From positions 1,178,001 through 1,242,000 of the forward strand of contig NZ_JBFRBH010000001.1 in NCBI RefSeq assembly GCF_040932485.1: 64,000 nt of DNA. Reading direction: 5' to 3'. Below the pieces are notes generated by a model. That model did not search any database. It had not been told where the DNA came from and worked only from the letters and a program-made list of their open reading frames with translations. A program made the position numbers and the translations under genes. The stretch comes from Gymnodinialimonas sp. 202GB13-11. GTDB lineage: Bacteria > Pseudomonadota > Alphaproteobacteria > Rhodobacterales > Rhodobacteraceae. Below, one piece after another: positions 1-64,000 of this stretch; within the stretch, counting starts at the first letter, position 1, and each line of letters opens with the position of its first letter.

Positions 1-1667
1 TGCTCAAGCGCGTCCTGCGACAGGCCGGGGCCGAAATCACGGACAGCGATTTCGGAGCTTTCGCCGCCGGTCAGGATGATTTCGATCCTTTGCGGCTCCA
101 TTCCCGCCATCGCATCAAGCGCATTGCCAAGCAGGTTGACGACGACTTGTTGCAAGCGAACCGGGCCACCGCGCGCCCAGATCTCGGCGGGTGGACGGTC
201 ATAGTGCACATCCACGGCGCGCAAACGGGGCTGCATCAATTCCAGCGCGTCATCGACCACCTGCGTCAGCGCAACGGGGCCGGTCCGGTCCTGCGGACGG
301 CGGGCAAAGTTCCGCAAATGCTTTGAGATCGACGCCATCCGGTCGGCCATGCCTGAGATGCGTTCGATATTCTCGCGGGCCTCGGTCGATCGCCCGCGAT
401 CGAGGAAAGTGCCGGCATTCTCAGCATAGGATTTCACGGCGGCCAGCGGTTGGTTGAACTCGTGGCTCAACGCGGCGGACATGGACCCAAGCGCGGCGAG
501 TTTGCCAGCCTGTACCAGTTCTTTCTGTGTTGCGCGCAGGCGTTCTTCCGTTGCGCGCCGTTCCTCAACCTCGGACTTCAGGGCAGCGGTGCGTTCCGTA
601 ACGCGCGCTTCCAGTAAGGCGGCGAGCGATTGCTCGGCAGCGAGACGTTCGATGAGGCGGGCGCGGCGCCCGAGAACGGCGGCAAGGATCAAGCCCGCGA
701 TCACGATCACCAACCAAAGCAGCAAGACGGTTGTCCACGCTTGTTGGGTCGCGGGGCCTGTGGGCGTCAGGATCGAAACCCGCCACCCTGCGGCTGCGAT
801 CAGGGCGGTTTGGCTGACGAACCGTTCATCCCCAACCTCCAGAAGGTCCAGACCGAAGCCAAGATCGGGGTCTAATGGTTCGGTTCCAAGAGAAAGGGGA
901 CGCAAACGCTCAACCGGATATTGTCGTGTCAAAGTGATCTGTTCGACGGCGGCATCCGGCAAGGGGGCAATCGTGCGAAAGTGCCAATCGGGCCGGTCGG
1001 AGAGGAACACGACGTTGTTTACATCTGTCACGATGATGGTGGACGCACTTTCGGCCCAAGCCTCCTCGAAGCCATCAAGGCTGAGCTTTACGGCAACCAC
1101 GCCCAGAACCTCGGTATTGTCGATCACAGGTGCCGCGAAGAAGTAGCCGCGTTGCCCCGATGTCGTCCCCAAGGCATGAAAGCGCCCTAACCCGGCGCTG
1201 AGGGCATCCGAGAAATAGGGGCGGAAGCTGAACGAACGGCCCAGAAAGGACGTGTCGGAGCGGTAATTGGACGTCGCGATTGTCCGCCCGCTGAGGTCCA
1301 TCACGTAGATATCTGACACTTCGAGCGAGAGAGCCGCCTGACGAAGCATCTCGTTTGTGAAGGGCACAAGCCCCTCGTTTTCCGGCTCGGCCAACGTTTG
1401 GTGCAGGATCTGGCGATCTGCGATCAAGGCAGGCAAAGCCTGCGTTCGCTCCAATGCGCCGCGCAGAACCTGAGTGGCCAGCCGCAAGGTTGCGGTATCC
1501 TCAGCCCCGGCTTGCCTGAAATAGAGGCGCTCAATACGGGGCTGCGCCGCCAGAACGCCGATCAGGGCGGCACATACCGCCAACGCCACCAGCCAAATGG
1601 CCCGCCGGGGGCGTGCAGCGCGTGTGCGCAAGGGCGATAGCCCGTTGGAAGATCGCGGTTCGGTCAC
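1..1667 (-). CDS. dctB: DctB-type sensor histidine kinase, 3' end outside the window
   Basis: Membrane sensor kinase, probably of the DctB family that senses C4-dicarboxylates and phosphorylates DctD. About 555 codons are present and the C-terminal end runs off the window. Read on the minus strand there is a membrane segment at about residues 24-42, a periplasmic double-PAS-like sensor region (contains ISDIY-like and GYFFAAPV-like stretches), a second membrane segment at about 315-335, a coiled-coil linker (RVTERTAALKSEVEERRATE), an H-box with His402 in LSHEFNQPLAAVKSYAENA, an N-box (QQVVVNLLGNALDAM) and a G1 box (VRDFGPGLS). The start is a GTG, because no ATG is in frame just upstream. The N-terminal and H-box pattern fits DctB better than other kinases, but the ligand is inferred. 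A dctD partner would be expected beyond base 1. Confidence 0.85.
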   Translation of the reverse strand, partial: MTEPRSSNGLSPLRTRAARPRRAIWLVALAVCAALIGVLAAQPRIERLYFRQAGAEDTATLRLATQVLRGALERTQALPALIADRQILHQTLAEPENEGLVPFTNEMLRQAALSLEVSDIYVMDLSGRTIATSNYRSDTSFLGRSFSFRPYFSDALSAGLGRFHALGTTSGQRGYFFAAPVIDNTEVLGVVAVKLSLDGFEEAWAESASTIIVTDVNNVVFLSDRPDWHFRTIAPLPDAAVEQITLTRQYPVERLRPLSLGTEPLDPDLGFGLDLLEVGDERFVSQTALIAAAGWRVSILTPTGPATQQAWTTVLLLWLVIVIAGLILAAVLGRRARLIERLAAEQSLAALLEARVTERTAALKSEVEERRATEERLRATQKELVQAGKLAALGSMSAALSHEFNQPLAAVKSYAENAGTFLDRGRSTEARENIERISGMADRMASISKHLRNFARRPQDRTGPVALTQVVDDALELMQPRLRAVDVHYDRPPAEIWARGGPVRLQQVVVNLLGNALDAMAGMEPQRIEIILTGGESSEIAVRDFGPGLSQDALE

Positions 1668-1824
1668 GGGATTCGTTATGGCAGGGCCTTGGCAAGTCGG
1701 CAAATCCGGAAAATTCCCCGCTGCATTATTCCAACCAATCCACTGGAATAGGCCCGCCCACCATGCATAAATGAACGAGGAGCCGGCGCGCGACAGGACA
1801 CGCCGGTCTATTGGAGGAAAATTT

Positions 1825-3102
1825 ATGAAGTTTACTCTTTCTGCCCTTGCAACAACGGCCACGCTGGCCCTGACCGCCGGAATGGCTCAGGCTCAGGAGG
1901 TTTCGTGTGGTGGCATCGGCGTGACAGGGCAGTGGATTGGCGGCAGCGCCGAAGCGTCCGATATCTCGACATCCGAGGGCCCATTGCTGCAATCGAACGT
2001 GCCAATCGCATTTGATGCCAACGTGATCTCCCTTTTCAGCGTCAGCGAGGCCGGCGATGTCCGGCTTGAGGCGCAGCCGGTTGGCAGTGGCGATAGCGTG
2101 ATTGAGATTTACGACGAAGCCGGAACGTTGGTCATCACCGATGATGACGGTGGCGGCGGTTGGGCCAGCCGTGCCGAGACAGTGCTTCAGCCCGGCAACT
2201 ATTGCATGCTGACACGCGGTTTTGCGGGTGGTCAGTTGAGCTCGGATATTCAAATCAGCCGTCTGGAGCATGATGCCATCACATCCGGCCTGACCGGTGG
2301 CTTCTTCGGTGGCGGCGGCGGTTCGCTGTTCGTCGGCGTTGATCCCTGCACCAACGAAACCGCGGCCACGCCGCTTGGCACCGGCCCACTCGATGGTGAT
2401 CTGGCCAATGGCGGCGTCAGCGCGGTTAACACGATCAACGGCGCGCCGTACTACCGCTTCACGCTCAACAGCCCGCAAACCATCTCGGTGCGTGCCGAGA
2501 ACCCGAATGCGGACCCGTATATCTACGTCTTTGACGGCAACGGCACGCTGATCGGCGAGAATGACGACGCGCAGATCGGTGGCACCTGGTCGCTGAACAG
2601 CCGCCTCGATTTCACCCAACCGCTTCAGGCGGGCACCTACTGCATTGGTATGCGGGCGCTGTCTAACCCAGATGTGCCGGTGACGGTGTCCGTCCTGGCG
2701 TACAGCCAGGCGGATGCATTGGCCGAGCTTTATGCAACCGGTGAAGCCGCCCCGCCGATGGACGGATCCTTCCCGATCGTTGATCTGGGCGTGTTGCCGG
2801 GCCGTTCGGTGCGCGATGCACAGATCTCGGGCACGCAGGCGACATGGTTCTCGATGGACGTGCCTGAGGCTGGTGCGCTTGTCATCAATGCGGTCGAAGT
2901 GACCGACAGTGACCCGCTGATCATTCTCTACAACGATCTGGGCCAGGAAATCGCTTACAACGACGATTCCAATGGTACGCTGAATTCCGAGATCGTGGCG
3001 CGGGTGAATGCAGGCCGCTACCTGCTGGCCGTGCGTCAGTATTCGGATGGCTATCAAGGCATCATCCGCATTGCGACGGAACGCTACGTTCCCGCCCAGT
3101 GA
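1825..3102 (+). CDS. Secreted protein with repeated pre-peptidase (PPC)-like domains
   Basis: A 425-residue exported protein. The signal peptide spans about residues 1-23 (Lys, hydrophobic core, then MAQA before QEV). The mature part has three to four beta-sandwich units that share the pattern of bacterial pre-peptidase C-terminal / DVUA0089-like domains, such as SVIEIYDEAGTLVITDDDGG, PYIYVFDGNGTLIGENDDAQ and PLIILYNDLGQEIAYNDDSN, each followed by a tyrosine-containing PGNY/AGTY/AGRY turn. Such domains often bind Ca or act as passive modules of secreted enzymes; no catalytic domain is seen here. The ATG at 1825 has a GGAGG at 1814-1818; a longer reading from 1771 would place the signal peptide internally and is rejected. 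A hairpin terminator follows. Function unknown. Confidence 0.8.
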   Translation: MKFTLSALATTATLALTAGMAQAQEVSCGGIGVTGQWIGGSAEASDISTSEGPLLQSNVPIAFDANVISLFSVSEAGDVRLEAQPVGSGDSVIEIYDEAGTLVITDDDGGGGWASRAETVLQPGNYCMLTRGFAGGQLSSDIQISRLEHDAITSGLTGGFFGGGGGSLFVGVDPCTNETAATPLGTGPLDGDLANGGVSAVNTINGAPYYRFTLNSPQTISVRAENPNADPYIYVFDGNGTLIGENDDAQIGGTWSLNSRLDFTQPLQAGTYCIGMRALSNPDVPVTVSVLAYSQADALAELYATGEAAPPMDGSFPIVDLGVLPGRSVRDAQISGTQATWFSMDVPEAGALVINAVEVTDSDPLIILYNDLGQEIAYNDDSNGTLNSEIVARVNAGRYLLAVRQYSDGYQGIIRIATERYVPAQ

Positions 3103-3118
3103 TGTAACGTAAAACAGA

Positions 3119-3149
3119 GGTCGCCCGTGTTTGGCGCGGGCGGCCTTTT
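3119..3149 (+). terminator. Hairpin terminator after the PPC-like gene
   Basis: GGTCGCCCG pairs with CGGGCGGCC across a 9-base loop (one G-T pair) and is followed by TTTT. It lies between the ends of two convergent genes and could serve the + strand gene. Confidence 0.65.
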
Positions 3150-3157
3150 CTATGGGA

Positions 3158-3904
3158 TCAGGCGCCAGACAGCGCTGAGACGATCCCGCTGAAATCTGCC
3201 GCCTTCAGGGACGCGCCGCCAACCAGCGCGCCGTCCACATTCGACACCGCAAAGATCTCAGCCGCGTTCGACTGCTTCACCGACCCACCGTAGAGGAGGG
3301 GGATATTATGCGCGCCTTGTCCAAACCGCTCCGTCAATTCGGCCCGCATGTGGTCATGCACCTCGGCGATCTGTTCCAGCGTCGGCGTGCGGCCCGTGCC
3401 GATGGCCCAGACCGGTTCATAAGCGATGACGAGCTTGGCTAGGTCGGTGCCTTCTGGGACAGAGCCCGCAAGCTGCGTGCTGACCACGTTGAGGGTGACA
3501 CCGGCGTCGCGTTCGGCCTCCGTCTCGCCCACGCAGACGATGGCGATCAGGCCTTCGCCGGTGGCGGCGGCGGTTTGCGCGGCAACGTCTTCATCGGTCT
3601 CGCCATGGTCAGCGCGCCGCTCCGAATGGCCGAGGATCACATGGGACGCGCCCGCGTCAGTCAGCATCGCCGCCGAGATATCGCCCGTATGCGCGCCCGA
3701 TCCGTTGGGATGGCAGGTTTGTCCGCCGATCATAAGCCCGCTGCCCTGCGCCATATCCGCCATGCGCGAGATCAGCGTTGCGGGCGGGCAGAGCAGAACC
3801 TCACAGGTCTCGGCCTCGATGGCTGCGGTCAGCGCCGCAACCTCCGCCAGCGCTGCGGTGGTGCCATTCATCTTCCAGTTGCCTGCCGCCAGTTTCCGTG
3901 CCAT
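3158..3904 (-). CDS. tpiA: Triosephosphate isomerase
   Basis: Interconverts dihydroxyacetone phosphate and glyceraldehyde 3-phosphate in glycolysis and gluconeogenesis; cytosolic dimer. It has 248 residues, the usual length. Visible signatures are the N-terminal GNWKMNG with the substrate Lys, the electrophilic His in LGHSERR, the catalytic Glu in AYEPVWAIGTG, and the phosphate-binding LLYGGSVKQSNA and DGALVGGASL stretches. The frame extends upstream but MARKLAAGNWKMNG is the family start. It is divergent from the oxygenase gene starting 78 bases away, so the promoters lie between 3905 and 3981. Confidence 0.97.
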   Translation of the reverse strand: MARKLAAGNWKMNGTTAALAEVAALTAAIEAETCEVLLCPPATLISRMADMAQGSGLMIGGQTCHPNGSGAHTGDISAAMLTDAGASHVILGHSERRADHGETDEDVAAQTAAATGEGLIAIVCVGETEAERDAGVTLNVVSTQLAGSVPEGTDLAKLVIAYEPVWAIGTGRTPTLEQIAEVHDHMRAELTERFGQGAHNIPLLYGGSVKQSNAAEIFAVSNVDGALVGGASLKAADFSGIVSALSGA

Positions 3905-3981
3905 CGCCGCCTCCGAGAATTTTGTGTGGGGGTGAGCGATGGCAAACCCACGCCCCATGGTCAACCCGAGAGGTGCCCGAG

Positions 3982-4887
3982 ATGATCCCTCACATTGATG
4001 CAAAAGCCCTTGCCGCGCGCGAGCCGGCGGCACTGGCCTCAACAAAGCATGGCGCGGAAGAGGTTGGGTTTCTGACGCTGCACAACACCGCGCTGTCGAC
4101 GGCGGATGTGGAGGCGGCGATTGCCGCTTACCGCGCTTTCTTCAAGGGACCGCGTGACGTGAAAGAGGCGGTGAACATGAATGTCACAGGCTCGAACCGG
4201 GGCTGGGGCGGGCCGGGGTCCGAACAGGTCGATCCGGCGGCGAACCCGGATTACAAAGAGGTCTTCGATTGTGGGGTGGAGCTTCCCAAGGGCGATCCGT
4301 TCGCACGCCTGCCGGTCTACGCGCCGAACCAATGGCCGGACGCACCGGAAGGCTTTCAGGAGGCCATCGAGGGCTATTTCACCCAAGCCCGTGCGATTGC
4401 CCTGCGCCTTCTGGCGGGGATTTCGGTGGCCATTGGGAAGGACGAGACCTTCTTTGATGATAAATTCGCTAAGCCCATGGCTCTGCTGCGTGGCAACTAC
4501 TACCCCGAACGCCCCGCTTGGGCGGGGGAGAAGGATTTCGGCATTGCAGCGCACACTGACTATGGCTGCCTGACCTTGCTGGCCACTGACGGCCAACCGG
4601 GGCTGGAGGTGCAATTGCGTGACGGGACGTGGGTGCCGGTGGAGGCGCAACCCGGCACGTTCATCATCAACTTCGGCGAGATGCTTGAGATGTGGACTGC
4701 CGGTCAGGTCCGCGCCACGCCGCACAGGGTGATCGGTGGCGCGCAGGAGCGGATTTCGATCCCGCTGTTTTTCAACCCGGTGTTCGATACGGACGTGTCG
4801 GCAGAGGGGCAGCCTTCGGTCACAGCCGGTGAGCATTTGTCGAAGCGGTATATGGAGACCTATACCCACCTTCAGGGAACGGAGTAG
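3982..4887 (+). CDS. 2-oxoglutarate/Fe(II) oxygenase of the isopenicillin N synthase family
   Basis: A 301-residue non-haem iron oxygenase. The iron triad can be read: His191 and Asp193 in IAAHTDYG, and the distal His248 in ATPHRVIGG. The co-substrate Arg/Ser pair lies in RISIPLFFNP. Family members hydroxylate or cyclise small molecules using 2-oxoglutarate and O2. The substrate cannot be deduced; in bacteria these genes are often annotated simply as IPNS-like dioxygenases and do not imply penicillin synthesis. The ATG at 3982 has a weak GAG-type ribosome site; the long open frame upstream overlaps tpiA antisense and is not used. Confidence 0.88.
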   Translation: MIPHIDAKALAAREPAALASTKHGAEEVGFLTLHNTALSTADVEAAIAAYRAFFKGPRDVKEAVNMNVTGSNRGWGGPGSEQVDPAANPDYKEVFDCGVELPKGDPFARLPVYAPNQWPDAPEGFQEAIEGYFTQARAIALRLLAGISVAIGKDETFFDDKFAKPMALLRGNYYPERPAWAGEKDFGIAAHTDYGCLTLLATDGQPGLEVQLRDGTWVPVEAQPGTFIINFGEMLEMWTAGQVRATPHRVIGGAQERISIPLFFNPVFDTDVSAEGQPSVTAGEHLSKRYMETYTHLQGTE

Positions 4888-4930
4888 GGGCGGCCGCTCC
4901 TCGAGCCTGTCGGCTCTCCTCGCAAGTGCT

Positions 4931-5932
4931 TCAGCTTTCCAATGCGGCCGAAAGGACGGTCCCATCCGGGGCCGTTTTGACCGCGAAGATCGTATTGTCC
5001 GCCTTCTTGGGCAGGGCATGAAGATCCCACGTGGCACACGGATCTGCGTCCGATGGTCCGGAACCGAAGGGCGCAAGGCTGATGCGGCTGATCCAAAGGC
5101 TGTTGAGGAAGGCCTCATCGCCAATCCCGTCGCTCTGCGCCTTGGGAAAGGTCTTGAGGAGCTTTGGATGCAAATGCGCGTTCAGTGGGTCGAGCAGATC
5201 GGCAAGCCAATCCGCCTTACACGACAGGGCGGCGGTTCGGACCGCAGGGGCGAGCTCGGTAAGGCGTTCGACAAGCGGCACGAAAGGATCGAGATCGCCA
5301 GAGGCAAGCCTGTCGATGGCTGTGTCGGGCAGGTAGAGGTCAATCGCAACACGCTTACCATTCAGCATCTTGCGTTTGAGGGTCAGCAGTGTTTCGGGTT
5401 TGAAGCTGCCAAAAACGGAATGATTAAGCGGTGCGGCGACGGCGCGTTGCGCCTCTACTCTCGCCGATGCGATTATTTGATCCAACTGCGTGCGCGACAG
5501 GAGCATGTCGGCATTGCCGTCCGCGTCCAGATAGATCGATACCCAAGATTTACCATCGAAGTAGCTTATCTCCAACGGATGCGTGGCCTTGATTTCGGGC
5601 CTGCATTTGTTGGGGGCCGCGACGGTCAATTGCCACGTCGCCCGCACAATAGGAATGTCGGGCGGGAACCCTGCCTGCGAAAGATGGTCCAGCGCGATGC
5701 GATGATCGGCTTCGAACCTGTCCAGCCACGGGGTCGCCAGAGAAAGAGCTGCAGTCACACCATCCGAAAGCTCCGCACCTGCGGGGCCGTCCATATCGCC
5801 GAGATCGTGCACACTTACGCTTACCGGAATACCGTCCAGCACTCGGTCCGGAAGTGAAAGATGGCGGACATGGCCCTTGAGGATAAAAACCTCTCCCGGC
5901 CCAAACGGCGTTTCGACAGGTGTAAGGGTCAA
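4931..5932 (-). CDS. Conserved hypothetical protein, 333 residues
   Basis: Not recognised. A soluble, mixed-composition protein with no signal peptide and no membrane segment. It contains stretches resembling a globular domain (LEISYFDGKSWVSIYLDADG) followed by a helical half. It lies 12 bases downstream of the tfoX-like gene on the same strand, so it is probably the last gene of that minus-strand run. The first possible start is a TTG preceded by AGGA about 10 bases away, so the true N-terminus is uncertain. No catalytic motif was found. Confidence 0.65.
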   Translation of the reverse strand: MTLTPVETPFGPGEVFILKGHVRHLSLPDRVLDGIPVSVSVHDLGDMDGPAGAELSDGVTAALSLATPWLDRFEADHRIALDHLSQAGFPPDIPIVRATWQLTVAAPNKCRPEIKATHPLEISYFDGKSWVSIYLDADGNADMLLSRTQLDQIIASARVEAQRAVAAPLNHSVFGSFKPETLLTLKRKMLNGKRVAIDLYLPDTAIDRLASGDLDPFVPLVERLTELAPAVRTAALSCKADWLADLLDPLNAHLHPKLLKTFPKAQSDGIGDEAFLNSLWISRISLAPFGSGPSDADPCATWDLHALPKKADNTIFAVKTAPDGTVLSAALES

Positions 5933-5944
5933 TCCGCGGTCATC

Positions 5945-6271
5945 CTAGAGATGCTCTAACGCCCGGCGTGCCCAGGTCGCGGCCTCGTCGGGGTCATCAA
6001 GGGCAGCGTCCGGCATCGTCCAATAGGGCATGAACGTGGGCTTGTCGCGGCCCTCGCGCTGGTATTGCCAACGGGTGCAGCCCTCATCCTCAAGCACCTG
6101 CTGAAAATCACCAGCACCTTTAAGGTAAAGCTGCCCGTCTGACATCAAAAGCGCGAAGATCGTGCCTTCGTGATACAGGCACAGACCGCCCATCATTTTC
6201 CGTGTGGTGATGTCGCCAAGGCCCGAGAACAACTCAACCGCGTGCGCGATCTCCTCGGCCGAAACGCTCAC
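5945..6271 (-). CDS. TfoX/Sxy N-terminal domain protein
   Basis: A 108-residue protein matching the TfoX N-terminal domain: ITTRKMMGGLCLYHEGTIFALLMSDGQLYLK followed by a WARRAL C-terminus is the family pattern (shown here in parts: RKMMGGLCLY, GQLYLKG). TfoX/Sxy regulates natural competence in gammaproteobacteria; alphaproteobacterial single-domain forms have no settled role. It starts with GTG, overlapping the stop codon of the upstream A-type Fe-S carrier gene by 4 bases (GTGA), which indicates translational coupling. Confidence 0.85.
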   Translation of the reverse strand: MSVSAEEIAHAVELFSGLGDITTRKMMGGLCLYHEGTIFALLMSDGQLYLKGAGDFQQVLEDEGCTRWQYQREGRDKPTFMPYWTMPDAALDDPDEAATWARRALEHL

Positions 6272-6639
6272 TTTTCAGCGGCCAGTTCGTCGATATCCTT
6301 GAACTTGATCGACTCGCCGCAGCCGCAGGCGTCAGACACATTGGGATTGCGGAACTTGAAGCTCGCTTCCAGCAAGCTGACCTCATAGTCGATCTCGGTG
6401 CCGAACAGGAACATCTGTGCCATCGGCGCGATCATCACCCGGGCGCCATCCTGTTCCACGACCTCATCGTTCGGGTCGATCTCGGACACATAGTCCATCG
6501 TGTATTCCATGCCCGCACAGCCGCCTTTCTTGACGCCAATGCGCAGCCCTTGCGTGCCGCCCTGTGCCATGAGCTTGGCGATCTGGGCGGAGGCCTTGTC
6601 GGTGAGCGTTACGGCTTGCTTGCCGGGGATGCCGAACAT
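6268..6639 (-). CDS. A-type iron-sulfur carrier (HesB/IscA/SufA family)
   Basis: A 123-residue A-type carrier that delivers Fe-S clusters to apoproteins. The three ligand cysteines are visible: one in VKKGGCAGMEY and two in the C-terminal ACGCGES. The start at MFGIPGKQ has an AAGGA ribosome site 7 bases upstream; a longer frame from 6702 has no family resemblance. Downstream tfoX overlaps by 4 bases. Another Fe-S gene (DUF59/SufT-like) lies about 0.9 kb upstream on the same strand, and the DUF3307 gene sits between them. The sequence does not clearly separate SufA from IscA or ErpA. Confidence 0.92.
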   Translation of the reverse strand: MFGIPGKQAVTLTDKASAQIAKLMAQGGTQGLRIGVKKGGCAGMEYTMDYVSEIDPNDEVVEQDGARVMIAPMAQMFLFGTEIDYEVSLLEASFKFRNPNVSDACGCGESIKFKDIDELAAEK

Positions 6640-6709
6640 GGGGGCGATCCTTTTGGAGTGCGTGTCAGTAGCTAATGTAAGGGCAGGGAGCCTGCGCCTC
6701 AAGCCCGTG

Positions 6710-7387
6710 TCAGTGCATCATCGGCATGACAAGCGCCAAAGGGATCGCAACCGCCAGCCCCCAGGCCAAGCTAATGCCCGATCCGAGGATAAGCCTGTTG
6801 CGTGATGTGGTATCCCGGCCCGGCATTTTCGCGCCCATGTAAATGGCCTTTGCCGCCAAAACTGCACCGGCGAATACGGGCCAGCCGCCGATCAGCACGA
6901 CGCACAAGGCCGCGCGTTCAAACCATCCCAGCAGCACGCCCTTGCTGTCGCCCAAACCCTGACGGGCAAGAATGGTCGCCACGGCATATTGCCCGCCGCG
7001 CGCGGCAAACAGCACACCACCTGCGATCATGTAGTAAAGCGGCAGGTTCTCGACCTCCGCCAAGGGGCTGGCGGGCCAGATCCCCGGGGCAAGCAATGCG
7101 ATCCCCGCGACGGACACGACATGCAGAAGCTGGTCGAAGATATAGGCAAACAGTCCCTCGGGCATGGCATAGGTTTTGACGATGTCGATCCACAGATGCG
7201 CAACGGCCAATGCCAGAAACCACGGGTTGAACGTTAGCGTTGTCAGGCACATCGTTCCCAGAACAAGGCCGATATGGGCCGCCATGGCGATGGCGCGCCG
7301 CTTATTCACGACCATCCAGGTCGTCTGCAGCACGTAGTCCGCCAAGACATGCGCCAGAAAGAGCGCCGCAAATGTGTAGGCTGCCAT
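6710..7387 (-). CDS. DUF3307 integral membrane protein
   Basis: About 225 residues with an N-terminal helix carrying the DUF3307 signature (FLAHVLADYVLQTTWMV, then AHLWIDIVKTY). Several hydrophobic segments follow, consistent with five to six membrane helices. The function of DUF3307 is unknown; the conserved His and Asp residues in HVLADY and HLWID suggest metal or lipid chemistry but this is speculation. The ATG at 7387 with AGGAC just upstream is preferred over the start at 7429. It is 70 bases upstream of the A-type Fe-S carrier gene and may be co-transcribed with it. Confidence 0.82.
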   Translation of the reverse strand: MAAYTFAALFLAHVLADYVLQTTWMVVNKRRAIAMAAHIGLVLGTMCLTTLTFNPWFLALAVAHLWIDIVKTYAMPEGLFAYIFDQLLHVVSVAGIALLAPGIWPASPLAEVENLPLYYMIAGGVLFAARGGQYAVATILARQGLGDSKGVLLGWFERAALCVVLIGGWPVFAGAVLAAKAIYMGAKMPGRDTTSRNRLILGSGISLAWGLAVAIPLALVMPMMH

Positions 7388-7543
7388 ATGGCTGTCCTGT
7401 ATCCTCTGCCCGCACCACGCCTCCGTCACGACGCAGTGGCACGAGGTTTAGCCCCACATCCACGATGGCAGGCAGGGGGGCTGACCGCAAGGCGACGCGC
7501 GCGTCACAAGGCGTAAGGAAAGCCCGACTTTACAGGGGATGCG

Positions 7544-7906
7544 TTACATGAAGCCTAATTCGAGGCGGGCTTCATCGCTCATCATGTCCATGCCCCAGGG
7601 TGGGTCCCAGGTGATCTCGACATTGACGGTTTTCACACCGTCAAGCGGCTCGACCGCGTCGGCCAGCCAGCCAGGCATCTCTCCGGCCACCGGGCAGCCC
7701 GGTGCGGTTAGCGTCATGATGATAGAGACGTCGTTTTCCGGCCCGATATCAATCGTGTAGACAAGGCCGAGGTCATAGATATTCACCGGGATTTCCGGGT
7801 CGAACACGGACCGGCAGGCTTCTACCACATTGTCATACAACGGGTGGTCCGTGCTTGAGGGCGCGATCAGTGGTGCGCCTTCCATTTGCGGGGTCTGCTC
7901 GGTCAT
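7544..7906 (-). CDS. DUF59/MIP18-family Fe-S assembly protein (SufT-like)
   Basis: A 120-residue protein of the MIP18/DUF59 family, associated with maturation of Fe-S proteins and often the last gene of alphaproteobacterial suf operons. Visible signatures: VFDPEIPVNIYDLGLVY, the conserved Cys in TLTAPGCPVAG, and the C-terminal WDPPWGMDMMSDEARLELGF. An ATG at 7906 is preferred over a TTG four codons earlier. No other suf gene is adjacent; only the A-type carrier lies nearby. This suggests a relocated part of the suf set, or that the rest is elsewhere. Confidence 0.9.
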   Translation of the reverse strand: MTEQTPQMEGAPLIAPSSTDHPLYDNVVEACRSVFDPEIPVNIYDLGLVYTIDIGPENDVSIIMTLTAPGCPVAGEMPGWLADAVEPLDGVKTVNVEITWDPPWGMDMMSDEARLELGFM

Positions 7907-7975
7907 GGTCTGTCCCAATCGAATACCTGAGCGAAGATATAGGGATTGCGCCTTGGGTCGTAAAGGCCGCGCGGG

Positions 7976-8806
7976 TCATGCGGCCTTGGTGCGACCGTCC
8001 GAACTCAGAAACTGCGCCAATGCCGTCAGGGCCTGCCGAATGGCCGGGTCGTGGCGGCCTTCATGGTGGCAGACCAGCCATTCTTCTGAGGTCAAATCCT
8101 CAATTGGCGCGCCCAATCGGATAAGCCCTGCCGTGTGATCCCCGATGAAGGTCGGCAGCACCATGCGCCCCACGCCGGCCTGCGCCATCGCCATGCCAAG
8201 TTGCGCTTCATTAGCCCGGGTCACGATATCGTCGCCGTGATGCGCTTCGGTCCAGCGGCCCGAAGGCGTGTTGGCCCGATCACCCGCTGCGCCGATCCAA
8301 CCGGCCACGTCGGGTGTTTTCCCATAAGCTGCGAAATGCACGCTGGCTGTCTTTCGCCCGGCCAGCCACGGCTGGTCGGGCCTTCGGTTGCGAATGCCGA
8401 TGTCGATCTCACGCCGGGCGATGTCCATGTCCAACTCACATTGCAGGAATTCCGGCACCCAATCGCAGCTTGCATCCCAGAAAGCAGTCAGGTGCCGCGA
8501 CAGGATCATAGCCGTCCAAGTGCCTGCCGATATTCGCACCCTGCGTTTGCCGCGCGGGCGGTCGCGCCATTCCGTGATGTCAGCCGCCGCGGCCTCCATC
8601 CGCTCGGTGCGGCGCAGCAGCTCGCGCCCCTCGCTCGTTAAGGCATAGCCTTGCCGTCCGTGCAGGAAGAGCGGGCGGCCGAGAGAGGCTTCCAGCGCTT
8701 TCATCCGGCGGCTGAGCGTTGCGGGACTGCTGCCAAGCCGCTCTGCGGCAGCGGTCAGGCTGCCTTGTCGGGCCACTTCCGAGAACAGGGCGAGGTCATC
8801 CCACAT
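7976..8806 (-). CDS. LysR-family transcriptional regulator
   Basis: 276 residues. The N-terminal winged helix-turn-helix is clear (FSEVARQGSLTAAAERLG, SSPATLSRRMKALEASLGRP, LFLHGRQGYALTSEGRELL). The effector domain from about residue 90 is short and lacks obvious ligand motifs. LysR proteins usually control a divergent neighbour. Here the divergent neighbour is only a small basic ORF starting at 8908, so the target is unclear. The 101-base gap between the two genes holds the regulatory region. Confidence 0.9.
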   Translation of the reverse strand: MWDDLALFSEVARQGSLTAAAERLGSSPATLSRRMKALEASLGRPLFLHGRQGYALTSEGRELLRRTERMEAAAADITEWRDRPRGKRRVRISAGTWTAMILSRHLTAFWDASCDWVPEFLQCELDMDIARREIDIGIRNRRPDQPWLAGRKTASVHFAAYGKTPDVAGWIGAAGDRANTPSGRWTEAHHGDDIVTRANEAQLGMAMAQAGVGRMVLPTFIGDHTAGLIRLGAPIEDLTSEEWLVCHHEGRHDPAIRQALTALAQFLSSDGRTKAA

Positions 8807-8907
8807 GGCGCAACCTTTTCATTTTTGAAAACCGCCTCGCAATGCTGTCCGTCGCACTGTGCGAGGCGCGGGCATTACAAGGCCTTATAAACAAAAGGAG
8901 ATGGCAA

Positions 8908-9156
8908 ATGCACGAGATCATTCGCAAGATTGAAATCCCATCGGTCGAGAGAACCAGCATGATGGAGGAGCGGGAGTTGTTTGCAAAAATGGCAGATGAA
9001 GACCGCAAAAAAGCAAGGGCCGCACGGCGGGCGCGGCTTTTGTCTTTGTTTGGCTGGCGGAGGGGCGGTCAGCCTTCCGCTAGTCGACGCAGAAAAACTG
9101 AACGGCCCACCCTTGCGAGGGATATCGCGGTTCGCAGGACAAAGAGGTCACGGTGA
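8908..9156 (+). CDS. Small basic hypothetical protein
   Basis: 82 residues, starting MHEIIRKIEIPSVERTSMM, with an Arg/Lys/Ala-rich middle (DEDRKKARAARRARLL). An AAAGGAG sits 7 bases before the ATG at 8908, a good ribosome site that supports translation. It is divergent from the LysR gene, and its last 77 bases overlap the 3' end of the next convergent gene. The family is not recognised. The reading could instead stop being meaningful after about residue 55, where composition turns extremely Arg-rich. Confidence 0.5.
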   Translation: MHEIIRKIEIPSVERTSMMEERELFAKMADEDRKKARAARRARLLSLFGWRRGGQPSASRRRKTERPTLARDIAVRRTKRSR

Positions 9157-9736
9157 TCTCAACCCAATCTGGAATGACGGAGGAGCCGAGGCTTTGGACG
9201 CCAGCTTGGTCCTCATAAGTCCAGCCAGGATAGGGCCCGTCGCGCGCGCCGTCTGCCCAGGCGTGGACGTTCTCGATGGTTGCCGCAAAGGTCTGCCCGG
9301 CCCAACCGTCTTGAAAACGTTGTGGGGCGAAGGCTTGAAGAACATCATCCAGCAGGTCGATGCGCCGCTCGACCAATTCCGGGATCTCGAAAAAGGCGGT
9401 GGAATGCCAAGAGAGAAGGACAATCTCGCCCTCCACCTCAAGCGCCACGATATGGGACACGAGTGACGTGTCGGCTTGCTGATAGATATGGATATTGGCG
9501 GCGTCAAAGCGGCTCGCCGCTGCGGCCAATACCTCCTGCGCGACGCTCGGATCGATGAAACGCAGGTCCGCTGCCACCGCGCGTCGCCATTCATCGTCCA
9601 TGACGATGCTGTTCAACTCATAAGGTTCGTTCCGTGTCTCGTGGATGGCCGTCAATTCGGCCACGGTCAGCGCACTCAGCGGCGCTGCAAGGAGGGCTGC
9701 AAGCCCGAGGAGGATCGCAAAAAGCTTTTGGGGCAT
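9080..9736 (-). CDS. Secreted hypothetical protein
   Basis: 218 residues with a signal peptide (MPQKLFAILLGLAALLAAPL, cleavage near SALT). The mature region is acidic and aromatic (WRRAVAADLRFIDPSVAQEV, then YPGWTYEDQAGVQSLG) and ends with two Cys residues (SLSCEPRY and VQFFCVD), perhaps a disulfide. No domain recognised. The open frame continues upstream into the antisense of tgt, but the signal peptide fixes the start. It is divergent from tgt, whose start is 88 bases away. Confidence 0.75.
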   Translation of the reverse strand: MPQKLFAILLGLAALLAAPLSALTVAELTAIHETRNEPYELNSIVMDDEWRRAVAADLRFIDPSVAQEVLAAAASRFDAANIHIYQQADTSLVSHIVALEVEGEIVLLSWHSTAFFEIPELVERRIDLLDDVLQAFAPQRFQDGWAGQTFAATIENVHAWADGARDGPYPGWTYEDQAGVQSLGSSVIPDWVEITVTSLSCEPRYPSQGWAVQFFCVD

Positions 9737-9823
9737 GGGGGTTCCGTTTCTGAAGCGTTGCTGCAGCATTGAGCATCGCCCACCCCTTGGCAATCGCCGC
9801 GTGTCGGTGCATGGCTTCGCCTC

Positions 9824-10954
9824 ATGACACAGCGCTTTCATTTCACCCTCAACGCCACATCGGGCAAGGCCCGCACCGGCGCCATCCACACGCCGCGTGG
9901 CGAGATCCGGACGCCGGCCTTCATGCCGGTCGGAACGGCCGCTACGGTCAAGGCGATGATGCCCGAAAGCGTGGCGGCGACCGGAGCGGACATTCTGCTT
10001 GGCAACACTTACCACCTGATGCTGCGTCCAACGGCGGAGAGGATCGACCGGTTGGGTGGGCTGCATCGCTTCATGAACTGGGACAAACCGATCCTGACCG
10101 ATAGCGGTGGCTTTCAGGTGATGTCGCTGGCCGAGTTGCGCAAGCTGACCGAGGAGGGGGTGACGTTTCGGTCCCATATCGATGGGTCGAAACACCTGCT
10201 GAGCCCCGAGAGGTCGATGGAAATCCAGAAGCTGCTCGGGTCTGACATTGTCATGTGTTTCGACGAATGCCCGGCGCTTCCGGCGGATCGGGCGGCGCTG
10301 GAAAGCTCCATGCGGCTGTCTATGCGGTGGGCGCAGCGCTCGCGTGATGCGTTTGGCGACCGGCCCGGCCATGCCCTGTTCGGTATCCAGCAGGGCGGGT
10401 TGGAAGAAGACCTGCGCGCGGAGAGTGCTGAGGCTTTGCGAGCGATTGAATTCGATGGCTATGCGGTGGGTGGCCTTGCGGTGGGCGAGGGGCAGGATGC
10501 GATGTTTGGCTGCCTCGACTACGCGCCCGATCAGCTGCCCGTAGGCAAGCCGCGCTATCTGATGGGGGTTGGCAAGCCCGATGATATCGTGGGCGCGGTG
10601 AAGCGGGGCATCGACATGATGGACTGCGTGCTGCCCTCACGCTCTGGCCGGACGGGGCAGGCTTGGACGCGGCGGGGGCAGGTGAACATCAAGAATGCGC
10701 GCCACGCCGATGATCCGCGCCCCTTGGATGAGGATTGCACGTGCCCCGCCTGCCGCAACTATTCCCGCGCCTATCTGCACCACGTGTTCCGGGCGCAGGA
10801 AATGATCTCGGGCATGCTGCTGACCTGGCACAACCTGCACTATTATCAGGAGCTGATGGCGGGGATGCGGGCTGCGATTGCGGAGGATCGTTTCGATGCG
10901 TTCGAGGCCGAATTCCACGCACGTCGGGCAGAGGGTGATATTGCGCCGATTTGA
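9824..10954 (+). CDS. tgt: tRNA-guanine transglycosylase
   Basis: Exchanges G34 for preQ1 in tRNAs with GUN anticodons (Asp, Asn, His, Tyr), the committed step to queuosine. 376 residues, normal length. Visible are the substrate-binding [11 protein letters not shown] (catalytic Asp), [16 protein letters not shown], the second aspartate in [13 protein letters not shown], and the zinc site [16 protein letters not shown]. The same genome region encodes a GUC tRNA-Asp and GluQRS, which acts on queuosine in that tRNA. Confidence 0.97.
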
Positions 10955-11085
10955 AGCTGCTCACGCGTGAGCAGATGGGTTAAGTCACTCATACAAAACA
11001 AAAAACGTGTTACTGTATAAGATTTAGAGTGCGGCGGTTTACGAGATTTCGTTGCCGCATCGAAAACAAGGCGAGGACACAAACC

Positions 11086-11610
11086 TTGGCATCACGAACG
11101 ATCATCCGCGCCCATGGATCGGCCCTGGCGGCTGTCATCGCCGCCATGGTGTTCGGCGGGCTGGCCGTATTCGGCCTTCGTATCGTCGCGGTCGCGGTTT
11201 CGCTTGGCGAACTCGCGCTTTGGGTCTGGGTATTGCTTGGCGTATCGCTGCTTCTGCTTTGGGCCGTTTTGCACGCGCTTTGGTCGGCTTTCGGCGTGGC
11301 CATGGTCATCAGCCCCGACGGCCTGCGCCGCCCCGGCCCGATCCGGGGCTGGCATGTGGCCGCCGAGGATGGGTTACGCGTCGGGCGATACGACACGGTG
11401 CGTAGCAACTTTGGCTCAGGCCCCTCAACCCGGCTCAGGGCCACGAAGACCACGGAAATCTGGGCGCTCAGCCCGACGCGCGGCGCGTTTCTGATGTGGG
11501 ACGGCCCCCGTGGCGCGGACGAGGTAGCGCGGATTGAAATGGCGATTGGCCTGCATCTTGGCCTTGAGGTCGAAAAGATGACGGGGCAGGGCGCGCCGGG
11601 CTTCGACTGA
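11086..11610 (+). CDS. Hypothetical membrane protein with two N-terminal helices
   Basis: About 174 residues. Two hydrophobic helices (ALAAVIAAMVFGGLAVFGL and LWVWVLLGVSLLLLWAVL) are followed by a soluble PH-like C-terminal half (VISPDGLRRPGPIRGWHV, then TEIWALSPTRGAFLMWDGP). Not recognised. A TTG at 11086 preceded by GAGG with 9-base spacing is taken as the start; a GTG at 11029 would add 19 residues but has no ribosome site. It precedes another membrane protein gene on the same strand. Confidence 0.65.
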   Translation: MASRTIIRAHGSALAAVIAAMVFGGLAVFGLRIVAVAVSLGELALWVWVLLGVSLLLLWAVLHALWSAFGVAMVISPDGLRRPGPIRGWHVAAEDGLRVGRYDTVRSNFGSGPSTRLRATKTTEIWALSPTRGAFLMWDGPRGADEVARIEMAIGLHLGLEVEKMTGQGAPGFD

Positions 11611-11698
11611 CTGTCCCTCCGGCCATTTCCCCGGCTTTTGCCCAACTTTGTCGCTCTTTTGCCCCTTTGCGTGACCATTTTGGCGCAAAGGAGTGGGC

Positions 11699-12598
11699 AT
11701 GTTCAGACGTCTATACCGCCAGCGGCGCAGGCTTGCGCTATTCGCCGTGCTCATCGCAGCCGCCTTTACGCTCATGTGGCAATACACGCCGGAGCTCCGC
11801 CTTTTCTTCAAACATGAAATGCAGGGGCCCAATTGGATCAGGTTCGCCTCGCTTGGGATCGCAGTCTTCCTAGTGTTCGGCGCAATTGCCGTTTTGGTGA
11901 TCTCCCTTGCTCCGGGCCTCAGGCGCGGGCTGGAAGTGGGGGCCTTTGCCTACCTGATCATGGAGTGCCTTAGGATTGTGGACCCGGTTTTGCCGCTGGG
12001 GCTGTCGGTTGAGGCCCATTACTGGTTCGGATTTTTCCTGACCTACATCGTTGTCGAACTTGCGCTGGCCCATGATGTGGGCCGCAAATGGGGGCTGCGC
12101 CTGCCATTGCGTGCCGCGGCAGAGCGGATCGTTCGCGCCGCACCTGATGCGATCTGGGCCGCCTTGATACCAGAAACCGGCGCCGCCGACCGCCATTGGG
12201 TAGAGGGTTTGGTTGAGGTCAAGGATCGGCCCGATCTGGGGCCAAACGTCCGCGAGGCGCGGTATCGGCTGGGGCCTTATGGAATGCTGGTGCAACGACA
12301 GGATCGTCGCGTCGATGCGCGCCCTTATCACGGTGTTTATGACTTTGAGCCCAACGATGATGGCCCGCGTCGCAGCGGCCAGTCCGGCACGTTCGAATTA
12401 CACTGCGAAGGGATCGCCCCGGGTAAATGTAAGGTTCGCATAACCCATACCTATGAAGATGTAGGTCTTGGCACGTGGTTGCTTCTGGTGCTGGATGATT
12501 TCGTGGCCAGCGAGTTGGACGGTGTTGTCGCCCACCTGACCGAGCGCAGGGATTGGTCCATCGCAGGTTGGCAGGCGCGCAAATTGGCGCGTGTGTAA
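11699..12598 (+). CDS. Hypothetical protein: membrane helices plus a SRPBCC-like C-terminal half
   Basis: 299 residues. The first ~140 residues hold four hydrophobic segments, the first being LALFAVLIAAAFTLMW. The rest is soluble and starts RAAAERIVRAAPDAIWAALI, which resembles the first strand-helix of polyketide-cyclase/SRPBCC folds; it ends with a DDFVASELDGVVAHLTERRDW helix typical of that fold's last helix. Function is not known. The ATG at 11699 has AAAGGAG five bases upstream; the GTG at 11693 is too close to that site. Confidence 0.7.
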   Translation: MFRRLYRQRRRLALFAVLIAAAFTLMWQYTPELRLFFKHEMQGPNWIRFASLGIAVFLVFGAIAVLVISLAPGLRRGLEVGAFAYLIMECLRIVDPVLPLGLSVEAHYWFGFFLTYIVVELALAHDVGRKWGLRLPLRAAAERIVRAAPDAIWAALIPETGAADRHWVEGLVEVKDRPDLGPNVREARYRLGPYGMLVQRQDRRVDARPYHGVYDFEPNDDGPRRSGQSGTFELHCEGIAPGKCKVRITHTYEDVGLGTWLLLVLDDFVASELDGVVAHLTERRDWSIAGWQARKLARV

Positions 12599-12739
12599 CC
12601 GCGGTCAGGTGTTGAGGGCATGGAGGGGAAAGCCTTTTGCCCACTCCCCCTCAAATGAAGGGAAACCGTACTACGGCCTGACATGTCTGTGACCTACATG
12701 ATGGAATAACTGCATTTCATCAGTTGAAAGGACACCGAC

Positions 12740-13333
12740 ATGCCACGCTTTTCCCGCTTCGCTTTTTTGACGACCGCCGCCTTGTTTTCCGCAAGCGCCA
12801 GCTTTGCGCAGGAAGAGGTGACACCGTTTGACATCTGCGACATGGACCCGGCCACCTACATTGCCGACATCTCGGAAGGCCTTGTGGGCAATTGGGAGGT
12901 CGCCAACCTTGAAGGGCTTGGCGTGATGTCCGGCGGCGGCATGGTGATGCCAGTGCCTATTCCGGCGGAAGGTGCATCCACGGCGGATTTCATACTGAGC
13001 GGCGGCGATTTGCAGGTCACGTCCTGGAGTGACCCGGAAGCGCCGCTGCTGGACGTAGCGGTCGTCCCGAGCTCGATTCTGTTTGAGCAGGTGGCGGAGG
13101 CTGTGGACGGGGCGTTGACGCAGGAAGAGGTCTCGGTGGTCGTCGGCTGCGATGTCACGGAATACCCGATGCTGCAGACGCAGTTTTCGCTGAGCGAAGA
13201 CGGTGTTCTGTTGAACTATCGGGCGGTGTTCCGGGTGTTGAACCACACCACCATCACGGGTGCGATCTACGGCACGGTTGTGGGTGAAGAGGGCTCCATC
13301 CAAGTGTACCGCCCGGTGACAATGACGCGGTAG
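12740..13333 (+). CDS. Secreted hypothetical protein
   Basis: 197 residues with a signal peptide ending SASASFAQ. The mature part has a Cys in FDICDMDP and one in VVVGCDVTEYP, then beta-rich sequence (QTQFSLSEDGVLLNYRAVFR). The size and strand pattern suggest a small beta-barrel, but no family is recognised. A GAAAGGA ribosome site precedes the ATG. Confidence 0.7.
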   Translation: MPRFSRFAFLTTAALFSASASFAQEEVTPFDICDMDPATYIADISEGLVGNWEVANLEGLGVMSGGGMVMPVPIPAEGASTADFILSGGDLQVTSWSDPEAPLLDVAVVPSSILFEQVAEAVDGALTQEEVSVVVGCDVTEYPMLQTQFSLSEDGVLLNYRAVFRVLNHTTITGAIYGTVVGEEGSIQVYRPVTMTR

Positions 13334-13500
13334 ACACCATTGCGTGTTTGAATGGACGCGCCGGGGTGCCTCTGCGGTGCCCCGGCTTTCCTGTTTTCCA
13401 CAGTATTTTGCGTATGTGCGACCAATACCCCCTAGGCGTGGGTTGTGTCGCGCGACCAAGCTGTGCATCGTGACGCAAATGCTGCGTGCTGCATCGGTCG

Positions 13501-13527
13501 CTTGAAACCACCCTGTGCGCGCCCCAC
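13501..13527 (+). promoter_or_regulatory. Heat-shock (RpoH, sigma-32) type promoter of lon
   Basis: CTTGAAA at 13501-13507 and CCCCAC at 13522-13527 are separated by 14 bases, which matches the sigma-32 consensus spacing (CTTGAAA, 13-15 bases, CCCCAT). It lies 79 bases before the lon start codon, and lon is a classic heat-shock gene. Confidence 0.7.
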
Positions 13528-13606
13528 GTTAAGACATCCGAGAGAGGAAGGGGGCTAGGCTGCCGCCAAGCGGGGCCCCGCACCCTTGCCTGAACAAAAG
13601 GAAGGC

Positions 13607-16015
13607 ATGAGGCTTATGCCAGAGCAAACCACCCATCCCGTCCTGCCGCTGCGCGACATCGTGGTGTTTCCACATATGGTAGTGCCGCTGTTTGTGGGCC
13701 GGGAAAAGTCGGTCCGCGCGCTTGAAGAAGTGATGCAGGACGACAAACAGATCCTGCTGTCGTCACAGCGTGATCCGGCGGATGATGATCCGAGTGCGGA
13801 CGGCATCTATGACAATGGCGTCCTGGCCAATGTGTTGCAGTTGCTGAAGCTGCCAGATGGCACCGTGAAGGTGCTCGTCGAAGGGCGTCGCCGTGTGCAT
13901 ATCGACGAGTTCACCATGGTCGACCCGTATTTCGAGGCGACGGCCAGTCCGCTGGCGGAATCCACTGGCGATCTGGAGGCGATTGCCGCCCTGACACGCT
14001 CGGTCGCGGAAGAGTTCGAGAAATACGCCAAGGTTAAGAAGAATATCCCCGAAGAGGCTTTGACGAGCGTGTCCGAGGCATCGGACCCGGCGAAGCTGGC
14101 GGATCTTGTTTCGGGCCATCTGGGTATCGAAGTGGACCAGAAGCAGGAGCTCTTGGAAACGCTTGAAGTCGCCGCCCGGCTTGAGAAGGTCTATGGCCTG
14201 ATGCAGGGCGAGATGTCCGTGCTACAGGTCGAGAAGAAGATCAAGACGCGCGTGAAGTCTCAGATGGAGCGCACGCAGCGGGAATATTACCTTAACGAAC
14301 AGATGAAGGCGATCCAGCGCGAGTTGGGCGATGGCGAAGACGGCGCGGGCGAAGTGGCCGAGCTGGAAGAGCGGATCGAGGCCACCAAGCTGTCGAAAGA
14401 GGCGCGCGAGAAGGCGGATGCGGAGCTGAAGAAGCTCAAGAACATGTCGCCGATGAGCGCCGAGGCTACGGTGGTGCGCAATTATCTGGACTGGATGCTG
14501 TCGATCCCGTGGGGCGTGAAATCGCGCGTGAAGAAGGATCTCGGCCGCGCCGAAGAGATCCTCGACAACGACCATTACGGGCTTGAGAAGGTCAAGGAAC
14601 GGATCGTTGAGTATCTGGCAGTCCAGAAACGCTCGAAGAAGCTGAAGGGGCCGATCATGTGCCTTGTCGGCCCGCCGGGTGTGGGTAAGACCTCGCTTGG
14701 CAAGAGCGTTGCGAAGGCTACGGGGCGCGAGTTCATCCGGATTTCGCTGGGTGGGGTGCGTGACGAGTCCGAGATCCGCGGTCACCGGCGGACCTATATC
14801 GGCTCGATGCCCGGCAAGATCATCCAGGCGCTGAAGAAGGCGAAGACGACCAATCCGCTGATCCTGCTCGATGAAATCGACAAGATGGGGCAGGATTTCC
14901 GGGGTGACCCGGCGTCGGCCATGTTGGAAGTGCTGGACCCGGAACAGAACTCCACCTTTGTGGATCACTATCTTGAGGTTGAATATGACCTCTCGAACGT
15001 GATGTTCCTGACCACCGCGAACTCCTACAACATGCCGGGGCCACTTCTGGACCGGATGGAGATCATTCCGCTGGCCGGCTACACCGAGGATGAAAAGGCG
15101 GAGATCGCGCATCGCCATCTGATCCCCAAGCAGGTGAAGAACCATGGTCTGAAAGCCAAGGAATTCACGCTGGAACCGGAAGCGTTGCAGGAAATGATCC
15201 GCACCTATACCCGTGAAGCGGGCGTGCGGAACCTGGAGCGTGAGATTGGCAAACTGGCGCGGAAAGCGGTGACGCGGATTGTGCGCGGGAAGGATGAAGA
15301 AGTTGTCGTAACTCCCGAAAACCTCGACGATTTCCTTGGCGTGAAGAAGTTCCGTTACGGTCTGGCCGAGGATGCCGACGCCATCGGTGTCGTCACGGGC
15401 CTCGCCTATACGTCAGTCGGCGGTGACCTGCTGCATATCGAGGCGTTGAAACTGCCCGGTAAGGGGCGGATGAAGACGACCGGTAAGCTGGGCGACGTGA
15501 TGAAGGAGTCGATTGATGCGGCCTCTTCCTACGTCCGCTCCATCGCGCCGCAGATCGGGGTTAAGCCGCCGAAGTTCGACCGGATGGACATCCACGTCCA
15601 CGTGCCCGATGGCGCAACGCCCAAGGACGGGCCGAGTGCGGGTCTGGCAATGGTGACCTCCATTGTTTCGGTCCTGACGGGTATTCCGGTAAAGCGTGAC
15701 ATCGCCATGACCGGCGAAGTCAGCCTGCGCGGCAACGCCATGCCCATCGGCGGGTTGAAGGAGAAACTGCTCGCAGCCCTGCGTGGGGGCATCACAACGG
15801 TCCTGATCCCGCAGGAGAACGAGAAGGATCTGGCGGAAATCCCGGACAACGTGAAAGAGGGGCTGAACATCATCCCCGTCAGCCACGTGTCGGAAGTGCT
15901 GGAACATGCGCTGACGTCTGTGCCGGAACCCATTGAATGGGATGAAGCAGCGGAAGAGGCAGCTGCGGCCCAAGCGGCGCTGGAGCGTGGTGGCACCGGC
16001 GCAACCGCGCACTGA
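13607..16015 (+). CDS. lon: ATP-dependent protease La
   Basis: Hexameric ATP-dependent serine protease that degrades damaged and regulatory proteins in the cytosol; in alphaproteobacteria it also degrades cell-cycle regulators such as CcrM, DnaA and SciP. 802 residues, normal length. Order: N-terminal substrate domain (PVLPLRDIVVFPHMVVPLFV), coiled coil around residues 190-270, Walker A GPPGVGKTS at about 355, Walker B LILLDEIDK, and the protease domain with catalytic Ser677 (DGPSAGLAM) and Lys720 (GGLKEKLLAA). The ATG at 13607 has AGGAAGG just upstream; a second ATG at 13616 is possible. Confidence 0.97.
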   Translation: MRLMPEQTTHPVLPLRDIVVFPHMVVPLFVGREKSVRALEEVMQDDKQILLSSQRDPADDDPSADGIYDNGVLANVLQLLKLPDGTVKVLVEGRRRVHIDEFTMVDPYFEATASPLAESTGDLEAIAALTRSVAEEFEKYAKVKKNIPEEALTSVSEASDPAKLADLVSGHLGIEVDQKQELLETLEVAARLEKVYGLMQGEMSVLQVEKKIKTRVKSQMERTQREYYLNEQMKAIQRELGDGEDGAGEVAELEERIEATKLSKEAREKADAELKKLKNMSPMSAEATVVRNYLDWMLSIPWGVKSRVKKDLGRAEEILDNDHYGLEKVKERIVEYLAVQKRSKKLKGPIMCLVGPPGVGKTSLGKSVAKATGREFIRISLGGVRDESEIRGHRRTYIGSMPGKIIQALKKAKTTNPLILLDEIDKMGQDFRGDPASAMLEVLDPEQNSTFVDHYLEVEYDLSNVMFLTTANSYNMPGPLLDRMEIIPLAGYTEDEKAEIAHRHLIPKQVKNHGLKAKEFTLEPEALQEMIRTYTREAGVRNLEREIGKLARKAVTRIVRGKDEEVVVTPENLDDFLGVKKFRYGLAEDADAIGVVTGLAYTSVGGDLLHIEALKLPGKGRMKTTGKLGDVMKESIDAASSYVRSIAPQIGVKPPKFDRMDIHVHVPDGATPKDGPSAGLAMVTSIVSVLTGIPVKRDIAMTGEVSLRGNAMPIGGLKEKLLAALRGGITTVLIPQENEKDLAEIPDNVKEGLNIIPVSHVSEVLEHALTSVPEPIEWDEAAEEAAAAQAALERGGTGATAH

Positions 16016-16024
16016 ACATAGTTA

Positions 16025-16058
16025 GGCCCCGCCGGATCGTGTCGGTGGGGCCTTTTTT
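16025..16058 (+). terminator. Rho-independent terminator of lon
   Basis: GGCCCCGCC pairs with GGTGGGGCC (one G-T pair) and is followed by six T. It begins 9 bases after the lon stop codon. Confidence 0.85.
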
Positions 16059-16081
16059 GTGCCGATGGCAATGAGCGGCGT

Positions 16082-16519
16082 TTAGTCCACCAACTCCATG
16101 GTCAGGCCAAGCGCGTCGTAGTTGACCGCCAGATAGCCCCCCAGCATCGGAGTGACCGCATCAGGGCGGTACTGCATGACCTCTTGCGCCATCACGCCAC
16201 GAAAGCGCTGATCTGATCCGATGTAGCTCCACTCATAAATGCCAAACCCGGCCTCAGTTGTGCCGATGCGCACGATGTCTTCTTTCAGGCGTTCGTCACT
16301 TGCGGCATGGGCGTAGCTCATCATGCCACCGTCATTGGCTGCGGTCAGGACGAGAAGAACCATCAATATAGCCAGGGCCGGAACGATGATATGCTCGGCC
16401 GTTTCGGCCGTATTCTGATGGATGACGGTTACGTCCATCTGTGGTTGCGGCGCGGATTGCGCGAACGCTGTGTTGACGGTCAGGCTGGCCGCCAACGTTA
16501 AAGCCAAAAAGTTTTTCAT
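16082..16519 (-). CDS. Signal peptide/membrane protein with a peptidase S74-like tail
   Basis: 145 residues. A signal peptide (to AFAQS) is followed by a short spacer, a membrane segment (IIVPALAILMVLLVLTAAND) and a C-terminal region starting SDERLKEDIVRIG, then YEWSYIG and GVMAQEVM and ending with a VNYDAL motif. That order matches the peptidase_S74 / intramolecular chaperone domain of phage tailspikes and endosialidases, although the catalytic Ser-Lys pair is only partly recognisable. In phages the domain folds and cleaves off the fibre. Here it is attached to a membrane anchor, with no fibre. The N-terminal half resembles the 59-residue neighbour upstream. Confidence 0.75.
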   Translation of the reverse strand: MKNFLALTLAASLTVNTAFAQSAPQPQMDVTVIHQNTAETAEHIIVPALAILMVLLVLTAANDGGMMSYAHAASDERLKEDIVRIGTTEAGFGIYEWSYIGSDQRFRGVMAQEVMQYRPDAVTPMLGGYLAVNYDALGLTMELVD

Positions 16520-16539
16520 AAGTGTCTTCCCCCTTTGAA

Positions 16540-16568
16540 TAAAAAAAGCGCCCCGCAGAACGGGGCGC
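16540..16568 (-). terminator. Rho-independent terminator of the 59-residue gene
   Basis: On the minus strand GCGCCCCG pairs with CGGGGCGC across a 5-base loop, followed by seven or more T. It separates the 59-residue gene from the S74-like gene, so the two are separate transcripts or an attenuated one. Confidence 0.8.
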
Positions 16569-16632
16569 CCATCAACACGCTTCTAAACCGAAGCGGTGAT
16601 CTTGATATGGATGGGTGCGCGGCACCCGACCC

Positions 16633-16812
16633 TTAGCCGTGGTGCAGCATGATCAGCAGCAGAAGCGCGAAGATCGGCACGAAGATGCCGCCGTTCGACG
16701 CTGCTGTATCTTCAACCACGACGATTTCCGGCGTGACGGTCACGATGCCACCGGCCTGTGCGGCGGTTGCGAATGCGGCGATGGCCAAAGCGGCGATCAA
16801 AACTTTTTTCAT
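16633..16812 (-). CDS. Small exported single-helix membrane protein
   Basis: 59 residues: signal peptide (MKKVLIAALAIAAFATAAQA), a Val-rich stretch (IVTVTPEIVVVEDTAAS), then a hydrophobic C-terminal helix (IFVPIFALLLLIMLHH). Small genes of this layout recur in Rhodobacterales with no known function. The start at MKKVLIA is preceded by a good AGGA-like site; the frame continues upstream but only the signal peptide start makes sense. The S74-like gene downstream carries the same module: acidic T/A-rich spacer followed by an I-V-P hydrophobic helix. Confidence 0.75.
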   Translation of the reverse strand: MKKVLIAALAIAAFATAAQAGGIVTVTPEIVVVEDTAASNGGIFVPIFALLLLIMLHHG

Positions 16813-17129
16813 AGGATTTCCCCGAGTGTTAAGCAGACGAAAGACGCGGCGTTGCAGCCCCGCGTTGATTTGACATTGGCAAAATGCAGGGGTGTCGATC
16901 AATGCAACTCGCTCAAAAAGCGCCGACAAACAGCGTTCAGGCGTCAAAAAGTGGCGCTCTCGCAACGATTTGGGCGTGCTCGCGGCCTGCGGTGGGCCTG
17001 AATCGTGGCCATTCGACAACGCCCCACCTCTGATTCGAGCAATCCTCCAACCGATTCGTTGCGCGACAGGCGGTCTTTCGCCCATCGTGCGAGCGGGGGG
17101 GCGTAAGCCATCGCGAGGGTCCACGCGAC
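16813..17129. other. Intergenic region, 317 bases
   Basis: Lies between two divergent genes (59-residue gene and deacetylase). It should carry both promoters. No tRNA, terminator hairpin or convincing short gene was seen; readings across it are poor in start sites. Confidence 0.6.
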
Positions 17130-17906
17130 ATGTCCAGAGTAAACCGCCGTGCCCTGCTGCATTTGGCAGCATCCACCCTTGCCGTGCCGTTCGTTTCGCG
17201 TGCCACGCAAGCGCAATCCATGCCCCAATCCTTTGCCGGACGTGGAGAAATTCGCCGCGGCGTTGATGCGACCGTCACACGTATTCCCACTGCGCAGCCC
17301 TACGTTGCGATGACGTTCGACGACGGGCCGCACCCGCGATTGACGCCGCAACTGCTAGATATGCTGAGCGCACGGGGCATCCGGGCCACGTTTTACGTGA
17401 TCGGGCGCAATGCCGCGCGCTATCCGCAGATTTTGCAGCGCATGGTCAATGAAGGGCACGAGATCGGCAATCACACCTGGTCGCACCCCAATCTGAACGG
17501 GCATTCGGACGGGTCGGTTTTGAACCAAGTGGATCGCACCAATCGCGCTGTTTACGAGGCTGTTGGACGGCCACCGGTCACGATGCGCCCACCCTATGGC
17601 AACCTTTATGATCGGCAGCGCCTGATGCTGCACCAGACCCGCGCCATGCCAACGGTGCTCTGGTCTGTCGATACGCTGGACTGGCAACGCCCCGGATCGT
17701 CGGTGATATCGAGCCGGGTGGTCAATGGATCGCATCCCGGTGGCGTGATCCTCGCCCATGATATCCACACGGCAACGGTGCGCGCGATGCCAGCCGCACT
17801 GGATGGTGTGATGGGGCGGGGGTTCCGCTTTGTAACCGTGTCCGAATTGATCGGCTGGCCGCGCTGGGATCGGCGGCGTTTGCGGTTGGTGGATGCGGCC
17901 AGTTAA
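17130..17906 (+). CDS. Exported polysaccharide deacetylase (NodB domain)
   Basis: 258 residues, carbohydrate esterase family 4 type. It removes N- or O-acetyl groups from a polysaccharide, possibly peptidoglycan or an exopolysaccharide; the substrate is unknown. Motifs: MTFDDGPHP (catalytic base and first metal Asp), NHTWSHP (metal His pair), RPPYG, VDTLDW and LAHDIH. The N-terminus MSRVNRRALLHLAAST has twin Arg followed by a hydrophobic segment and ends ATQAQ, so it is exported, perhaps by Tat. Confidence 0.92.
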   Translation: MSRVNRRALLHLAASTLAVPFVSRATQAQSMPQSFAGRGEIRRGVDATVTRIPTAQPYVAMTFDDGPHPRLTPQLLDMLSARGIRATFYVIGRNAARYPQILQRMVNEGHEIGNHTWSHPNLNGHSDGSVLNQVDRTNRAVYEAVGRPPVTMRPPYGNLYDRQRLMLHQTRAMPTVLWSVDTLDWQRPGSSVISSRVVNGSHPGGVILAHDIHTATVRAMPAALDGVMGRGFRFVTVSELIGWPRWDRRRLRLVDAAS

Positions 17907-18017
17907 CTCTAATTTTGCCGCACACTGGCCCAATGGACGCTGATCGGTTAAGCTGTTGTCGAAATGGAAACAATCGGCGCGGGCTTTTGCGTGACGCCGG
18001 TGGAAGGGCAGATCGAG

Positions 18018-18488
18018 ATGGCGACCAAGACAACGAGCAAAGCGAAAAGCACGACGGCCAAGGCGACATCGGCCGGGCGGCGCAAATCGACCACAAGCAC
18101 CAAGAAATCCTCTACGACGTCTGCGACGGCGGCCAAAGCGGCTGCACCGACATCCCCCGCAGCACCCGCACCGAAGCCCGCGGCCGAGGTTGCCGCATCC
18201 ACGGCCACTGACGCGCTGCGTCGACCGGATCTGATCCAGGCGGTGGCGGATCGCGTGTCGCTGAAGCGGTCCGAGGCGAAGATGGTCTTCGATGTGGTCC
18301 TGGACGAGATTGGCAAAGCGCTCGACGCCAATGAAGAGGTGATCGTGCCGCCGCTTGGCAAGCTGATGGTGAAAAAGCGCCTCGAAAAGCCCAATGGCGA
18401 GATGCTGACGCTGAAGCTGAAGCGGGCCGCGGCGGACCCGACGGCGGGCGATGTCGCCCCCCTTGCGAAGCCCGACGAAGAGGGCTAA
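18018..18488 (+). CDS. HU-like DNA-binding protein with a basic N-terminal tail
   Basis: 156 residues. The first ~65 residues are a Lys/Thr/Ser/Ala/Pro-rich tail (ATKTTSKAKSTTAKATSAG), like the low-complexity tails of histone-like proteins. From about residue 70 there is an HU/IHF fold: LIQAVADRVSLKRSEAKMVF then LGKLMVKKRLEKPNG. The C-terminal arm is shorter than usual. Probably a nucleoid protein that bends or bridges DNA. The ATG at 18018 is preferred; an upstream ATG at 17964 would add 18 unconserved residues. Stop lies 15 bases before a tRNA-Val gene. Confidence 0.82.
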   Translation: MATKTTSKAKSTTAKATSAGRRKSTTSTKKSSTTSATAAKAAAPTSPAAPAPKPAAEVAASTATDALRRPDLIQAVADRVSLKRSEAKMVFDVVLDEIGKALDANEEVIVPPLGKLMVKKRLEKPNGEMLTLKLKRAAADPTAGDVAPLAKPDEEG

Positions 18489-18503
18489 ATGCCGCCCCAC
18501 GGC

Positions 18504-18578
18504 GGGTGATTAGCTCAGTGGTAGAGCGCTTCGTTCACATCGAAGATGTCGGGAGTTCAAATCTCTCATCACCCACCA
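18504..18578 (+). tRNA. tRNA-Val (anticodon CAC)
   Basis: Acceptor GGGTGAT pairs with ATCACCC; the D-arm TAGCTCAGTGGTAGAGC and T-arm GGGAGTTCAAATCTC are normal. Anticodon stem CTTCG/CGAAG with loop TTCACAT, giving CAC (reads GTG). CCA is encoded. Confidence 0.97.
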
Positions 18579-18634
18579 ACCTTCCTTTCTTGTGAACGCG
18601 GTTGGCTCGGGTGGGCTTGCGTTTGTAGGGCGCC

Positions 18635-18838
18635 TCACCACAGATCCGTGCGCAAAATCGGGCGTTCGTTGACCGGCAAGCCCAGATCACGGGCCAGATG
18701 CGGGTCGGTCAAAACGCGTTCGAGGCACCGCCGTTGCTGCGCTTTTGCGGCGCGCAGCCACCATGAGCGCCAGAGGCGGTTAAGGGTGGGACGGCTGGCG
18801 TGTGCGATGGGCGCTTGGGCCGTGATTTGAGTGTTCAT
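18635..18838 (-). CDS. DUF1127-like small protein, likely SoxR-controlled
   Basis: 67 residues with the DUF1127 layout: an aromatic/basic helix (LNRLWRSWWLRAAKAQQRRC) followed by a helix ending in LARDLGLP. DUF1127 proteins are small basic proteins tied to RNA metabolism, phosphate and stress responses in alphaproteobacteria; mechanism is not settled. The ATG has AGAGGAAAAG just upstream. It faces soxR, and the SoxR box between them is placed as a 19-base-spacer promoter reading toward this gene, so it is the probable SoxR target. Confidence 0.75.
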   Translation of the reverse strand: MNTQITAQAPIAHASRPTLNRLWRSWWLRAAKAQQRRCLERVLTDPHLARDLGLPVNERPILRTDLW

Positions 18839-18874
18839 TGTCTTTTCCTCTTGGCGAATCGATTTGATTTCATG

Positions 18875-18905
18875 AGGCTACGGCCTCAAGTTCACTTGAG
18901 GTAAA
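18875..18905 (-). promoter_or_regulatory. SoxR box inside a 19-base-spacer promoter facing the DUF1127 gene
   Basis: CCTCAAGTTCACTTGAGG at 18884-18901 is a perfect 8-base inverted repeat differing by one base from the E. coli soxS operator. On the minus strand, TTTACC (18905-18900) acts as -35 and TAGCCT (18880-18875) as -10, with a 19-base spacer exactly as at soxS. SoxR also binds 10 bases before its own start codon. Confidence 0.85.
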
Positions 18906-18911
18906 GCGCCA

Positions 18912-19406
18912 ATGTCCTCTCGCATCGCGAAAGATCTCAGCGTCGGCCAGATGGCGGAGCGGGCCGGTGTCGCCGTGTCGACGCTGCATTTCTATGAGGC
19001 CGAAGGGCTGATCCAATCCTGGCGAACGGCGGCCAATCATCGCCGCTATGACAGGCGTGAATTGCGGCGGGTGGCGATCATTCGCACGGCTCAGGCCGTG
19101 GGAGTGCCGCTCGCAGAAATCAAGGCGATGCTCGACTCGTTGCCTGATGGGCGGATCACGGCAGACGAATGGCGCAAGGCTGCGGATGTCTGGGCCGCCC
19201 AATTGGATGAGAAGATTGCCACCCTGCAAAGCCTGCGCAGCCAGATGGGCGCGTGCATCGGTTGTGGGTGCCTGTCGATGGAGCATTGCCCGCTTTATAA
19301 TGCCGATGATCGCATGGGCGCTCGGGGCGCGGGGCCGCGCCGGTGGGTCGGAAGCGCAGAGGAAGTGGCGGAAATGGATGCAGGGGCAGATGATGGCACG
19401 CCCTGA
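18912..19406 (+). CDS. soxR: Redox-sensing MerR-family activator
   Basis: 164 residues. The MerR helix-turn-helix (LSVGQMAERAGVAVSTLHFY, then NHRRYDR) is followed by a dimer helix and the [2Fe-2S] site CIGCGCLSMEHCPL with four Cys, the SoxR signature. Outside enterics SoxR responds to redox-cycling compounds and directly controls a few efflux or redox genes, with no SoxS. A matching operator lies between soxR and the divergent DUF1127 gene. The 3' end overlaps the start of the phosphatase gene by 14 bases. Confidence 0.95.
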   Translation: MSSRIAKDLSVGQMAERAGVAVSTLHFYEAEGLIQSWRTAANHRRYDRRELRRVAIIRTAQAVGVPLAEIKAMLDSLPDGRITADEWRKAADVWAAQLDEKIATLQSLRSQMGACIGCGCLSMEHCPLYNADDRMGARGAGPRRWVGSAEEVAEMDAGADDGTP

Positions 19407-19977
19407 TTACCCGCCGATTTACGTGCTGCGCCACGGGCAGACGGAATGGAACCTAGCCGACCGGATGCAGGGGTGGGGCGATTCACCGCTCACCCCGTTG
19501 GGGCGCGCGCAGGCAGAGGTGCAGCGGGCCATTCTGGCGGACGTTCTGGATGGCAGCCAAGCGGCGTTCTACAGCCCGTCTGGCCGGGCCAAGACCACGG
19601 CGCAGATCGCGTTGGGCGCGCATTTTGAGGCAGCGGTTGAAGATGCGCGCCTGCAGGAGATCAATGTAGGCGACTGGACCGGGCGTACGCCGACCGAGAT
19701 CGCGGCTGAGGTAGGCGGCATCAACCCGACCGAGGATTGGCATATGTGGAAGTTCGGTGCCCCCGGAGGTGAGACGCTGGATGATATGACCGTGCGGTGT
19801 CAGGCGGTACTGGACGCACTCACGCAGCCTACAATCCTAGTCACTCATGGTGTCACATCACGCTTGCTTCGGTGCCTTGCATTGGGCCTGCCACCGGAGG
19901 CGCTTGGCACGTTGCCGGGGGGGCAAGGTGTCGTTCATGCCGTGGAAAACGGAAAAGCGTGCATTTTAGGTCAGTAA
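19393..19977 (+). CDS. Histidine phosphatase (phosphoglycerate mutase-like) family protein
   Basis: 194 residues. The phosphohistidine motif is LRHGQTEWN, with the second Arg in YSPSGRAKTTAQIA, an acid/base Glu in LQEINVGDWTG and the second His in LVTHGVTSRLL. The family includes phosphatases for sugar phosphates and small metabolites. The substrate is not indicated. Two ATGs (19390, 19393) lie within the end of soxR; the second has better spacing from AGGGG. Probably translated with soxR. Confidence 0.88.
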   Translation: MARPDYPPIYVLRHGQTEWNLADRMQGWGDSPLTPLGRAQAEVQRAILADVLDGSQAAFYSPSGRAKTTAQIALGAHFEAAVEDARLQEINVGDWTGRTPTEIAAEVGGINPTEDWHMWKFGAPGGETLDDMTVRCQAVLDALTQPTILVTHGVTSRLLRCLALGLPPEALGTLPGGQGVVHAVENGKACILGQ

Positions 19978-20023
19978 CCGCTTGCCGGAGTGGCAAAGGA
20001 TTTGTTACAGCCCGCGTCGGTTC

Positions 20024-20099
20024 GGGTGGTTAGCTCAGTTGGTAGAGCGTCTCGTTTACACCGAGGATGTCGGGGGTTCGAGCCCCTCACCACCCACCA
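20024..20099 (+). tRNA. tRNA-Val (anticodon TAC)
   Basis: Acceptor GGGTGGT pairs with ACCACCC; D-arm TAGCTCAGTTGGTAGAGC; anticodon stem TCTCG/CGAGG with loop TTTACAC gives TAC (reads GTA); T-arm GGGGGTTCGAGCCCC. CCA is encoded. Confidence 0.97.
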
Positions 20100-20264
20100 C
20101 CTTCTCCTCTGAAGAGCGAATAAGGGTGTTTTAGCAGGCAGACGTGTTTGCAAATGAGCCCTCCTTTCCGAACCCGATCATCGATACGACACGCGCATTG
20201 TTGACCCGCGCAAGGCGTTGCTGTCACAGTCGGTTCAACGCGCAAAAAGAACGGGTTATCCAGC

Positions 20265-20639
20265 ATGTCAGACCAAGGCCCTCCACCGATCATGTCGCCC
20301 AGGCAAGGCGATCCACTGCAGCCTGCGATCATCATTTACATTCTCATGGGTGTTGGCATTTTTGTGCCCTTCACCGCTTTGGCCGGTGTGGTTTACGCCT
20401 ATGTGGAGCGCGGCAAGGATCCGGTGCTTGATACGCACCTGTCCTTCCTGATCCGGACATTCTGGTGGGGTTTTGTGTGGATCATCGCGGGCTTCATTCT
20501 GGCCTTTGTCCTGATTGGCTTTCTGATCTGGATTGCATGGATCGTCTGGCTTGCCGTTCGGATCATCACGGGGATCCAGCTGGCGCAAAAGCAGCAGCCG
20601 ATTCAGGGCGTAGAAGTGTTCGGCATGAAAGCTGTCTGA
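20265..20639 (+). CDS. DUF4870-like membrane protein
   Basis: 124 residues with three or four hydrophobic segments (PAIIIYILMGVGIFVPFTAL, then FVWIIAGFILAFVLIGFLIW) and the DUF4870-style central VERGKDPVLDTHLSFLIRTF. The family is small integral membrane proteins of unknown role, often Tic20-like in shape. The N-terminus is Pro/Gln-rich. The ATG at 20265 follows a GTTATCCAGC stretch with no strong ribosome site. Confidence 0.78.
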   Translation: MSDQGPPPIMSPRQGDPLQPAIIIYILMGVGIFVPFTALAGVVYAYVERGKDPVLDTHLSFLIRTFWWGFVWIIAGFILAFVLIGFLIWIAWIVWLAVRIITGIQLAQKQQPIQGVEVFGMKAV

Positions 20640-20731
20640 GCGAGAGCGCACAGAAACGGTTTGGATTCCGGGAATTGGCGCGATCCTGCAACGGGGCTAA
20701 CTACGTTGAACACGTAATGAGGAATTGACCC

Positions 20732-21670
20732 ATGAGCTGGAACCCCGCCCTCGACCCCGATTGCCCGACCGGTGACGATGTGGATGCGATCGAGACCGTT
20801 ATTGTGCCGCGCGCCCGTGACTTGGGCGATTTCGAAGTCCGCCGCGCCTTGCCCGCGCCTAAGCGGCAGATGGTGGGGCCGTTCATCTTCTTCGATCAGA
20901 TGGGACCGGCGGAGTTCATCACGGGGCAGGGCGTGGATATCCGCCCGCATCCCCATATCGGCTTGTCGACCGTGACGTACCTTTATGAGGGCAAGTTTCA
21001 CCACCGCGACAGCCTTGGCACCGATCAATGGATCGAACCGGGCGCGGTGAACCTGATGACGGCGGGCCACGGGATCACCCATTCGGAGCGCATCGACGGT
21101 GAGATGTTGAAACAGCCCTACCGGCTGGCGGGCATTCAGACGTGGATCGCTTTGCCGAAGGACGCTGAAGACAATGCGCCCGATTTCGTTCATGCGGCCA
21201 AGGCAGACTTGCCGTTTCTGGAAGGCGAAGGGAAGGAACTGCGCCTGATCCTCGGCACCGCTTATGGCGAGGCCGCGCCGGTCGCCACCCCGTCCGAGAT
21301 GTTCTACGCCGACGCCGTATTGCGGCCTGGGGCCAAGCTGCCCATGCCGGACGACCATGAGGATCGTGGGGCCTATGTGGTGCAGGGGGCCGTTACCATT
21401 GCGGGTCAGACCTTTGAGAAGGGCCAGATGATGGTGTTCCGGCCCGGGGACCGGGTTTCCATGCAGGCCGGCGATCAGGGCGCGCGCGTAATGATCCTTG
21501 GGGGTGAAACGCTGGAAGGGCCGCGTCATATCTGGTGGAACTTCGTGGCCTCCTCGAAAGAGCGCATCGAAGAGGCGAAAGAGGCTTGGCGGCAAGGCGA
21601 TTGGCAACATGGCCGCTTCCAACTGCCACCGACCGATGATGGCGAGTTCATACCGCTGCCAGACAGGTGA
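20732..21670 (+). CDS. Pirin family protein
   Basis: 312 residues, bicupin fold. Iron-ligand region is visible: RPHPHIGLSTVTYLYEG, then HHRDSLG and the TAGHGITHSER segment. Bacterial pirins act as quercetinases or as redox-sensitive modulators (for example of pyruvate dehydrogenase); which applies here is not clear. A GAGGAATTG ribosome site precedes the ATG. Confidence 0.93.
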   Translation: MSWNPALDPDCPTGDDVDAIETVIVPRARDLGDFEVRRALPAPKRQMVGPFIFFDQMGPAEFITGQGVDIRPHPHIGLSTVTYLYEGKFHHRDSLGTDQWIEPGAVNLMTAGHGITHSERIDGEMLKQPYRLAGIQTWIALPKDAEDNAPDFVHAAKADLPFLEGEGKELRLILGTAYGEAAPVATPSEMFYADAVLRPGAKLPMPDDHEDRGAYVVQGAVTIAGQTFEKGQMMVFRPGDRVSMQAGDQGARVMILGGETLEGPRHIWWNFVASSKERIEEAKEAWRQGDWQHGRFQLPPTDDGEFIPLPDR

Positions 21671-21730
21671 CAGCCCCGCGCCGCGCCCTTAGGGTCAGCG
21701 TGTTGGCAGAAGCAATGGCCTGAGGGCGCT

Positions 21731-22558
21731 TTGAAAGCATATCCGTTTTTCGTTTTGGTTTGCGCGCTTGGGTTGGTAGGCTCTGAAGGCATGGCCTTCT
21801 CGGCTGAGGCCTGTGCCGAGAATTATATCGCTGATGATTTGCCGGAAGATGCGCGCGCGACGGCTTTGCCGGAGTACTTCGTGGAGCCCGGCCAGCTTGG
21901 CAGCCCCTTGATCTGTACGCTGGTGCCGAGTGAGGTTTACGGCCCGATGATTCAGGTCTCAGCCGCCATTGCGGACGACCCGAATACCGCCTTCGTTCAG
22001 TACTTTCCGGACAACGTGCAGATCCTGCGCACCGATGGCGAGGGCGCAGGTTTGGTCCTGTCGGCCTGTGGTCCGATCCCGCAAGACCTGCCGCCGGAGC
22101 GCAACCCCGGCGGGTTTTGGTGCCGGATCGATGTCTCGGTCGGGCGCGGCGTCGTGTTCGATCTGGAGTATGATGCTGAGGGGGCGCTGGCCTGGCTGAA
22201 CTTCGAGGTTTCGGCGCTGGACACCGGGATATTGGCCAATTCGACGCTTGCCCCGGTTCTGGGAGAGACCGCGCCGAATGATATTCGAGCAGGCCTGTTT
22301 CTGGATGGATCCGACACGACCTTCCTGATGCGACATGCGCAGGCGGCTGATGTGTTCCGAATGGTTGAGCTGCAATCCATCATCGACCTTTACCGTGCGC
22401 AGCGCGATACGCCACAGGCCATGACGATTGTGATTGAAACCGGCGAGCCTGAAACTGGCCCTTTTGCCCAGATCGACCTGCCAGCGCGCTTGTTGTCGGA
22501 GATCATGGCGGAGTTGGCTTTGTTGGAGGACCTCGTTCGCACCCATCGCGGATTGTAA
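21731..22558 (+). CDS. Secreted hypothetical protein
   Basis: 275 residues with a signal peptide (PFFVLVCALGLVGSEGMAF) cleaved near SAEA. It has Cys in EACAENY, LICTLVP, VLSACGPIP and FWCRID, suggesting two disulfides. No family recognised. The start is a TTG with GAGGG four bases before it. Its end lies 62 bases before the GNAT gene. Confidence 0.7.
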   Translation: MKAYPFFVLVCALGLVGSEGMAFSAEACAENYIADDLPEDARATALPEYFVEPGQLGSPLICTLVPSEVYGPMIQVSAAIADDPNTAFVQYFPDNVQILRTDGEGAGLVLSACGPIPQDLPPERNPGGFWCRIDVSVGRGVVFDLEYDAEGALAWLNFEVSALDTGILANSTLAPVLGETAPNDIRAGLFLDGSDTTFLMRHAQAADVFRMVELQSIIDLYRAQRDTPQAMTIVIETGEPETGPFAQIDLPARLLSEIMAELALLEDLVRTHRGL

Positions 22559-22620
22559 CGCCGTCTCTTGCGCTTGGCCGGTGGGCCATGCACCGTCCGC
22601 CTATGTCACCGTCCCTTGTC

Positions 22621-23139
22621 ATGCATATTCGCCCGGCTCTGCCGCAGGACCTGCCCGAGATCGCGCAGTTGCATGAGGCGAACTGGCGTCGGGACTATGC
22701 GGGGGTTCTGCCCGAATATGCGTTGGGCGCGCATCTGACCGACTACATGGCGCGCAAGTGGCACAACGGCGCGTTGCGTGACCGGCGGTGCCTTGTGGCC
22801 CGCGACGGGGCTGGCACTTTGTTGGGGTTCGCGGCGATGCTGGATTCGGGACCTGACGAGCACGCCTTTCTCGATAACCTCCATGTGGCCCCGGCATTCC
22901 GCGCGCATGGGATCGGTCGGGCGTTGATGTCTTCTGTTGCGGTTCTGGCCATTCCCGGCCCGCTTTCGCTGGAGGTGCTATGCGCCAACATGCAGGCCCG
23001 CGCGATCTACAAGGCATGGGGCGGCGAGGAGAGCGCGGAGTTTGCCGATGACATTCTTGGCGTCTCAGTGCCTGCCGTGACGGTTACATGGCGCGATACG
23101 GTCTGGCTGGCCGACCGGCTGAGCGGGGCAGATGTATGA
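22621..23139 (+). CDS. GNAT-family N-acetyltransferase
   Basis: 172 residues. The acetyl-CoA fold is visible: N-terminal IRPALPQDLPEIAQLHEANW, the beta-4 strand FLDNLHVAPAFRAHGIGRAL (motif A pyrophosphate loop), and LEVLCANMQARAIYKAWG (motif B). The acceptor is unknown. The start is uncertain since three ATGs lie within 34 bases and none has a clear ribosome site; 22621 fits the family. The stop overlaps the start of the transporter gene (ATGA). Confidence 0.85.
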   Translation: MHIRPALPQDLPEIAQLHEANWRRDYAGVLPEYALGAHLTDYMARKWHNGALRDRRCLVARDGAGTLLGFAAMLDSGPDEHAFLDNLHVAPAFRAHGIGRALMSSVAVLAIPGPLSLEVLCANMQARAIYKAWGGEESAEFADDILGVSVPAVTVTWRDTVWLADRLSGADV

Positions 23140-24104
23140 GCAGCGGGACGCCAACGCGCGCCATCGTGTTGATCCTGATCGGCATGGCCTGCATTTCGGT
23201 CAACGATACGCTGATCAAGCTGCTGTCGGGCGGCTATCCGCTGCACCAAATGGTCTTCATCCGCTCGGTCATCGGGCTGTGCTTTACCGCCGTGATCCTT
23301 ATGGGCGAGGGCGGGCTAGCCTTGCTGAAAACGGACCAGCCGGGGCTACACCTTGTGCGAGCGATCCTGATCGTGATTGCGAACATGACCTTCTTTGCGG
23401 CTTTGGCAGTTATGCCGCTGGGTGTTGCGACAGCGCTGTTCTTCGTCGCTCCCCTCTTCATCACTTTGCTCGCGATCCCTGTTCTGGGGGAGCGTGTGGG
23501 CATACATCGTTTAACGGCCCTTTTGGTGGGCTTTGCCGGTGTGGGCGTCATGATGCTGCCGTCCAGCGACTGGGGGGACGTGCCGCCGGGCGCGCTGTTT
23601 TTGCCGGTGATTGCGGCGGCCTGCTACGCAGGTATGCAGGTGATGACTCGCAAACTGGGCGCGAAGTCGGCGGCGTCGGCCATGGCGATCTACATTCAGG
23701 TGGCGTTTATCGGTGTCTCGATCCTGTTCTGGATCAGTGTGGGCGACGGACGGCTCGCGGATCAGGTACAAAATGAGAGCCTTGTTTTCCTTCTCCGCGC
23801 ATGGATCTGGCCCGCGTCAGACGACATCTGGAAGTTCGCGATCCTTGGCCTGATGTCTGGGATGATCGGCTATTGCCTCAGCCAGGCCTATCGCTTGGGG
23901 GATGCGGCGACGGTTGCTTCTTATGAATATGCTGCACTACCCATGGCGATTGTCTTGGGATGGGTGGTCTTCGGTGAACGCCCCGGCTGGGTGATGCTTG
24001 CAGGCACCGCCCTGATCGCGGGCGCGGGCCTCTATGTTTTCGCCCGCGAACGGCAGCGCGCGGGTGTTGGGCCAGCAGCGGAACGCCCTATTCGGCGGGG
24101 GTAG
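23136..24104 (+). CDS. EamA/DMT-family transporter
   Basis: 322 residues with ten predicted membrane helices in two EamA repeats (first beginning VLILIGMACISVNDTLIK, second FLPVIAAACYAGMQVMTR). Drug/metabolite transporter superfamily, inner membrane; likely exporter of amino acids or small metabolites, substrate unknown. Translationally coupled to the GNAT gene by a 4-base overlap, so the two may act on the same compound. Confidence 0.9.
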   Translation: MSSGTPTRAIVLILIGMACISVNDTLIKLLSGGYPLHQMVFIRSVIGLCFTAVILMGEGGLALLKTDQPGLHLVRAILIVIANMTFFAALAVMPLGVATALFFVAPLFITLLAIPVLGERVGIHRLTALLVGFAGVGVMMLPSSDWGDVPPGALFLPVIAAACYAGMQVMTRKLGAKSAASAMAIYIQVAFIGVSILFWISVGDGRLADQVQNESLVFLLRAWIWPASDDIWKFAILGLMSGMIGYCLSQAYRLGDAATVASYEYAALPMAIVLGWVVFGERPGWVMLAGTALIAGAGLYVFARERQRAGVGPAAERPIRRG

Positions 24105-24224
24105 ATGAGCCTGGCAAGACGCGGGCTGCGGAAAAGCCGCAAATCCAAGCGACGGACCGCTTGACGGGGCAGGCGGCTAGCCCTAAACCGCCCCTCACGC
24201 CGGGTTGCCCGGTGTAAAGGGTGA

Positions 24225-24301
24225 GCGGTTGTAGCTCAGTTGGTTAGAGTACCGGCCTGTCACGCCGGGGGTCGCGGGTTCGAGCCCCGTCAACCGCGCC
24301 A
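24225..24301 (+). tRNA. tRNA-Asp (anticodon GTC), integration site of an islet
   Basis: Acceptor GCGGTTG pairs with CAACCGC; anticodon stem CCGGC/GCCGG with loop CTGTCAC gives GTC; CCA encoded. Its last bases are repeated downstream at 24452-24475 and 26376-26390, marking it as the target of site-specific integration. The tRNA itself is intact. Confidence 0.97.
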
Positions 24302-24302
24302 C
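24288..24302 (+). repeat. Left attachment-like repeat (tRNA-Asp 3' end)
   Basis: CGTCAACCGCGCCAC inside the tRNA-Asp T-arm/acceptor end; identical to 26376-26390. Confidence 0.75.
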
Positions 24303-24315
24303 CACCCTCAAAAAA

Positions 24316-24350
24316 GCCTGTAATCCCAAGGGGTTACAGGCTTTTTTTTT
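24316..24350 (+). terminator. Rho-independent terminator after tRNA-Asp
   Basis: GCCTGTAA...TTACAGGC, stem extended by CCC/GGG, followed by nine or more T. It closes the tRNA transcript and also insulates the islet from it. Confidence 0.9.
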
Positions 24351-24357
24351 GTCTCGA

Positions 24358-24379
24358 GGGGCCATTTGGGGGGCCAATG
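24358..24379 (+). repeat. GGGGCCATTT / GGGGGGCCAATG repeats, left side of islet
   Basis: Two adjacent copies of a G-run plus CCA(T/A)T motif. Two more in the same orientation occur at 26214-26247 near the right edge. Confidence 0.5.
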
Positions 24380-24451
24380 CTCTTGTCAAACGGCCTAAAA
24401 TGGCATTCGTGATGCGCCTTAACCGTCACCAACCAACCAGAATCGTCATAA

Positions 24452-24475
24452 GTTCGAGCCCGCTCAACCGCGCCA
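24452..24475 (+). repeat. Second copy of the tRNA-Asp 3' end
   Basis: 24 bases matching tRNA-Asp 24278-24301 at 22 of 24 positions (two adjacent differences in the T-arm), including CTCAACCGCGCCA. It is too short to be a tRNA gene. It most likely marks an earlier or neighbouring integration. Confidence 0.75.
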
Positions 24476-24662
24476 TACTTTGCCGGATTGATTCTCTAAG
24501 GTGCTCTATGAACGGTGAAACGACCCGATTGCGTCGTGGAGGAAACTCTGTCGCGCTGCACGTTTTTCGTTTGCTCAGGCGCTGCTGCGCAGGCGTATCA
24601 GCGTGGTCATCAGAGCAACACTTTTTACGGGGACGGTTTGTCTGAAGCTACAAAGGATAAAG

Positions 24663-26168
24663 ATGAAACGAGTTATCGACTTGGATGGTGCAGCAGCCCG
24701 GGCTTACCTAGAACGGCCAGAATGCTACTTTCGATCGGACTTTCCACCATACATTAGCTTTGGATCCATTCTTTCTGACGTATCGGCTGCTCTATCGGGC
24801 AGGCCCTACACCGATTTTCAGAAAGCAAAACCACACCGACCTGTCGACACGGCTGGCGTAAACTACGAGCTGTTGAGCACCAAAGACGGACGTTTCGCAT
24901 GGCGACCATTTGAGCTCATCCACCCAGCCATCTACATCACTTTGGTTCAGCTAATCTGTGAGGAATCGAACTGGTCGCTTCTTCAAGAGCGTTTCAATGA
25001 GCTACAGACTGGAGTTGTTGAGTGCACGGGCTTCCCTATGGCGTCGTCCACATCGACTAGTCATGATGCGTTGCAGGTTAGAAATTGGTGGTTGCGCTAC
25101 GAACAACGGTCGCTCGCTCTATCACTTGAATACACGCACCTACTGAAAACTGACGTCTCCAACTGCTACGCTTCATTGTATACGCACAGCATTCCTTGGG
25201 CGCTTCACGGGTATGATTTCGCAAAGCAACATCAAACCGACAGGACACTTCTAGGTAATCAAATAGACTTCCATATCAGGAACAGCCGCTACGGACAGAC
25301 GAACGGGATTACTCAAGGTTCCGTTCTGATGGACGTTATTGCCGAGCTCGTGTTGGCTTATGTGGACCACCTGATAACCAATCAATTGAAGGGTGAAACA
25401 GACTTCCATATCCTGAGATACCGTGACGACTACAGCGTCTTCACATGTAGTGACGAGCTGGCCACCAAGATCGTGCGGGTTATCAGCGACTGTCTAAGGA
25501 AGGTGGGGATGCAGCTTGGCGGTGCGAAGACATCTGTCAGCACCAACATCGTTGAGGGGGCAATCAAATCTGAGAAACTGGCCGGTATACAGCTTGAGGA
25601 CATGGATATCACCCAAGCGAAGTCGGTGCAGAAGCAGCTTCTACGTTTGCACTCATTTGCCCGGAAGTATCCCAACACAGGTGCTGTCAAACGGTTGGCT
25701 GACCATGCGTTTCAGAAAATTATGACCGTCACGGTAGCGCCTGACGATCTTGTAGTCCAAGTGGCAATAGTCTGTGACATTGCGGTAGTGTCACCGAGCG
25801 CGTTCCCAGCGTTGTCCGGAATACTCGCGAAGTTAATTTCGTTCGCGCCAGAGCAAGACCGACAACTTCTCTGGAGCAAAGTCATCCAAAAAATGCAGCG
25901 AATACCTCACAACGGGCATCTTGAGGTATGGTTGCAACGGATAACCAAAGCCAACGGCGTTGATCTAAATTTTTCAAGCCTCGAACCGATTTGCCAGATC
26001 GTAGACGGTCAAGCAGCAGACCTGTGGGACAATAGCTGGATCGACAATCATGTGTTGGTGAAAGCACTTGATGCTTCCAAGATCGTTGTTGGCGTCCCGG
26101 AGGAACTTGATCCTGTCCCCGCTATTGAGGAGATCGCGCTCTTCCGCGAATTCGCTGAGTTCTCCTAG
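24663..26168 (+). CDS. Reverse transcriptase of the Abi/UG (defence-associated) type
   Basis: 501 residues. Reverse transcriptase core: motif A LLKTDVSNCYASLYTHSIPW with Asp164, motif B TNGITQGSVLMD at about 213-224, motif C YRDD with Asp255/Asp256, and motif D-like VGMQLGGAKT to residue 290. All three catalytic Asp are present, so it should be active. Residues ~300-501 are helical and match no domain I can name. The YTHSIPWAL segment after motif A is typical of Abi-like and UG-class defence reverse transcriptases, and unlike group II introns (no X/maturase or HNH) or retrons (no VTG box region seen). The start has AAAGGA five bases upstream. Composition is AT-richer than neighbours. Subtype (for example a DRT class) cannot be fixed by eye. 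Confidence 0.85.
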   Translation: MKRVIDLDGAAARAYLERPECYFRSDFPPYISFGSILSDVSAALSGRPYTDFQKAKPHRPVDTAGVNYELLSTKDGRFAWRPFELIHPAIYITLVQLICEESNWSLLQERFNELQTGVVECTGFPMASSTSTSHDALQVRNWWLRYEQRSLALSLEYTHLLKTDVSNCYASLYTHSIPWALHGYDFAKQHQTDRTLLGNQIDFHIRNSRYGQTNGITQGSVLMDVIAELVLAYVDHLITNQLKGETDFHILRYRDDYSVFTCSDELATKIVRVISDCLRKVGMQLGGAKTSVSTNIVEGAIKSEKLAGIQLEDMDITQAKSVQKQLLRLHSFARKYPNTGAVKRLADHAFQKIMTVTVAPDDLVVQVAIVCDIAVVSPSAFPALSGILAKLISFAPEQDRQLLWSKVIQKMQRIPHNGHLEVWLQRITKANGVDLNFSSLEPICQIVDGQAADLWDNSWIDNHVLVKALDASKIVVGVPEELDPVPAIEEIALFREFAEFS

Positions 26169-26213
26169 GCGTCGGATTCGCCGTCGGAGGTGTGATTTTA
26201 CGGACGCGAGAAT

Positions 26214-26247
26214 GGGGGGCCATTTTTCAACTCAAGGGGGGCCATTT
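26214..26247 (+). repeat. Two GGGGGGCCATTT repeats, right side of islet
   Basis: GGGGGGCCATTTTT at 26214-26227 and GGGGGGCCATTT at 26236-26247, separated by CAACTCAA. Spaced repeats of this kind occur at ends of some transposons (IS21-family ends carry repeated motifs), but no transposase gene is here. Confidence 0.5.
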
Positions 26248-26375
26248 CATAATAAACGAAACCGTCATCAATCAGCATAGATCGACGAGAAACGACAGTG
26301 ATCTTCTTTACTTTATTGATGTTTAGCTGATCAAACAGCATTCATCGGCGTGAGACGTCACTATTTCCATCGCGC

Positions 26376-26390
26376 GTCAACCGCGCCACT
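26376..26390 (+). repeat. Right attachment-like repeat
   Basis: CGTCAACCGCGCCAC, identical to the end of tRNA-Asp (24288-24302). Sequence upstream of it no longer resembles the tRNA, as expected for an attR. Confidence 0.75.
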
Positions 26391-26413
26391 TTCCTCTCAA
26401 AGGAGCGACGAAA

Positions 26414-27091
26414 ATGGTCCGATCCCTGTTGGCCTCGTTTCTTGCTTTGGGTCTGGCAAGTTCTGCCCATGCAGAGGATGCACCACCCATTCTGGACCTG
26501 CCGTTTGATCTTGCGATGATGGTTGGGGGCAGCGCCGACGCGCTGATGGACCGGCTGACAGAGCATTTCCCGGACCACCGGATCGCGCGCCGCAACCTGA
26601 TCCCAGCGGTCGAGGATGAAGCGTTTTGGATGATCGATGGCACGCTATTAGTGTCCCAAGACCCGCTCAGCGCCTTTGGGCTGGCCTGTACGCAATACGG
26701 GCGTTCAACGCTGGATTTCTTTGCTGAGAACCGTGATCTGAGCTTTGAGGCCGAAACCGTACTGCACGAGGCTGATATTCGTATCGATGACGGCGCGGTC
26801 TGGCCCGGTGCGGCGTCTGCAGTACTCAATTGCCGATACGTCCTTGCCGCGCCAACCCACGAGGTGGACATCGCATTGGATGAATCTCTCGTCGACGCCA
26901 CCCTTGCGGACTGGTTTGAAACGCGCGTTTGGCAAGATGACCCGCTGGGGCTCGGCTCGGATATTCGGCAGGCCGATGCAAGCGGGGCTGTTCCCTTGGA
27001 TGGGGTCTTGGTCGAGTCGGCGACGGTTTCGCTCAGCGCAACCAACAGCTCAGTGGCGATGCGCAGTTTCGCCCTTGCGGGCGGTGTTTGA
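26414..27091 (+). CDS. Secreted protein, first of three tandem paralogues
   Basis: 225 residues with signal peptide (SLLASFLALGLASSAHA). It shares with the next two genes: a Cys in CTQYGRSTLDFF, a VWPGAASAVLNCRY segment with the second Cys, and a C-terminal RSFALAGGV. The two Cys probably form a disulfide. No known domain. Its ATG has AAGGAG eight bases upstream, and that leader directly follows the right repeat of the islet. The islet has therefore displaced whatever promoter lay between tRNA-Asp and this gene. Confidence 0.75.
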   Translation: MVRSLLASFLALGLASSAHAEDAPPILDLPFDLAMMVGGSADALMDRLTEHFPDHRIARRNLIPAVEDEAFWMIDGTLLVSQDPLSAFGLACTQYGRSTLDFFAENRDLSFEAETVLHEADIRIDDGAVWPGAASAVLNCRYVLAAPTHEVDIALDESLVDATLADWFETRVWQDDPLGLGSDIRQADASGAVPLDGVLVESATVSLSATNSSVAMRSFALAGGV

Positions 27092-27132
27092 CCCGTTGTG
27101 AGCATGACGGCAGCAGCGTAGCGTTTGCGCCG

Positions 27133-27816
27133 ATGAAACGCGCTCTGGTTGTCCTTGCTCTGGCCGCTTTGCACGGCCTCCCGCTCCACGCGCAGCCCTT
27201 GGAGTTCCCTTTGGCCGACGTGCTCAGCCTTGGATCCCATGCCTATGCCCGGTCGGACGATTTCAGGGAGCATCTGGAAGCGGTCTTGCCCGATGCTCGG
27301 TTCGAGCCGGAGCCAGACATCACGGCAGAAGAAGATCCGTTTCGATGGGCGCTCGGCGGCACGTTTGGCGGGCAGGGGGCCTCACCCCGGCCCGGTGCGC
27401 TGTTCGGCTGCGCGCGATACGGGTTGGCGACCCGCGATCTGTTCGCCGAACACGGCTTCGCGCGGCCCGAGACGTTTGGCTTGATGGGCGCGGTCCTTCC
27501 CTTGGCCGATGATGCGGAGGTCTGGCCAGAGGCCGCAGTGGCGCGTCTGCATTGCACCTTCATCTGGGACGACGCTGAGACGGTCGCGATCCTGCTCCAG
27601 GCCGAAGCGGTGACCGGTTTGAGTGCGGTCTTCTCTCATGTGGAAAGCGAAAGCGGCGGGCTGTTTTTGCGGCTGTTGGGAGAGGATGGGTTCAGGCTAT
27701 CCGGGTGGAACGAGGCGGGAGATACTATGGTCTGGGTCGAGTCGGGCGATGTGATCCTGACGAACGGGCACCAACAGGTCTCGTTCCGGGCATATCTGAT
27801 TGGAGGAGCGGTTTGA
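27133..27816 (+). CDS. Secreted protein, second of three tandem paralogues
   Basis: 227 residues with signal peptide (MKRALVVLALAALHGLPLHA). Common pattern: CARYGLATRDLF, EVWPEAAVARLHCTF and the C-terminal FRAYLIGGAV. Divergent from its neighbours elsewhere, so the duplication is old. The frame extends upstream to 27088 but the signal peptide sets the start. Its stop codon shares one base with the start of the third gene. Confidence 0.75.
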   Translation: MKRALVVLALAALHGLPLHAQPLEFPLADVLSLGSHAYARSDDFREHLEAVLPDARFEPEPDITAEEDPFRWALGGTFGGQGASPRPGALFGCARYGLATRDLFAEHGFARPETFGLMGAVLPLADDAEVWPEAAVARLHCTFIWDDAETVAILLQAEAVTGLSAVFSHVESESGGLFLRLLGEDGFRLSGWNEAGDTMVWVESGDVILTNGHQQVSFRAYLIGGAV

Positions 27817-28505
27817 TGAAGACGTGGACAACAGCGCTGTTTCTATGGGGCGTTGCCTCCGGCCCCGCCGACGCGCAGGTCGATCCGCGCCCGTTGCTGG
27901 ACCTGATCTTCGAAGCCGGGCAATCCGCCGAAGGCTTTGCCGATGCGGTCCACGCCGTCATGCCCGCCCCCGACGCACATCCCAGGGTCAATTCGGCCTG
28001 GCAGGACGTGCTCGACGCCGACCCTATGCATTTCGACGTCTTCACCACCGAGGCGGACCTCGGCCCCGGCATTGCAACCGGCCATCTGCGCTGTCTGCGC
28101 GTTGGACTTGCAACGCGGGATGCGCTTTTGTCTGGCGATCTGTCGAGGTTGGAACAGCAGAATGTCCAGCACGAGGCGCTGATCTATCCTGGGGTTCTGG
28201 AAAACTGGCCAGAGGATGCCATCGGCAGCGTCTTCTGCGCCAATACGATCATGGGACCGGAGCCGCGCCCTGAATACGATGTCACAATCGCGGTCGGGTG
28301 GTTGAGCGCACGGCTCGATGACGTGCGCGGCGTCGACGCGCCGATTGAACGGGAATATCCGATAGATGGCATTCTGACGGATATCGAGGCATCGGGCGCC
28401 TATGACGCGAACGGTGTGCGGCTGGTCCATGTCGGGCTGTTTCAGATGGAGGGCGGAACCCGTCAGCTCGACGTGCAGGCGTATATCCTGGCAGGGACCA
28501 GTTAG
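27816..28505 (+). CDS. Secreted protein, third of three tandem paralogues
   Basis: 229 residues with signal peptide (WTTALFLWGVASGPADAQ). Common pattern: CLRVGLATRDALL, NWPEDAIGSVFCAN and C-terminal DVQAYILAGTS. GGAGG lies nine bases before the ATG and the gene overlaps the preceding stop by one base, so the pair is translated together. Function unknown. Confidence 0.75.
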   Translation: MKTWTTALFLWGVASGPADAQVDPRPLLDLIFEAGQSAEGFADAVHAVMPAPDAHPRVNSAWQDVLDADPMHFDVFTTEADLGPGIATGHLRCLRVGLATRDALLSGDLSRLEQQNVQHEALIYPGVLENWPEDAIGSVFCANTIMGPEPRPEYDVTIAVGWLSARLDDVRGVDAPIEREYPIDGILTDIEASGAYDANGVRLVHVGLFQMEGGTRQLDVQAYILAGTS

Positions 28506-28512
28506 GTGCGCC

Positions 28513-29655
28513 TTAGCCTTTGTGGATCCAGCCACCACCAAAAATGCGGGTGCCGGTCGGGTCGTAGAACACGCAGGCCTGGCCTGGGCTCACGCCTTCT
28601 TCGGCGACCACCAGCTCCACTTCCGCTTCCGTGGCCGAAAGCGGCCGGATCGTCGCCCCGCGGGGCGGGCGGGTGGAGCGGATTTTGACGTCCAATTCCC
28701 ACACGTTACGGCTGTCGAAAGGTGCGTCGCCGAGCCAGTTGATTTCGCGCACTGGGACCGTGCGGGTGCTGAGCGCCTCTTTCGGACCGACGATCACGCG
28801 GCGTGTGTCGGGGTCGAGTTTGACCACGTAAAGCGGATCGGCCAGCCCCCCGATGCCAAGGCCGCGCCGCTGACCAATAGTGTAGTGGATCACGCCGCGA
28901 TGTTCGGCCAGCACGTTACCATCCATATCCACGATCTCGCCGGGATCGGCCGCACCGGGGCGCAGCTTTTCGATCACCGCGGCATAATCGCCGTTTGGCA
29001 CGAAACAGATGTCCTGACTGTCGGGTTTGTCGGCCACGCTCAGCCCGTATTTTGCAGCCAGCGCCCGTGTCTCGGCTTTTGACGCCAGATGACCCAGCGG
29101 GAAGCGCAGGTAATCGAGCTGTTCTTGCGTGGTGGAGAACAGGAAATAGCTTTGGTCGCGCGCCGCATCGGCGGCCGAATGAAGCTCAGCCTTTTGGTCG
29201 CCCATCATCCGCTGGATATAATGCCCCGTTGCCATGCAATCGGCGTCTAGGTCTTTGGCCGTGCCAAGCAGGTCTTTGAATTTCACCCGCTCATTGCAGC
29301 GGATGCACGGCACGGGTGTGGCACCGGCCAGATAGCTGTCGGCGAATTCGTCGATCACGGCGTCTTTGAAGACGTTTTCGTAGTCCAGCACGTAATGCGG
29401 GAAGCCCATGGTTTCGGCCACACGCGCGGCGTCATGGATGTCACGCCCTGCGCAGCACGCGCCTTTCTTTGCCAGGGCCGCGCCATGGTCATAAAGCTGC
29501 AAGGTGACGCCCACGACGTCATAGCCTTCCTCTGCCAACATTGCGGCCACAACGGACGAATCCACACCGCCCGACATCGCGACCACAACGCGCGTGTCTT
29601 GCGGGGCTTTTGCGAAGCCAAGGGAATTGACGCCATCGGCGCGGTCGAGTGCCAT
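28513..29655 (-). CDS. mnmA: tRNA-specific 2-thiouridylase
   Basis: Inserts sulfur at C2 of U34 in tRNA-Lys, -Glu and -Gln, using ATP and sulfur from the IscS relay. 380 residues, normal length. The PP-loop is [15 protein letters not shown]; the two catalytic Cys are in [11 protein letters not shown] and [13 protein letters not shown]. The start is [10 protein letters not shown]; the longer open frame upstream is antisense to sciP. Divergent from sciP by about 130 bases. Confidence 0.96.
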
Positions 29656-29788
29656 GGGAATGTGCCTTATCGGAAGCGTGCCGCAGGCATATAGGAAAAA
29701 GCCGAGACATCTCAAGGCGTGCTTACTTGATCTTAAGCCTCGTCGGTCACAGTGCCCGTGACCCAAGAACAAGACCTTTGAGGCCGAG

Positions 29789-30064
29789 ATGTACATTCGA
29801 AAAATCCAGGGGCCCCATGCGGTGACCCTGCCAGATGGCTCAACCATGACCCGATCAGATCTGCCGTCGGCCAAGACCACAAGGTGGGTGGCCAGCCGGA
29901 AAGCGGCGGTCGTTCATGCCGTGGATCACGGCCTGATGACGTCGGAAGAAGCGATTCGCACCTATTCGCTATCGAAAGAGGAATTGGAAAGCTGGCGAAT
30001 GGCGGTTTCAAAACACGGAGAAAAAGCCTTGAAAACAACGGCTCTCCAGAAGTTTCGCGAATAA
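29789..30064 (+). CDS. sciP: CtrA inhibitor SciP (DUF1153)
   Basis: 91 residues. In Caulobacter SciP binds CtrA (and DNA) in late cell cycle and blocks CtrA-activated promoters, and it is a Lon substrate. Signature: [20 protein letters not shown], then [20 protein letters not shown] and the helix-turn-helix [18 protein letters not shown]. It lies 110 bases upstream of ctrA on the same strand. Whether the inhibitor role holds in Rhodobacterales is inferred. Confidence 0.93.
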
Positions 30065-30119
30065 AGGACAAAAGAAAAGTGATCTTTTGGAGAAATAGCG
30101 CCGAGCCGGTAACGTGTAA

Positions 30120-30127
30120 TTAACCAT
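30120..30127 (+). promoter_or_regulatory. CtrA-type half site before ctrA
   Basis: TTAACCAT, the element found at many CtrA-regulated promoters of Rhodobacterales, 48 bases before the ctrA start. A second TTAAC lies at 30147-30151. Consistent with CtrA autoregulation. Confidence 0.5.
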
Positions 30128-30174
30128 TTCAACGAAGAGTGGAGTTAACAAACGAGATCAATTGGAGAGAGCTG

Positions 30175-30888
30175 ATGCGGGTTCTGCTAGTCGAAGACGA
30201 TCCTACCACATCGCGCAGCATCGAAATGATGCTGAAACACGCGAACCTGAATGTCTATTCCACCGACCTCGGGGAAGAGGGGATGGATCTGGCAAAGCTC
30301 TACGACTACGACATCATCCTTCTGGATCTGAACCTGCCGGACGTGTCTGGCCACGAGGTTCTGCGCCATCTGCGCACCGCTCGGGTGGAAACGCCCATCC
30401 TGATCCTCTCTGGCCTCGATGACCCCGAAAACAAGCTGAAGGGTTTTGGCTTCGGCGCAGACGATTACCTGACCAAACCATTCCACCGCGAAGAGTTGGT
30501 GGCCCGCATCCATGCCATCATCCGCCGCTCCAAAGGCCATGCGCAATCGGTGATCGAAACCGGACGCATTTCCGTCAATCTCGATGCAAAGACCGTTGAT
30601 GTCGAAGGGGCGCCAGTGCACCTGACGGGCAAGGAATACCAAATGCTCGAACTGCTTTCGCTCCGTAAAGGAACGACGCTGACGAAAGAGATGTTTTTGA
30701 ACCATCTTTATGGCGGCATGGACGAGCCTGAGCTCAAAATCATCGACGTGTTCATCTGCAAGTTGCGCAAGAAGCTGTCTGAGGCAACGGGCGGCGACAC
30801 GTATATCGAAACGGTGTGGGGCCGCGGATATGTGTTGCGCGATCCCGTGCCACAGACCCAGCAGATGGACATGGCCGCGACCGGCTGA
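30175..30888 (+). CDS. ctrA: Cell-cycle response regulator CtrA
   Basis: 237 residues. OmpR-type regulator: receiver domain MRVLLVEDD with phosphoacceptor Asp51 ([10 protein letters not shown]), Thr/Lys in [10 protein letters not shown] and LTKPF, and winged helix [20 protein letters not shown] with [11 protein letters not shown]. In Rhodobacterales CtrA is usually not essential and controls flagella, gene transfer agent, quorum-linked and competence-like genes. The start MRVLLVEDD is preceded by GGAGAGAGCTG. Confidence 0.97.
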
Positions 30889-30916
30889 ACTGACTTCCCT
30901 GCAGTGCTACCGAAAA

Positions 30917-30948
30917 ACGGCCCTGGGCATTTGCCGAGGGTCGTCTTT
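30917..30948 (+). terminator. Hairpin after ctrA
   Basis: ACGGCCCT pairs with AGGGTCGT with an inner GGC/GCC, followed by TCTTTC. T-run is weak, so termination is probable but not certain. Confidence 0.55.
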
Positions 30949-31029
30949 CGTTGAGTACATCGCGAGCAGCGTCCCGTCACTCTGGACCATCGCCGCCCTG
31001 CGACCTACACCGATGGGTGGAGGCATTGA

Positions 31030-35395
<4,366 letters not shown>

Positions 35396-35406
35396 GCACC
35401 CGAAAG

Positions 35407-35480
35407 GAGAACAAACCGCGTTTTGTTCTCAAATGTTCTCAAAAAGTTCTTTACAATTTTATCGAGGCATGAGAACAAAG
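35407..35480 (+). promoter_or_regulatory. Cluster of GTTC/GAAC motifs including a LexA box
   Basis: A GTTC-N7-GTTC (35435-35449) fits the alphaproteobacterial LexA (SOS) box. Around it are another GTTC at 35425, a perfect 9-base inverted repeat GAGAACAAA/TTTGTTCTC (35407-35415 with 35422-35430) and GAGAACAAAG at 35471-35480. It sits before the 40-residue gene and after recG. Confidence 0.65.
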
Positions 35481-35518
35481 CATCAACAAGACGTTAACCA
35501 AGCCCTTCGGAGGTCGCC

Positions 35519-35641
35519 ATGATCCACCAAGCCACTCAGATCCTCGCACGCTCGCGCAACACGCTGATGTATGATCTGGCCGGTGTTGTGGCTTTGGCGG
35601 CAATCACGGTCGGAATGCTGTTCCTGCCGGGGGCCATTTAA
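35519..35641 (+). CDS. 40-residue membrane protein behind a LexA box
   Basis: Reading MIHQATQILARSRNTLMYDL then AGVVALAAITVGMLFLPGAI: an amphipathic start and one hydrophobic helix. GGAGG is placed five bases before the ATG. Small SOS-induced membrane proteins (toxic or division-inhibiting, such as TisB or SidA) have this size and layout, but no sequence likeness was noticed. The upstream GTTC-N7-GTTC box suggests damage induction; the terminator after it (35762-35799) closes the transcript. Confidence 0.65.
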   Translation: MIHQATQILARSRNTLMYDLAGVVALAAITVGMLFLPGAI

Positions 35642-35761
35642 CGCCTTACCTGTTTCTGCCTGCGGTCCATTTCGGGTTTCGGCATAAGCGACTTGTCCCC
35701 GCTTTTGCCATTCTGACACCCCTTAGCTCCCTGCCTCGGAGCGCCTCGGATACGCATTCCT

Positions 35762-35799
35762 CCGCCGCCACCCAGCCCCGGGTGTGCGGCGGTTTTTTT
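35762..35799 (+). terminator. Strong rho-independent terminator
   Basis: CCGCCGC then CACCC pair with GGGTG and GCGGCGG with one bulged T, followed by seven T. It lies between the small SOS-box gene and the convergent Fe-S scaffold gene. Confidence 0.85.
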
Positions 35800-35812
35800 G
35801 TGGATGATCGGA

Positions 35813-36265
35813 TTAGGCGCAGGCGGCGCGCTCGGCCTCGGCCATCGCCTCGGTCGTGGCCTCGAGGGCCAAAAGGATTGAGGCATGGCGGTTGCGATAC
35901 TCACGGGCCGGTTCCAGCACTTCATATCCTTCAAACGGCGTACTCGGCACCGGGCCGCCATCTTTCAGCATCGCACGCAGGCTGTCGCGCGCGCCCTCGA
36001 TCTCGGCGCGGCTGCGGCCAATCACGTTTTGTCCGAGAATGGCGGCGGAGGCTTGGCCCAAGGCGCAAGCCTTCACATCTTGCCCGAAGCGCGAGATCAC
36101 GCCGTTATCCATGTCCAGATCAACAGTCACGGTTGAGCCGCACAAAGGCGCGCGCTTCTTGACGCTGGCCTGGGGCGCGTCCAGCCGCCCGCGATGCGGA
36201 ATATCTGCAGCCAGTGCAAGAATGCGCTGGGAATAGAGCTTGATCAGATCGCTGTCGCTGGCCAT
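35813..36265 (-). CDS. Iron-sulfur cluster assembly scaffold protein (IscU/SufU-like)
   Basis: 150 residues. NifU-N/IscU fold with likely cluster Cys in RAPLCGSTVTVD and VKACALGQASAAILGQ. The third ligand is uncertain (a C-terminal Cys near AERAACA is far away), which suggests a SufU/IscU-like scaffold variant common in alphaproteobacteria. The start MASDSDLIKLYSQRI is divergent from hisI by 66 bases. Confidence 0.82.
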   Translation of the reverse strand: MASDSDLIKLYSQRILALAADIPHRGRLDAPQASVKKRAPLCGSTVTVDLDMDNGVISRFGQDVKACALGQASAAILGQNVIGRSRAEIEGARDSLRAMLKDGGPVPSTPFEGYEVLEPAREYRNRHASILLALEATTEAMAEAERAACA

Positions 36266-36331
36266 GGCTTTGCCTTTCGGAACGTCCTCCCATAGGTAGC
36301 GGCGGACAATTGATTTGCAAAGAGGTGCGAC

Positions 36332-36691
36332 ATGGCGGCCTTCGATCCGGCAACGCTGCGCTATGATGCCAACGGGTTGATCCCTTGCATCGCGCAACAG
36401 GAGGGGACCGGTGAGGTTCTGATGATGGCGTGGATGAATGCCGAGGCTGTGGCGAAAACGCTGGAGACGAAGCGCGTCACGTATTGGAGCCGCTCGCGCC
36501 AAGCGTTCTGGATCAAAGGGGAGACCTCTGGTCACACGCAGGCGCTGGTCGATTTGCGCGTGGATTGCGACAGGGACTGCCTGTTGGCCATTGTCGATCA
36601 GGTGGGGGCGGCGTGCCACACGAACCGTCGGGTGTGTTTCTACACAGCCATTCAGGATGGCGAGGAAGTGGAATTGATGAAGCCGGAGTGA
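36332..36691 (+). CDS. hisI: Phosphoribosyl-AMP cyclohydrolase
   Basis: Third step of histidine synthesis; opens the ring of phosphoribosyl-AMP. 119 residues, single-function form (no HisE fused). Signature: MMAWMNAEAVAKTLET, YWSRSRQAFWIKGETSGH, and Zn/Mg-binding DCDRDCLLAIVDQVGAACHT. Other his genes are not nearby. Confidence 0.96.
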   Translation: MAAFDPATLRYDANGLIPCIAQQEGTGEVLMMAWMNAEAVAKTLETKRVTYWSRSRQAFWIKGETSGHTQALVDLRVDCDRDCLLAIVDQVGAACHTNRRVCFYTAIQDGEEVELMKPE

Positions 36692-36767
36692 AGCTTCGTC
36701 CGGCGCGCAGGCGCGCGATGGGTGCGCTGCGCCCAAACCTCCGAGGTATCTTCAAAAAAAGAAGGTG

Positions 36768-37658
36768 TCAAAGGCCTACCATCGCCCGGATATCGGCAGG
36801 CGTGGCCCCATCGGCGCGGTATTTCGAAATCGCACGCGCATCGTCGCGCTTGGCAAGGCGCTTGCCCTGATCATCCCGGATCAGGCGGTGATGATGGTAG
36901 ATCGGCGTTGGAAGGCGCAGGAGCTTTTGCAGGATCACGTGAATTTTCGTGGCTTCGAACAGATCGGCACCGCGCACCACATGCGTCACGCCTTGGGTCG
37001 CATCGTCCAGCACAACGGACAGGTGATAGGACGTGCCGAAATCCGGACGGGCCAGCGCGATGTCACCGATGGTGGCGATGGCCTCTTCCACCGTGAAGGC
37101 GATGTCACCGCGCAGCCCGGGTCCTGTTTCCTGGAAGCCGAACACAGCCCCTCCGACGCGGGGTTCGGCAAGATGAATAAAGTGCGCGTCCAATAGCAGG
37201 CGCAGCGCGGCATTCTCAGGCATGGGCGGCATGGGCGTTCCATGGTTGGGATGCGGCGGTTTGGCGTGGCGGCAGGTGCCGGGATAGATCAGGCCGTCCG
37301 GCCCGGCGCGCGGCTCCGCCCCTTCCTGCGGCGCTGACAGGGCAGCCTGAATATCACGGCGGGTGCAGTTGCAAGGGTAAAGGAAACCGCGCTGCCATAG
37401 GTCCTCAAGCACGGTGCGGTAGGTCTCCAGCCGATCCGATTGGCTCAGAACCGGCTCCTCCCAACGCAGGCCAAGCCAATGCAGGTCGTCGTAGATCTGC
37501 GCCTCCCATTCCGGCTTGGAACGCTGACCGTCGATATCCTCGATCCGAAGCAGGAATGTCCCGCCCTCGGCCATCGCCATGTCATGGGCTAGCATCGCGG
37601 AAAACGCATGGCCCAGATGCAGCGGCCCCGTGGGCGAAGGCGCGAAGCGGGTGATCAC
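36768..37658 (-). CDS. gluQ: Glutamyl-Q tRNA(Asp) synthetase
   Basis: Attaches glutamate to the queuosine at position 34 of tRNA-Asp. 296 residues. It has the GluRS catalytic fold only: HIGH-like RFAPSPTGPLHLGHAFSAML, zinc Cys in YPCNCTRRD and CRHAK, and KMSKS-like GKRLAKRDDA; the anticodon domain is missing, as expected for this family. The stop of the upstream methyltransferase overlaps its start by 4 bases. tgt and its substrate tRNA-Asp lie in the same window. Confidence 0.95.
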   Translation of the reverse strand: MITRFAPSPTGPLHLGHAFSAMLAHDMAMAEGGTFLLRIEDIDGQRSKPEWEAQIYDDLHWLGLRWEEPVLSQSDRLETYRTVLEDLWQRGFLYPCNCTRRDIQAALSAPQEGAEPRAGPDGLIYPGTCRHAKPPHPNHGTPMPPMPENAALRLLLDAHFIHLAEPRVGGAVFGFQETGPGLRGDIAFTVEEAIATIGDIALARPDFGTSYHLSVVLDDATQGVTHVVRGADLFEATKIHVILQKLLRLPTPIYHHHRLIRDDQGKRLAKRDDARAISKYRADGATPADIRAMVGL

Positions 37659-38251
37659 GATTTGCGCAGGATATAGATGGAGGACTTCATGTCCTTGCCC
37701 GGCAGGTGGTCGCCGTAGGCTTCGTGGATCAAGGTCGCTTTTTCTTGGGCCTTGGCGAGCGCGTCCATGTAGCTTTGATCGGCAAGCGTGGCGTCGTTGT
37801 AGCTGAAGCCCAGAAGGCCATTTGAGGGGAGGGCGTCTAGCAAAGTGTGCAGCGTGTCAGCGGGGGCGGCCCCTAGGCTGACGACGCCGATGGCGGCGAT
37901 GATGGCATAGCCCTCGGGCGGCGCATCCCCAGGTTGGCCAGCCCATGTCTTGCGGTACGCGCCTGTGTCTTGGGCCTTTTCCAGCATCTCTGGCGTGATG
38001 TCGGTGCCGTCGATGGTGGTGAAGCCCTGCGCCGCCAATGCCATGCCCGAAAGTCCGGTGCCGCAGCCGAAATCCAAAAGTGGTGCGGAGAGATCCGGCG
38101 CGGCCGCGGCCAGTGCTTTGGCGAGGCGTGCGGGCGTGGCATAGCCCGCGCCTTGCACGTCGGTGTCGTAGGTCGCTGCCCAATCGCGGTAGATTTCGCG
38201 GGTTTCTTCGGGCGAGCGCGGGGTCCAGAGCGGTTTGTCGAATGTGGCCAT
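37655..38251 (-). CDS. Class I SAM-dependent methyltransferase
   Basis: 198 residues. Motif I LLDFGCGTGLSGMALAAQGF binds SAM, followed by GTDITPEML and YAIIAAIGVVSLGAAP. N-terminus EIYRDWAATYDTDVQGAGY is typical of small-molecule methyltransferases of the Williams-Beuren/Ubie-like type. Substrate unknown. Coupled to gluQ by overlap and 39 bases downstream of trmFO, so a tRNA-linked role is possible but unsupported. Confidence 0.88.
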   Translation of the reverse strand: MATFDKPLWTPRSPEETREIYRDWAATYDTDVQGAGYATPARLAKALAAAAPDLSAPLLDFGCGTGLSGMALAAQGFTTIDGTDITPEMLEKAQDTGAYRKTWAGQPGDAPPEGYAIIAAIGVVSLGAAPADTLHTLLDALPSNGLLGFSYNDATLADQSYMDALAKAQEKATLIHEAYGDHLPGKDMKSSIYILRKS

Positions 38252-38290
38252 GGGCGGGACGTTAACCGCGTGATGGCCGGTGCGTCCAGA

Positions 38291-39643
38291 TCACTCGGCG
38301 GCCTGCGCCTGAGGGCCAAGCCAATCTTGCCAATCGGACTTGGCGCGGTCGGTGTAGGCCTTGTAGCGATCCTTGCGGCCACGCCGTCCGCCTTTGAGGC
38401 CTTCGACCGGTGGGAACAGGCCGAAATTTACGTTCATCGGCTGGAAGGTCTTGGCCTCCGCTCCGCCGGTGATGTGGGTGACAAGCGCGCCCATGGCGGT
38501 GGTGTTCGGCACCGGGGCGAGGGCGTGGCCGTGATGTTCAGCGGCGGCCATGCGCCCGGCGAGCAGACCCATGGAGGCGCTCTCAACATAGCCTTCGACG
38601 CCGGTGATCTGGCCTGCGAAGCGGATATGCGGTTTAGAGCGCAGGCGCATCTGATCATCCAGCAGCGTGGGCGAGTTGATGAAGGTGTTGCGATGGATGC
38701 CGCCAAGGCGCGCGAAAGAGGCCTCTTCAAGCCCCGGAATCATAGCAAAAACAGCTTTTTGCGCGCCGTACTTCATCTTGGTCTGGAAGCCCACGATGTT
38801 GTAGAGCGTCCCAAGCGCATTGTCGCGGCGGAGCTGGACGACGGCCCAGGCCTTGGTCTGCGGATCATGCGGATTGGTCAGTCCCACGGGTTTCATCGGG
38901 CCGTGGCGGAGCGTTTCGCGGCCGCGCTCGGCCATGACCTCGATAGGTAGGCAGCCGTCGAAATAGGTGGCGGTCTCGCCTTCCTTGAACTCGGTCTTGT
39001 CGGCTTCGAGGAGTGCGTCGATGAAGGCCTCGTATTGGTCCTTCGTCATTGGGCAGTTGATATAGGCTTCGCGTTCTTCCTGCGTGTCGCCTTTGTCGTA
39101 GCGGGATTGCCGCCAAGCAACGTCCATATTGATCGTGTCGGCGTAAACGATGGGCGCGATGGCGTCGAAGAAGGCGAGACTTTCCTGTCCGGCTTCATCG
39201 GCGATGGCTTGGGCCAGCGCGCCGCCGGTCAGCGGGCCGGTGGCGATGATGGTCTGGCCGCTGTCGGGCAGGGCGGTGATCTCATCCGCGACGATTTCGA
39301 TATTCGGATGGGCGCGGAGTTTGGCAGTGACGGCCTCGGCAAAGGGATCGCGGTCCACGGCCAGCGCGCCACCCGCGGGGAGTTTGTGGTCGTCGGCTGT
39401 CGTCATAATGACCGAGCCTGCCGCGCGCATCTCCCAATGCAATAGGCCCACAGCGTTTTGCTCATCGTCGTCGGAGCGGAAGGAGTTGGAGCACACCATC
39501 TCCGCCAAATTGCCAGTGCGATGGGCGAAGGTTTCGACCTTAGGGCGCATCTCGATGATGCGGACCTTGAGGCCAGCGTTTGCGGCCTGCCATGCGGCCT
39601 CGGACCCGGCCATGCCGCCGCCGATGATGGTGAGATCTGTCAT
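38291..39643 (-). CDS. trmFO: Folate-dependent tRNA U54 methyltransferase
   Basis: Makes m5U54 in tRNA with methylenetetrahydrofolate and FADH2. 450 residues. FAD-binding [16 protein letters not shown] at the N-terminus and conserved [36 protein letters not shown] and NVNFGLFPP. Used instead of TrmA in this lineage. Nine bases from the DoxX gene stop, so it is part of the run starting at gyrA. Confidence 0.96.
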
Positions 39644-39652
39644 GGGGGGGAT

Positions 39653-40030
39653 TTAGGCGCTCAAACGGCCAAGGGAAAGGGCGAAGCGACCGGGGCCATG
39701 GGCGGCGAGCATCAGGTAGCCGCCTGCGATGACCCAGTTCTTGAAGGCGATGGTCATCTGCCAGGGGTCATCCATGAGGATGTGGAAGGTGCTGGTGACG
39801 ACGCAATACCCGGCGGCAAGGATGGCGAGGGGGCGCGTGGCGAAGCCGAGGGCGATGCCGATGCCGGCGATGGTGGTGAAAATGGCGGCGGGCCAGATGA
39901 GCCAGCCGGGCAGGGCGGCGAGCGCAAGGAGGGCTTGCGCCTCGGTCGGAGAGGCCAGCTTTTGCGCCGTGCCCGCCAGCATGAGGGCCGCGAGGAGGAG
40001 GCGGCCGAGGAGCGCGAGTAGATCAGCCAC
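39653..40030 (-). CDS. DoxX-family membrane protein
   Basis: 125 residues with four hydrophobic helices (LLALLGRLLLAALMLAGTAQ, LIWPAAIFTTIAGIGIALGF, PLAILAAGYCVVTSTF, WVIAGGYLMLAAHGP). DoxX-like quinone- or oxidoreductase-linked proteins; role unknown. GTG start overlaps the end of the preceding small gene by 8 bases. Confidence 0.8.
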   Translation of the reverse strand: MADLLALLGRLLLAALMLAGTAQKLASPTEAQALLALAALPGWLIWPAAIFTTIAGIGIALGFATRPLAILAAGYCVVTSTFHILMDDPWQMTIAFKNWVIAGGYLMLAAHGPGRFALSLGRLSA

Positions 40031-40222
40031 GGTTTTCGAGGCTGTTAGCGATGCGTTCCAGAGCCGCGACCTGCCGTTCGTGCAGTTCGATCTGGCGCTG
40101 CTGGTTGGCAGCGATCTGTTCGTTCGTCGCCTGCACGTTGCGCCCCCGGCGCAGGCCGAGGGCAAACATGATCGTCACAATGGCAATGAACGCGAGGGCG
40201 GCGTAGACAAGAACGTCTTCGT

Positions 40223-40226
<4 letters not shown>
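40023..40226 (-). CDS. Small membrane protein with coiled-coil tail
   Basis: 67 residues: one N-terminal membrane helix ([19 protein letters not shown]), a basic turn (RRGR), then a Gln/Glu/Arg-rich helix ([20 protein letters not shown]) that looks like a coiled coil. Not recognised. Start overlaps the gyrA stop (ATGA). Confidence 0.75.
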
Positions 40227-42997
<2,771 letters not shown>

Positions 42998-43196
42998 AGT
43001 CTCGCCTGTCCGCTGTGCTTTACGCTATATTTTGTTGCTGACAGCATACTCTGCCGCGACATCGGGTGCAATGGCGGGCGCACATTTTGGCAGCGCGGCA
43101 TCACGTCTGCTAACAATTTGTTTTCTTTGATTATTAACGAATCCATCGCAGGCTGGAGATCGGAATGGGAGGGCAACGCAAAAGAGGTGCCGCAAA

Positions 43197-43460
43197 ATGA
43201 CCGAGACCGAGCTGATGTTGAAAGGATACGGGCTGACCACGGCGGAGATGATTTACAGGATGCCGGATTACCAAAACGTGCTGAACACGTTTGTCTGGCA
43301 GGACTATGATCTCGCCCCCGATTACCCGCGATTATTCGAGTTCATCGAATTCTGGCAGGACGAGATCGAAGGCCCGCTTCATACCGTGCGTTTCACCCAC
43401 CGCAAGGTGATTGCGCCGGGTGAATGGCGCAATGTGACGGGTGAGTTTACGCTGCACTAG
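43197..43460 (+). CDS. usg: Usg family protein
   Basis: 87 residues, the size and sequence of the alphaproteobacterial Usg family (first seen upstream of the trp genes in Caulobacter). Signature: LKGYGLTTAEMIYRMPDYQ, then FVWQDYDLAPDYPRLFEFIE. Function unknown. Here there is no trp gene nearby. Confidence 0.9.
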   Translation: MTETELMLKGYGLTTAEMIYRMPDYQNVLNTFVWQDYDLAPDYPRLFEFIEFWQDEIEGPLHTVRFTHRKVIAPGEWRNVTGEFTLH

Positions 43461-43469
43461 CGCCGGATT

Positions 43470-44522
43470 TCAGGGCCGGGCGCGTTGGACCATGCCGAAG
43501 AGGTCGCGTGGATCGTCTGGGTCGGCCAGCATGTCGAGCTGGTCGTACATGGCGTGGCGCGCGAGGGCTTCGCGCACATAGCGCAACGCACTGAAATCCT
43601 CAGTCGCGAATCCGACGCTGTCGAACAGCGTGATCTGCCGCGCATCTGTCCGGCCCGGGGCCTCCCCCCGGATCACCTGCCATAGCTCCGTCACCGGATG
43701 ATCCTCTGGCAGTGCCTGTATCTCCCCCTCGATCCGCGTCTGGGGCGGATATTCCACGAAGATGTCGGAGCGCAGCAGGATGTCCCGGTGCAGCTCCGTC
43801 TTACCCGGACAATCGCCGCCAATCGCGTTCACATGCACGCCCGCACCCACCATGTTGTCGGTTAGGATGGTCGCGTATTGCTTGTCGGCGGTGCAGGTCG
43901 TGATGATTTGCGCGCCCTCCACGGCCTCTTCCGGAGAGGTGCAGGCCACGACCTTGAGACCCGACCCTTCAAGGTTCCGCACCGCCTTCGCCGTAGCGGC
44001 TGCGTCAATGTCGTAGAGCCGGACGGTTTCTACGCCGCAGACTGCTTTGAAGGCGAGGCACTGAAACTCCGACTGCGCGCCATTGCCGATCATGGCCATT
44101 ACCGTCGCGCCTTTCGGGGCCAAGTGTTTAGCGACCATTGCACTGGTTGCCGCGGTGCGCAGGGCGGTCAGCACCGTCATTTCGGACAGCAGCACCGGAT
44201 AGCCTGTGTCGACATCGGCGAGCAGGCCGAATGCTTGGACCGTTTGCAACCCGTCGCGTGTGTTTTTCGGATGCCCGTTTACGTATTTGAACGCGTAATG
44301 CGTGCCGTCCGAGGTCGGCATCAACTCGATCACGCCATCCGGCGAATGGGCGGCGACGCGTGGGGTTTTGTCGAACAACTCCCACCGTTTGAAATCAGCC
44401 TCAATGGCGTCGGAGAGTTCCACGAGCATCCGCTCCAGCCCGATCTCGTGGATCAGAGCCATCATGTTGGCGACGGAAACGAAGGGGACGAAGGCGCGCT
44501 CGGACGGGGCGGGCAGGGTCAT
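43470..44522 (-). CDS. Ornithine cyclodeaminase
   Basis: Converts ornithine to proline and ammonia with tightly bound NAD. 350 residues. NAD-binding VMAMIGNGAQSEFQCLAF, with GGDCPGKTELHRDIL and FKYVNGHPKNT matching the mu-crystallin/OCD family. It starts within the arginase stop codon (4-base overlap). With arginase it forms an arginine-to-proline route. Confidence 0.93.
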   Translation of the reverse strand: MTLPAPSERAFVPFVSVANMMALIHEIGLERMLVELSDAIEADFKRWELFDKTPRVAAHSPDGVIELMPTSDGTHYAFKYVNGHPKNTRDGLQTVQAFGLLADVDTGYPVLLSEMTVLTALRTAATSAMVAKHLAPKGATVMAMIGNGAQSEFQCLAFKAVCGVETVRLYDIDAAATAKAVRNLEGSGLKVVACTSPEEAVEGAQIITTCTADKQYATILTDNMVGAGVHVNAIGGDCPGKTELHRDILLRSDIFVEYPPQTRIEGEIQALPEDHPVTELWQVIRGEAPGRTDARQITLFDSVGFATEDFSALRYVREALARHAMYDQLDMLADPDDPRDLFGMVQRARP

Positions 44523-45454
44523 GCGGCAAATCCTCCGGCATAGGGGCGGGTGGGGCGATCGAAGATCTTGCGGCCCATGAGGGAGGCCGTGAGTTCCACC
44601 ATTAGTGAAGCCGTGCGCCCGCGTTCGTCGAGGAAGGGATTCAACTCCACGAGGTCGAGCGACGTGACGAGCCCGCTTTCATGCAGCATCTCCATCACCA
44701 GATGCGCTTCGCGGTAGGTTGCGCCGCCGGGAACGGTGGTGCCGACAGCGGGAGCTATGCTCGGGTCGAGGAAATCCACGTCGAACGAGACATGAAGCGC
44801 GCCGCGCGCCTCGGCAACGCGGGCCAGAAACGCGCGTAAGGGGGCTGCGATGCCATGTTCGTCTATAGCGCGCATGTCGTGCAGGTCCACCGGAAGACCC
44901 TCCAGCGCCTCTCGTTCCGGTGGATCGACGGAGCGCAGGCCCATCATGCAGACATTTTCCGCCGGGATCGGGGAAGGGACGGCGGGGAAGGCATCAAACC
45001 CCGGCTGTCCGGTCACATAGGCCACGGGGCAGCCGTGCAGATTGCCTGAGGTAGTTGTTTGCGGCGTGTTGAAATCCGTGTGGGCATCGAGCCAAAGCAA
45101 GAATTGCGGGCGACCCTGCGCCTTGGCATGGGCTGCGACGCCCGCGACGGTTCCCATGGACAGCGCATGATCGCCGCCCAGAAAGATCGGAAACCCTTCG
45201 CACATGGCGGCCTCGGCGGCGTGCATCAGCGCTTCGGTCCATCCAATTGTCTCGGGCAGGGCGTTCAGGTGCGGATGGTCGGCAATGTCGTTCGTTAAGG
45301 CGGCAACATTGCCTGTGTCATGCACGTTGATCCCAAGCTCACTCAAAGCCCGTGCCAATCCGGCAACCCGAAGTGCATCAGGCCCCATCAGACAGCCCTG
45401 CCGTGTCTTGCCACAATCCATCGGCGCGCCCACCAGAATGCAATCCATTGCCAT
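44519..45454 (-). CDS. rocF: Arginase
   Basis: Hydrolyses arginine to ornithine and urea with two Mn ions. 311 residues. Metal motifs: GGDHALSMG, DAHTDFNTP and SFDVDFLDPS. It is the first gene of a two-gene operon with ornithine cyclodeaminase, divergent from an Lrp/AsnC regulator, a usual arrangement for arginine catabolism in alphaproteobacteria. Confidence 0.95.
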   Translation of the reverse strand: MAMDCILVGAPMDCGKTRQGCLMGPDALRVAGLARALSELGINVHDTGNVAALTNDIADHPHLNALPETIGWTEALMHAAEAAMCEGFPIFLGGDHALSMGTVAGVAAHAKAQGRPQFLLWLDAHTDFNTPQTTTSGNLHGCPVAYVTGQPGFDAFPAVPSPIPAENVCMMGLRSVDPPEREALEGLPVDLHDMRAIDEHGIAAPLRAFLARVAEARGALHVSFDVDFLDPSIAPAVGTTVPGGATYREAHLVMEMLHESGLVTSLDLVELNPFLDERGRTASLMVELTASLMGRKIFDRPTRPYAGGFAA

Positions 45455-45565
45455 CGTCCCTTCGCTGTTTCGCGTGCATCTTCCGTGCGAAACGGGGGAT
45501 ATTTAAGCAGTCATAGTGCGCAATTCGCGCGCATATCATACAAAACGATGCTATACGCTGCCATT

Positions 45566-46000
45566 ATGGATGATATTGACCGTACTCTTTTGTCTGCCCT
45601 GCGCCGCGATGGCCGCGCCTCTTTGTCCAATCTGGCCGCCGCACTGGGCGTGACCCGGGCAACAGTGCGCGCGCGGATCGAAAAGCTGGAACTGCGAGGC
45701 GTGATCCGAGGCTATACGGTGCAAACCGCCCAAGACCTTATGGACGCGCCTGTGCGCGGCTTGATGATGCTGGCGATTTCCGGGCCAGGTGCAGAGCGAG
45801 TGATGCACAGGCTCACTGGGCATGCCGCTGTGAAGCAGGTGCATTCGACGAATGGCAAGTGGGATCTGATTGCGGAGATCGGGACGGACACTTTGGAAGA
45901 GTTTGACCGCGTGCTGTTTGATATCCGGCGTATCGACGGCGTTGAGACGTCTGAGACCAGCTTGCTTTTGAACACCCGCAAAGGCGGCCGACGGGCCTAG
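45566..46000 (+). CDS. Lrp/AsnC-family regulator of arginine catabolism
   Basis: 144 residues. Helix-turn-helix LSNLAAALGVTRATVRARIE, then the RAM ligand-binding domain (MMLAISGPGAERV, CHVKQVHSTNGKWDLIAEIG-like). It is divergent from the arginase operon with ~110 bases between, so it likely activates that operon in response to arginine or ornithine. The ATG at 45566 (MDDIDRTLL) fits the family; 45548 is possible. Its stop overlaps the convergent dsbB stop. Confidence 0.9.
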   Translation: MDDIDRTLLSALRRDGRASLSNLAAALGVTRATVRARIEKLELRGVIRGYTVQTAQDLMDAPVRGLMMLAISGPGAERVMHRLTGHAAVKQVHSTNGKWDLIAEIGTDTLEEFDRVLFDIRRIDGVETSETSLLLNTRKGGRRA

Positions 46001-46473
46001 GCGGGGCGTCGTGCCGCCATAAGCCAGATCACGGCCAGCCCGAGGCAGATCAGGCCGTTCCAGGACGCCATGCTCAGGCCCAGAAATTCCCACGCAACTT
46101 CATTACATAGAACCAGCTGCGGGCCGGACGTGGTGTCGAACAACTGTTCCGGGGTCAATGCCCCAACATCCTGCGCGGCAGACGCGCCACAAACCTGCGG
46201 TCCGTCCCACCATTCCCGCTCCACTCCTGTATGCAGTAGCGCCAGACCTGCGCCGACCAAGGCGGTTACGGCACCAAGTAGCGCGATGATCGCATTGGGG
46301 ATTGCGACGCCTATGACGGACAACACAATTGCGACGCGATGCGGCCAGCGCTGCCAAAGGCACATCGTGCAGGGCAGCAGGCCAACGACATATTGAAAGT
46401 AGAGCGCGCCCAGAAACAGGCCAAACGAACCGAGGCCCGCAACGGCGATGAGATGGCGGCGTGTCAGGGTCAT
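45997..46473 (-). CDS. Disulfide bond formation protein DsbB
   Basis: 158 residues with four membrane helices. Reoxidises DsbA by passing electrons to quinone. Redox pair PCTMCLWQRWPH in the first loop and two Cys in the second loop (PQVCGAS and LVLCNEVAW). The start overlaps the stop of the DedA-like gene (ATGA). DsbA is not in the window. Confidence 0.92.
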   Translation of the reverse strand: MTLTRRHLIAVAGLGSFGLFLGALYFQYVVGLLPCTMCLWQRWPHRVAIVLSVIGVAIPNAIIALLGAVTALVGAGLALLHTGVEREWWDGPQVCGASAAQDVGALTPEQLFDTTSGPQLVLCNEVAWEFLGLSMASWNGLICLGLAVIWLMAARRPA

Positions 46474-47048
46474 AGGAACCTCAGCACATAAAAGCCGCCC
46501 ACCAACAGCACGCAGAATAGAATGAACATCAGGCCCAGGCGCTTTTCGATGAAGTCGCGGATCGGCTCCCCAAACTTCCACAGCAGGCCCGCGACGATGA
46601 AGAAGCGCAAACCACGCGCGACGATGGAAGTGATAATGAAGGTTCCCAAGGGCATCCCGGTCCAGCCCGACATGATGGTAATGACCTTGTAGGGGAAGGG
46701 CGTCAGCCCTGCGATCAGCACCGCCCAGAAGCCCACGCCGTTAAAGCGTTCATTGAATTCCTCGATGCGATCCAGCTTGCCAAGCGATTCAAAGATTGGG
46801 CGACCAATCTCTTCGAACGCAAAGGCACCGATAGCATAACCCAGAAGGCCGCCGAGCACGGAGGATATAAGGCAGACGCCCGCGATGAGCCATGCCTTTT
46901 GAGGCCGTGCGAGGATCATCGGGATCATCAGCACATCGGGTGGGATCGGAAAGACCGAACTTTCGGCAAAGCTGACAATGGCCAGAACCCACAGGGCGTG
47001 GCGATGGCCAGCAAAACCCATCACCCAATCGTAAAGGCGGCGTAACAT
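46470..47048 (-). CDS. DedA/YqaA-family membrane protein
   Basis: 192 residues with four to five membrane helices. SNARE-associated/DedA fold: AESSVFPIPPDVLMIPMILA, GGLLGYAIGAFAF, and the conserved LTPFPYKVITIMSG followed by IVARGLRFF. Family members are lipid scramblases or undecaprenyl-phosphate flippases; YqaA members are shorter. Coupled to dsbB by overlap. Confidence 0.9.
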   Translation of the reverse strand: MLRRLYDWVMGFAGHRHALWVLAIVSFAESSVFPIPPDVLMIPMILARPQKAWLIAGVCLISSVLGGLLGYAIGAFAFEEIGRPIFESLGKLDRIEEFNERFNGVGFWAVLIAGLTPFPYKVITIMSGWTGMPLGTFIITSIVARGLRFFIVAGLLWKFGEPIRDFIEKRLGLMFILFCVLLVGGFYVLRFL

Positions 47049-47178
47049 AATCTGCGTGTCCTGCTCGGATTATACATAAAGCTTTGCGCGATGGGTGCCG
47101 CATCGTTGCGCGACGGTCAAGGCAGGCCTGTCGCCCGTTGACGCCGCTTGCAGGCAACGGTAAGCGACACACCACTGG

Positions 47179-47263
47179 GCCCGAGTGGCGGAATTGGTAG
47201 ACGCAGGGGATTCAAAATCCCCCGCCGCAAGGCTTGTCGGTTCGAGTCCGACCTCGGGTACCA
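47179..47263 (+). tRNA. tRNA-Leu (anticodon CAA)
   Basis: Acceptor GCCCGAG pairs with CTCGGGT (first pair G-T), long variable arm (CCGCCGCAAGGCTTG), anticodon stem GGGGA/TCCCC with loop TTCAAAA giving CAA (reads TTG). CCA encoded. Confidence 0.96.
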
Positions 47264-48047
47264 GCCCATCCGTTCAAGCAAGTTGTCGCTGATTATATGG
47301 GCGGAGCGCGTCTTCGGTTTGCAATCGGGGTCCGGACACAGTTCATACGATTCGCATTGTTGGACGTTATTCAGGCCAAAACGTCTCGCTGACCTATCTA
47401 AAAGGACAGGTTAAGCAATGTGGCGGTTTTCGGGCGAAGAGACAGACTGTTTCCCTAACGTAAGTTAACGTTTGTTTCCAATTCTTTAACAATCCTGCAG
47501 ATTGGCGATAACCGCTATCATTCGGTTTTTGGTGAAGTTGCAGAAAACAAAGCGATTTCAACCGTAAGCGGCTTGCGCCATCCGCGTCTCCCTTTCAAAT
47601 TGCGAAACAATGCGGCGCTTTCGCGACCCGCTTCTGAACCATGTTTGACGCCCGTTCGCCGCATTTGTGACGTGTTTGTCGAAATTTTCTCTTCAAATGC
47701 CGTCAAGTTTTCCGCTATCTGCATCTCAGCCCAACTGGGGGGCGATGTCTGCAAATAGGCCACGGGGGCGGCCGCACACGATTGATCGCACAGGAATAGT
47801 GCGGGAGGGGTGTAGCCGTTGTGTCTTGGGTCAGTTCGACCCAAACGGATACGTAACACGTCTTAGTGCCGAGCTTTCGGTGCCAAGATTGCTGCCTGTT
47901 GCGGGTGAATGACCCGCCCCTCTCCTTCCAGTGTTGGATTACGTGAGCGGTCGCCCTTGGTCTGTCTGACCATCGCGATCAGTTGACTGTGATTTTTCCC
48001 GTTCCCGCGGGCACGCCGGCATGTGGTCGGCATTAGGAGAGTGCGAG
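47264..48047. other. Intergenic region before the giant RTX gene, 784 bases
   Basis: No convincing gene: readings on both strands lack ribosome sites and conserved-looking sequence. It should hold the promoter of the giant gene. A direct repeat TAACGT-N4-TAACGT (47456-47461 and 47466-47471) lies in an AT-rich stretch and could be an operator. Confidence 0.6.
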
Positions 48048-51000
48048 ATGACAACGGTTATTGACTTCAACAATCTGTCTGCCGGCGATGTTGTAACCAA
48101 CCAATTCCAAAGTAACGGTGTCACGATCACCGCCTCGGGCGGATCTGGCGATGCGATGATCTTCGATACGTCCAATCCCACGGGTGGTGACCACGATCTC
48201 GCGACCAACAACCTTGGCAACGTTCTGATCATCTCGGAAGATGGCGACAGCAGTGATCCAGACGATAATGCAGGCGGTGGTACCGTCGTATTTGCGTTTG
48301 AGACAGCGGCCACCGTGAAGGCACTCACGTTCCTCGACATCGAAGAAACCGCTGAAATCAAGCTTCTCGATGCCGACGGCAATGTCATCGACACGATCCA
48401 CGCAGGGCCGACCGGCAACAACGGCCAATGCGTGGTGCACATCGACGTCGCAGGTGTCGCGAGCATGGAGGTGACGCTGCACGGCTCCGGTGCAATCGAC
48501 AACCTCGAATTCGTGGCCTCCGCAGGCCCTGACTATATCGTGGAGGGCACCTCCGGCGACGATCTGATTGATGCCGCCTACGATCAGGACCCCGAAGGCG
48601 ATATGGTTGATGCAGGTGACAACCAGCTTGGCAATGATGACGATTCCATTCGCGCCGGTGCGGGCGACGATACCGTCTACGCCGGTGAAGGCGACGACAC
48701 GGTCGAAGGCGGGTCCGGCAATGACTTCATCCTTGGCGACGACACGTCGGGCGATCAGGGCGATGACCTGCTGCTTGGTGAAGATGGGGACGACACGCTG
48801 TGCGGGCTCGGCGGTGATGACACGTTGGACGGCGGTGCAGGTGCCGATGTGCTGGAAGGTATGGACGGCGATGACCTGATCCTTGGCGGTTCCGGCAACG
48901 ACAAAGGCTTTGGCGACGCAGGCAACGACACGCTTTATGGCGATAGCGGCACGCAGGATGACGGCTCCGTCCGCGAAGTATTCCAGTGGGATCTTGGCCC
49001 ATCCAACGCATCTGACTTCAGCCAGAATACAGGGAATGTGACCGTCTCCTTCTCGGAAGTGAACGGTGGCGCAAGCGACAACATCACGTCTGATACGCAG
49101 CTGGTCGATGGCATCGACACCGGCGGCGCAGCGGCTGACGCGACCTCTTCGCTCGACAGCGAAACCAGCGGCCAGGGCAATTCCGACACGTACACGCTTG
49201 GCTTCTCGGACCCGGTTGAGAACGTGTCGTTCCGTGTGAACGACATTGATGGCGACGGCGTTGTTACCATCAAGGCGTTTGACGAAAACGGCGATCCGAT
49301 CGAAGTGCAGCTTGCCGGTGGTGACAAGCTGACCCTGATCGATACCGATGGTGACGGCTTGGCCGACACCGCTGACAGCAATGGCGGCTATGAGCCCGAC
49401 ACGTCCGAGAACTACTCTGTTCTTGTGACCATTCCGGGCCCGGTTTCCGAGATTGAGATTTTCCACACGCAGGATGGCGGCGCCAATTCCGGCATCAACG
49501 TCACCGACGTCTACTTCGATGTGCCGGGTGTGAACCCGTCCGAAGGCGCAGGCGACGACACCCTTGTCGGCGGTGCAGGCGATGACCTGATCTACGGCGA
49601 AGGCGGCGACGACAGCCTGAAAGGCGGCACCGGCAACGATGAACTGACCGGTGGCGATGGTGCCGACACGATCAAGGGCGGCGATGATGCCGACACGATC
49701 TTTGGCGGCAACAATGGCGACGTCGTTGATGGCGGCACAGGCTCCACTGCGCCGGGTGACGCGAACGACATGGACGTGCTCGACCTGACCGGCGAAGGCC
49801 CGTTCCGCGTGATCGACGAGACACCCGACGGGGACGGCAATTCGACGTCCGGCACCATCCAGTTCGTCAATGCCGATGGCACCCCCACCGGTGACACGCT
49901 GACCTTCACTGAGATCGAGACGATCCTGGGTGAGCGGTTCAACGACGACCCCGATGCGATGGATGATACCGTCGATCTGGATGAAGACACGTCAGCCACG
50001 TTCAACCCGCTGGCCAATGACAGCGACCCGAACGGCGATGCGCTGACCATCACCGATATCAGCGACCCGGCAAACGGCACGCTGACCGACAATGGCGACG
50101 GCACCTTCACTTACACGCCGGACGAAAACTTCAACGGCACCGACAGCGTCACTTACACCATCGACGATGGCAATGGTGGCACGGATACGGCCACCGTTAC
50201 GTTCAACGTCGCTCCGGTGAATGACGATCCGGTCGCGGTGGACGACAGTGCCACGACGCCGGAAGATACTGCCGTTGTGATCGACCTGATCGGCAACGAC
50301 ACCGATGTTGATGGCGACACGCTTGAGCTGGACTCCGTTTCAGTTGATCCCGCCCTTGGCACGGTTGTCGACAACGGCGACGGTACGGTCACGTTCACTC
50401 CGGCTGAGAACTATAACGGCCCGGTCGTGATTGATTACACCGTATCCGACGGCAATGGCGGCACGGATGATGGCCAAGCCACGGTCAACGTTACGCCGGT
50501 CAATGACGCGCCTGATGCGGTCAACGACAACGCGACCACGCCCGAAGACACCCCCGTTACCATCGACGTGCTGGACAATGACACAGATGTGGATGGCGAT
50601 ACGTTGACCATCACCGGCGCGTCGGTTCCGGCGGATCAAGGCACAGTCGAGATTGTGGGCGGTGAACTTCTGTTCACCCCAGCCGAGAACTTCAATGGCC
50701 CGGCGACGATCAGCTATTCGATCGAAGACGGCAACGGCGGCACGGACACGGCGGAAGTCGTGGTTGATGTCACGCCCGTCAACGATGATCCGGTCGCAGT
50801 GGATGACACGGCATCGACGATGGAAGACGAAAGCGTCATCGTCGATCTGCTGGGCAATGACACTGATGTGGACGGCGACACGCTTGAGTTGGCTTCCGTC
50901 TCGGTTGACCCGGCGCTTGGCACCGTGGTCGACAATGGCGACGGCACTGTCACCTTCACCCCGGCACCTGATTACAACGGGCCCGTTGTGATCGACTACA

Positions 51001-54000
51001 CCGTCTCCGACGGCAATGGCGGCACCGATGATGGCCAGGCGGTTGTCTCGGTTGGCGCGGTCAATGACGGCCCGGTTGCCGAAGATGACACTGCGACCAC
51101 CGATGAAGACACGCCTGTCACCATTGATGTGCTGGGCAATGACAGCGATCCCGATGGTGATGCGCTTGAGATCGTGGGCGCGACCGTGCCCGCCGATCAG
51201 GGCACTGTAGAGGTCGTAAACAACGAACTCGTGTTCACCCCGGCCGAAAACTACAACGGCCCGGCCGAGATCACCTACACCGTCACCGACAATAACGGCG
51301 GCACCGACACCGCCACCGTCGATGTGACCGTGACTCCGGTCAACGATGATCCGGTTGCTGTCGATGACATCGAAACCACCGATGAAGATGTGGCCGTTGT
51401 CGTCGATCTGCTTGGCAATGACACTGACGTTGATGGCGACACGCTGGAACTGGCATCCGTCTCGGTTGATCCGGCGGAAGGTTCTGTTGTCGACAATGGC
51501 GACGGAACTGTCACCTTCACGCCCGCACCGAACTTCAATGGCCCGGCGACGATCAGCTACACCGTCTCCGACGGCAATGGCGGTACGGATGAAGGCGAGG
51601 CCATCGTTTCGGTCGGCGCAGTCAATGACGGCCCCGTGGCCGAGGATGACACAGCCACCACCGATGAAGATACGCCAGTCACCATCGACGTGCTCGACAA
51701 TGACAGCGACGCCGATGGCGATGATCTGACGATTATCTCCGCCGTGGTCGATCCTGCCGAAGGCACGGTGGACATCGTCAATGACGAGTTGGTCTTCACA
51801 CCCGCCGATGATTTCAACGGCGACGCGACGATCACTTATACCATTGCCGACGGCAATGGCGGCACCGATACGGCTGATGTGGTTGTCACGGTGAACCCGG
51901 TGGACGACGCGCCGGTGACCGTGGATGACACCGCGACAACCGACGAAGATACGCCGGTCATCATTGACCCGCTGGCCAATGACAGCGATCCCGATGGTCA
52001 GCCGCTGGTCTTCGCGGATACCCCAACCAGCCCAGACGGCACGGTCGAGATCAACCCCGATGGCACGATCACCTTCACGCCTGACGAGAACTTCAACGGC
52101 GAGACCACGATCGACTACGTGGCTGAAGATCCCGATGGGAACCAAACGCCAGGCCAGATCACAGTCACGGTGAACCCGGTGAATGACGCGCCGGACGCCG
52201 TGGATGATGGCGACGTGACGGACTTCGAGACTGCGGTTGAGATCAACCTGTTCGCCAATGACAGCGACGTGGATGGCGATACGCTCACCGTGACAGAAGC
52301 CACCGTGCCTGCCGATCAGGGCACGCTTGCGCCCACCGGCACCGAAGGCGTCTACACCTTCACACCTGCCGATGGGTTCGAGGGCACGGCAACCGTCTCC
52401 TACACCATCTCCGACGGCAATGGCGGCACGGACTCGGCGGTTCACACCATCGAAGTCGGCGCTGACCCGACCCCCGCCGATGGCGTGGTCGACGGCGAAG
52501 AGTTCGGCGAACTCATGGGCCCTGGCTACAACGACGACAACCTGCCCACCGATGGCGGCGGAGACCAGATCGACGGCGACGATGGCGACGATGATGTCAT
52601 CGAGGGCAATGGCGGCGACGATACGATCAACGCGGGCCAGGGCTCCGACACCGTGTCGGGTGGCACCGGCGACGATAGCATCGACGGCGGCGCAAGCCCC
52701 GATGGCGATGATCTGTCCGGTGACGAAGGCGACGACACCATCAACGGTGGCGGCGGTGACGATACCATCGACGGCGGCGTGGGCGACGATGTCCTCGACG
52801 GCGGCGCGGATGATGACGACATCACCGGCGGCGACGGCAATGACAGCGTCATTGGCGGTGGTGGTAACGACACGATAGACACCTCCAGCTCAGAAAATCT
52901 GCTCGACAGCGGCTGGCCCGGCTATGGCCCGATCCCGGCTGTGGACCCTGATGCGGATCCCGACAACGACAAAGACACCGTCTTTGCGGGTGAGGGCGAC
53001 GATGTTGTCTCGACCGGCGACGATGCCGACGTCATCGACGCAGGCACCGGCGATGACACCGTCGATGCGGGCATCGACAATGACAGCGTAACCGGCGGGC
53101 AGGGCGAAGACCTCTTGATCGGTGGCGAAGGCGCTGACACGCTTCTGGGTGGTCAGGATGACGACACCATCTTCGGTGGTCTGGAAACCCCGGCGCCCGA
53201 TGGCGTCAATCTAGCTGACGATGGCTTCGGCGCACCGTTTGGCCCGGATCCGTTGACCGACAACAACAATGACAGCATCGACGGCGGTGCCGGCAACGAC
53301 CTCATCTTCGGTCAGGACGATGACGACACCATCACCGGTGGCACCGGCAACGACACTATCGACGGCGGCGTGGACAACGACTCCATCCTAGGTGGTCAAG
53401 GCGACGACGTCATCGAGGGTGGCCATGGCCAGGACTTCATTCAGGGCAACAACAACAATGACAGCATCACGGGTGGCCGTGGATCGGACACGCTGGAAGG
53501 CAATGCCGGATCGGATACGATCAACGGCGGCGCCGGCGATAGCATCCTTGGTGGTGCCGACGCGGACAGCATTGTTATCGATCAGGATGAAGTGGACGAA
53601 AACGGCGACAATGACACGGACATCGTAGTTGACGGTGGCACCTCAGGCATCGACACCGACACGCTCGACCTGAGCGACTTCGTCTCCTACCGGAACCTGG
53701 TTGAAACCGTCGATCCCGATGGCGACTCCACCTCCGGTTCGGTGGAAGTGAAGAACGGCGAAGACGAATGGGTCGAAGTCACCTTCGCGGAAATCGAAGA
53801 CCTGATCCTACCTCCGAAAGAAGCCGACGGCATCGTCGACGGCGAAGAATTCGGCGAGCTGATGGGCCCGGGCTACGATGACGCTAATGCCCCCACCGAT
53901 GGTGGCGGCGACCAGATCGACGGCGACGATGGCATCGACGATGTGATCGAAGGCAATGGCGGCGATGACACCATCGACGCAGGCCTCGGCGATGATACCG

Positions 54001-55805
54001 TGTCCGGTGGTACCGGCGACGACGTGATCGACGGCGGCGCAGATGATGGCGACGACAGCATCGACGGGGACGAAGGCAATGACTCCATCCTTGGCGGTGA
54101 AGGCGACGACACCATCGACGGCGGTGACGACGATGACACCGTGCGCGGCAACGAAGGCGACGATGTCGTCTCGGGCGGCGACGGCGATGACAGCGTCACC
54201 GGCGGCGCAGGCGACGACACGCTCGACGGCGGCGATGGCGATGACAGCCTGACCGGCGGTTCCGGCGACGATGTGATCGACGGCGGCGAAGGCGATGACA
54301 CCATCACCGGCTCCACCGGCAATGACAGCATCACTGACCTTGAAGGTGATAATGAGATCAACTCGGACAATCCGGGCTCGTTCGACCCCGACCGCGGTGT
54401 GCCGATCCCGACTGCTGGTGGCACCGGGCCGTTCATCATCACACCTCCGGACGCTGATCCAGACGACAATAAGGACACCATCACCACGGGTGACGGCGAC
54501 GACACCATCAATTCGGGTGACGATGCCGATGTGATCGACGCAGGCGACGGCGACAATGTCATCGACGGTGGCACCGATGACGACACCATCACCACGGGTG
54601 ACGGCAATGACAGCATCATCGGCGGTGAAGGCTCCGACAATATCGACAGCGGCGACGGCGATGACACCATCGACGGCGGCGTTGGCAGCCCGGCGGCCAA
54701 CTTCATCGATGAGCCCAATGACGGCTTCACTGGCGATCCGATCCTCGACAACGGCGATGACACGATCAACGCCGGTGCTGGCGACGACGTGGTCCGCGGC
54801 GAAGACGACAATGACCTGATCGACGGTGGCGAAGGCGACGATACGCTGGATGGCGGCATCGACGACGACACCATCTTCGGTGGTGACGGCAACGATGTGA
54901 TCGTGGGCGGCCAAGGGGCAGACAGCCTTGATGGTGGGTTCGGCGACGATGTGTTCAACGTGGGCACGTTTACCGATCCGAATGGCACTGGCGACTATCA
55001 GGAAGGCATCGGCGACGAGATTGTCGGCGGCGAAGATCCGGGCGATGGGGATGAGGATACCCTCGACCTCACCGGTTCCGGCTCGCTCAAGGTGGTCTTC
55101 GACGACAGCATCGATCCGGGCGGTCAGCCTGGTGAGAGCGGCACCGTGATCTTCTACACGGACGACACGCAGACCGAGGAATCGGGCCGCCTGACGTTCA
55201 AGGAGATCGAGAATGTCATCCCGTGCTTCACGCCGGGTGCCATGATCGCCACGCCACGTGGTGAGGTTCCGGTCGAAAGTCTGCGCGAAGGCGACAAGGT
55301 GATCACCCGCGACAACGGTATCCAGGAGATCCGTTGGACCGGTAAGCGCACGCTCAACCGTGAAGAGCTGGCCGATCACCTGAACATGAAGCCGATCTTC
55401 ATCAAGGCCGGGTCGCTGGGGCACAACCTGCCTGAACGTGACATGCTGGTCAGCCCACAGCACCGCGTGCTGATCACGGGTGAGACACCGCAGCTTTACT
55501 TCGAAGAAAGCGAAGTTCTGGTTGCGGCCAAGCACCTGGTCGGCCGTCAGGGCATCGGCATCATGGATACGATGCGCACGACCTACATCCACTTCATGTT
55601 CGACCGCCACGAAGTGGTTCTGTCGGATGGCGCCTGGACGGAAAGCTTCCAGCCCGGCGACCAAACACTCGGTTCCATGGGCGAGGCCAGCCGCGAAGAG
55701 ATCTTCGCGCTGTTCCCCGAACTGGCGACCGAAGGTGGATTGACCGACTACGCGGCCGCGCGCCGCTCGCTTAAGGCTCACGAGGCGAAGCTTCTGCAAC
55801 TCTGA
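48048..55805 (+). CDS. Giant RTX protein with nine tandem repeats and a Hint domain
   Basis: 2585 residues. Order: N-terminal beta-sandwich (~1-160), first RTX block (~165-310) with GGSGNDFILGDD-type Ca-binding nonapeptides, a second beta domain (~320-490), short RTX stretch (~500-560), nine ~93-residue cadherin/Ig-like repeats (~632-1474; each with NDxxTTxEDTxV, DxDGDTL and F(T)P...YNG), two large RTX blocks (~1480-1920 and ~1925-2350), then a Hint-type domain from Cys2393 (CFTPGAMIATPRGEVPVESL to about 2540) with the LVSPQHRVLI block. No signal peptide, so probably exported by a type I system (not in the window). Likely a Ca-dependent surface adhesin or matrix protein. AGGAG lies eight bases before the ATG. 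Confidence 0.9.
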   Translation: MTTVIDFNNLSAGDVVTNQFQSNGVTITASGGSGDAMIFDTSNPTGGDHDLATNNLGNVLIISEDGDSSDPDDNAGGGTVVFAFETAATVKALTFLDIEETAEIKLLDADGNVIDTIHAGPTGNNGQCVVHIDVAGVASMEVTLHGSGAIDNLEFVASAGPDYIVEGTSGDDLIDAAYDQDPEGDMVDAGDNQLGNDDDSIRAGAGDDTVYAGEGDDTVEGGSGNDFILGDDTSGDQGDDLLLGEDGDDTLCGLGGDDTLDGGAGADVLEGMDGDDLILGGSGNDKGFGDAGNDTLYGDSGTQDDGSVREVFQWDLGPSNASDFSQNTGNVTVSFSEVNGGASDNITSDTQLVDGIDTGGAAADATSSLDSETSGQGNSDTYTLGFSDPVENVSFRVNDIDGDGVVTIKAFDENGDPIEVQLAGGDKLTLIDTDGDGLADTADSNGGYEPDTSENYSVLVTIPGPVSEIEIFHTQDGGANSGINVTDVYFDVPGVNPSEGAGDDTLVGGAGDDLIYGEGGDDSLKGGTGNDELTGGDGADTIKGGDDADTIFGGNNGDVVDGGTGSTAPGDANDMDVLDLTGEGPFRVIDETPDGDGNSTSGTIQFVNADGTPTGDTLTFTEIETILGERFNDDPDAMDDTVDLDEDTSATFNPLANDSDPNGDALTITDISDPANGTLTDNGDGTFTYTPDENFNGTDSVTYTIDDGNGGTDTATVTFNVAPVNDDPVAVDDSATTPEDTAVVIDLIGNDTDVDGDTLELDSVSVDPALGTVVDNGDGTVTFTPAENYNGPVVIDYTVSDGNGGTDDGQATVNVTPVNDAPDAVNDNATTPEDTPVTIDVLDNDTDVDGDTLTITGASVPADQGTVEIVGGELLFTPAENFNGPATISYSIEDGNGGTDTAEVVVDVTPVNDDPVAVDDTASTMEDESVIVDLLGNDTDVDGDTLELASVSVDPALGTVVDNGDGTVTFTPAPDYNGPVVIDYTVSDGNGGTDDGQAVVSVGAVNDGPVAEDDTATTDEDTPVTIDVLGNDSDPDGDALEIVGATVPADQGTVEVVNNELVFTPAENYNGPAEITYTVTDNNGGTDTATVDVTVTPVNDDPVAVDDIETTDEDVAVVVDLLGNDTDVDGDTLELASVSVDPAEGSVVDNGDGTVTFTPAPNFNGPATISYTVSDGNGGTDEGEAIVSVGAVNDGPVAEDDTATTDEDTPVTIDVLDNDSDADGDDLTIISAVVDPAEGTVDIVNDELVFTPADDFNGDATITYTIADGNGGTDTADVVVTVNPVDDAPVTVDDTATTDEDTPVIIDPLANDSDPDGQPLVFADTPTSPDGTVEINPDGTITFTPDENFNGETTIDYVAEDPDGNQTPGQITVTVNPVNDAPDAVDDGDVTDFETAVEINLFANDSDVDGDTLTVTEATVPADQGTLAPTGTEGVYTFTPADGFEGTATVSYTISDGNGGTDSAVHTIEVGADPTPADGVVDGEEFGELMGPGYNDDNLPTDGGGDQIDGDDGDDDVIEGNGGDDTINAGQGSDTVSGGTGDDSIDGGASPDGDDLSGDEGDDTINGGGGDDTIDGGVGDDVLDGGADDDDITGGDGNDSVIGGGGNDTIDTSSSENLLDSGWPGYGPIPAVDPDADPDNDKDTVFAGEGDDVVSTGDDADVIDAGTGDDTVDAGIDNDSVTGGQGEDLLIGGEGADTLLGGQDDDTIFGGLETPAPDGVNLADDGFGAPFGPDPLTDNNNDSIDGGAGNDLIFGQDDDDTITGGTGNDTIDGGVDNDSILGGQGDDVIEGGHGQDFIQGNNNNDSITGGRGSDTLEGNAGSDTINGGAGDSILGGADADSIVIDQDEVDENGDNDTDIVVDGGTSGIDTDTLDLSDFVSYRNLVETVDPDGDSTSGSVEVKNGEDEWVEVTFAEIEDLILPPKEADGIVDGEEFGELMGPGYDDANAPTDGGGDQIDGDDGIDDVIEGNGGDDTIDAGLGDDTVSGGTGDDVIDGGADDGDDSIDGDEGNDSILGGEGDDTIDGGDDDDTVRGNEGDDVVSGGDGDDSVTGGAGDDTLDGGDGDDSLTGGSGDDVIDGGEGDDTITGSTGNDSITDLEGDNEINSDNPGSFDPDRGVPIPTAGGTGPFIITPPDADPDDNKDTITTGDGDDTINSGDDADVIDAGDGDNVIDGGTDDDTITTGDGNDSIIGGEGSDNIDSGDGDDTIDGGVGSPAANFIDEPNDGFTGDPILDNGDDTINAGAGDDVVRGEDDNDLIDGGEGDDTLDGGIDDDTIFGGDGNDVIVGGQGADSLDGGFGDDVFNVGTFTDPNGTGDYQEGIGDEIVGGEDPGDGDEDTLDLTGSGSLKVVFDDSIDPGGQPGESGTVIFYTDDTQTEESGRLTFKEIENVIPCFTPGAMIATPRGEVPVESLREGDKVITRDNGIQEIRWTGKRTLNREELADHLNMKPIFIKAGSLGHNLPERDMLVSPQHRVLITGETPQLYFEESEVLVAAKHLVGRQGIGIMDTMRTTYIHFMFDRHEVVLSDGAWTESFQPGDQTLGSMGEASREEIFALFPELATEGGLTDYAAARRSLKAHEAKLLQL

Positions 55806-55814
55806 GTGTGCCTA

Positions 55815-55848
55815 GGGGCCGCGTGTATCTCGCACCACACGCGGTCCC
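55815..55848 (+). terminator. Hairpin after the giant gene
   Basis: A 12-base stem GGGGCCGCGTGT/ACACGCGGTCCC (one G-T pair) 10 bases past the stop. No T-run follows, so it may act as an RNA stabiliser or a weak terminator. Confidence 0.5.
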
Positions 55849-55945
55849 CCGGATTCTGCAGCAAACACCAATGACGGGTGGTCTCTTTCTGGGGGAAGGG
55901 GCTGCCCGTTTTCCTTTTGGGTAAAGCGAGCGTTTGTGGACTCGT

Positions 55946-56536
55946 TCAGGTAGACGGATTCCTTGCCCGCCATGCAGCCCAGTCTTCGGGTGTGTCGAGG
56001 TCGGTGAGGGCCCGTTCGTCAGCCAATGGGATCAGGGCCACATCTTTTGCATTGGTCTTCAGGATCGACTTAGCGCCTTGATCCCCTTGCAGTTTCGCAA
56101 GGTGCTTAAGGAATTTCGGTGCGAAGATCACTGGCTGGCCCGGTTGCCCGTCCTTGCTGGCCGCTTGCAGGATCGGGCTGAGATTTTGCGCATAAAGGCC
56201 TGATAACAGATGCAAATCCGATGCCGTGATGTCTGGCATATCGGCCAGAACGATCATCACAGGGCGGTTCTTGATGCCGTCGACGCCTACCCGGATCGAC
56301 GCCGCCATCCCGTCTGTCTCCGTTGCTTCCACGATGTCGACTCGCAGGTCTTCGATGGCGTCCCGTCGAGCATCCTGACCCAGTCCCAACACCACGCGCG
56401 TCTCGCCGCATTTCACGCAACGCTCTGACATCAAACGCAAAAGCGCCGTGCCGTTCACATGCTCAAGCAGTTTGTCGCGGCCTTTCATCCGGCTGGACGC
56501 CCCAGCAGCGAGCAGAAGTATCAGCGGGGCGGTCAT
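55946..56536 (-). CDS. MocA/MobA-like nucleotidyltransferase
   Basis: 196 residues. N-terminal nucleotide loop LLLAAGASSRMKGRDKLLE, catalytic Asp in VLADMPDITASDL, and GQPGQPVIFAPKF. MocA makes molybdopterin cytosine dinucleotide for xanthine-oxidase-type enzymes; related proteins make other NDP-linked products. No molybdoenzyme gene is near. It overlaps the stop of the flavoprotein gene upstream by 4 bases. Confidence 0.87.
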   Translation of the reverse strand: MTAPLILLLAAGASSRMKGRDKLLEHVNGTALLRLMSERCVKCGETRVVLGLGQDARRDAIEDLRVDIVEATETDGMAASIRVGVDGIKNRPVMIVLADMPDITASDLHLLSGLYAQNLSPILQAASKDGQPGQPVIFAPKFLKHLAKLQGDQGAKSILKTNAKDVALIPLADERALTDLDTPEDWAAWRARNPST

Positions 56537-58941
56537 CCGCGCATCCGCGTGCCGTCGGCGTCGAACAGTGGCTCGGTGATCAGGCGGGCAGGGCGCATCT
56601 GGCCGAGGATTTCGATCTCAACCTCCAATCCCTTAACGGCCTTATTTCGTGGCACAAATCCCAACGCGATACTTTTCTGCGCATGATGTGAGTAGCCGCC
56701 GGAGGTGCAGAACCCTTCGACGGCGCCGTCAATCCCGATCGGCTCATAGGCTACGACATCTGCATCGTCGGCATCGACTTCGAAGGCAGCTAGAACGCGG
56801 TCCGGCGGGTTGGTGCGTTCGGCTTCCGCCGCCGAGCGTCCGATGAAATCTACGTTCTTTTTCAATGAGATGAAGCGATCTAGCCCCGTCTCGGCAGGCG
56901 TATAATCAGGAGAGAATTCCCGCATCCACGACCCGAAGAACTTGTCGAGCCTGAGCGACATCATCGCCCGCATCCCGAACGGCTTCATGCCCATCGGCGC
57001 GCCGGCATTCCAAAGCACATCCCAAAGCGCCCGTTGCTCCATCGCGTCCACGTAGATTTCATAACCAAGATCGCCGGTGTAGCTGACGCGCTGCACGATT
57101 GCCGTGGAATATCCGATGGTTAACTGGCGCACGTCCATGAAGGCCATGTCACTGACCTCCTCCCGCGAGACCGCTTGCAAGACGTCGCGCGCTTTTGGCC
57201 CGGCGATCTGAAACCCTGTACGGCGGTCAGAGACATTTTCAAGCGTCACATCCTCGTCCAGATGCACCTCAAACCAGCGCATGTGATAGTCCTGCGCGCC
57301 AAAGGATCCGGTCAGCAGGAAATGCGCCTCGTTCAGGCAAGTGATTGTAAAGTCGCCAATAATCTTGCCGCGCGGCGACAGCATCGGGCTCAGCGACAGC
57401 CGCCCCGGCTGCGGAATACGGCCCGCCATGATCCGGTCCAGCCATGCGCGCGCGCCCGGGCCACGCACATTGTACTTACCAAAGTTCTGAACCTCGTTGA
57501 TCCCCACAGCGCCGCGCACAGCCGCCACTTCGCGCGCTGTTGCGTCGAAGGCATTGGACCGCCGGAAAGACGGGGTCTCATAGCGCGGCTCGTCTCCTTC
57601 AGCGAAGTAATTCGGCACCTCGAGCCCGTATTGCTGGCCCCAGACCGCGCCCATTTGGTCGAAGACATCATACATCGGTGTGGTGCGGAAAGGCCGCGCG
57701 GCGGGCAGCTCTTCATTCGGGTAAACCACTGAAAACCTTGTCCGATAATTTTCAATGACTTTCGGCAGTGTGTAGCCCGGCGTGATGATCCGCCCGAAAC
57801 GGGCCACGTCCATGGCCATCACGTCACGTTCGGCCTCACCCTCGATCATCCATTGTGCAAGGCTCAGGCCCACGCCGCCGCCTTGGCTGAACCCGGCCAT
57901 CACCCCACAGGCGGACCAGTAGTTGCGCAAGCCCGGAACCGGACCGACCAATGGGTTGCCATCGGGGGCAAATGTGAACGGCCCGTGGATCACCGATTTG
58001 ATGCCAGCGCGCTCCAGAACCGGGAAGCGTTGGAAGGCAAACGCGATCGAGTCGGTGATTTTGTCAAAATCATCTGGGAGCAATTCGTGCCCGAAATCCC
58101 ACGGCGTGCCATCGACGGCCCAAGGCCTACAGGTCTTCTCATAAAAGCCGATGCAAAGGCCGCGCCCTTCTTGCCTAAGATAGCTTTCTCCAGCCGGGTC
58201 CATGACGTGAGGATGCTCAGTGTCGCGTTCGTAAATCTCAGGCGTTTCCTCAGTCACGAGGTACTGATGCTCCATAGGATGAAGTGGCAAATAGCAGCCC
58301 GCCATGGCCGCAACTTCCCGCGCCCAAAGGCCTGCGGCGTTAACCACATGTTCTGCTATAAGAGTGCCCTTGTCGGTCACAATCTCCCACGTTCCATCCA
58401 CACGAGGGTTGGTTTCCAACACCTTGGTATGAATATGAATTTCCGCCCCACCCATCCGCGCGGCCTTGGCATATGCATGTGTAGTGCCGGAGGGGTCGAG
58501 ATGCCCGTCGAGCGGGTCATAAAGCGCGCCGAGCACGCCGTCGGTGTTGGTGATGGGCGCAAGCGCCTTTATCTCGTCCGGGCCGACGATTTCTGTCTCC
58601 AATCCCATGAAGCGATGCTTGGCGCGTTCGGCCTTGAGCATGTCGAGCCTTTCGGGGGTGTCAGCCAACGTCACGCCGCCCACATGGTGTAGGCCGCAGG
58701 ACATACCAGTCAGCTCTTCGAGCTCCTTGTAGAGACGGATTGTGTAGCCCTGTAAAGCGGCCATGTTGGTGTCGCCGTTGAGCGTGTGAAACCCGCCGGC
58801 TGCGTGCCATGTGGAGCCGCTTGTCAGCTCGGACCGTTCCAAGAGAGTCACGTCCGACCAACCCAGTTTGGTCAGGTGGTAGGCAACGGAGCAGCCGACG
58901 ACGCCACCGCCAATGATGCACACACGGGTATGGGATTTCAT
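56533..58941 (-). CDS. FAD oxidoreductase plus GcvT protein (DMGDH/sarcosine dehydrogenase type)
   Basis: 802 residues. N-terminal FAD oxidoreductase with IIGGGVVGCSVAYHLTKLGW and WHAAGGFHT (likely covalent FAD His), a middle linker, then C-terminal aminomethyltransferase (GcvT) domain ending with the glycine-cleavage T-type barrel (GYSHHAQKSIALGFVP). Such proteins demethylate dimethylglycine, sarcosine or related N-methyl compounds and give methylene-tetrahydrofolate. The exact substrate cannot be read. Start MKSHTRVC at 58941 preferred over 58986. Confidence 0.9.
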   Translation of the reverse strand: MKSHTRVCIIGGGVVGCSVAYHLTKLGWSDVTLLERSELTSGSTWHAAGGFHTLNGDTNMAALQGYTIRLYKELEELTGMSCGLHHVGGVTLADTPERLDMLKAERAKHRFMGLETEIVGPDEIKALAPITNTDGVLGALYDPLDGHLDPSGTTHAYAKAARMGGAEIHIHTKVLETNPRVDGTWEIVTDKGTLIAEHVVNAAGLWAREVAAMAGCYLPLHPMEHQYLVTEETPEIYERDTEHPHVMDPAGESYLRQEGRGLCIGFYEKTCRPWAVDGTPWDFGHELLPDDFDKITDSIAFAFQRFPVLERAGIKSVIHGPFTFAPDGNPLVGPVPGLRNYWSACGVMAGFSQGGGVGLSLAQWMIEGEAERDVMAMDVARFGRIITPGYTLPKVIENYRTRFSVVYPNEELPAARPFRTTPMYDVFDQMGAVWGQQYGLEVPNYFAEGDEPRYETPSFRRSNAFDATAREVAAVRGAVGINEVQNFGKYNVRGPGARAWLDRIMAGRIPQPGRLSLSPMLSPRGKIIGDFTITCLNEAHFLLTGSFGAQDYHMRWFEVHLDEDVTLENVSDRRTGFQIAGPKARDVLQAVSREEVSDMAFMDVRQLTIGYSTAIVQRVSYTGDLGYEIYVDAMEQRALWDVLWNAGAPMGMKPFGMRAMMSLRLDKFFGSWMREFSPDYTPAETGLDRFISLKKNVDFIGRSAAEAERTNPPDRVLAAFEVDADDADVVAYEPIGIDGAVEGFCTSGGYSHHAQKSIALGFVPRNKAVKGLEVEIEILGQMRPARLITEPLFDADGTRMRG

Positions 58942-59098
58942 GGAGCTCTCCCCAATAAGATGTTTCGCGCATCTGATTTGGTTCAAGGGCTATGGGCAAG
59001 CCGGAATGCGACATGCGCGCGTCTCGCGTGCCGTATCCGTTGCAATGCCGCTGGCGGGCAAGCTTTGGGAGCCAGGTGGGGCAGGGCCTGCCACGGGG

Positions 59099-60208
59099 CT
59101 ACCGGCCTGCAAGTTGCTCCGTCAGAAGGACGCGGACAGCGTTCTGCGGCACGTCTGCCGTGACAAAAGCCTTACCGATGCCACGGGCGAGGATGAAGCG
59201 AAGTTGGCCCGCGATCACCTTCTTGTCCTGCGCCATGAGCGCCAAAAGGCCATCTGCATCCGGCAAATCCCCTGCGATATCAGACAGATCACGCTTCATG
59301 CCCATCGCGGCCAGATGTGCACGGACACGGCTTGGGTCTTCTTGAGAACACAGGCCAAGACGGGAGGAGAGTTCGAACGCGAGCGCGCAACCGATGGCAA
59401 CGCCCTCGCCATGCAGCAGCCGGTCGGAATAGCCGGTCGCAGCCTCTAAGGCATGGCAGAATGTGTGACCGAGGTTCAAAAGCGCGCGGTCGCCTTGCTC
59501 CGTCTCGTCACGGACCACGATGTTGGCTTTCATCTGAACAGAACGCCGGATGGCTTCCTGCCGAAGGGTCGCGTTTTCAGACAGGGAAGGGCCGTTTTGT
59601 TCCAGCCATTCGAAGAAGTCGGCGTCGCCAAGGAGGCCGTATTTGGCCACCTCGCCATAACCGGCCAGAAAATCGCGTGGTGTTAGCGTGTCGAGTGCAT
59701 TGATGTCGGCGAGTACCAAAGCCGGCTGGTGAAACGCACCGATGAGGTTTTTGCCGTGTGTCGCGTTGATGCCCGTCTTGCCGCCGACAGAACTGTCGAC
59801 TTGCGCGAGCAACGAGGTCGGGATCTGTACGAACCGGATGCCACGACGGTGGATGGCGGCGGCAAAGCCGACCAGATCCCCGATGACGCCGCCGCCGAAT
59901 GCGATCACGATGTCGCGGCGTTCGACTTTCTCTGACAGAAGCCAATCCACCGTTTTCGCAAGGTTTTCCCAATTCTTGGTGCTTTCGCCCGGCTCCAAGA
60001 TAAGGGCCTCGGACGTGATGCCGTGGCTGTTAAGCGCGTCGGTCAGGGCGCCAAGATGGTGGCTTGCTACAGTGCGCTCCGTTACGATCCACGCCTTTGG
60101 GCGATCGAGAAGGGGCGCAACCTGTGCACCCGCATCGCGGATCAGCGCAGGGCCGATCCGGACGTCGTAGGCGCGGTCGCCGAGGGGCACATGAACGATA
60201 TCGGTCAT
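59099..60208 (-). CDS. aroB: 3-dehydroquinate synthase
   Basis: Second step of the shikimate pathway. 369 residues. NAD-binding FGGGVIGDLVGFAAAIHRRG, metal and substrate sites TSLLAQVDSSVGGKTGINA, GAFHQP, NLGHTFCHALEAATGY. The start overlaps the aroK stop by 4 bases, giving an aroK-aroB operon typical of proteobacteria. Confidence 0.97.
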   Translation of the reverse strand: MTDIVHVPLGDRAYDVRIGPALIRDAGAQVAPLLDRPKAWIVTERTVASHHLGALTDALNSHGITSEALILEPGESTKNWENLAKTVDWLLSEKVERRDIVIAFGGGVIGDLVGFAAAIHRRGIRFVQIPTSLLAQVDSSVGGKTGINATHGKNLIGAFHQPALVLADINALDTLTPRDFLAGYGEVAKYGLLGDADFFEWLEQNGPSLSENATLRQEAIRRSVQMKANIVVRDETEQGDRALLNLGHTFCHALEAATGYSDRLLHGEGVAIGCALAFELSSRLGLCSQEDPSRVRAHLAAMGMKRDLSDIAGDLPDADGLLALMAQDKKVIAGQLRFILARGIGKAFVTADVPQNAVRVLLTEQLAGR

Positions 60209-60780
60209 TGAGTAAGGGCTTTGGTTGTGACGGTTCCAGTGGCGCGCAGGACGTCCATGACGGCGGCAGCGGTTTGATCGATCGACCAATGGGCTTCGAC
60301 ACTTACCCGGTTGGGCGCTGTCGCGTAGGCCGGTGTACGGTCTTCCAAAAGGGCGGTTAGCGTCGCCTTGGGGTCGGAGGTGCGCAGAAGTGGGCGATGC
60401 GTTTTGTGCTTCACCCGAGACCAGAGCAGGTCAAGGTCGGCCTCAAGCCAGACCACGCAAGCCTGTTCCCTAAGCATGGTGCGATTGGCCTCGGACAACC
60501 AGGCACCGCCGCCGGTGGACAAGATGCAAGGCGGGCCTTCAAGTAGCCGGGCGATGACCTGACCTTCCTTTTCGCGAAAGAAGGCCTCGCCATATTTGTC
60601 GAAAATCTCGGAAATCGTCAGCTGTGCGGAGGCGACGATCTCGGCGTCCGAATCGCGCATGTCAACGCCCAACTCAGCTGCCAATGCGCGGCCTATAGCG
60701 GTCTTTCCTGCGCCCATCATGCCCACCAGCACGACCGAGCGGGTCAACCGCCGTTCCCCATGTGGCACGCTTTCGCCCAT
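60205..60780 (-). CDS. aroK: Shikimate kinase
   Basis: Phosphorylates shikimate with ATP. 191 residues from 60780. P-loop VGMMGAGKTAIGRALA, shikimate-binding DSDAEI and FDKYGEAFFREKE, GGGAWLS, and the lid RPLL. A longer start at 60825 would add 15 residues; neither has a good ribosome site. Leads the aroK-aroB operon. Confidence 0.95.
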   Translation of the reverse strand: MGESVPHGERRLTRSVVLVGMMGAGKTAIGRALAAELGVDMRDSDAEIVASAQLTISEIFDKYGEAFFREKEGQVIARLLEGPPCILSTGGGAWLSEANRTMLREQACVVWLEADLDLLWSRVKHKTHRPLLRTSDPKATLTALLEDRTPAYATAPNRVSVEAHWSIDQTAAAVMDVLRATGTVTTKALTQ

Positions 60781-60916
60781 GACCGAAAAAATTGCCTCCG
60801 TAAGTGGCGAAATCTCGCCGTCCATGGCTTATATGGAAAATACGGCGGCGGCAAACGCTGCTGTCTTTGCGCGGGGGCGCGAGGGAGCAGGCACGCAGAG
60901 GGGTCAGGGCGCGGTC

Positions 60917-61051
60917 ATGGGGCGTATCCTTATTGTATTGATTGTATTGGCTATTCTCGGGTTCCTGGGATTGGTTGGATATGCCTATTCCGGGTTCCTT
61001 CGGCCCGATGTTCAGACCGTGACGCAGCCGGTGGTTTTGGATGTGGACTAA
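60917..61051 (+). CDS. Small single-helix membrane protein
   Basis: 44 residues: RILIVLIVLAILGFLGLVGY then a short polar tail ending DVQTVTQPVVLDVD. The next gene starts 10 bases before its stop codon, so the two are coupled. Similar small genes occur beside the aroKB/xerD region in Rhodobacterales; function unknown. Confidence 0.65.
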   Translation: MGRILIVLIVLAILGFLGLVGYAYSGFLRPDVQTVTQPVVLDVD

Positions 61052-62570
61052 CGTACCGACCTTTGTCTTGCTGGTCGCAATGGCACAGCCGCTTGCAGCA
61101 CAAGAGGCTGAGATCGATCTGACTGGCTTGCCGGAATTGGGCACGCCGGACTGGCTGTCGGACGCCATCACGCGCCCCCATGCGAATGTCGCCACCGACG
61201 CGTCCGTGCCGCAGATTACGGTTCTGCCGCTGGATGCGATGCAGCTGGACTCCGTTGGTCTTTTGCCAGCCTCCATCACCGGCTTGCCGCGCGGCCTTTG
61301 GGGCACGTCAGAGACGGAGACGCTGGCCCGCCTGATGCGCGCACAACCGGTGCAAGGCCTACCAGCGATGCAGAATTTCACCGAGGTCCTGGCGCTCGCC
61401 GAACTGGACCCGCCTTTCGGGGCACCCGCAGAGGGGTCTGAACTGTTCCTCGCGCGGCTCGATCTGTTATTGGACCGAGGCGCACTTGATCCGGCGCAGG
61501 CGCTTATGGAGCGGGCTGGACCGACGCAAGAGGGGCTCTTCCGGCGATGGTTTGATGTCTCCCTCCTGACGGATCATTCAGACCGTGCCTGCGCCGCGAT
61601 GAATGCGAACCCGGACATTGCGCCAACCTTTCCCGCGCGCATTTTCTGCATGGCGCGGGGTGGGGATTGGTCAGCTGCGGCACTGTCGCTCGGCACGGGT
61701 GAGGCACTTGGCGAGATTACGGAAGAGGAAGGGGATCTAATTGCCCGTTTCCTGGACCCGGAATTGTTCGAGGATGAACCGCCATTGCCGCCGGATGCTA
61801 CGCTGACGCCGTTGGAGTTCCAGATGCGTATGGCGATTGCGCAACGCCCGGACATGACCGGCCTGCCGCTCGCATTCCTTTACGCTGATCTTTCGCCGCT
61901 GGCGGGCTGGCGGGCGCAGTTGGATGCGGCGGAACGGCTGACGCGGTCCGGTGCGATCGCGCCGCAGGAATGGTTAGCGATCTACACTTCCCAAGCGCCG
62001 TCCGCGTCCGGTGCCGTATGGGATCGGGTCGAGGCGCTGCAAGCGCTTGATGCCGCGCTTTTGGCCGGTGATCCGGTTGAAACATCGCGGCGCTTGGCCC
62101 CAGCCTGGGCTGCGATGCAGGAAGCGGGCCTGGAAGTCGCATTTGCGGACATTTACGGCGAGCGGTTGCTGCGCACTCCGTTGGTGGATGAGGCTGGCAT
62201 TCTTGCGCGGCGGGTGGGCCTTTTATCGCCCCTCTACGAGCAGGTGGCGCAATCATCGGTCCCACAGGATGAGACGGAGCGCTTTGCCTTTGCGATTGCC
62301 CGCGGCCTACCGCCGGAAAACGCGCGTGACCCGCTGGATCGGGCCATCGCCGCAGCGTTCGCGCCTGATCTGCCGCCGCATCGCTACAGCCTGTTTCTTG
62401 AGAACAACCAACTCGGTGAAGCCTTGCTGCGAGCGGCTTTGGTTTTGGGGCAGGGTGCGCAGGACAGCGACCCGAACGATGTGACCGATGCATTGGTGCT
62501 GTTTCGGTCTGTGGGTCTAGAAGATGTGGCGCGGCGTACCGCGTTGCAGCTGCATCTATTGCAGGGCTAA
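61041..62570 (+). CDS. Secreted hypothetical protein, 509 residues
   Basis: Signal peptide (FVLLVAMAQPLAAQ) then an Ala/Leu-rich helical protein. Repeating helices such as ELFLARLDLLLDRGALDPAQ suggest a superhelical solenoid, but no TPR consensus was verified. Cys in RACAAMN and RIFCMARG. No known domain. Conserved position between aroK and xerD is likely. It overlaps the start of the preceding small gene's end. Confidence 0.75.
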   Translation: MWTNVPTFVLLVAMAQPLAAQEAEIDLTGLPELGTPDWLSDAITRPHANVATDASVPQITVLPLDAMQLDSVGLLPASITGLPRGLWGTSETETLARLMRAQPVQGLPAMQNFTEVLALAELDPPFGAPAEGSELFLARLDLLLDRGALDPAQALMERAGPTQEGLFRRWFDVSLLTDHSDRACAAMNANPDIAPTFPARIFCMARGGDWSAAALSLGTGEALGEITEEEGDLIARFLDPELFEDEPPLPPDATLTPLEFQMRMAIAQRPDMTGLPLAFLYADLSPLAGWRAQLDAAERLTRSGAIAPQEWLAIYTSQAPSASGAVWDRVEALQALDAALLAGDPVETSRRLAPAWAAMQEAGLEVAFADIYGERLLRTPLVDEAGILARRVGLLSPLYEQVAQSSVPQDETERFAFAIARGLPPENARDPLDRAIAAAFAPDLPPHRYSLFLENNQLGEALLRAALVLGQGAQDSDPNDVTDALVLFRSVGLEDVARRTALQLHLLQG

Positions 62571-62573
62571 CGG

Positions 62574-63515
62574 ATGGCAGGCCCGGCCACGGACGCGGAT
62601 TGGATCGCCCTTTATCTGGATGCGGCAGCAGCCGAACAAGGGGCGGCGCAGAACACCTTGCTGGGATATGGGCGCGATCTGACGGACGCGATGGGCTGGC
62701 TTTCAAAGCGCGGCGGATTTGCCGGTGCGGATCGCGACAAGCTGGAAGGCTATATTGCCAGTCTTGAGGCGGAGGGCCTGGCGCCTGCCACGCGTGCGCG
62801 GCGCTTGTCGTCGCTGAAACAACTCTTCCGGTTCGCACATGAGGAAGGCTGGCGCGCGGACAATCCTACCTTGCAGATCACCGGCCCGGCGCGCGCGCGC
62901 AAGCTGCCGGGTACGCTGGATGTTGGCGAGGTCGACGCGCTTCTGTACGTCGCCGAACGGCACGGACGGACTGAGGGCGACCGGCTGCGCAACCACTGTT
63001 TGATGCAAATCCTCTACGCCACAGGCCTGCGGGTGACGGAACTGGTGTCTCTGCCGATTTCTGCCCTGCGCGGCGATCCGCAAATGCTGTTGGTCATGGG
63101 TAAGGGGGGCAAGGAACGGATGGTGCCTCTGAGCCCGCCGGCACGTGAGGCGGCTGCGGCGTGGTTGGCTCATAGGGACGCCGAAGACGACAGAGCGCGT
63201 GTGGAGACCGGTGCGAAACCCAGTGCTTTCGCTTTCCCGTCACGCGGCAAAGCCGGGCATCTGACACGGGTGCGCTTTTTCACGCTGATCAAGGAATTGG
63301 CGCTGGAGGCCGGTCTGGACCCGGCCAAGGTCACACCGCACACCCTGCGCCATGCCTTTGCGACGCATCTGTTGCAGAACGGGGCGGACCTGCGCGCGAT
63401 CCAGACGCTTCTGGGCCATGCAGATATCGCGACGACTGAGATTTACACGCATATCTTGGACGAAAGGCTGAAAGCCTTGGTGCTTGAAAAGCACCCCTTG
63501 GCGCGGGGCGGGTAG
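62574..63515 (+). CDS. xerD: Site-specific tyrosine recombinase XerD
   Basis: Resolves chromosome dimers at dif with XerC. 313 residues. N-terminal SAM-like core-binding domain (NTLLGYGRDLTDAMGWLSKR) and catalytic domain with Arg in YATGLRVTELVSL, Lys in MGKGGKERMVPL, HTLRHAFATHLL and nucleophile Tyr in LLGHADIATTEIYTHI. Only three bases separate it from the upstream gene. Confidence 0.93.
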   Translation: MAGPATDADWIALYLDAAAAEQGAAQNTLLGYGRDLTDAMGWLSKRGGFAGADRDKLEGYIASLEAEGLAPATRARRLSSLKQLFRFAHEEGWRADNPTLQITGPARARKLPGTLDVGEVDALLYVAERHGRTEGDRLRNHCLMQILYATGLRVTELVSLPISALRGDPQMLLVMGKGGKERMVPLSPPAREAAAAWLAHRDAEDDRARVETGAKPSAFAFPSRGKAGHLTRVRFFTLIKELALEAGLDPAKVTPHTLRHAFATHLLQNGADLRAIQTLLGHADIATTEIYTHILDERLKALVLEKHPLARGG

Positions 63516-63616
63516 GGCGCCCTAACCCCTCGTCCTGCCTTGGGCTATCCTCGCAGTTGGCCTGTTTTGCAGGGGCGTCCCTTGAATGGGACCGTCCGCG
63601 CCCCCATAACCCGCCC

Positions 63617-64000
63617 ATGGAAAACGAATTGCCCCTCCCGGAACCGTCGGCGTTGGCCGATCCCACGAATTGGATCATCGCGGCGGTGATTGTGTTTTTG
63701 CTTGTCTGTTCGGGCTTCTTCTCGGGCTCTGAGACGGCTTTGACGGCTGCCTCGCGCGGGAAGCTGCGGTCGATCGCCAGCAAGGATACGGGACCGACCC
63801 GCGGGGCAGCCCGGGCGTTGGAGTTGAAGGAAGACAATGAACGCCTGATTGGCGGAATTCTTCTTGGCAACAACCTCGTCAACATCTTGGCGACAGCTTT
63901 GGCCACGGCTTTATTCACGGCGATCTTGGGCGAAGGCGGCGTGGCGATTGCAACGCTGGTGATGACAGCGCTCGTCCTGATCTTTGCGGAGGTGCTTCCT
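63617..64000 (+). CDS. CorC/CNNM-family transporter, 3' end outside the window
   Basis: First 128 residues only. N-terminal DUF21 membrane region: IIAAVIVFLLVCSGFFSGSE then ETALTAASRGKLRSI and a NERLIGGILLGNNLVNILAT helix, followed by another membrane segment. CNNM/CorC proteins export Mg or Co with CBS and CorC_HlyC domains, expected beyond the window. Also called hemolysin-like TlyC. Confidence 0.88.
   Translation, partial: MENELPLPEPSALADPTNWIIAAVIVFLLVCSGFFSGSETALTAASRGKLRSIASKDTGPTRGAARALELKEDNERLIGGILLGNNLVNILATALATALFTAILGEGGVAIATLVMTALVLIFAEVLP

Follow-up and report, generated by a model that had tools for sequence, protein, structure and literature searches.

The window analysed here, a whole stretch of 64,000 nucleotides (64 kb) from Gymnodinialimonas sp. 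202GB13-11, contains an islet, some 2.1 kb long and AT-richer, between a tRNA-Asp gene and a conserved downstream gene. This islet is probably the remnant of an integrative element, decayed, accreted and CIME-like, which would have lost its integrase while keeping its att sites, its arm sites and one defence gene. The gene encodes a reverse transcriptase (RT) that belongs, on its profile and structure matches and over its full length, to the Abi-P2 family; the enzyme itself is already known. New here are GGGG(G)CCATTT repeats at either end of the islet and, at 24452-24475, an internal third copy of the tRNA end.

Location and borders of the islet

The features of the islet and its borders are listed below in window positions, all on the + strand.

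24225-24301, + strand: tRNA-Asp (GTC), whose 3' end is the left repeat
24288-24302, + strand: left copy of the exact 15-bp repeat CGTCAACCGCGCCAC
24302-24309, + strand: bases CCACCCTC following tRNA-Asp
24310-24347, + strand: hairpin and T run, terminator-like
24358-24376, + strand: left arm-like repeats GGGGCCATTTGGGGGGCCA
24452-24475, + strand: internal third copy of the tRNA-Asp 3' end, 22/24 (92%), a probable accretion junction
24663-26168, + strand: predicted Abi-P2 family reverse transcriptase / protein-primed DNA polymerase, 501 aa, with YRDD at residues 253-256 and Tyr30
26215-26247, + strand: right arm-like repeats, two copies of GGGGGCCATTT (26215-26225 and 26237-26247)
26373-26388, + strand: right copy of the tRNA-Asp end (attR), the last 16 bases of tRNA-Asp
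26414-27091, + strand: native downstream gene, without Pfam match

An earlier note on this DNA had proposed a foreign islet integrated at tRNA-Asp, which is borne out by the low GC content, the repeats and the empty sites of congeners. The interior (24310-26372) has a GC content of 50.3%, compared with a mean of 61.1% (sd 1.7, minimum 55.7%) for 231 overlapping, equally long segments from the rest of the 64 kb. The right copy of the exact 15-bp repeat is located at 26375-26389. Between the last 30 nt of the tRNA-Asp and the islet, the longest exact match is 14 nt; among 1000 sequences simulated for 24302-26413 with a first-order Markov model, none reached 14, and exact matches to these 30 nt were 12 nt long at most. 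Both terminal copies of the tRNA end, attL (24278-24301) and attR, are retained and presumably represent integrase sites. The window tRNA-Asp is the sole tRNA-Asp detected in the genome, and four other resembling places correspond to tRNA-Arg, tRNA-Met, tRNA-Trp and tRNA-His.

In the genus sample, tRNA-Asp was matched in all 13 genomes. Ten of the 12 congeners contain, on a single contig, the islet-free order EamA – tRNA-Asp – tRNA-Asp – mnmA, in some cases with small genes before mnmA, and in these ten the distance between the tandem tRNA-Asp copies is only about 30 to 490 bases. For the remaining two congeners, G004 and G006, the assembly ends at a tRNA copy and the flanks match. The RT gene was not found in any of the 12 congeners. 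Empty sites at tRNA-Asp in relatives, as anticipated in the earlier note, are thus what is seen, and a check for the same islet with matching composition in all relatives came out negative. Congeners have two tandem tRNA-Asp genes, whereas this genome has one. Since the flanking genes match on both sides, which is a firmer anchor than short agreements of bases, the islet appears to stand where the remainder of the spacer and the second tRNA-Asp would be, only the last 16 bases of the latter being left.

The exact left border depends on how the eight bases CCACCCTC are read. Compared with the bases after the first tRNA-Asp copy of congeners, they agree at 8 (G006), 7 (G004) and 6 (G002) positions, and at 0-3 in the nine others. 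In view of this agreement they are perhaps host DNA, with foreign DNA then starting at about 24310; flank agreements of 6-8 bases are short, and the eight could also be element DNA. On the right, the repeat is followed by CTTTCC, the same six bases as after the second tRNA-Asp in G002 and G012 (0-5 agreeing bases in the remaining congeners). The downstream gene has a diverged counterpart after a tRNA-Asp in G004, with 65% DNA identity.

The region 26414-28502 encodes three consecutive small proteins of 225, 227 and 229 aa. These are diverged paralogues (E=1e-12 between the first and second, E=6e-7 between the second and third), and none of the three has a Pfam match. Genes related to this trio are present between tRNA-Asp and mnmA in several congeners.

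The Abi-P2 reverse transcriptase and its relatives

The RT is the sole islet ORF longer than 100 aa and contains an RT domain (Pfam RVT_1, E=5e-12). Similarity to integrases stays at chance level in the islet, so that the single cargo gene and the missing integrase described earlier are both confirmed. The listed ORF starts with GTG at 24603; the coding start adopted is the ATG at 24663, which matches the starts of relatives. The PADLOC AbiP2 profile PDLC03744 matches with E=1.4e-171, covering residues 1-496 of 501 and profile positions 4-485 of 489. The runner-up PADLOC profile is Drt6 with E=1.3e-52, and a search of NCBIfam gave below-cut-off matches only. The structure of Abi-P2 (PDB 7r08) matches the RT at E=6e-66. 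An undescribed RT family is ruled out by the AbiP2 profile, which scores over the full length, and the idea of an undescribed defence unit, put forward in the earlier note, is not supported, as the RT belongs by these full-length matches to a known family.

AbiK and Abi-P2 are reported to be protein-primed, template-independent polymerases, with Abi-P2 forming a trimer and requiring Tyr61 for priming (PMC9508834). Tyr30 of the RT aligns with this Tyr61 in a gapless alignment in which query residue 1 corresponds to chain residue 32; the equivalence presumes that the chain numbering of 7r08 is the same as in PMC9508834. Both the catalytic motif YRDD and Tyr30 are invariant across 13 aligned sequences, namely the window RT and 12 of 15 relatives. 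The predicted model of the RT has a mean pLDDT of 78.4 and predicted C-terminal helices. A fold search with this model placed six 7r08 chains on top (best E=1.4e-22). With a whole-chain TM score of 0.46-0.50 and an rmsd of about 26 Å, the model is taken to back the family and not the placement of domains. Protection against T5 by Abi-P2 is reported in PMC11077055, which calls the mechanism of cell protection by Abi RTs unclear. From its family, the window RT is predicted to have anti-phage activity as well.

An RT or retron dependent on a conserved non-coding RNA was considered and rejected, as far as described RNA families and shared flanks go. In the region 23500-27500, Rfam gave no match at E<=1 beyond the tRNA and three matches under the gathering score, and where the parts of the islet on either side of the RT were compared with other RT loci, some of these taken over shorter stretches, the matches were no better than chance.

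In a family sample of 394 genomes, with roughly one genome for each genus, an RT at E<=1e-30 is present in six, this genome included, and three of them are only 38-41% identical. Over the full length, the RT shares 69-78% identity with nine relatives and 37-39% with three more. No close relative encoded by viral contigs was found. On a Paracoccus plasmid, an RT with 80% identity is flanked on both sides by transposase genes.

In total, 15 other RT loci were inspected. A similarity search with 13 queries found a tyrosine recombinase in the flanks examined at 5 of the 15, in L036 and L038 more than 5 kb away. In locus L035, the RT is flanked by a serine resolvase gene on either side. Lone Abi-P2 relatives adjoin core-type genes, namely an ammonium transporter (L037), Hsp70/DnaK (L043) and a ThyX-type thymidylate synthase (L195); in L192, the relative lies between a Glu/Leu-type dehydrogenase and an FAD oxidoreductase. 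Direct repeats across the RT at the loci of relatives were absent above 14 nt in one comparison and only chance-like in another.

Several of these loci have features of their own. In L195 (7046-8584), the frame of an Abi-P2-like RT with 38% identity overlaps the end of the ThyX-type gene (Pfam Thy1) and is followed by an ArsC-family gene; a repeat across this RT was looked for and not found. In L041 (525-2811) and L036 (9563-11933), a Drt8 RT and its PD-DEXK partner adjoin the Abi-P2 gene in differing orientation, placing two defence RT systems side by side. L042 (3253-5816) contains two consecutive integrase-like genes, 23% identical, directly upstream of the Abi-P2 gene. One of the pair has Arm-DNA-bind_3 and Phage_integrase domains, and the other has a sub-cut-off arm-domain match only. 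L042 and L043 also have about 130 bases in common (76%) immediately upstream of their RT.

Arm-like repeats and the search for an integrase

The window has four copies of the motif GGGGCCATTT, all of them on the + strand, and three of the four lie in the non-coding ends of the islet. The 19-base left arm pattern is present in five viral contigs, in three of them inside ORFs. In the other two (L185 and L186), it lies beside a tyrosine integrase identified by Pfam and a tRNA-like attachment core. In L185, the tyrosine integrase gene is directly followed by the 19-base pattern, a hairpin terminator similar to that of the islet, the tRNA-like core and then a further GGGGGCCA. The left side of the islet has tRNA, hairpin and repeats in the same order. 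In L186, the 19-base pattern has an Arm-DNA-bind_3 integrase on one side and a tRNA-like 3' end on the other. The two cores are tRNA-like in our reading; ARAGORN detected no complete tRNA in them, and Rfam gave no tRNA and only sub-threshold tmRNA matches. Because such repeats lie beside an integrase and a tRNA-like core in two of the five viral contigs, the GGGG(G)CCATTT repeats of the islet look like putative arm-type sites of an integrase.

Outside viral contigs, the exact 19-base pattern is rare. It was found in 2 of 388 genomes of the family sample, namely this one and one in which it lies inside an ORF, without an integrase neighbour, and in 1 of 385 genomes of the class sample, which is this genome. 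With 2-3 mismatches, it occurs at 17 further places in this genome. The right-arm pattern has no match in viral contigs. A combined pattern of att and arms matched 5 of 394 family genomes including this one; the other four, judged by eye from the matched strings only, look unrelated and were rejected as further instances of the same att and arms.

A partial tRNA-end pattern matched in 46 of 248 family genomes. Among 29 other loci with this pattern (30 of the 50 listed places, including the window), none has a complete tRNA-Asp end in the stretch; the pattern misses att copies that match the tRNA over a longer length. The att2 variant has no match in viral contigs. In 76 viral contigs with a tRNA-Asp end, the arm motif is absent from the 400 bases after this end. 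The tRNA-Asp end looks like a common attachment site. In 52 of these 76 contigs (L104-L179, with a 20-base tRNA-Asp end), fewer than 60 of the 75 tRNA positions match, and many therefore seem to carry the end alone.

The search for an integrase remnant within the islet gave nothing convincing, the best matches being short pieces with E=0.03 over 29 aa and then 0.12. The ORFs of window positions 20000-32000 have no similarity match to 13 integrases. In the host, ten integrase matches were found. Around these (1.5 kb on each side, wider for six), only scattered single motifs are present, and no helper integrase with the islet repeats was seen in the host genome. At the integrase match at 1818043, two exact GGGGGCCA lie about 1 kb apart, both inside ORFs. 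In plasmids, the right side of the islet has no match and the left side has 212, none of which covers 80% of the query; among the 20 matches listed, only the tRNA part is matched. A phage search with the left side alone gave no match.

Origin of the islet and comparison with known systems

In the preferred explanation, one or two site-specific integrative elements would have entered at the tandem tRNA-Asp genes via a tyrosine integrase. One of the two tRNA-Asp genes of the host may have been lost through this integration, or through later recombination between the near-identical tRNA ends. The integrase and all else would have been lost, leaving the left attachment side with terminator hairpin and arm sites, an old internal att junction, the Abi-P2 gene, the right arm sites and attR. 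Both the integrase origin and this order of events are what we infer. The cargo would most likely still be functional alone, as an anti-phage abortive-infection enzyme. It is predicted to be a DNA polymerase of RT fold that would prime on its own tyrosine and produce untemplated DNA as an oligomer upon phage infection.

CIMEs are cis-mobilizable elements that kept their att sites and lost their genes for integration and transfer, and their tandem accretion is described in PMC5704250. The third, internal att copy of the islet fits such accretion, in which a second element enters at the site of a decayed one. Mobilisation by a neighbouring or related element may occur, but no candidate helper was seen in this genome, and the islet is therefore labelled CIME-like, not CIME.

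The arm-like repeats and tRNA-end copies kept at both ends are also what a minimal non-autonomous mobile defence cassette would have. Its att and arm sites would still work, and the integrases of passing phages or islands would excise the one-gene Abi-P2 cassette and move it in trans, from tRNA-Asp to tRNA-Asp. The intact RT, with every other gene gone, and the position of such repeats on either side of the tRNA-like core in L185 agree with this explanation, which is nevertheless considered unlikely. The 19-base pattern recurs in the 388 family genomes only inside one ORF and in no other of the 385 class genomes, matches are lacking in plasmids (none on the right side, none over 80% of the query on the left) and in phages for the left side, and a helper integrase with such repeats was not seen in the host. 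In the ten congeners with a contiguous locus, no other cargo was seen between the same repeats, and a third att copy inside the islet points to decay and accretion more than to an active unit. For these reasons, the mobile cassette favoured by the earlier note is regarded as no more than a minor possibility.

A decayed remnant is also preferred to an islet of junk with an RT that is non-functional or has a role outside defence. Promoter-like sites in the islet are at the level of shuffled sequences (2 against 1.9 expected), and neither is located upstream of the RT on its strand. With an intact frame of 501 aa, retained catalytic and priming residues and full-length identity to nine relatives of the 69-78% type (and to three more at the lower level), such an islet appears rather improbable. 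A lone Abi-P2 gene might instead have arrived via homologous recombination or general DNA uptake, the tRNA-end copies then stemming from an older, unrelated remnant. The relatives that stand alone by core-type genes (L037, L043, L192 and L195), the lack of direct repeats across the RT at relatives' loci beyond 14 nt or chance, and a tyrosine recombinase in the flanks of just 5 of 15 loci would be in line with this route. Against it, the window RT lies between tRNA-end copies and arm-like repeats that match across the two sides, and the site of relatives is empty; lone arrival is accordingly given little credence.

The islet contributes an example from Alphaproteobacteria in which the ends of a tRNA-targeted element enclose an Abi-P2 gene, at a site that is empty in sister species, and is a concrete test case for whether integrase-less one-gene defence islets can be moved by the integrases of other elements. 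In the literature on CIMEs, tRNA islets, integrase-less islets and Abi-P2, as far as titles and the beginnings of abstracts go, a tRNA islet with Abi-P2 as its one gene was not encountered, which is not a claim of absence. In PMC11476347, no mention of tRNA-Asp or integrase-less elements was found.

Among known systems, the Abi-P2 proteins of P2-like prophages (P2-EC30/EC58, PDB 7r08) resemble the window RT in full-length similarity, YRDD and the aligned priming tyrosine. The E. coli phage forms share about 30% identity with it and lie in a prophage variable region, whereas the window RT lies on a chromosomal tRNA islet. Other defence-associated RTs (Drt4, Drt6, Drt8 and others) have a similar RT core, but score much weaker, and the window RT differs from them in having neither a match to an ncRNA family nor a partner gene. 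CIMEs are comparable in their att copies at both ends and an internal one, in the absence of an integrase; the islet differs in its size of about 2.1 kb with one gene only, and no functional mobilising element was found for it. Elements that use tRNA genes and tyrosine integrases of the Arm-DNA-bind_3 type, such as L186, have the same kind of target, the 3' end of a tRNA. Repeats of the GGGGGCCA type lie beside the integrase of L186 and likewise occur in the islet. Where L186-type elements have their integrase, however, the islet has the RT in its place.
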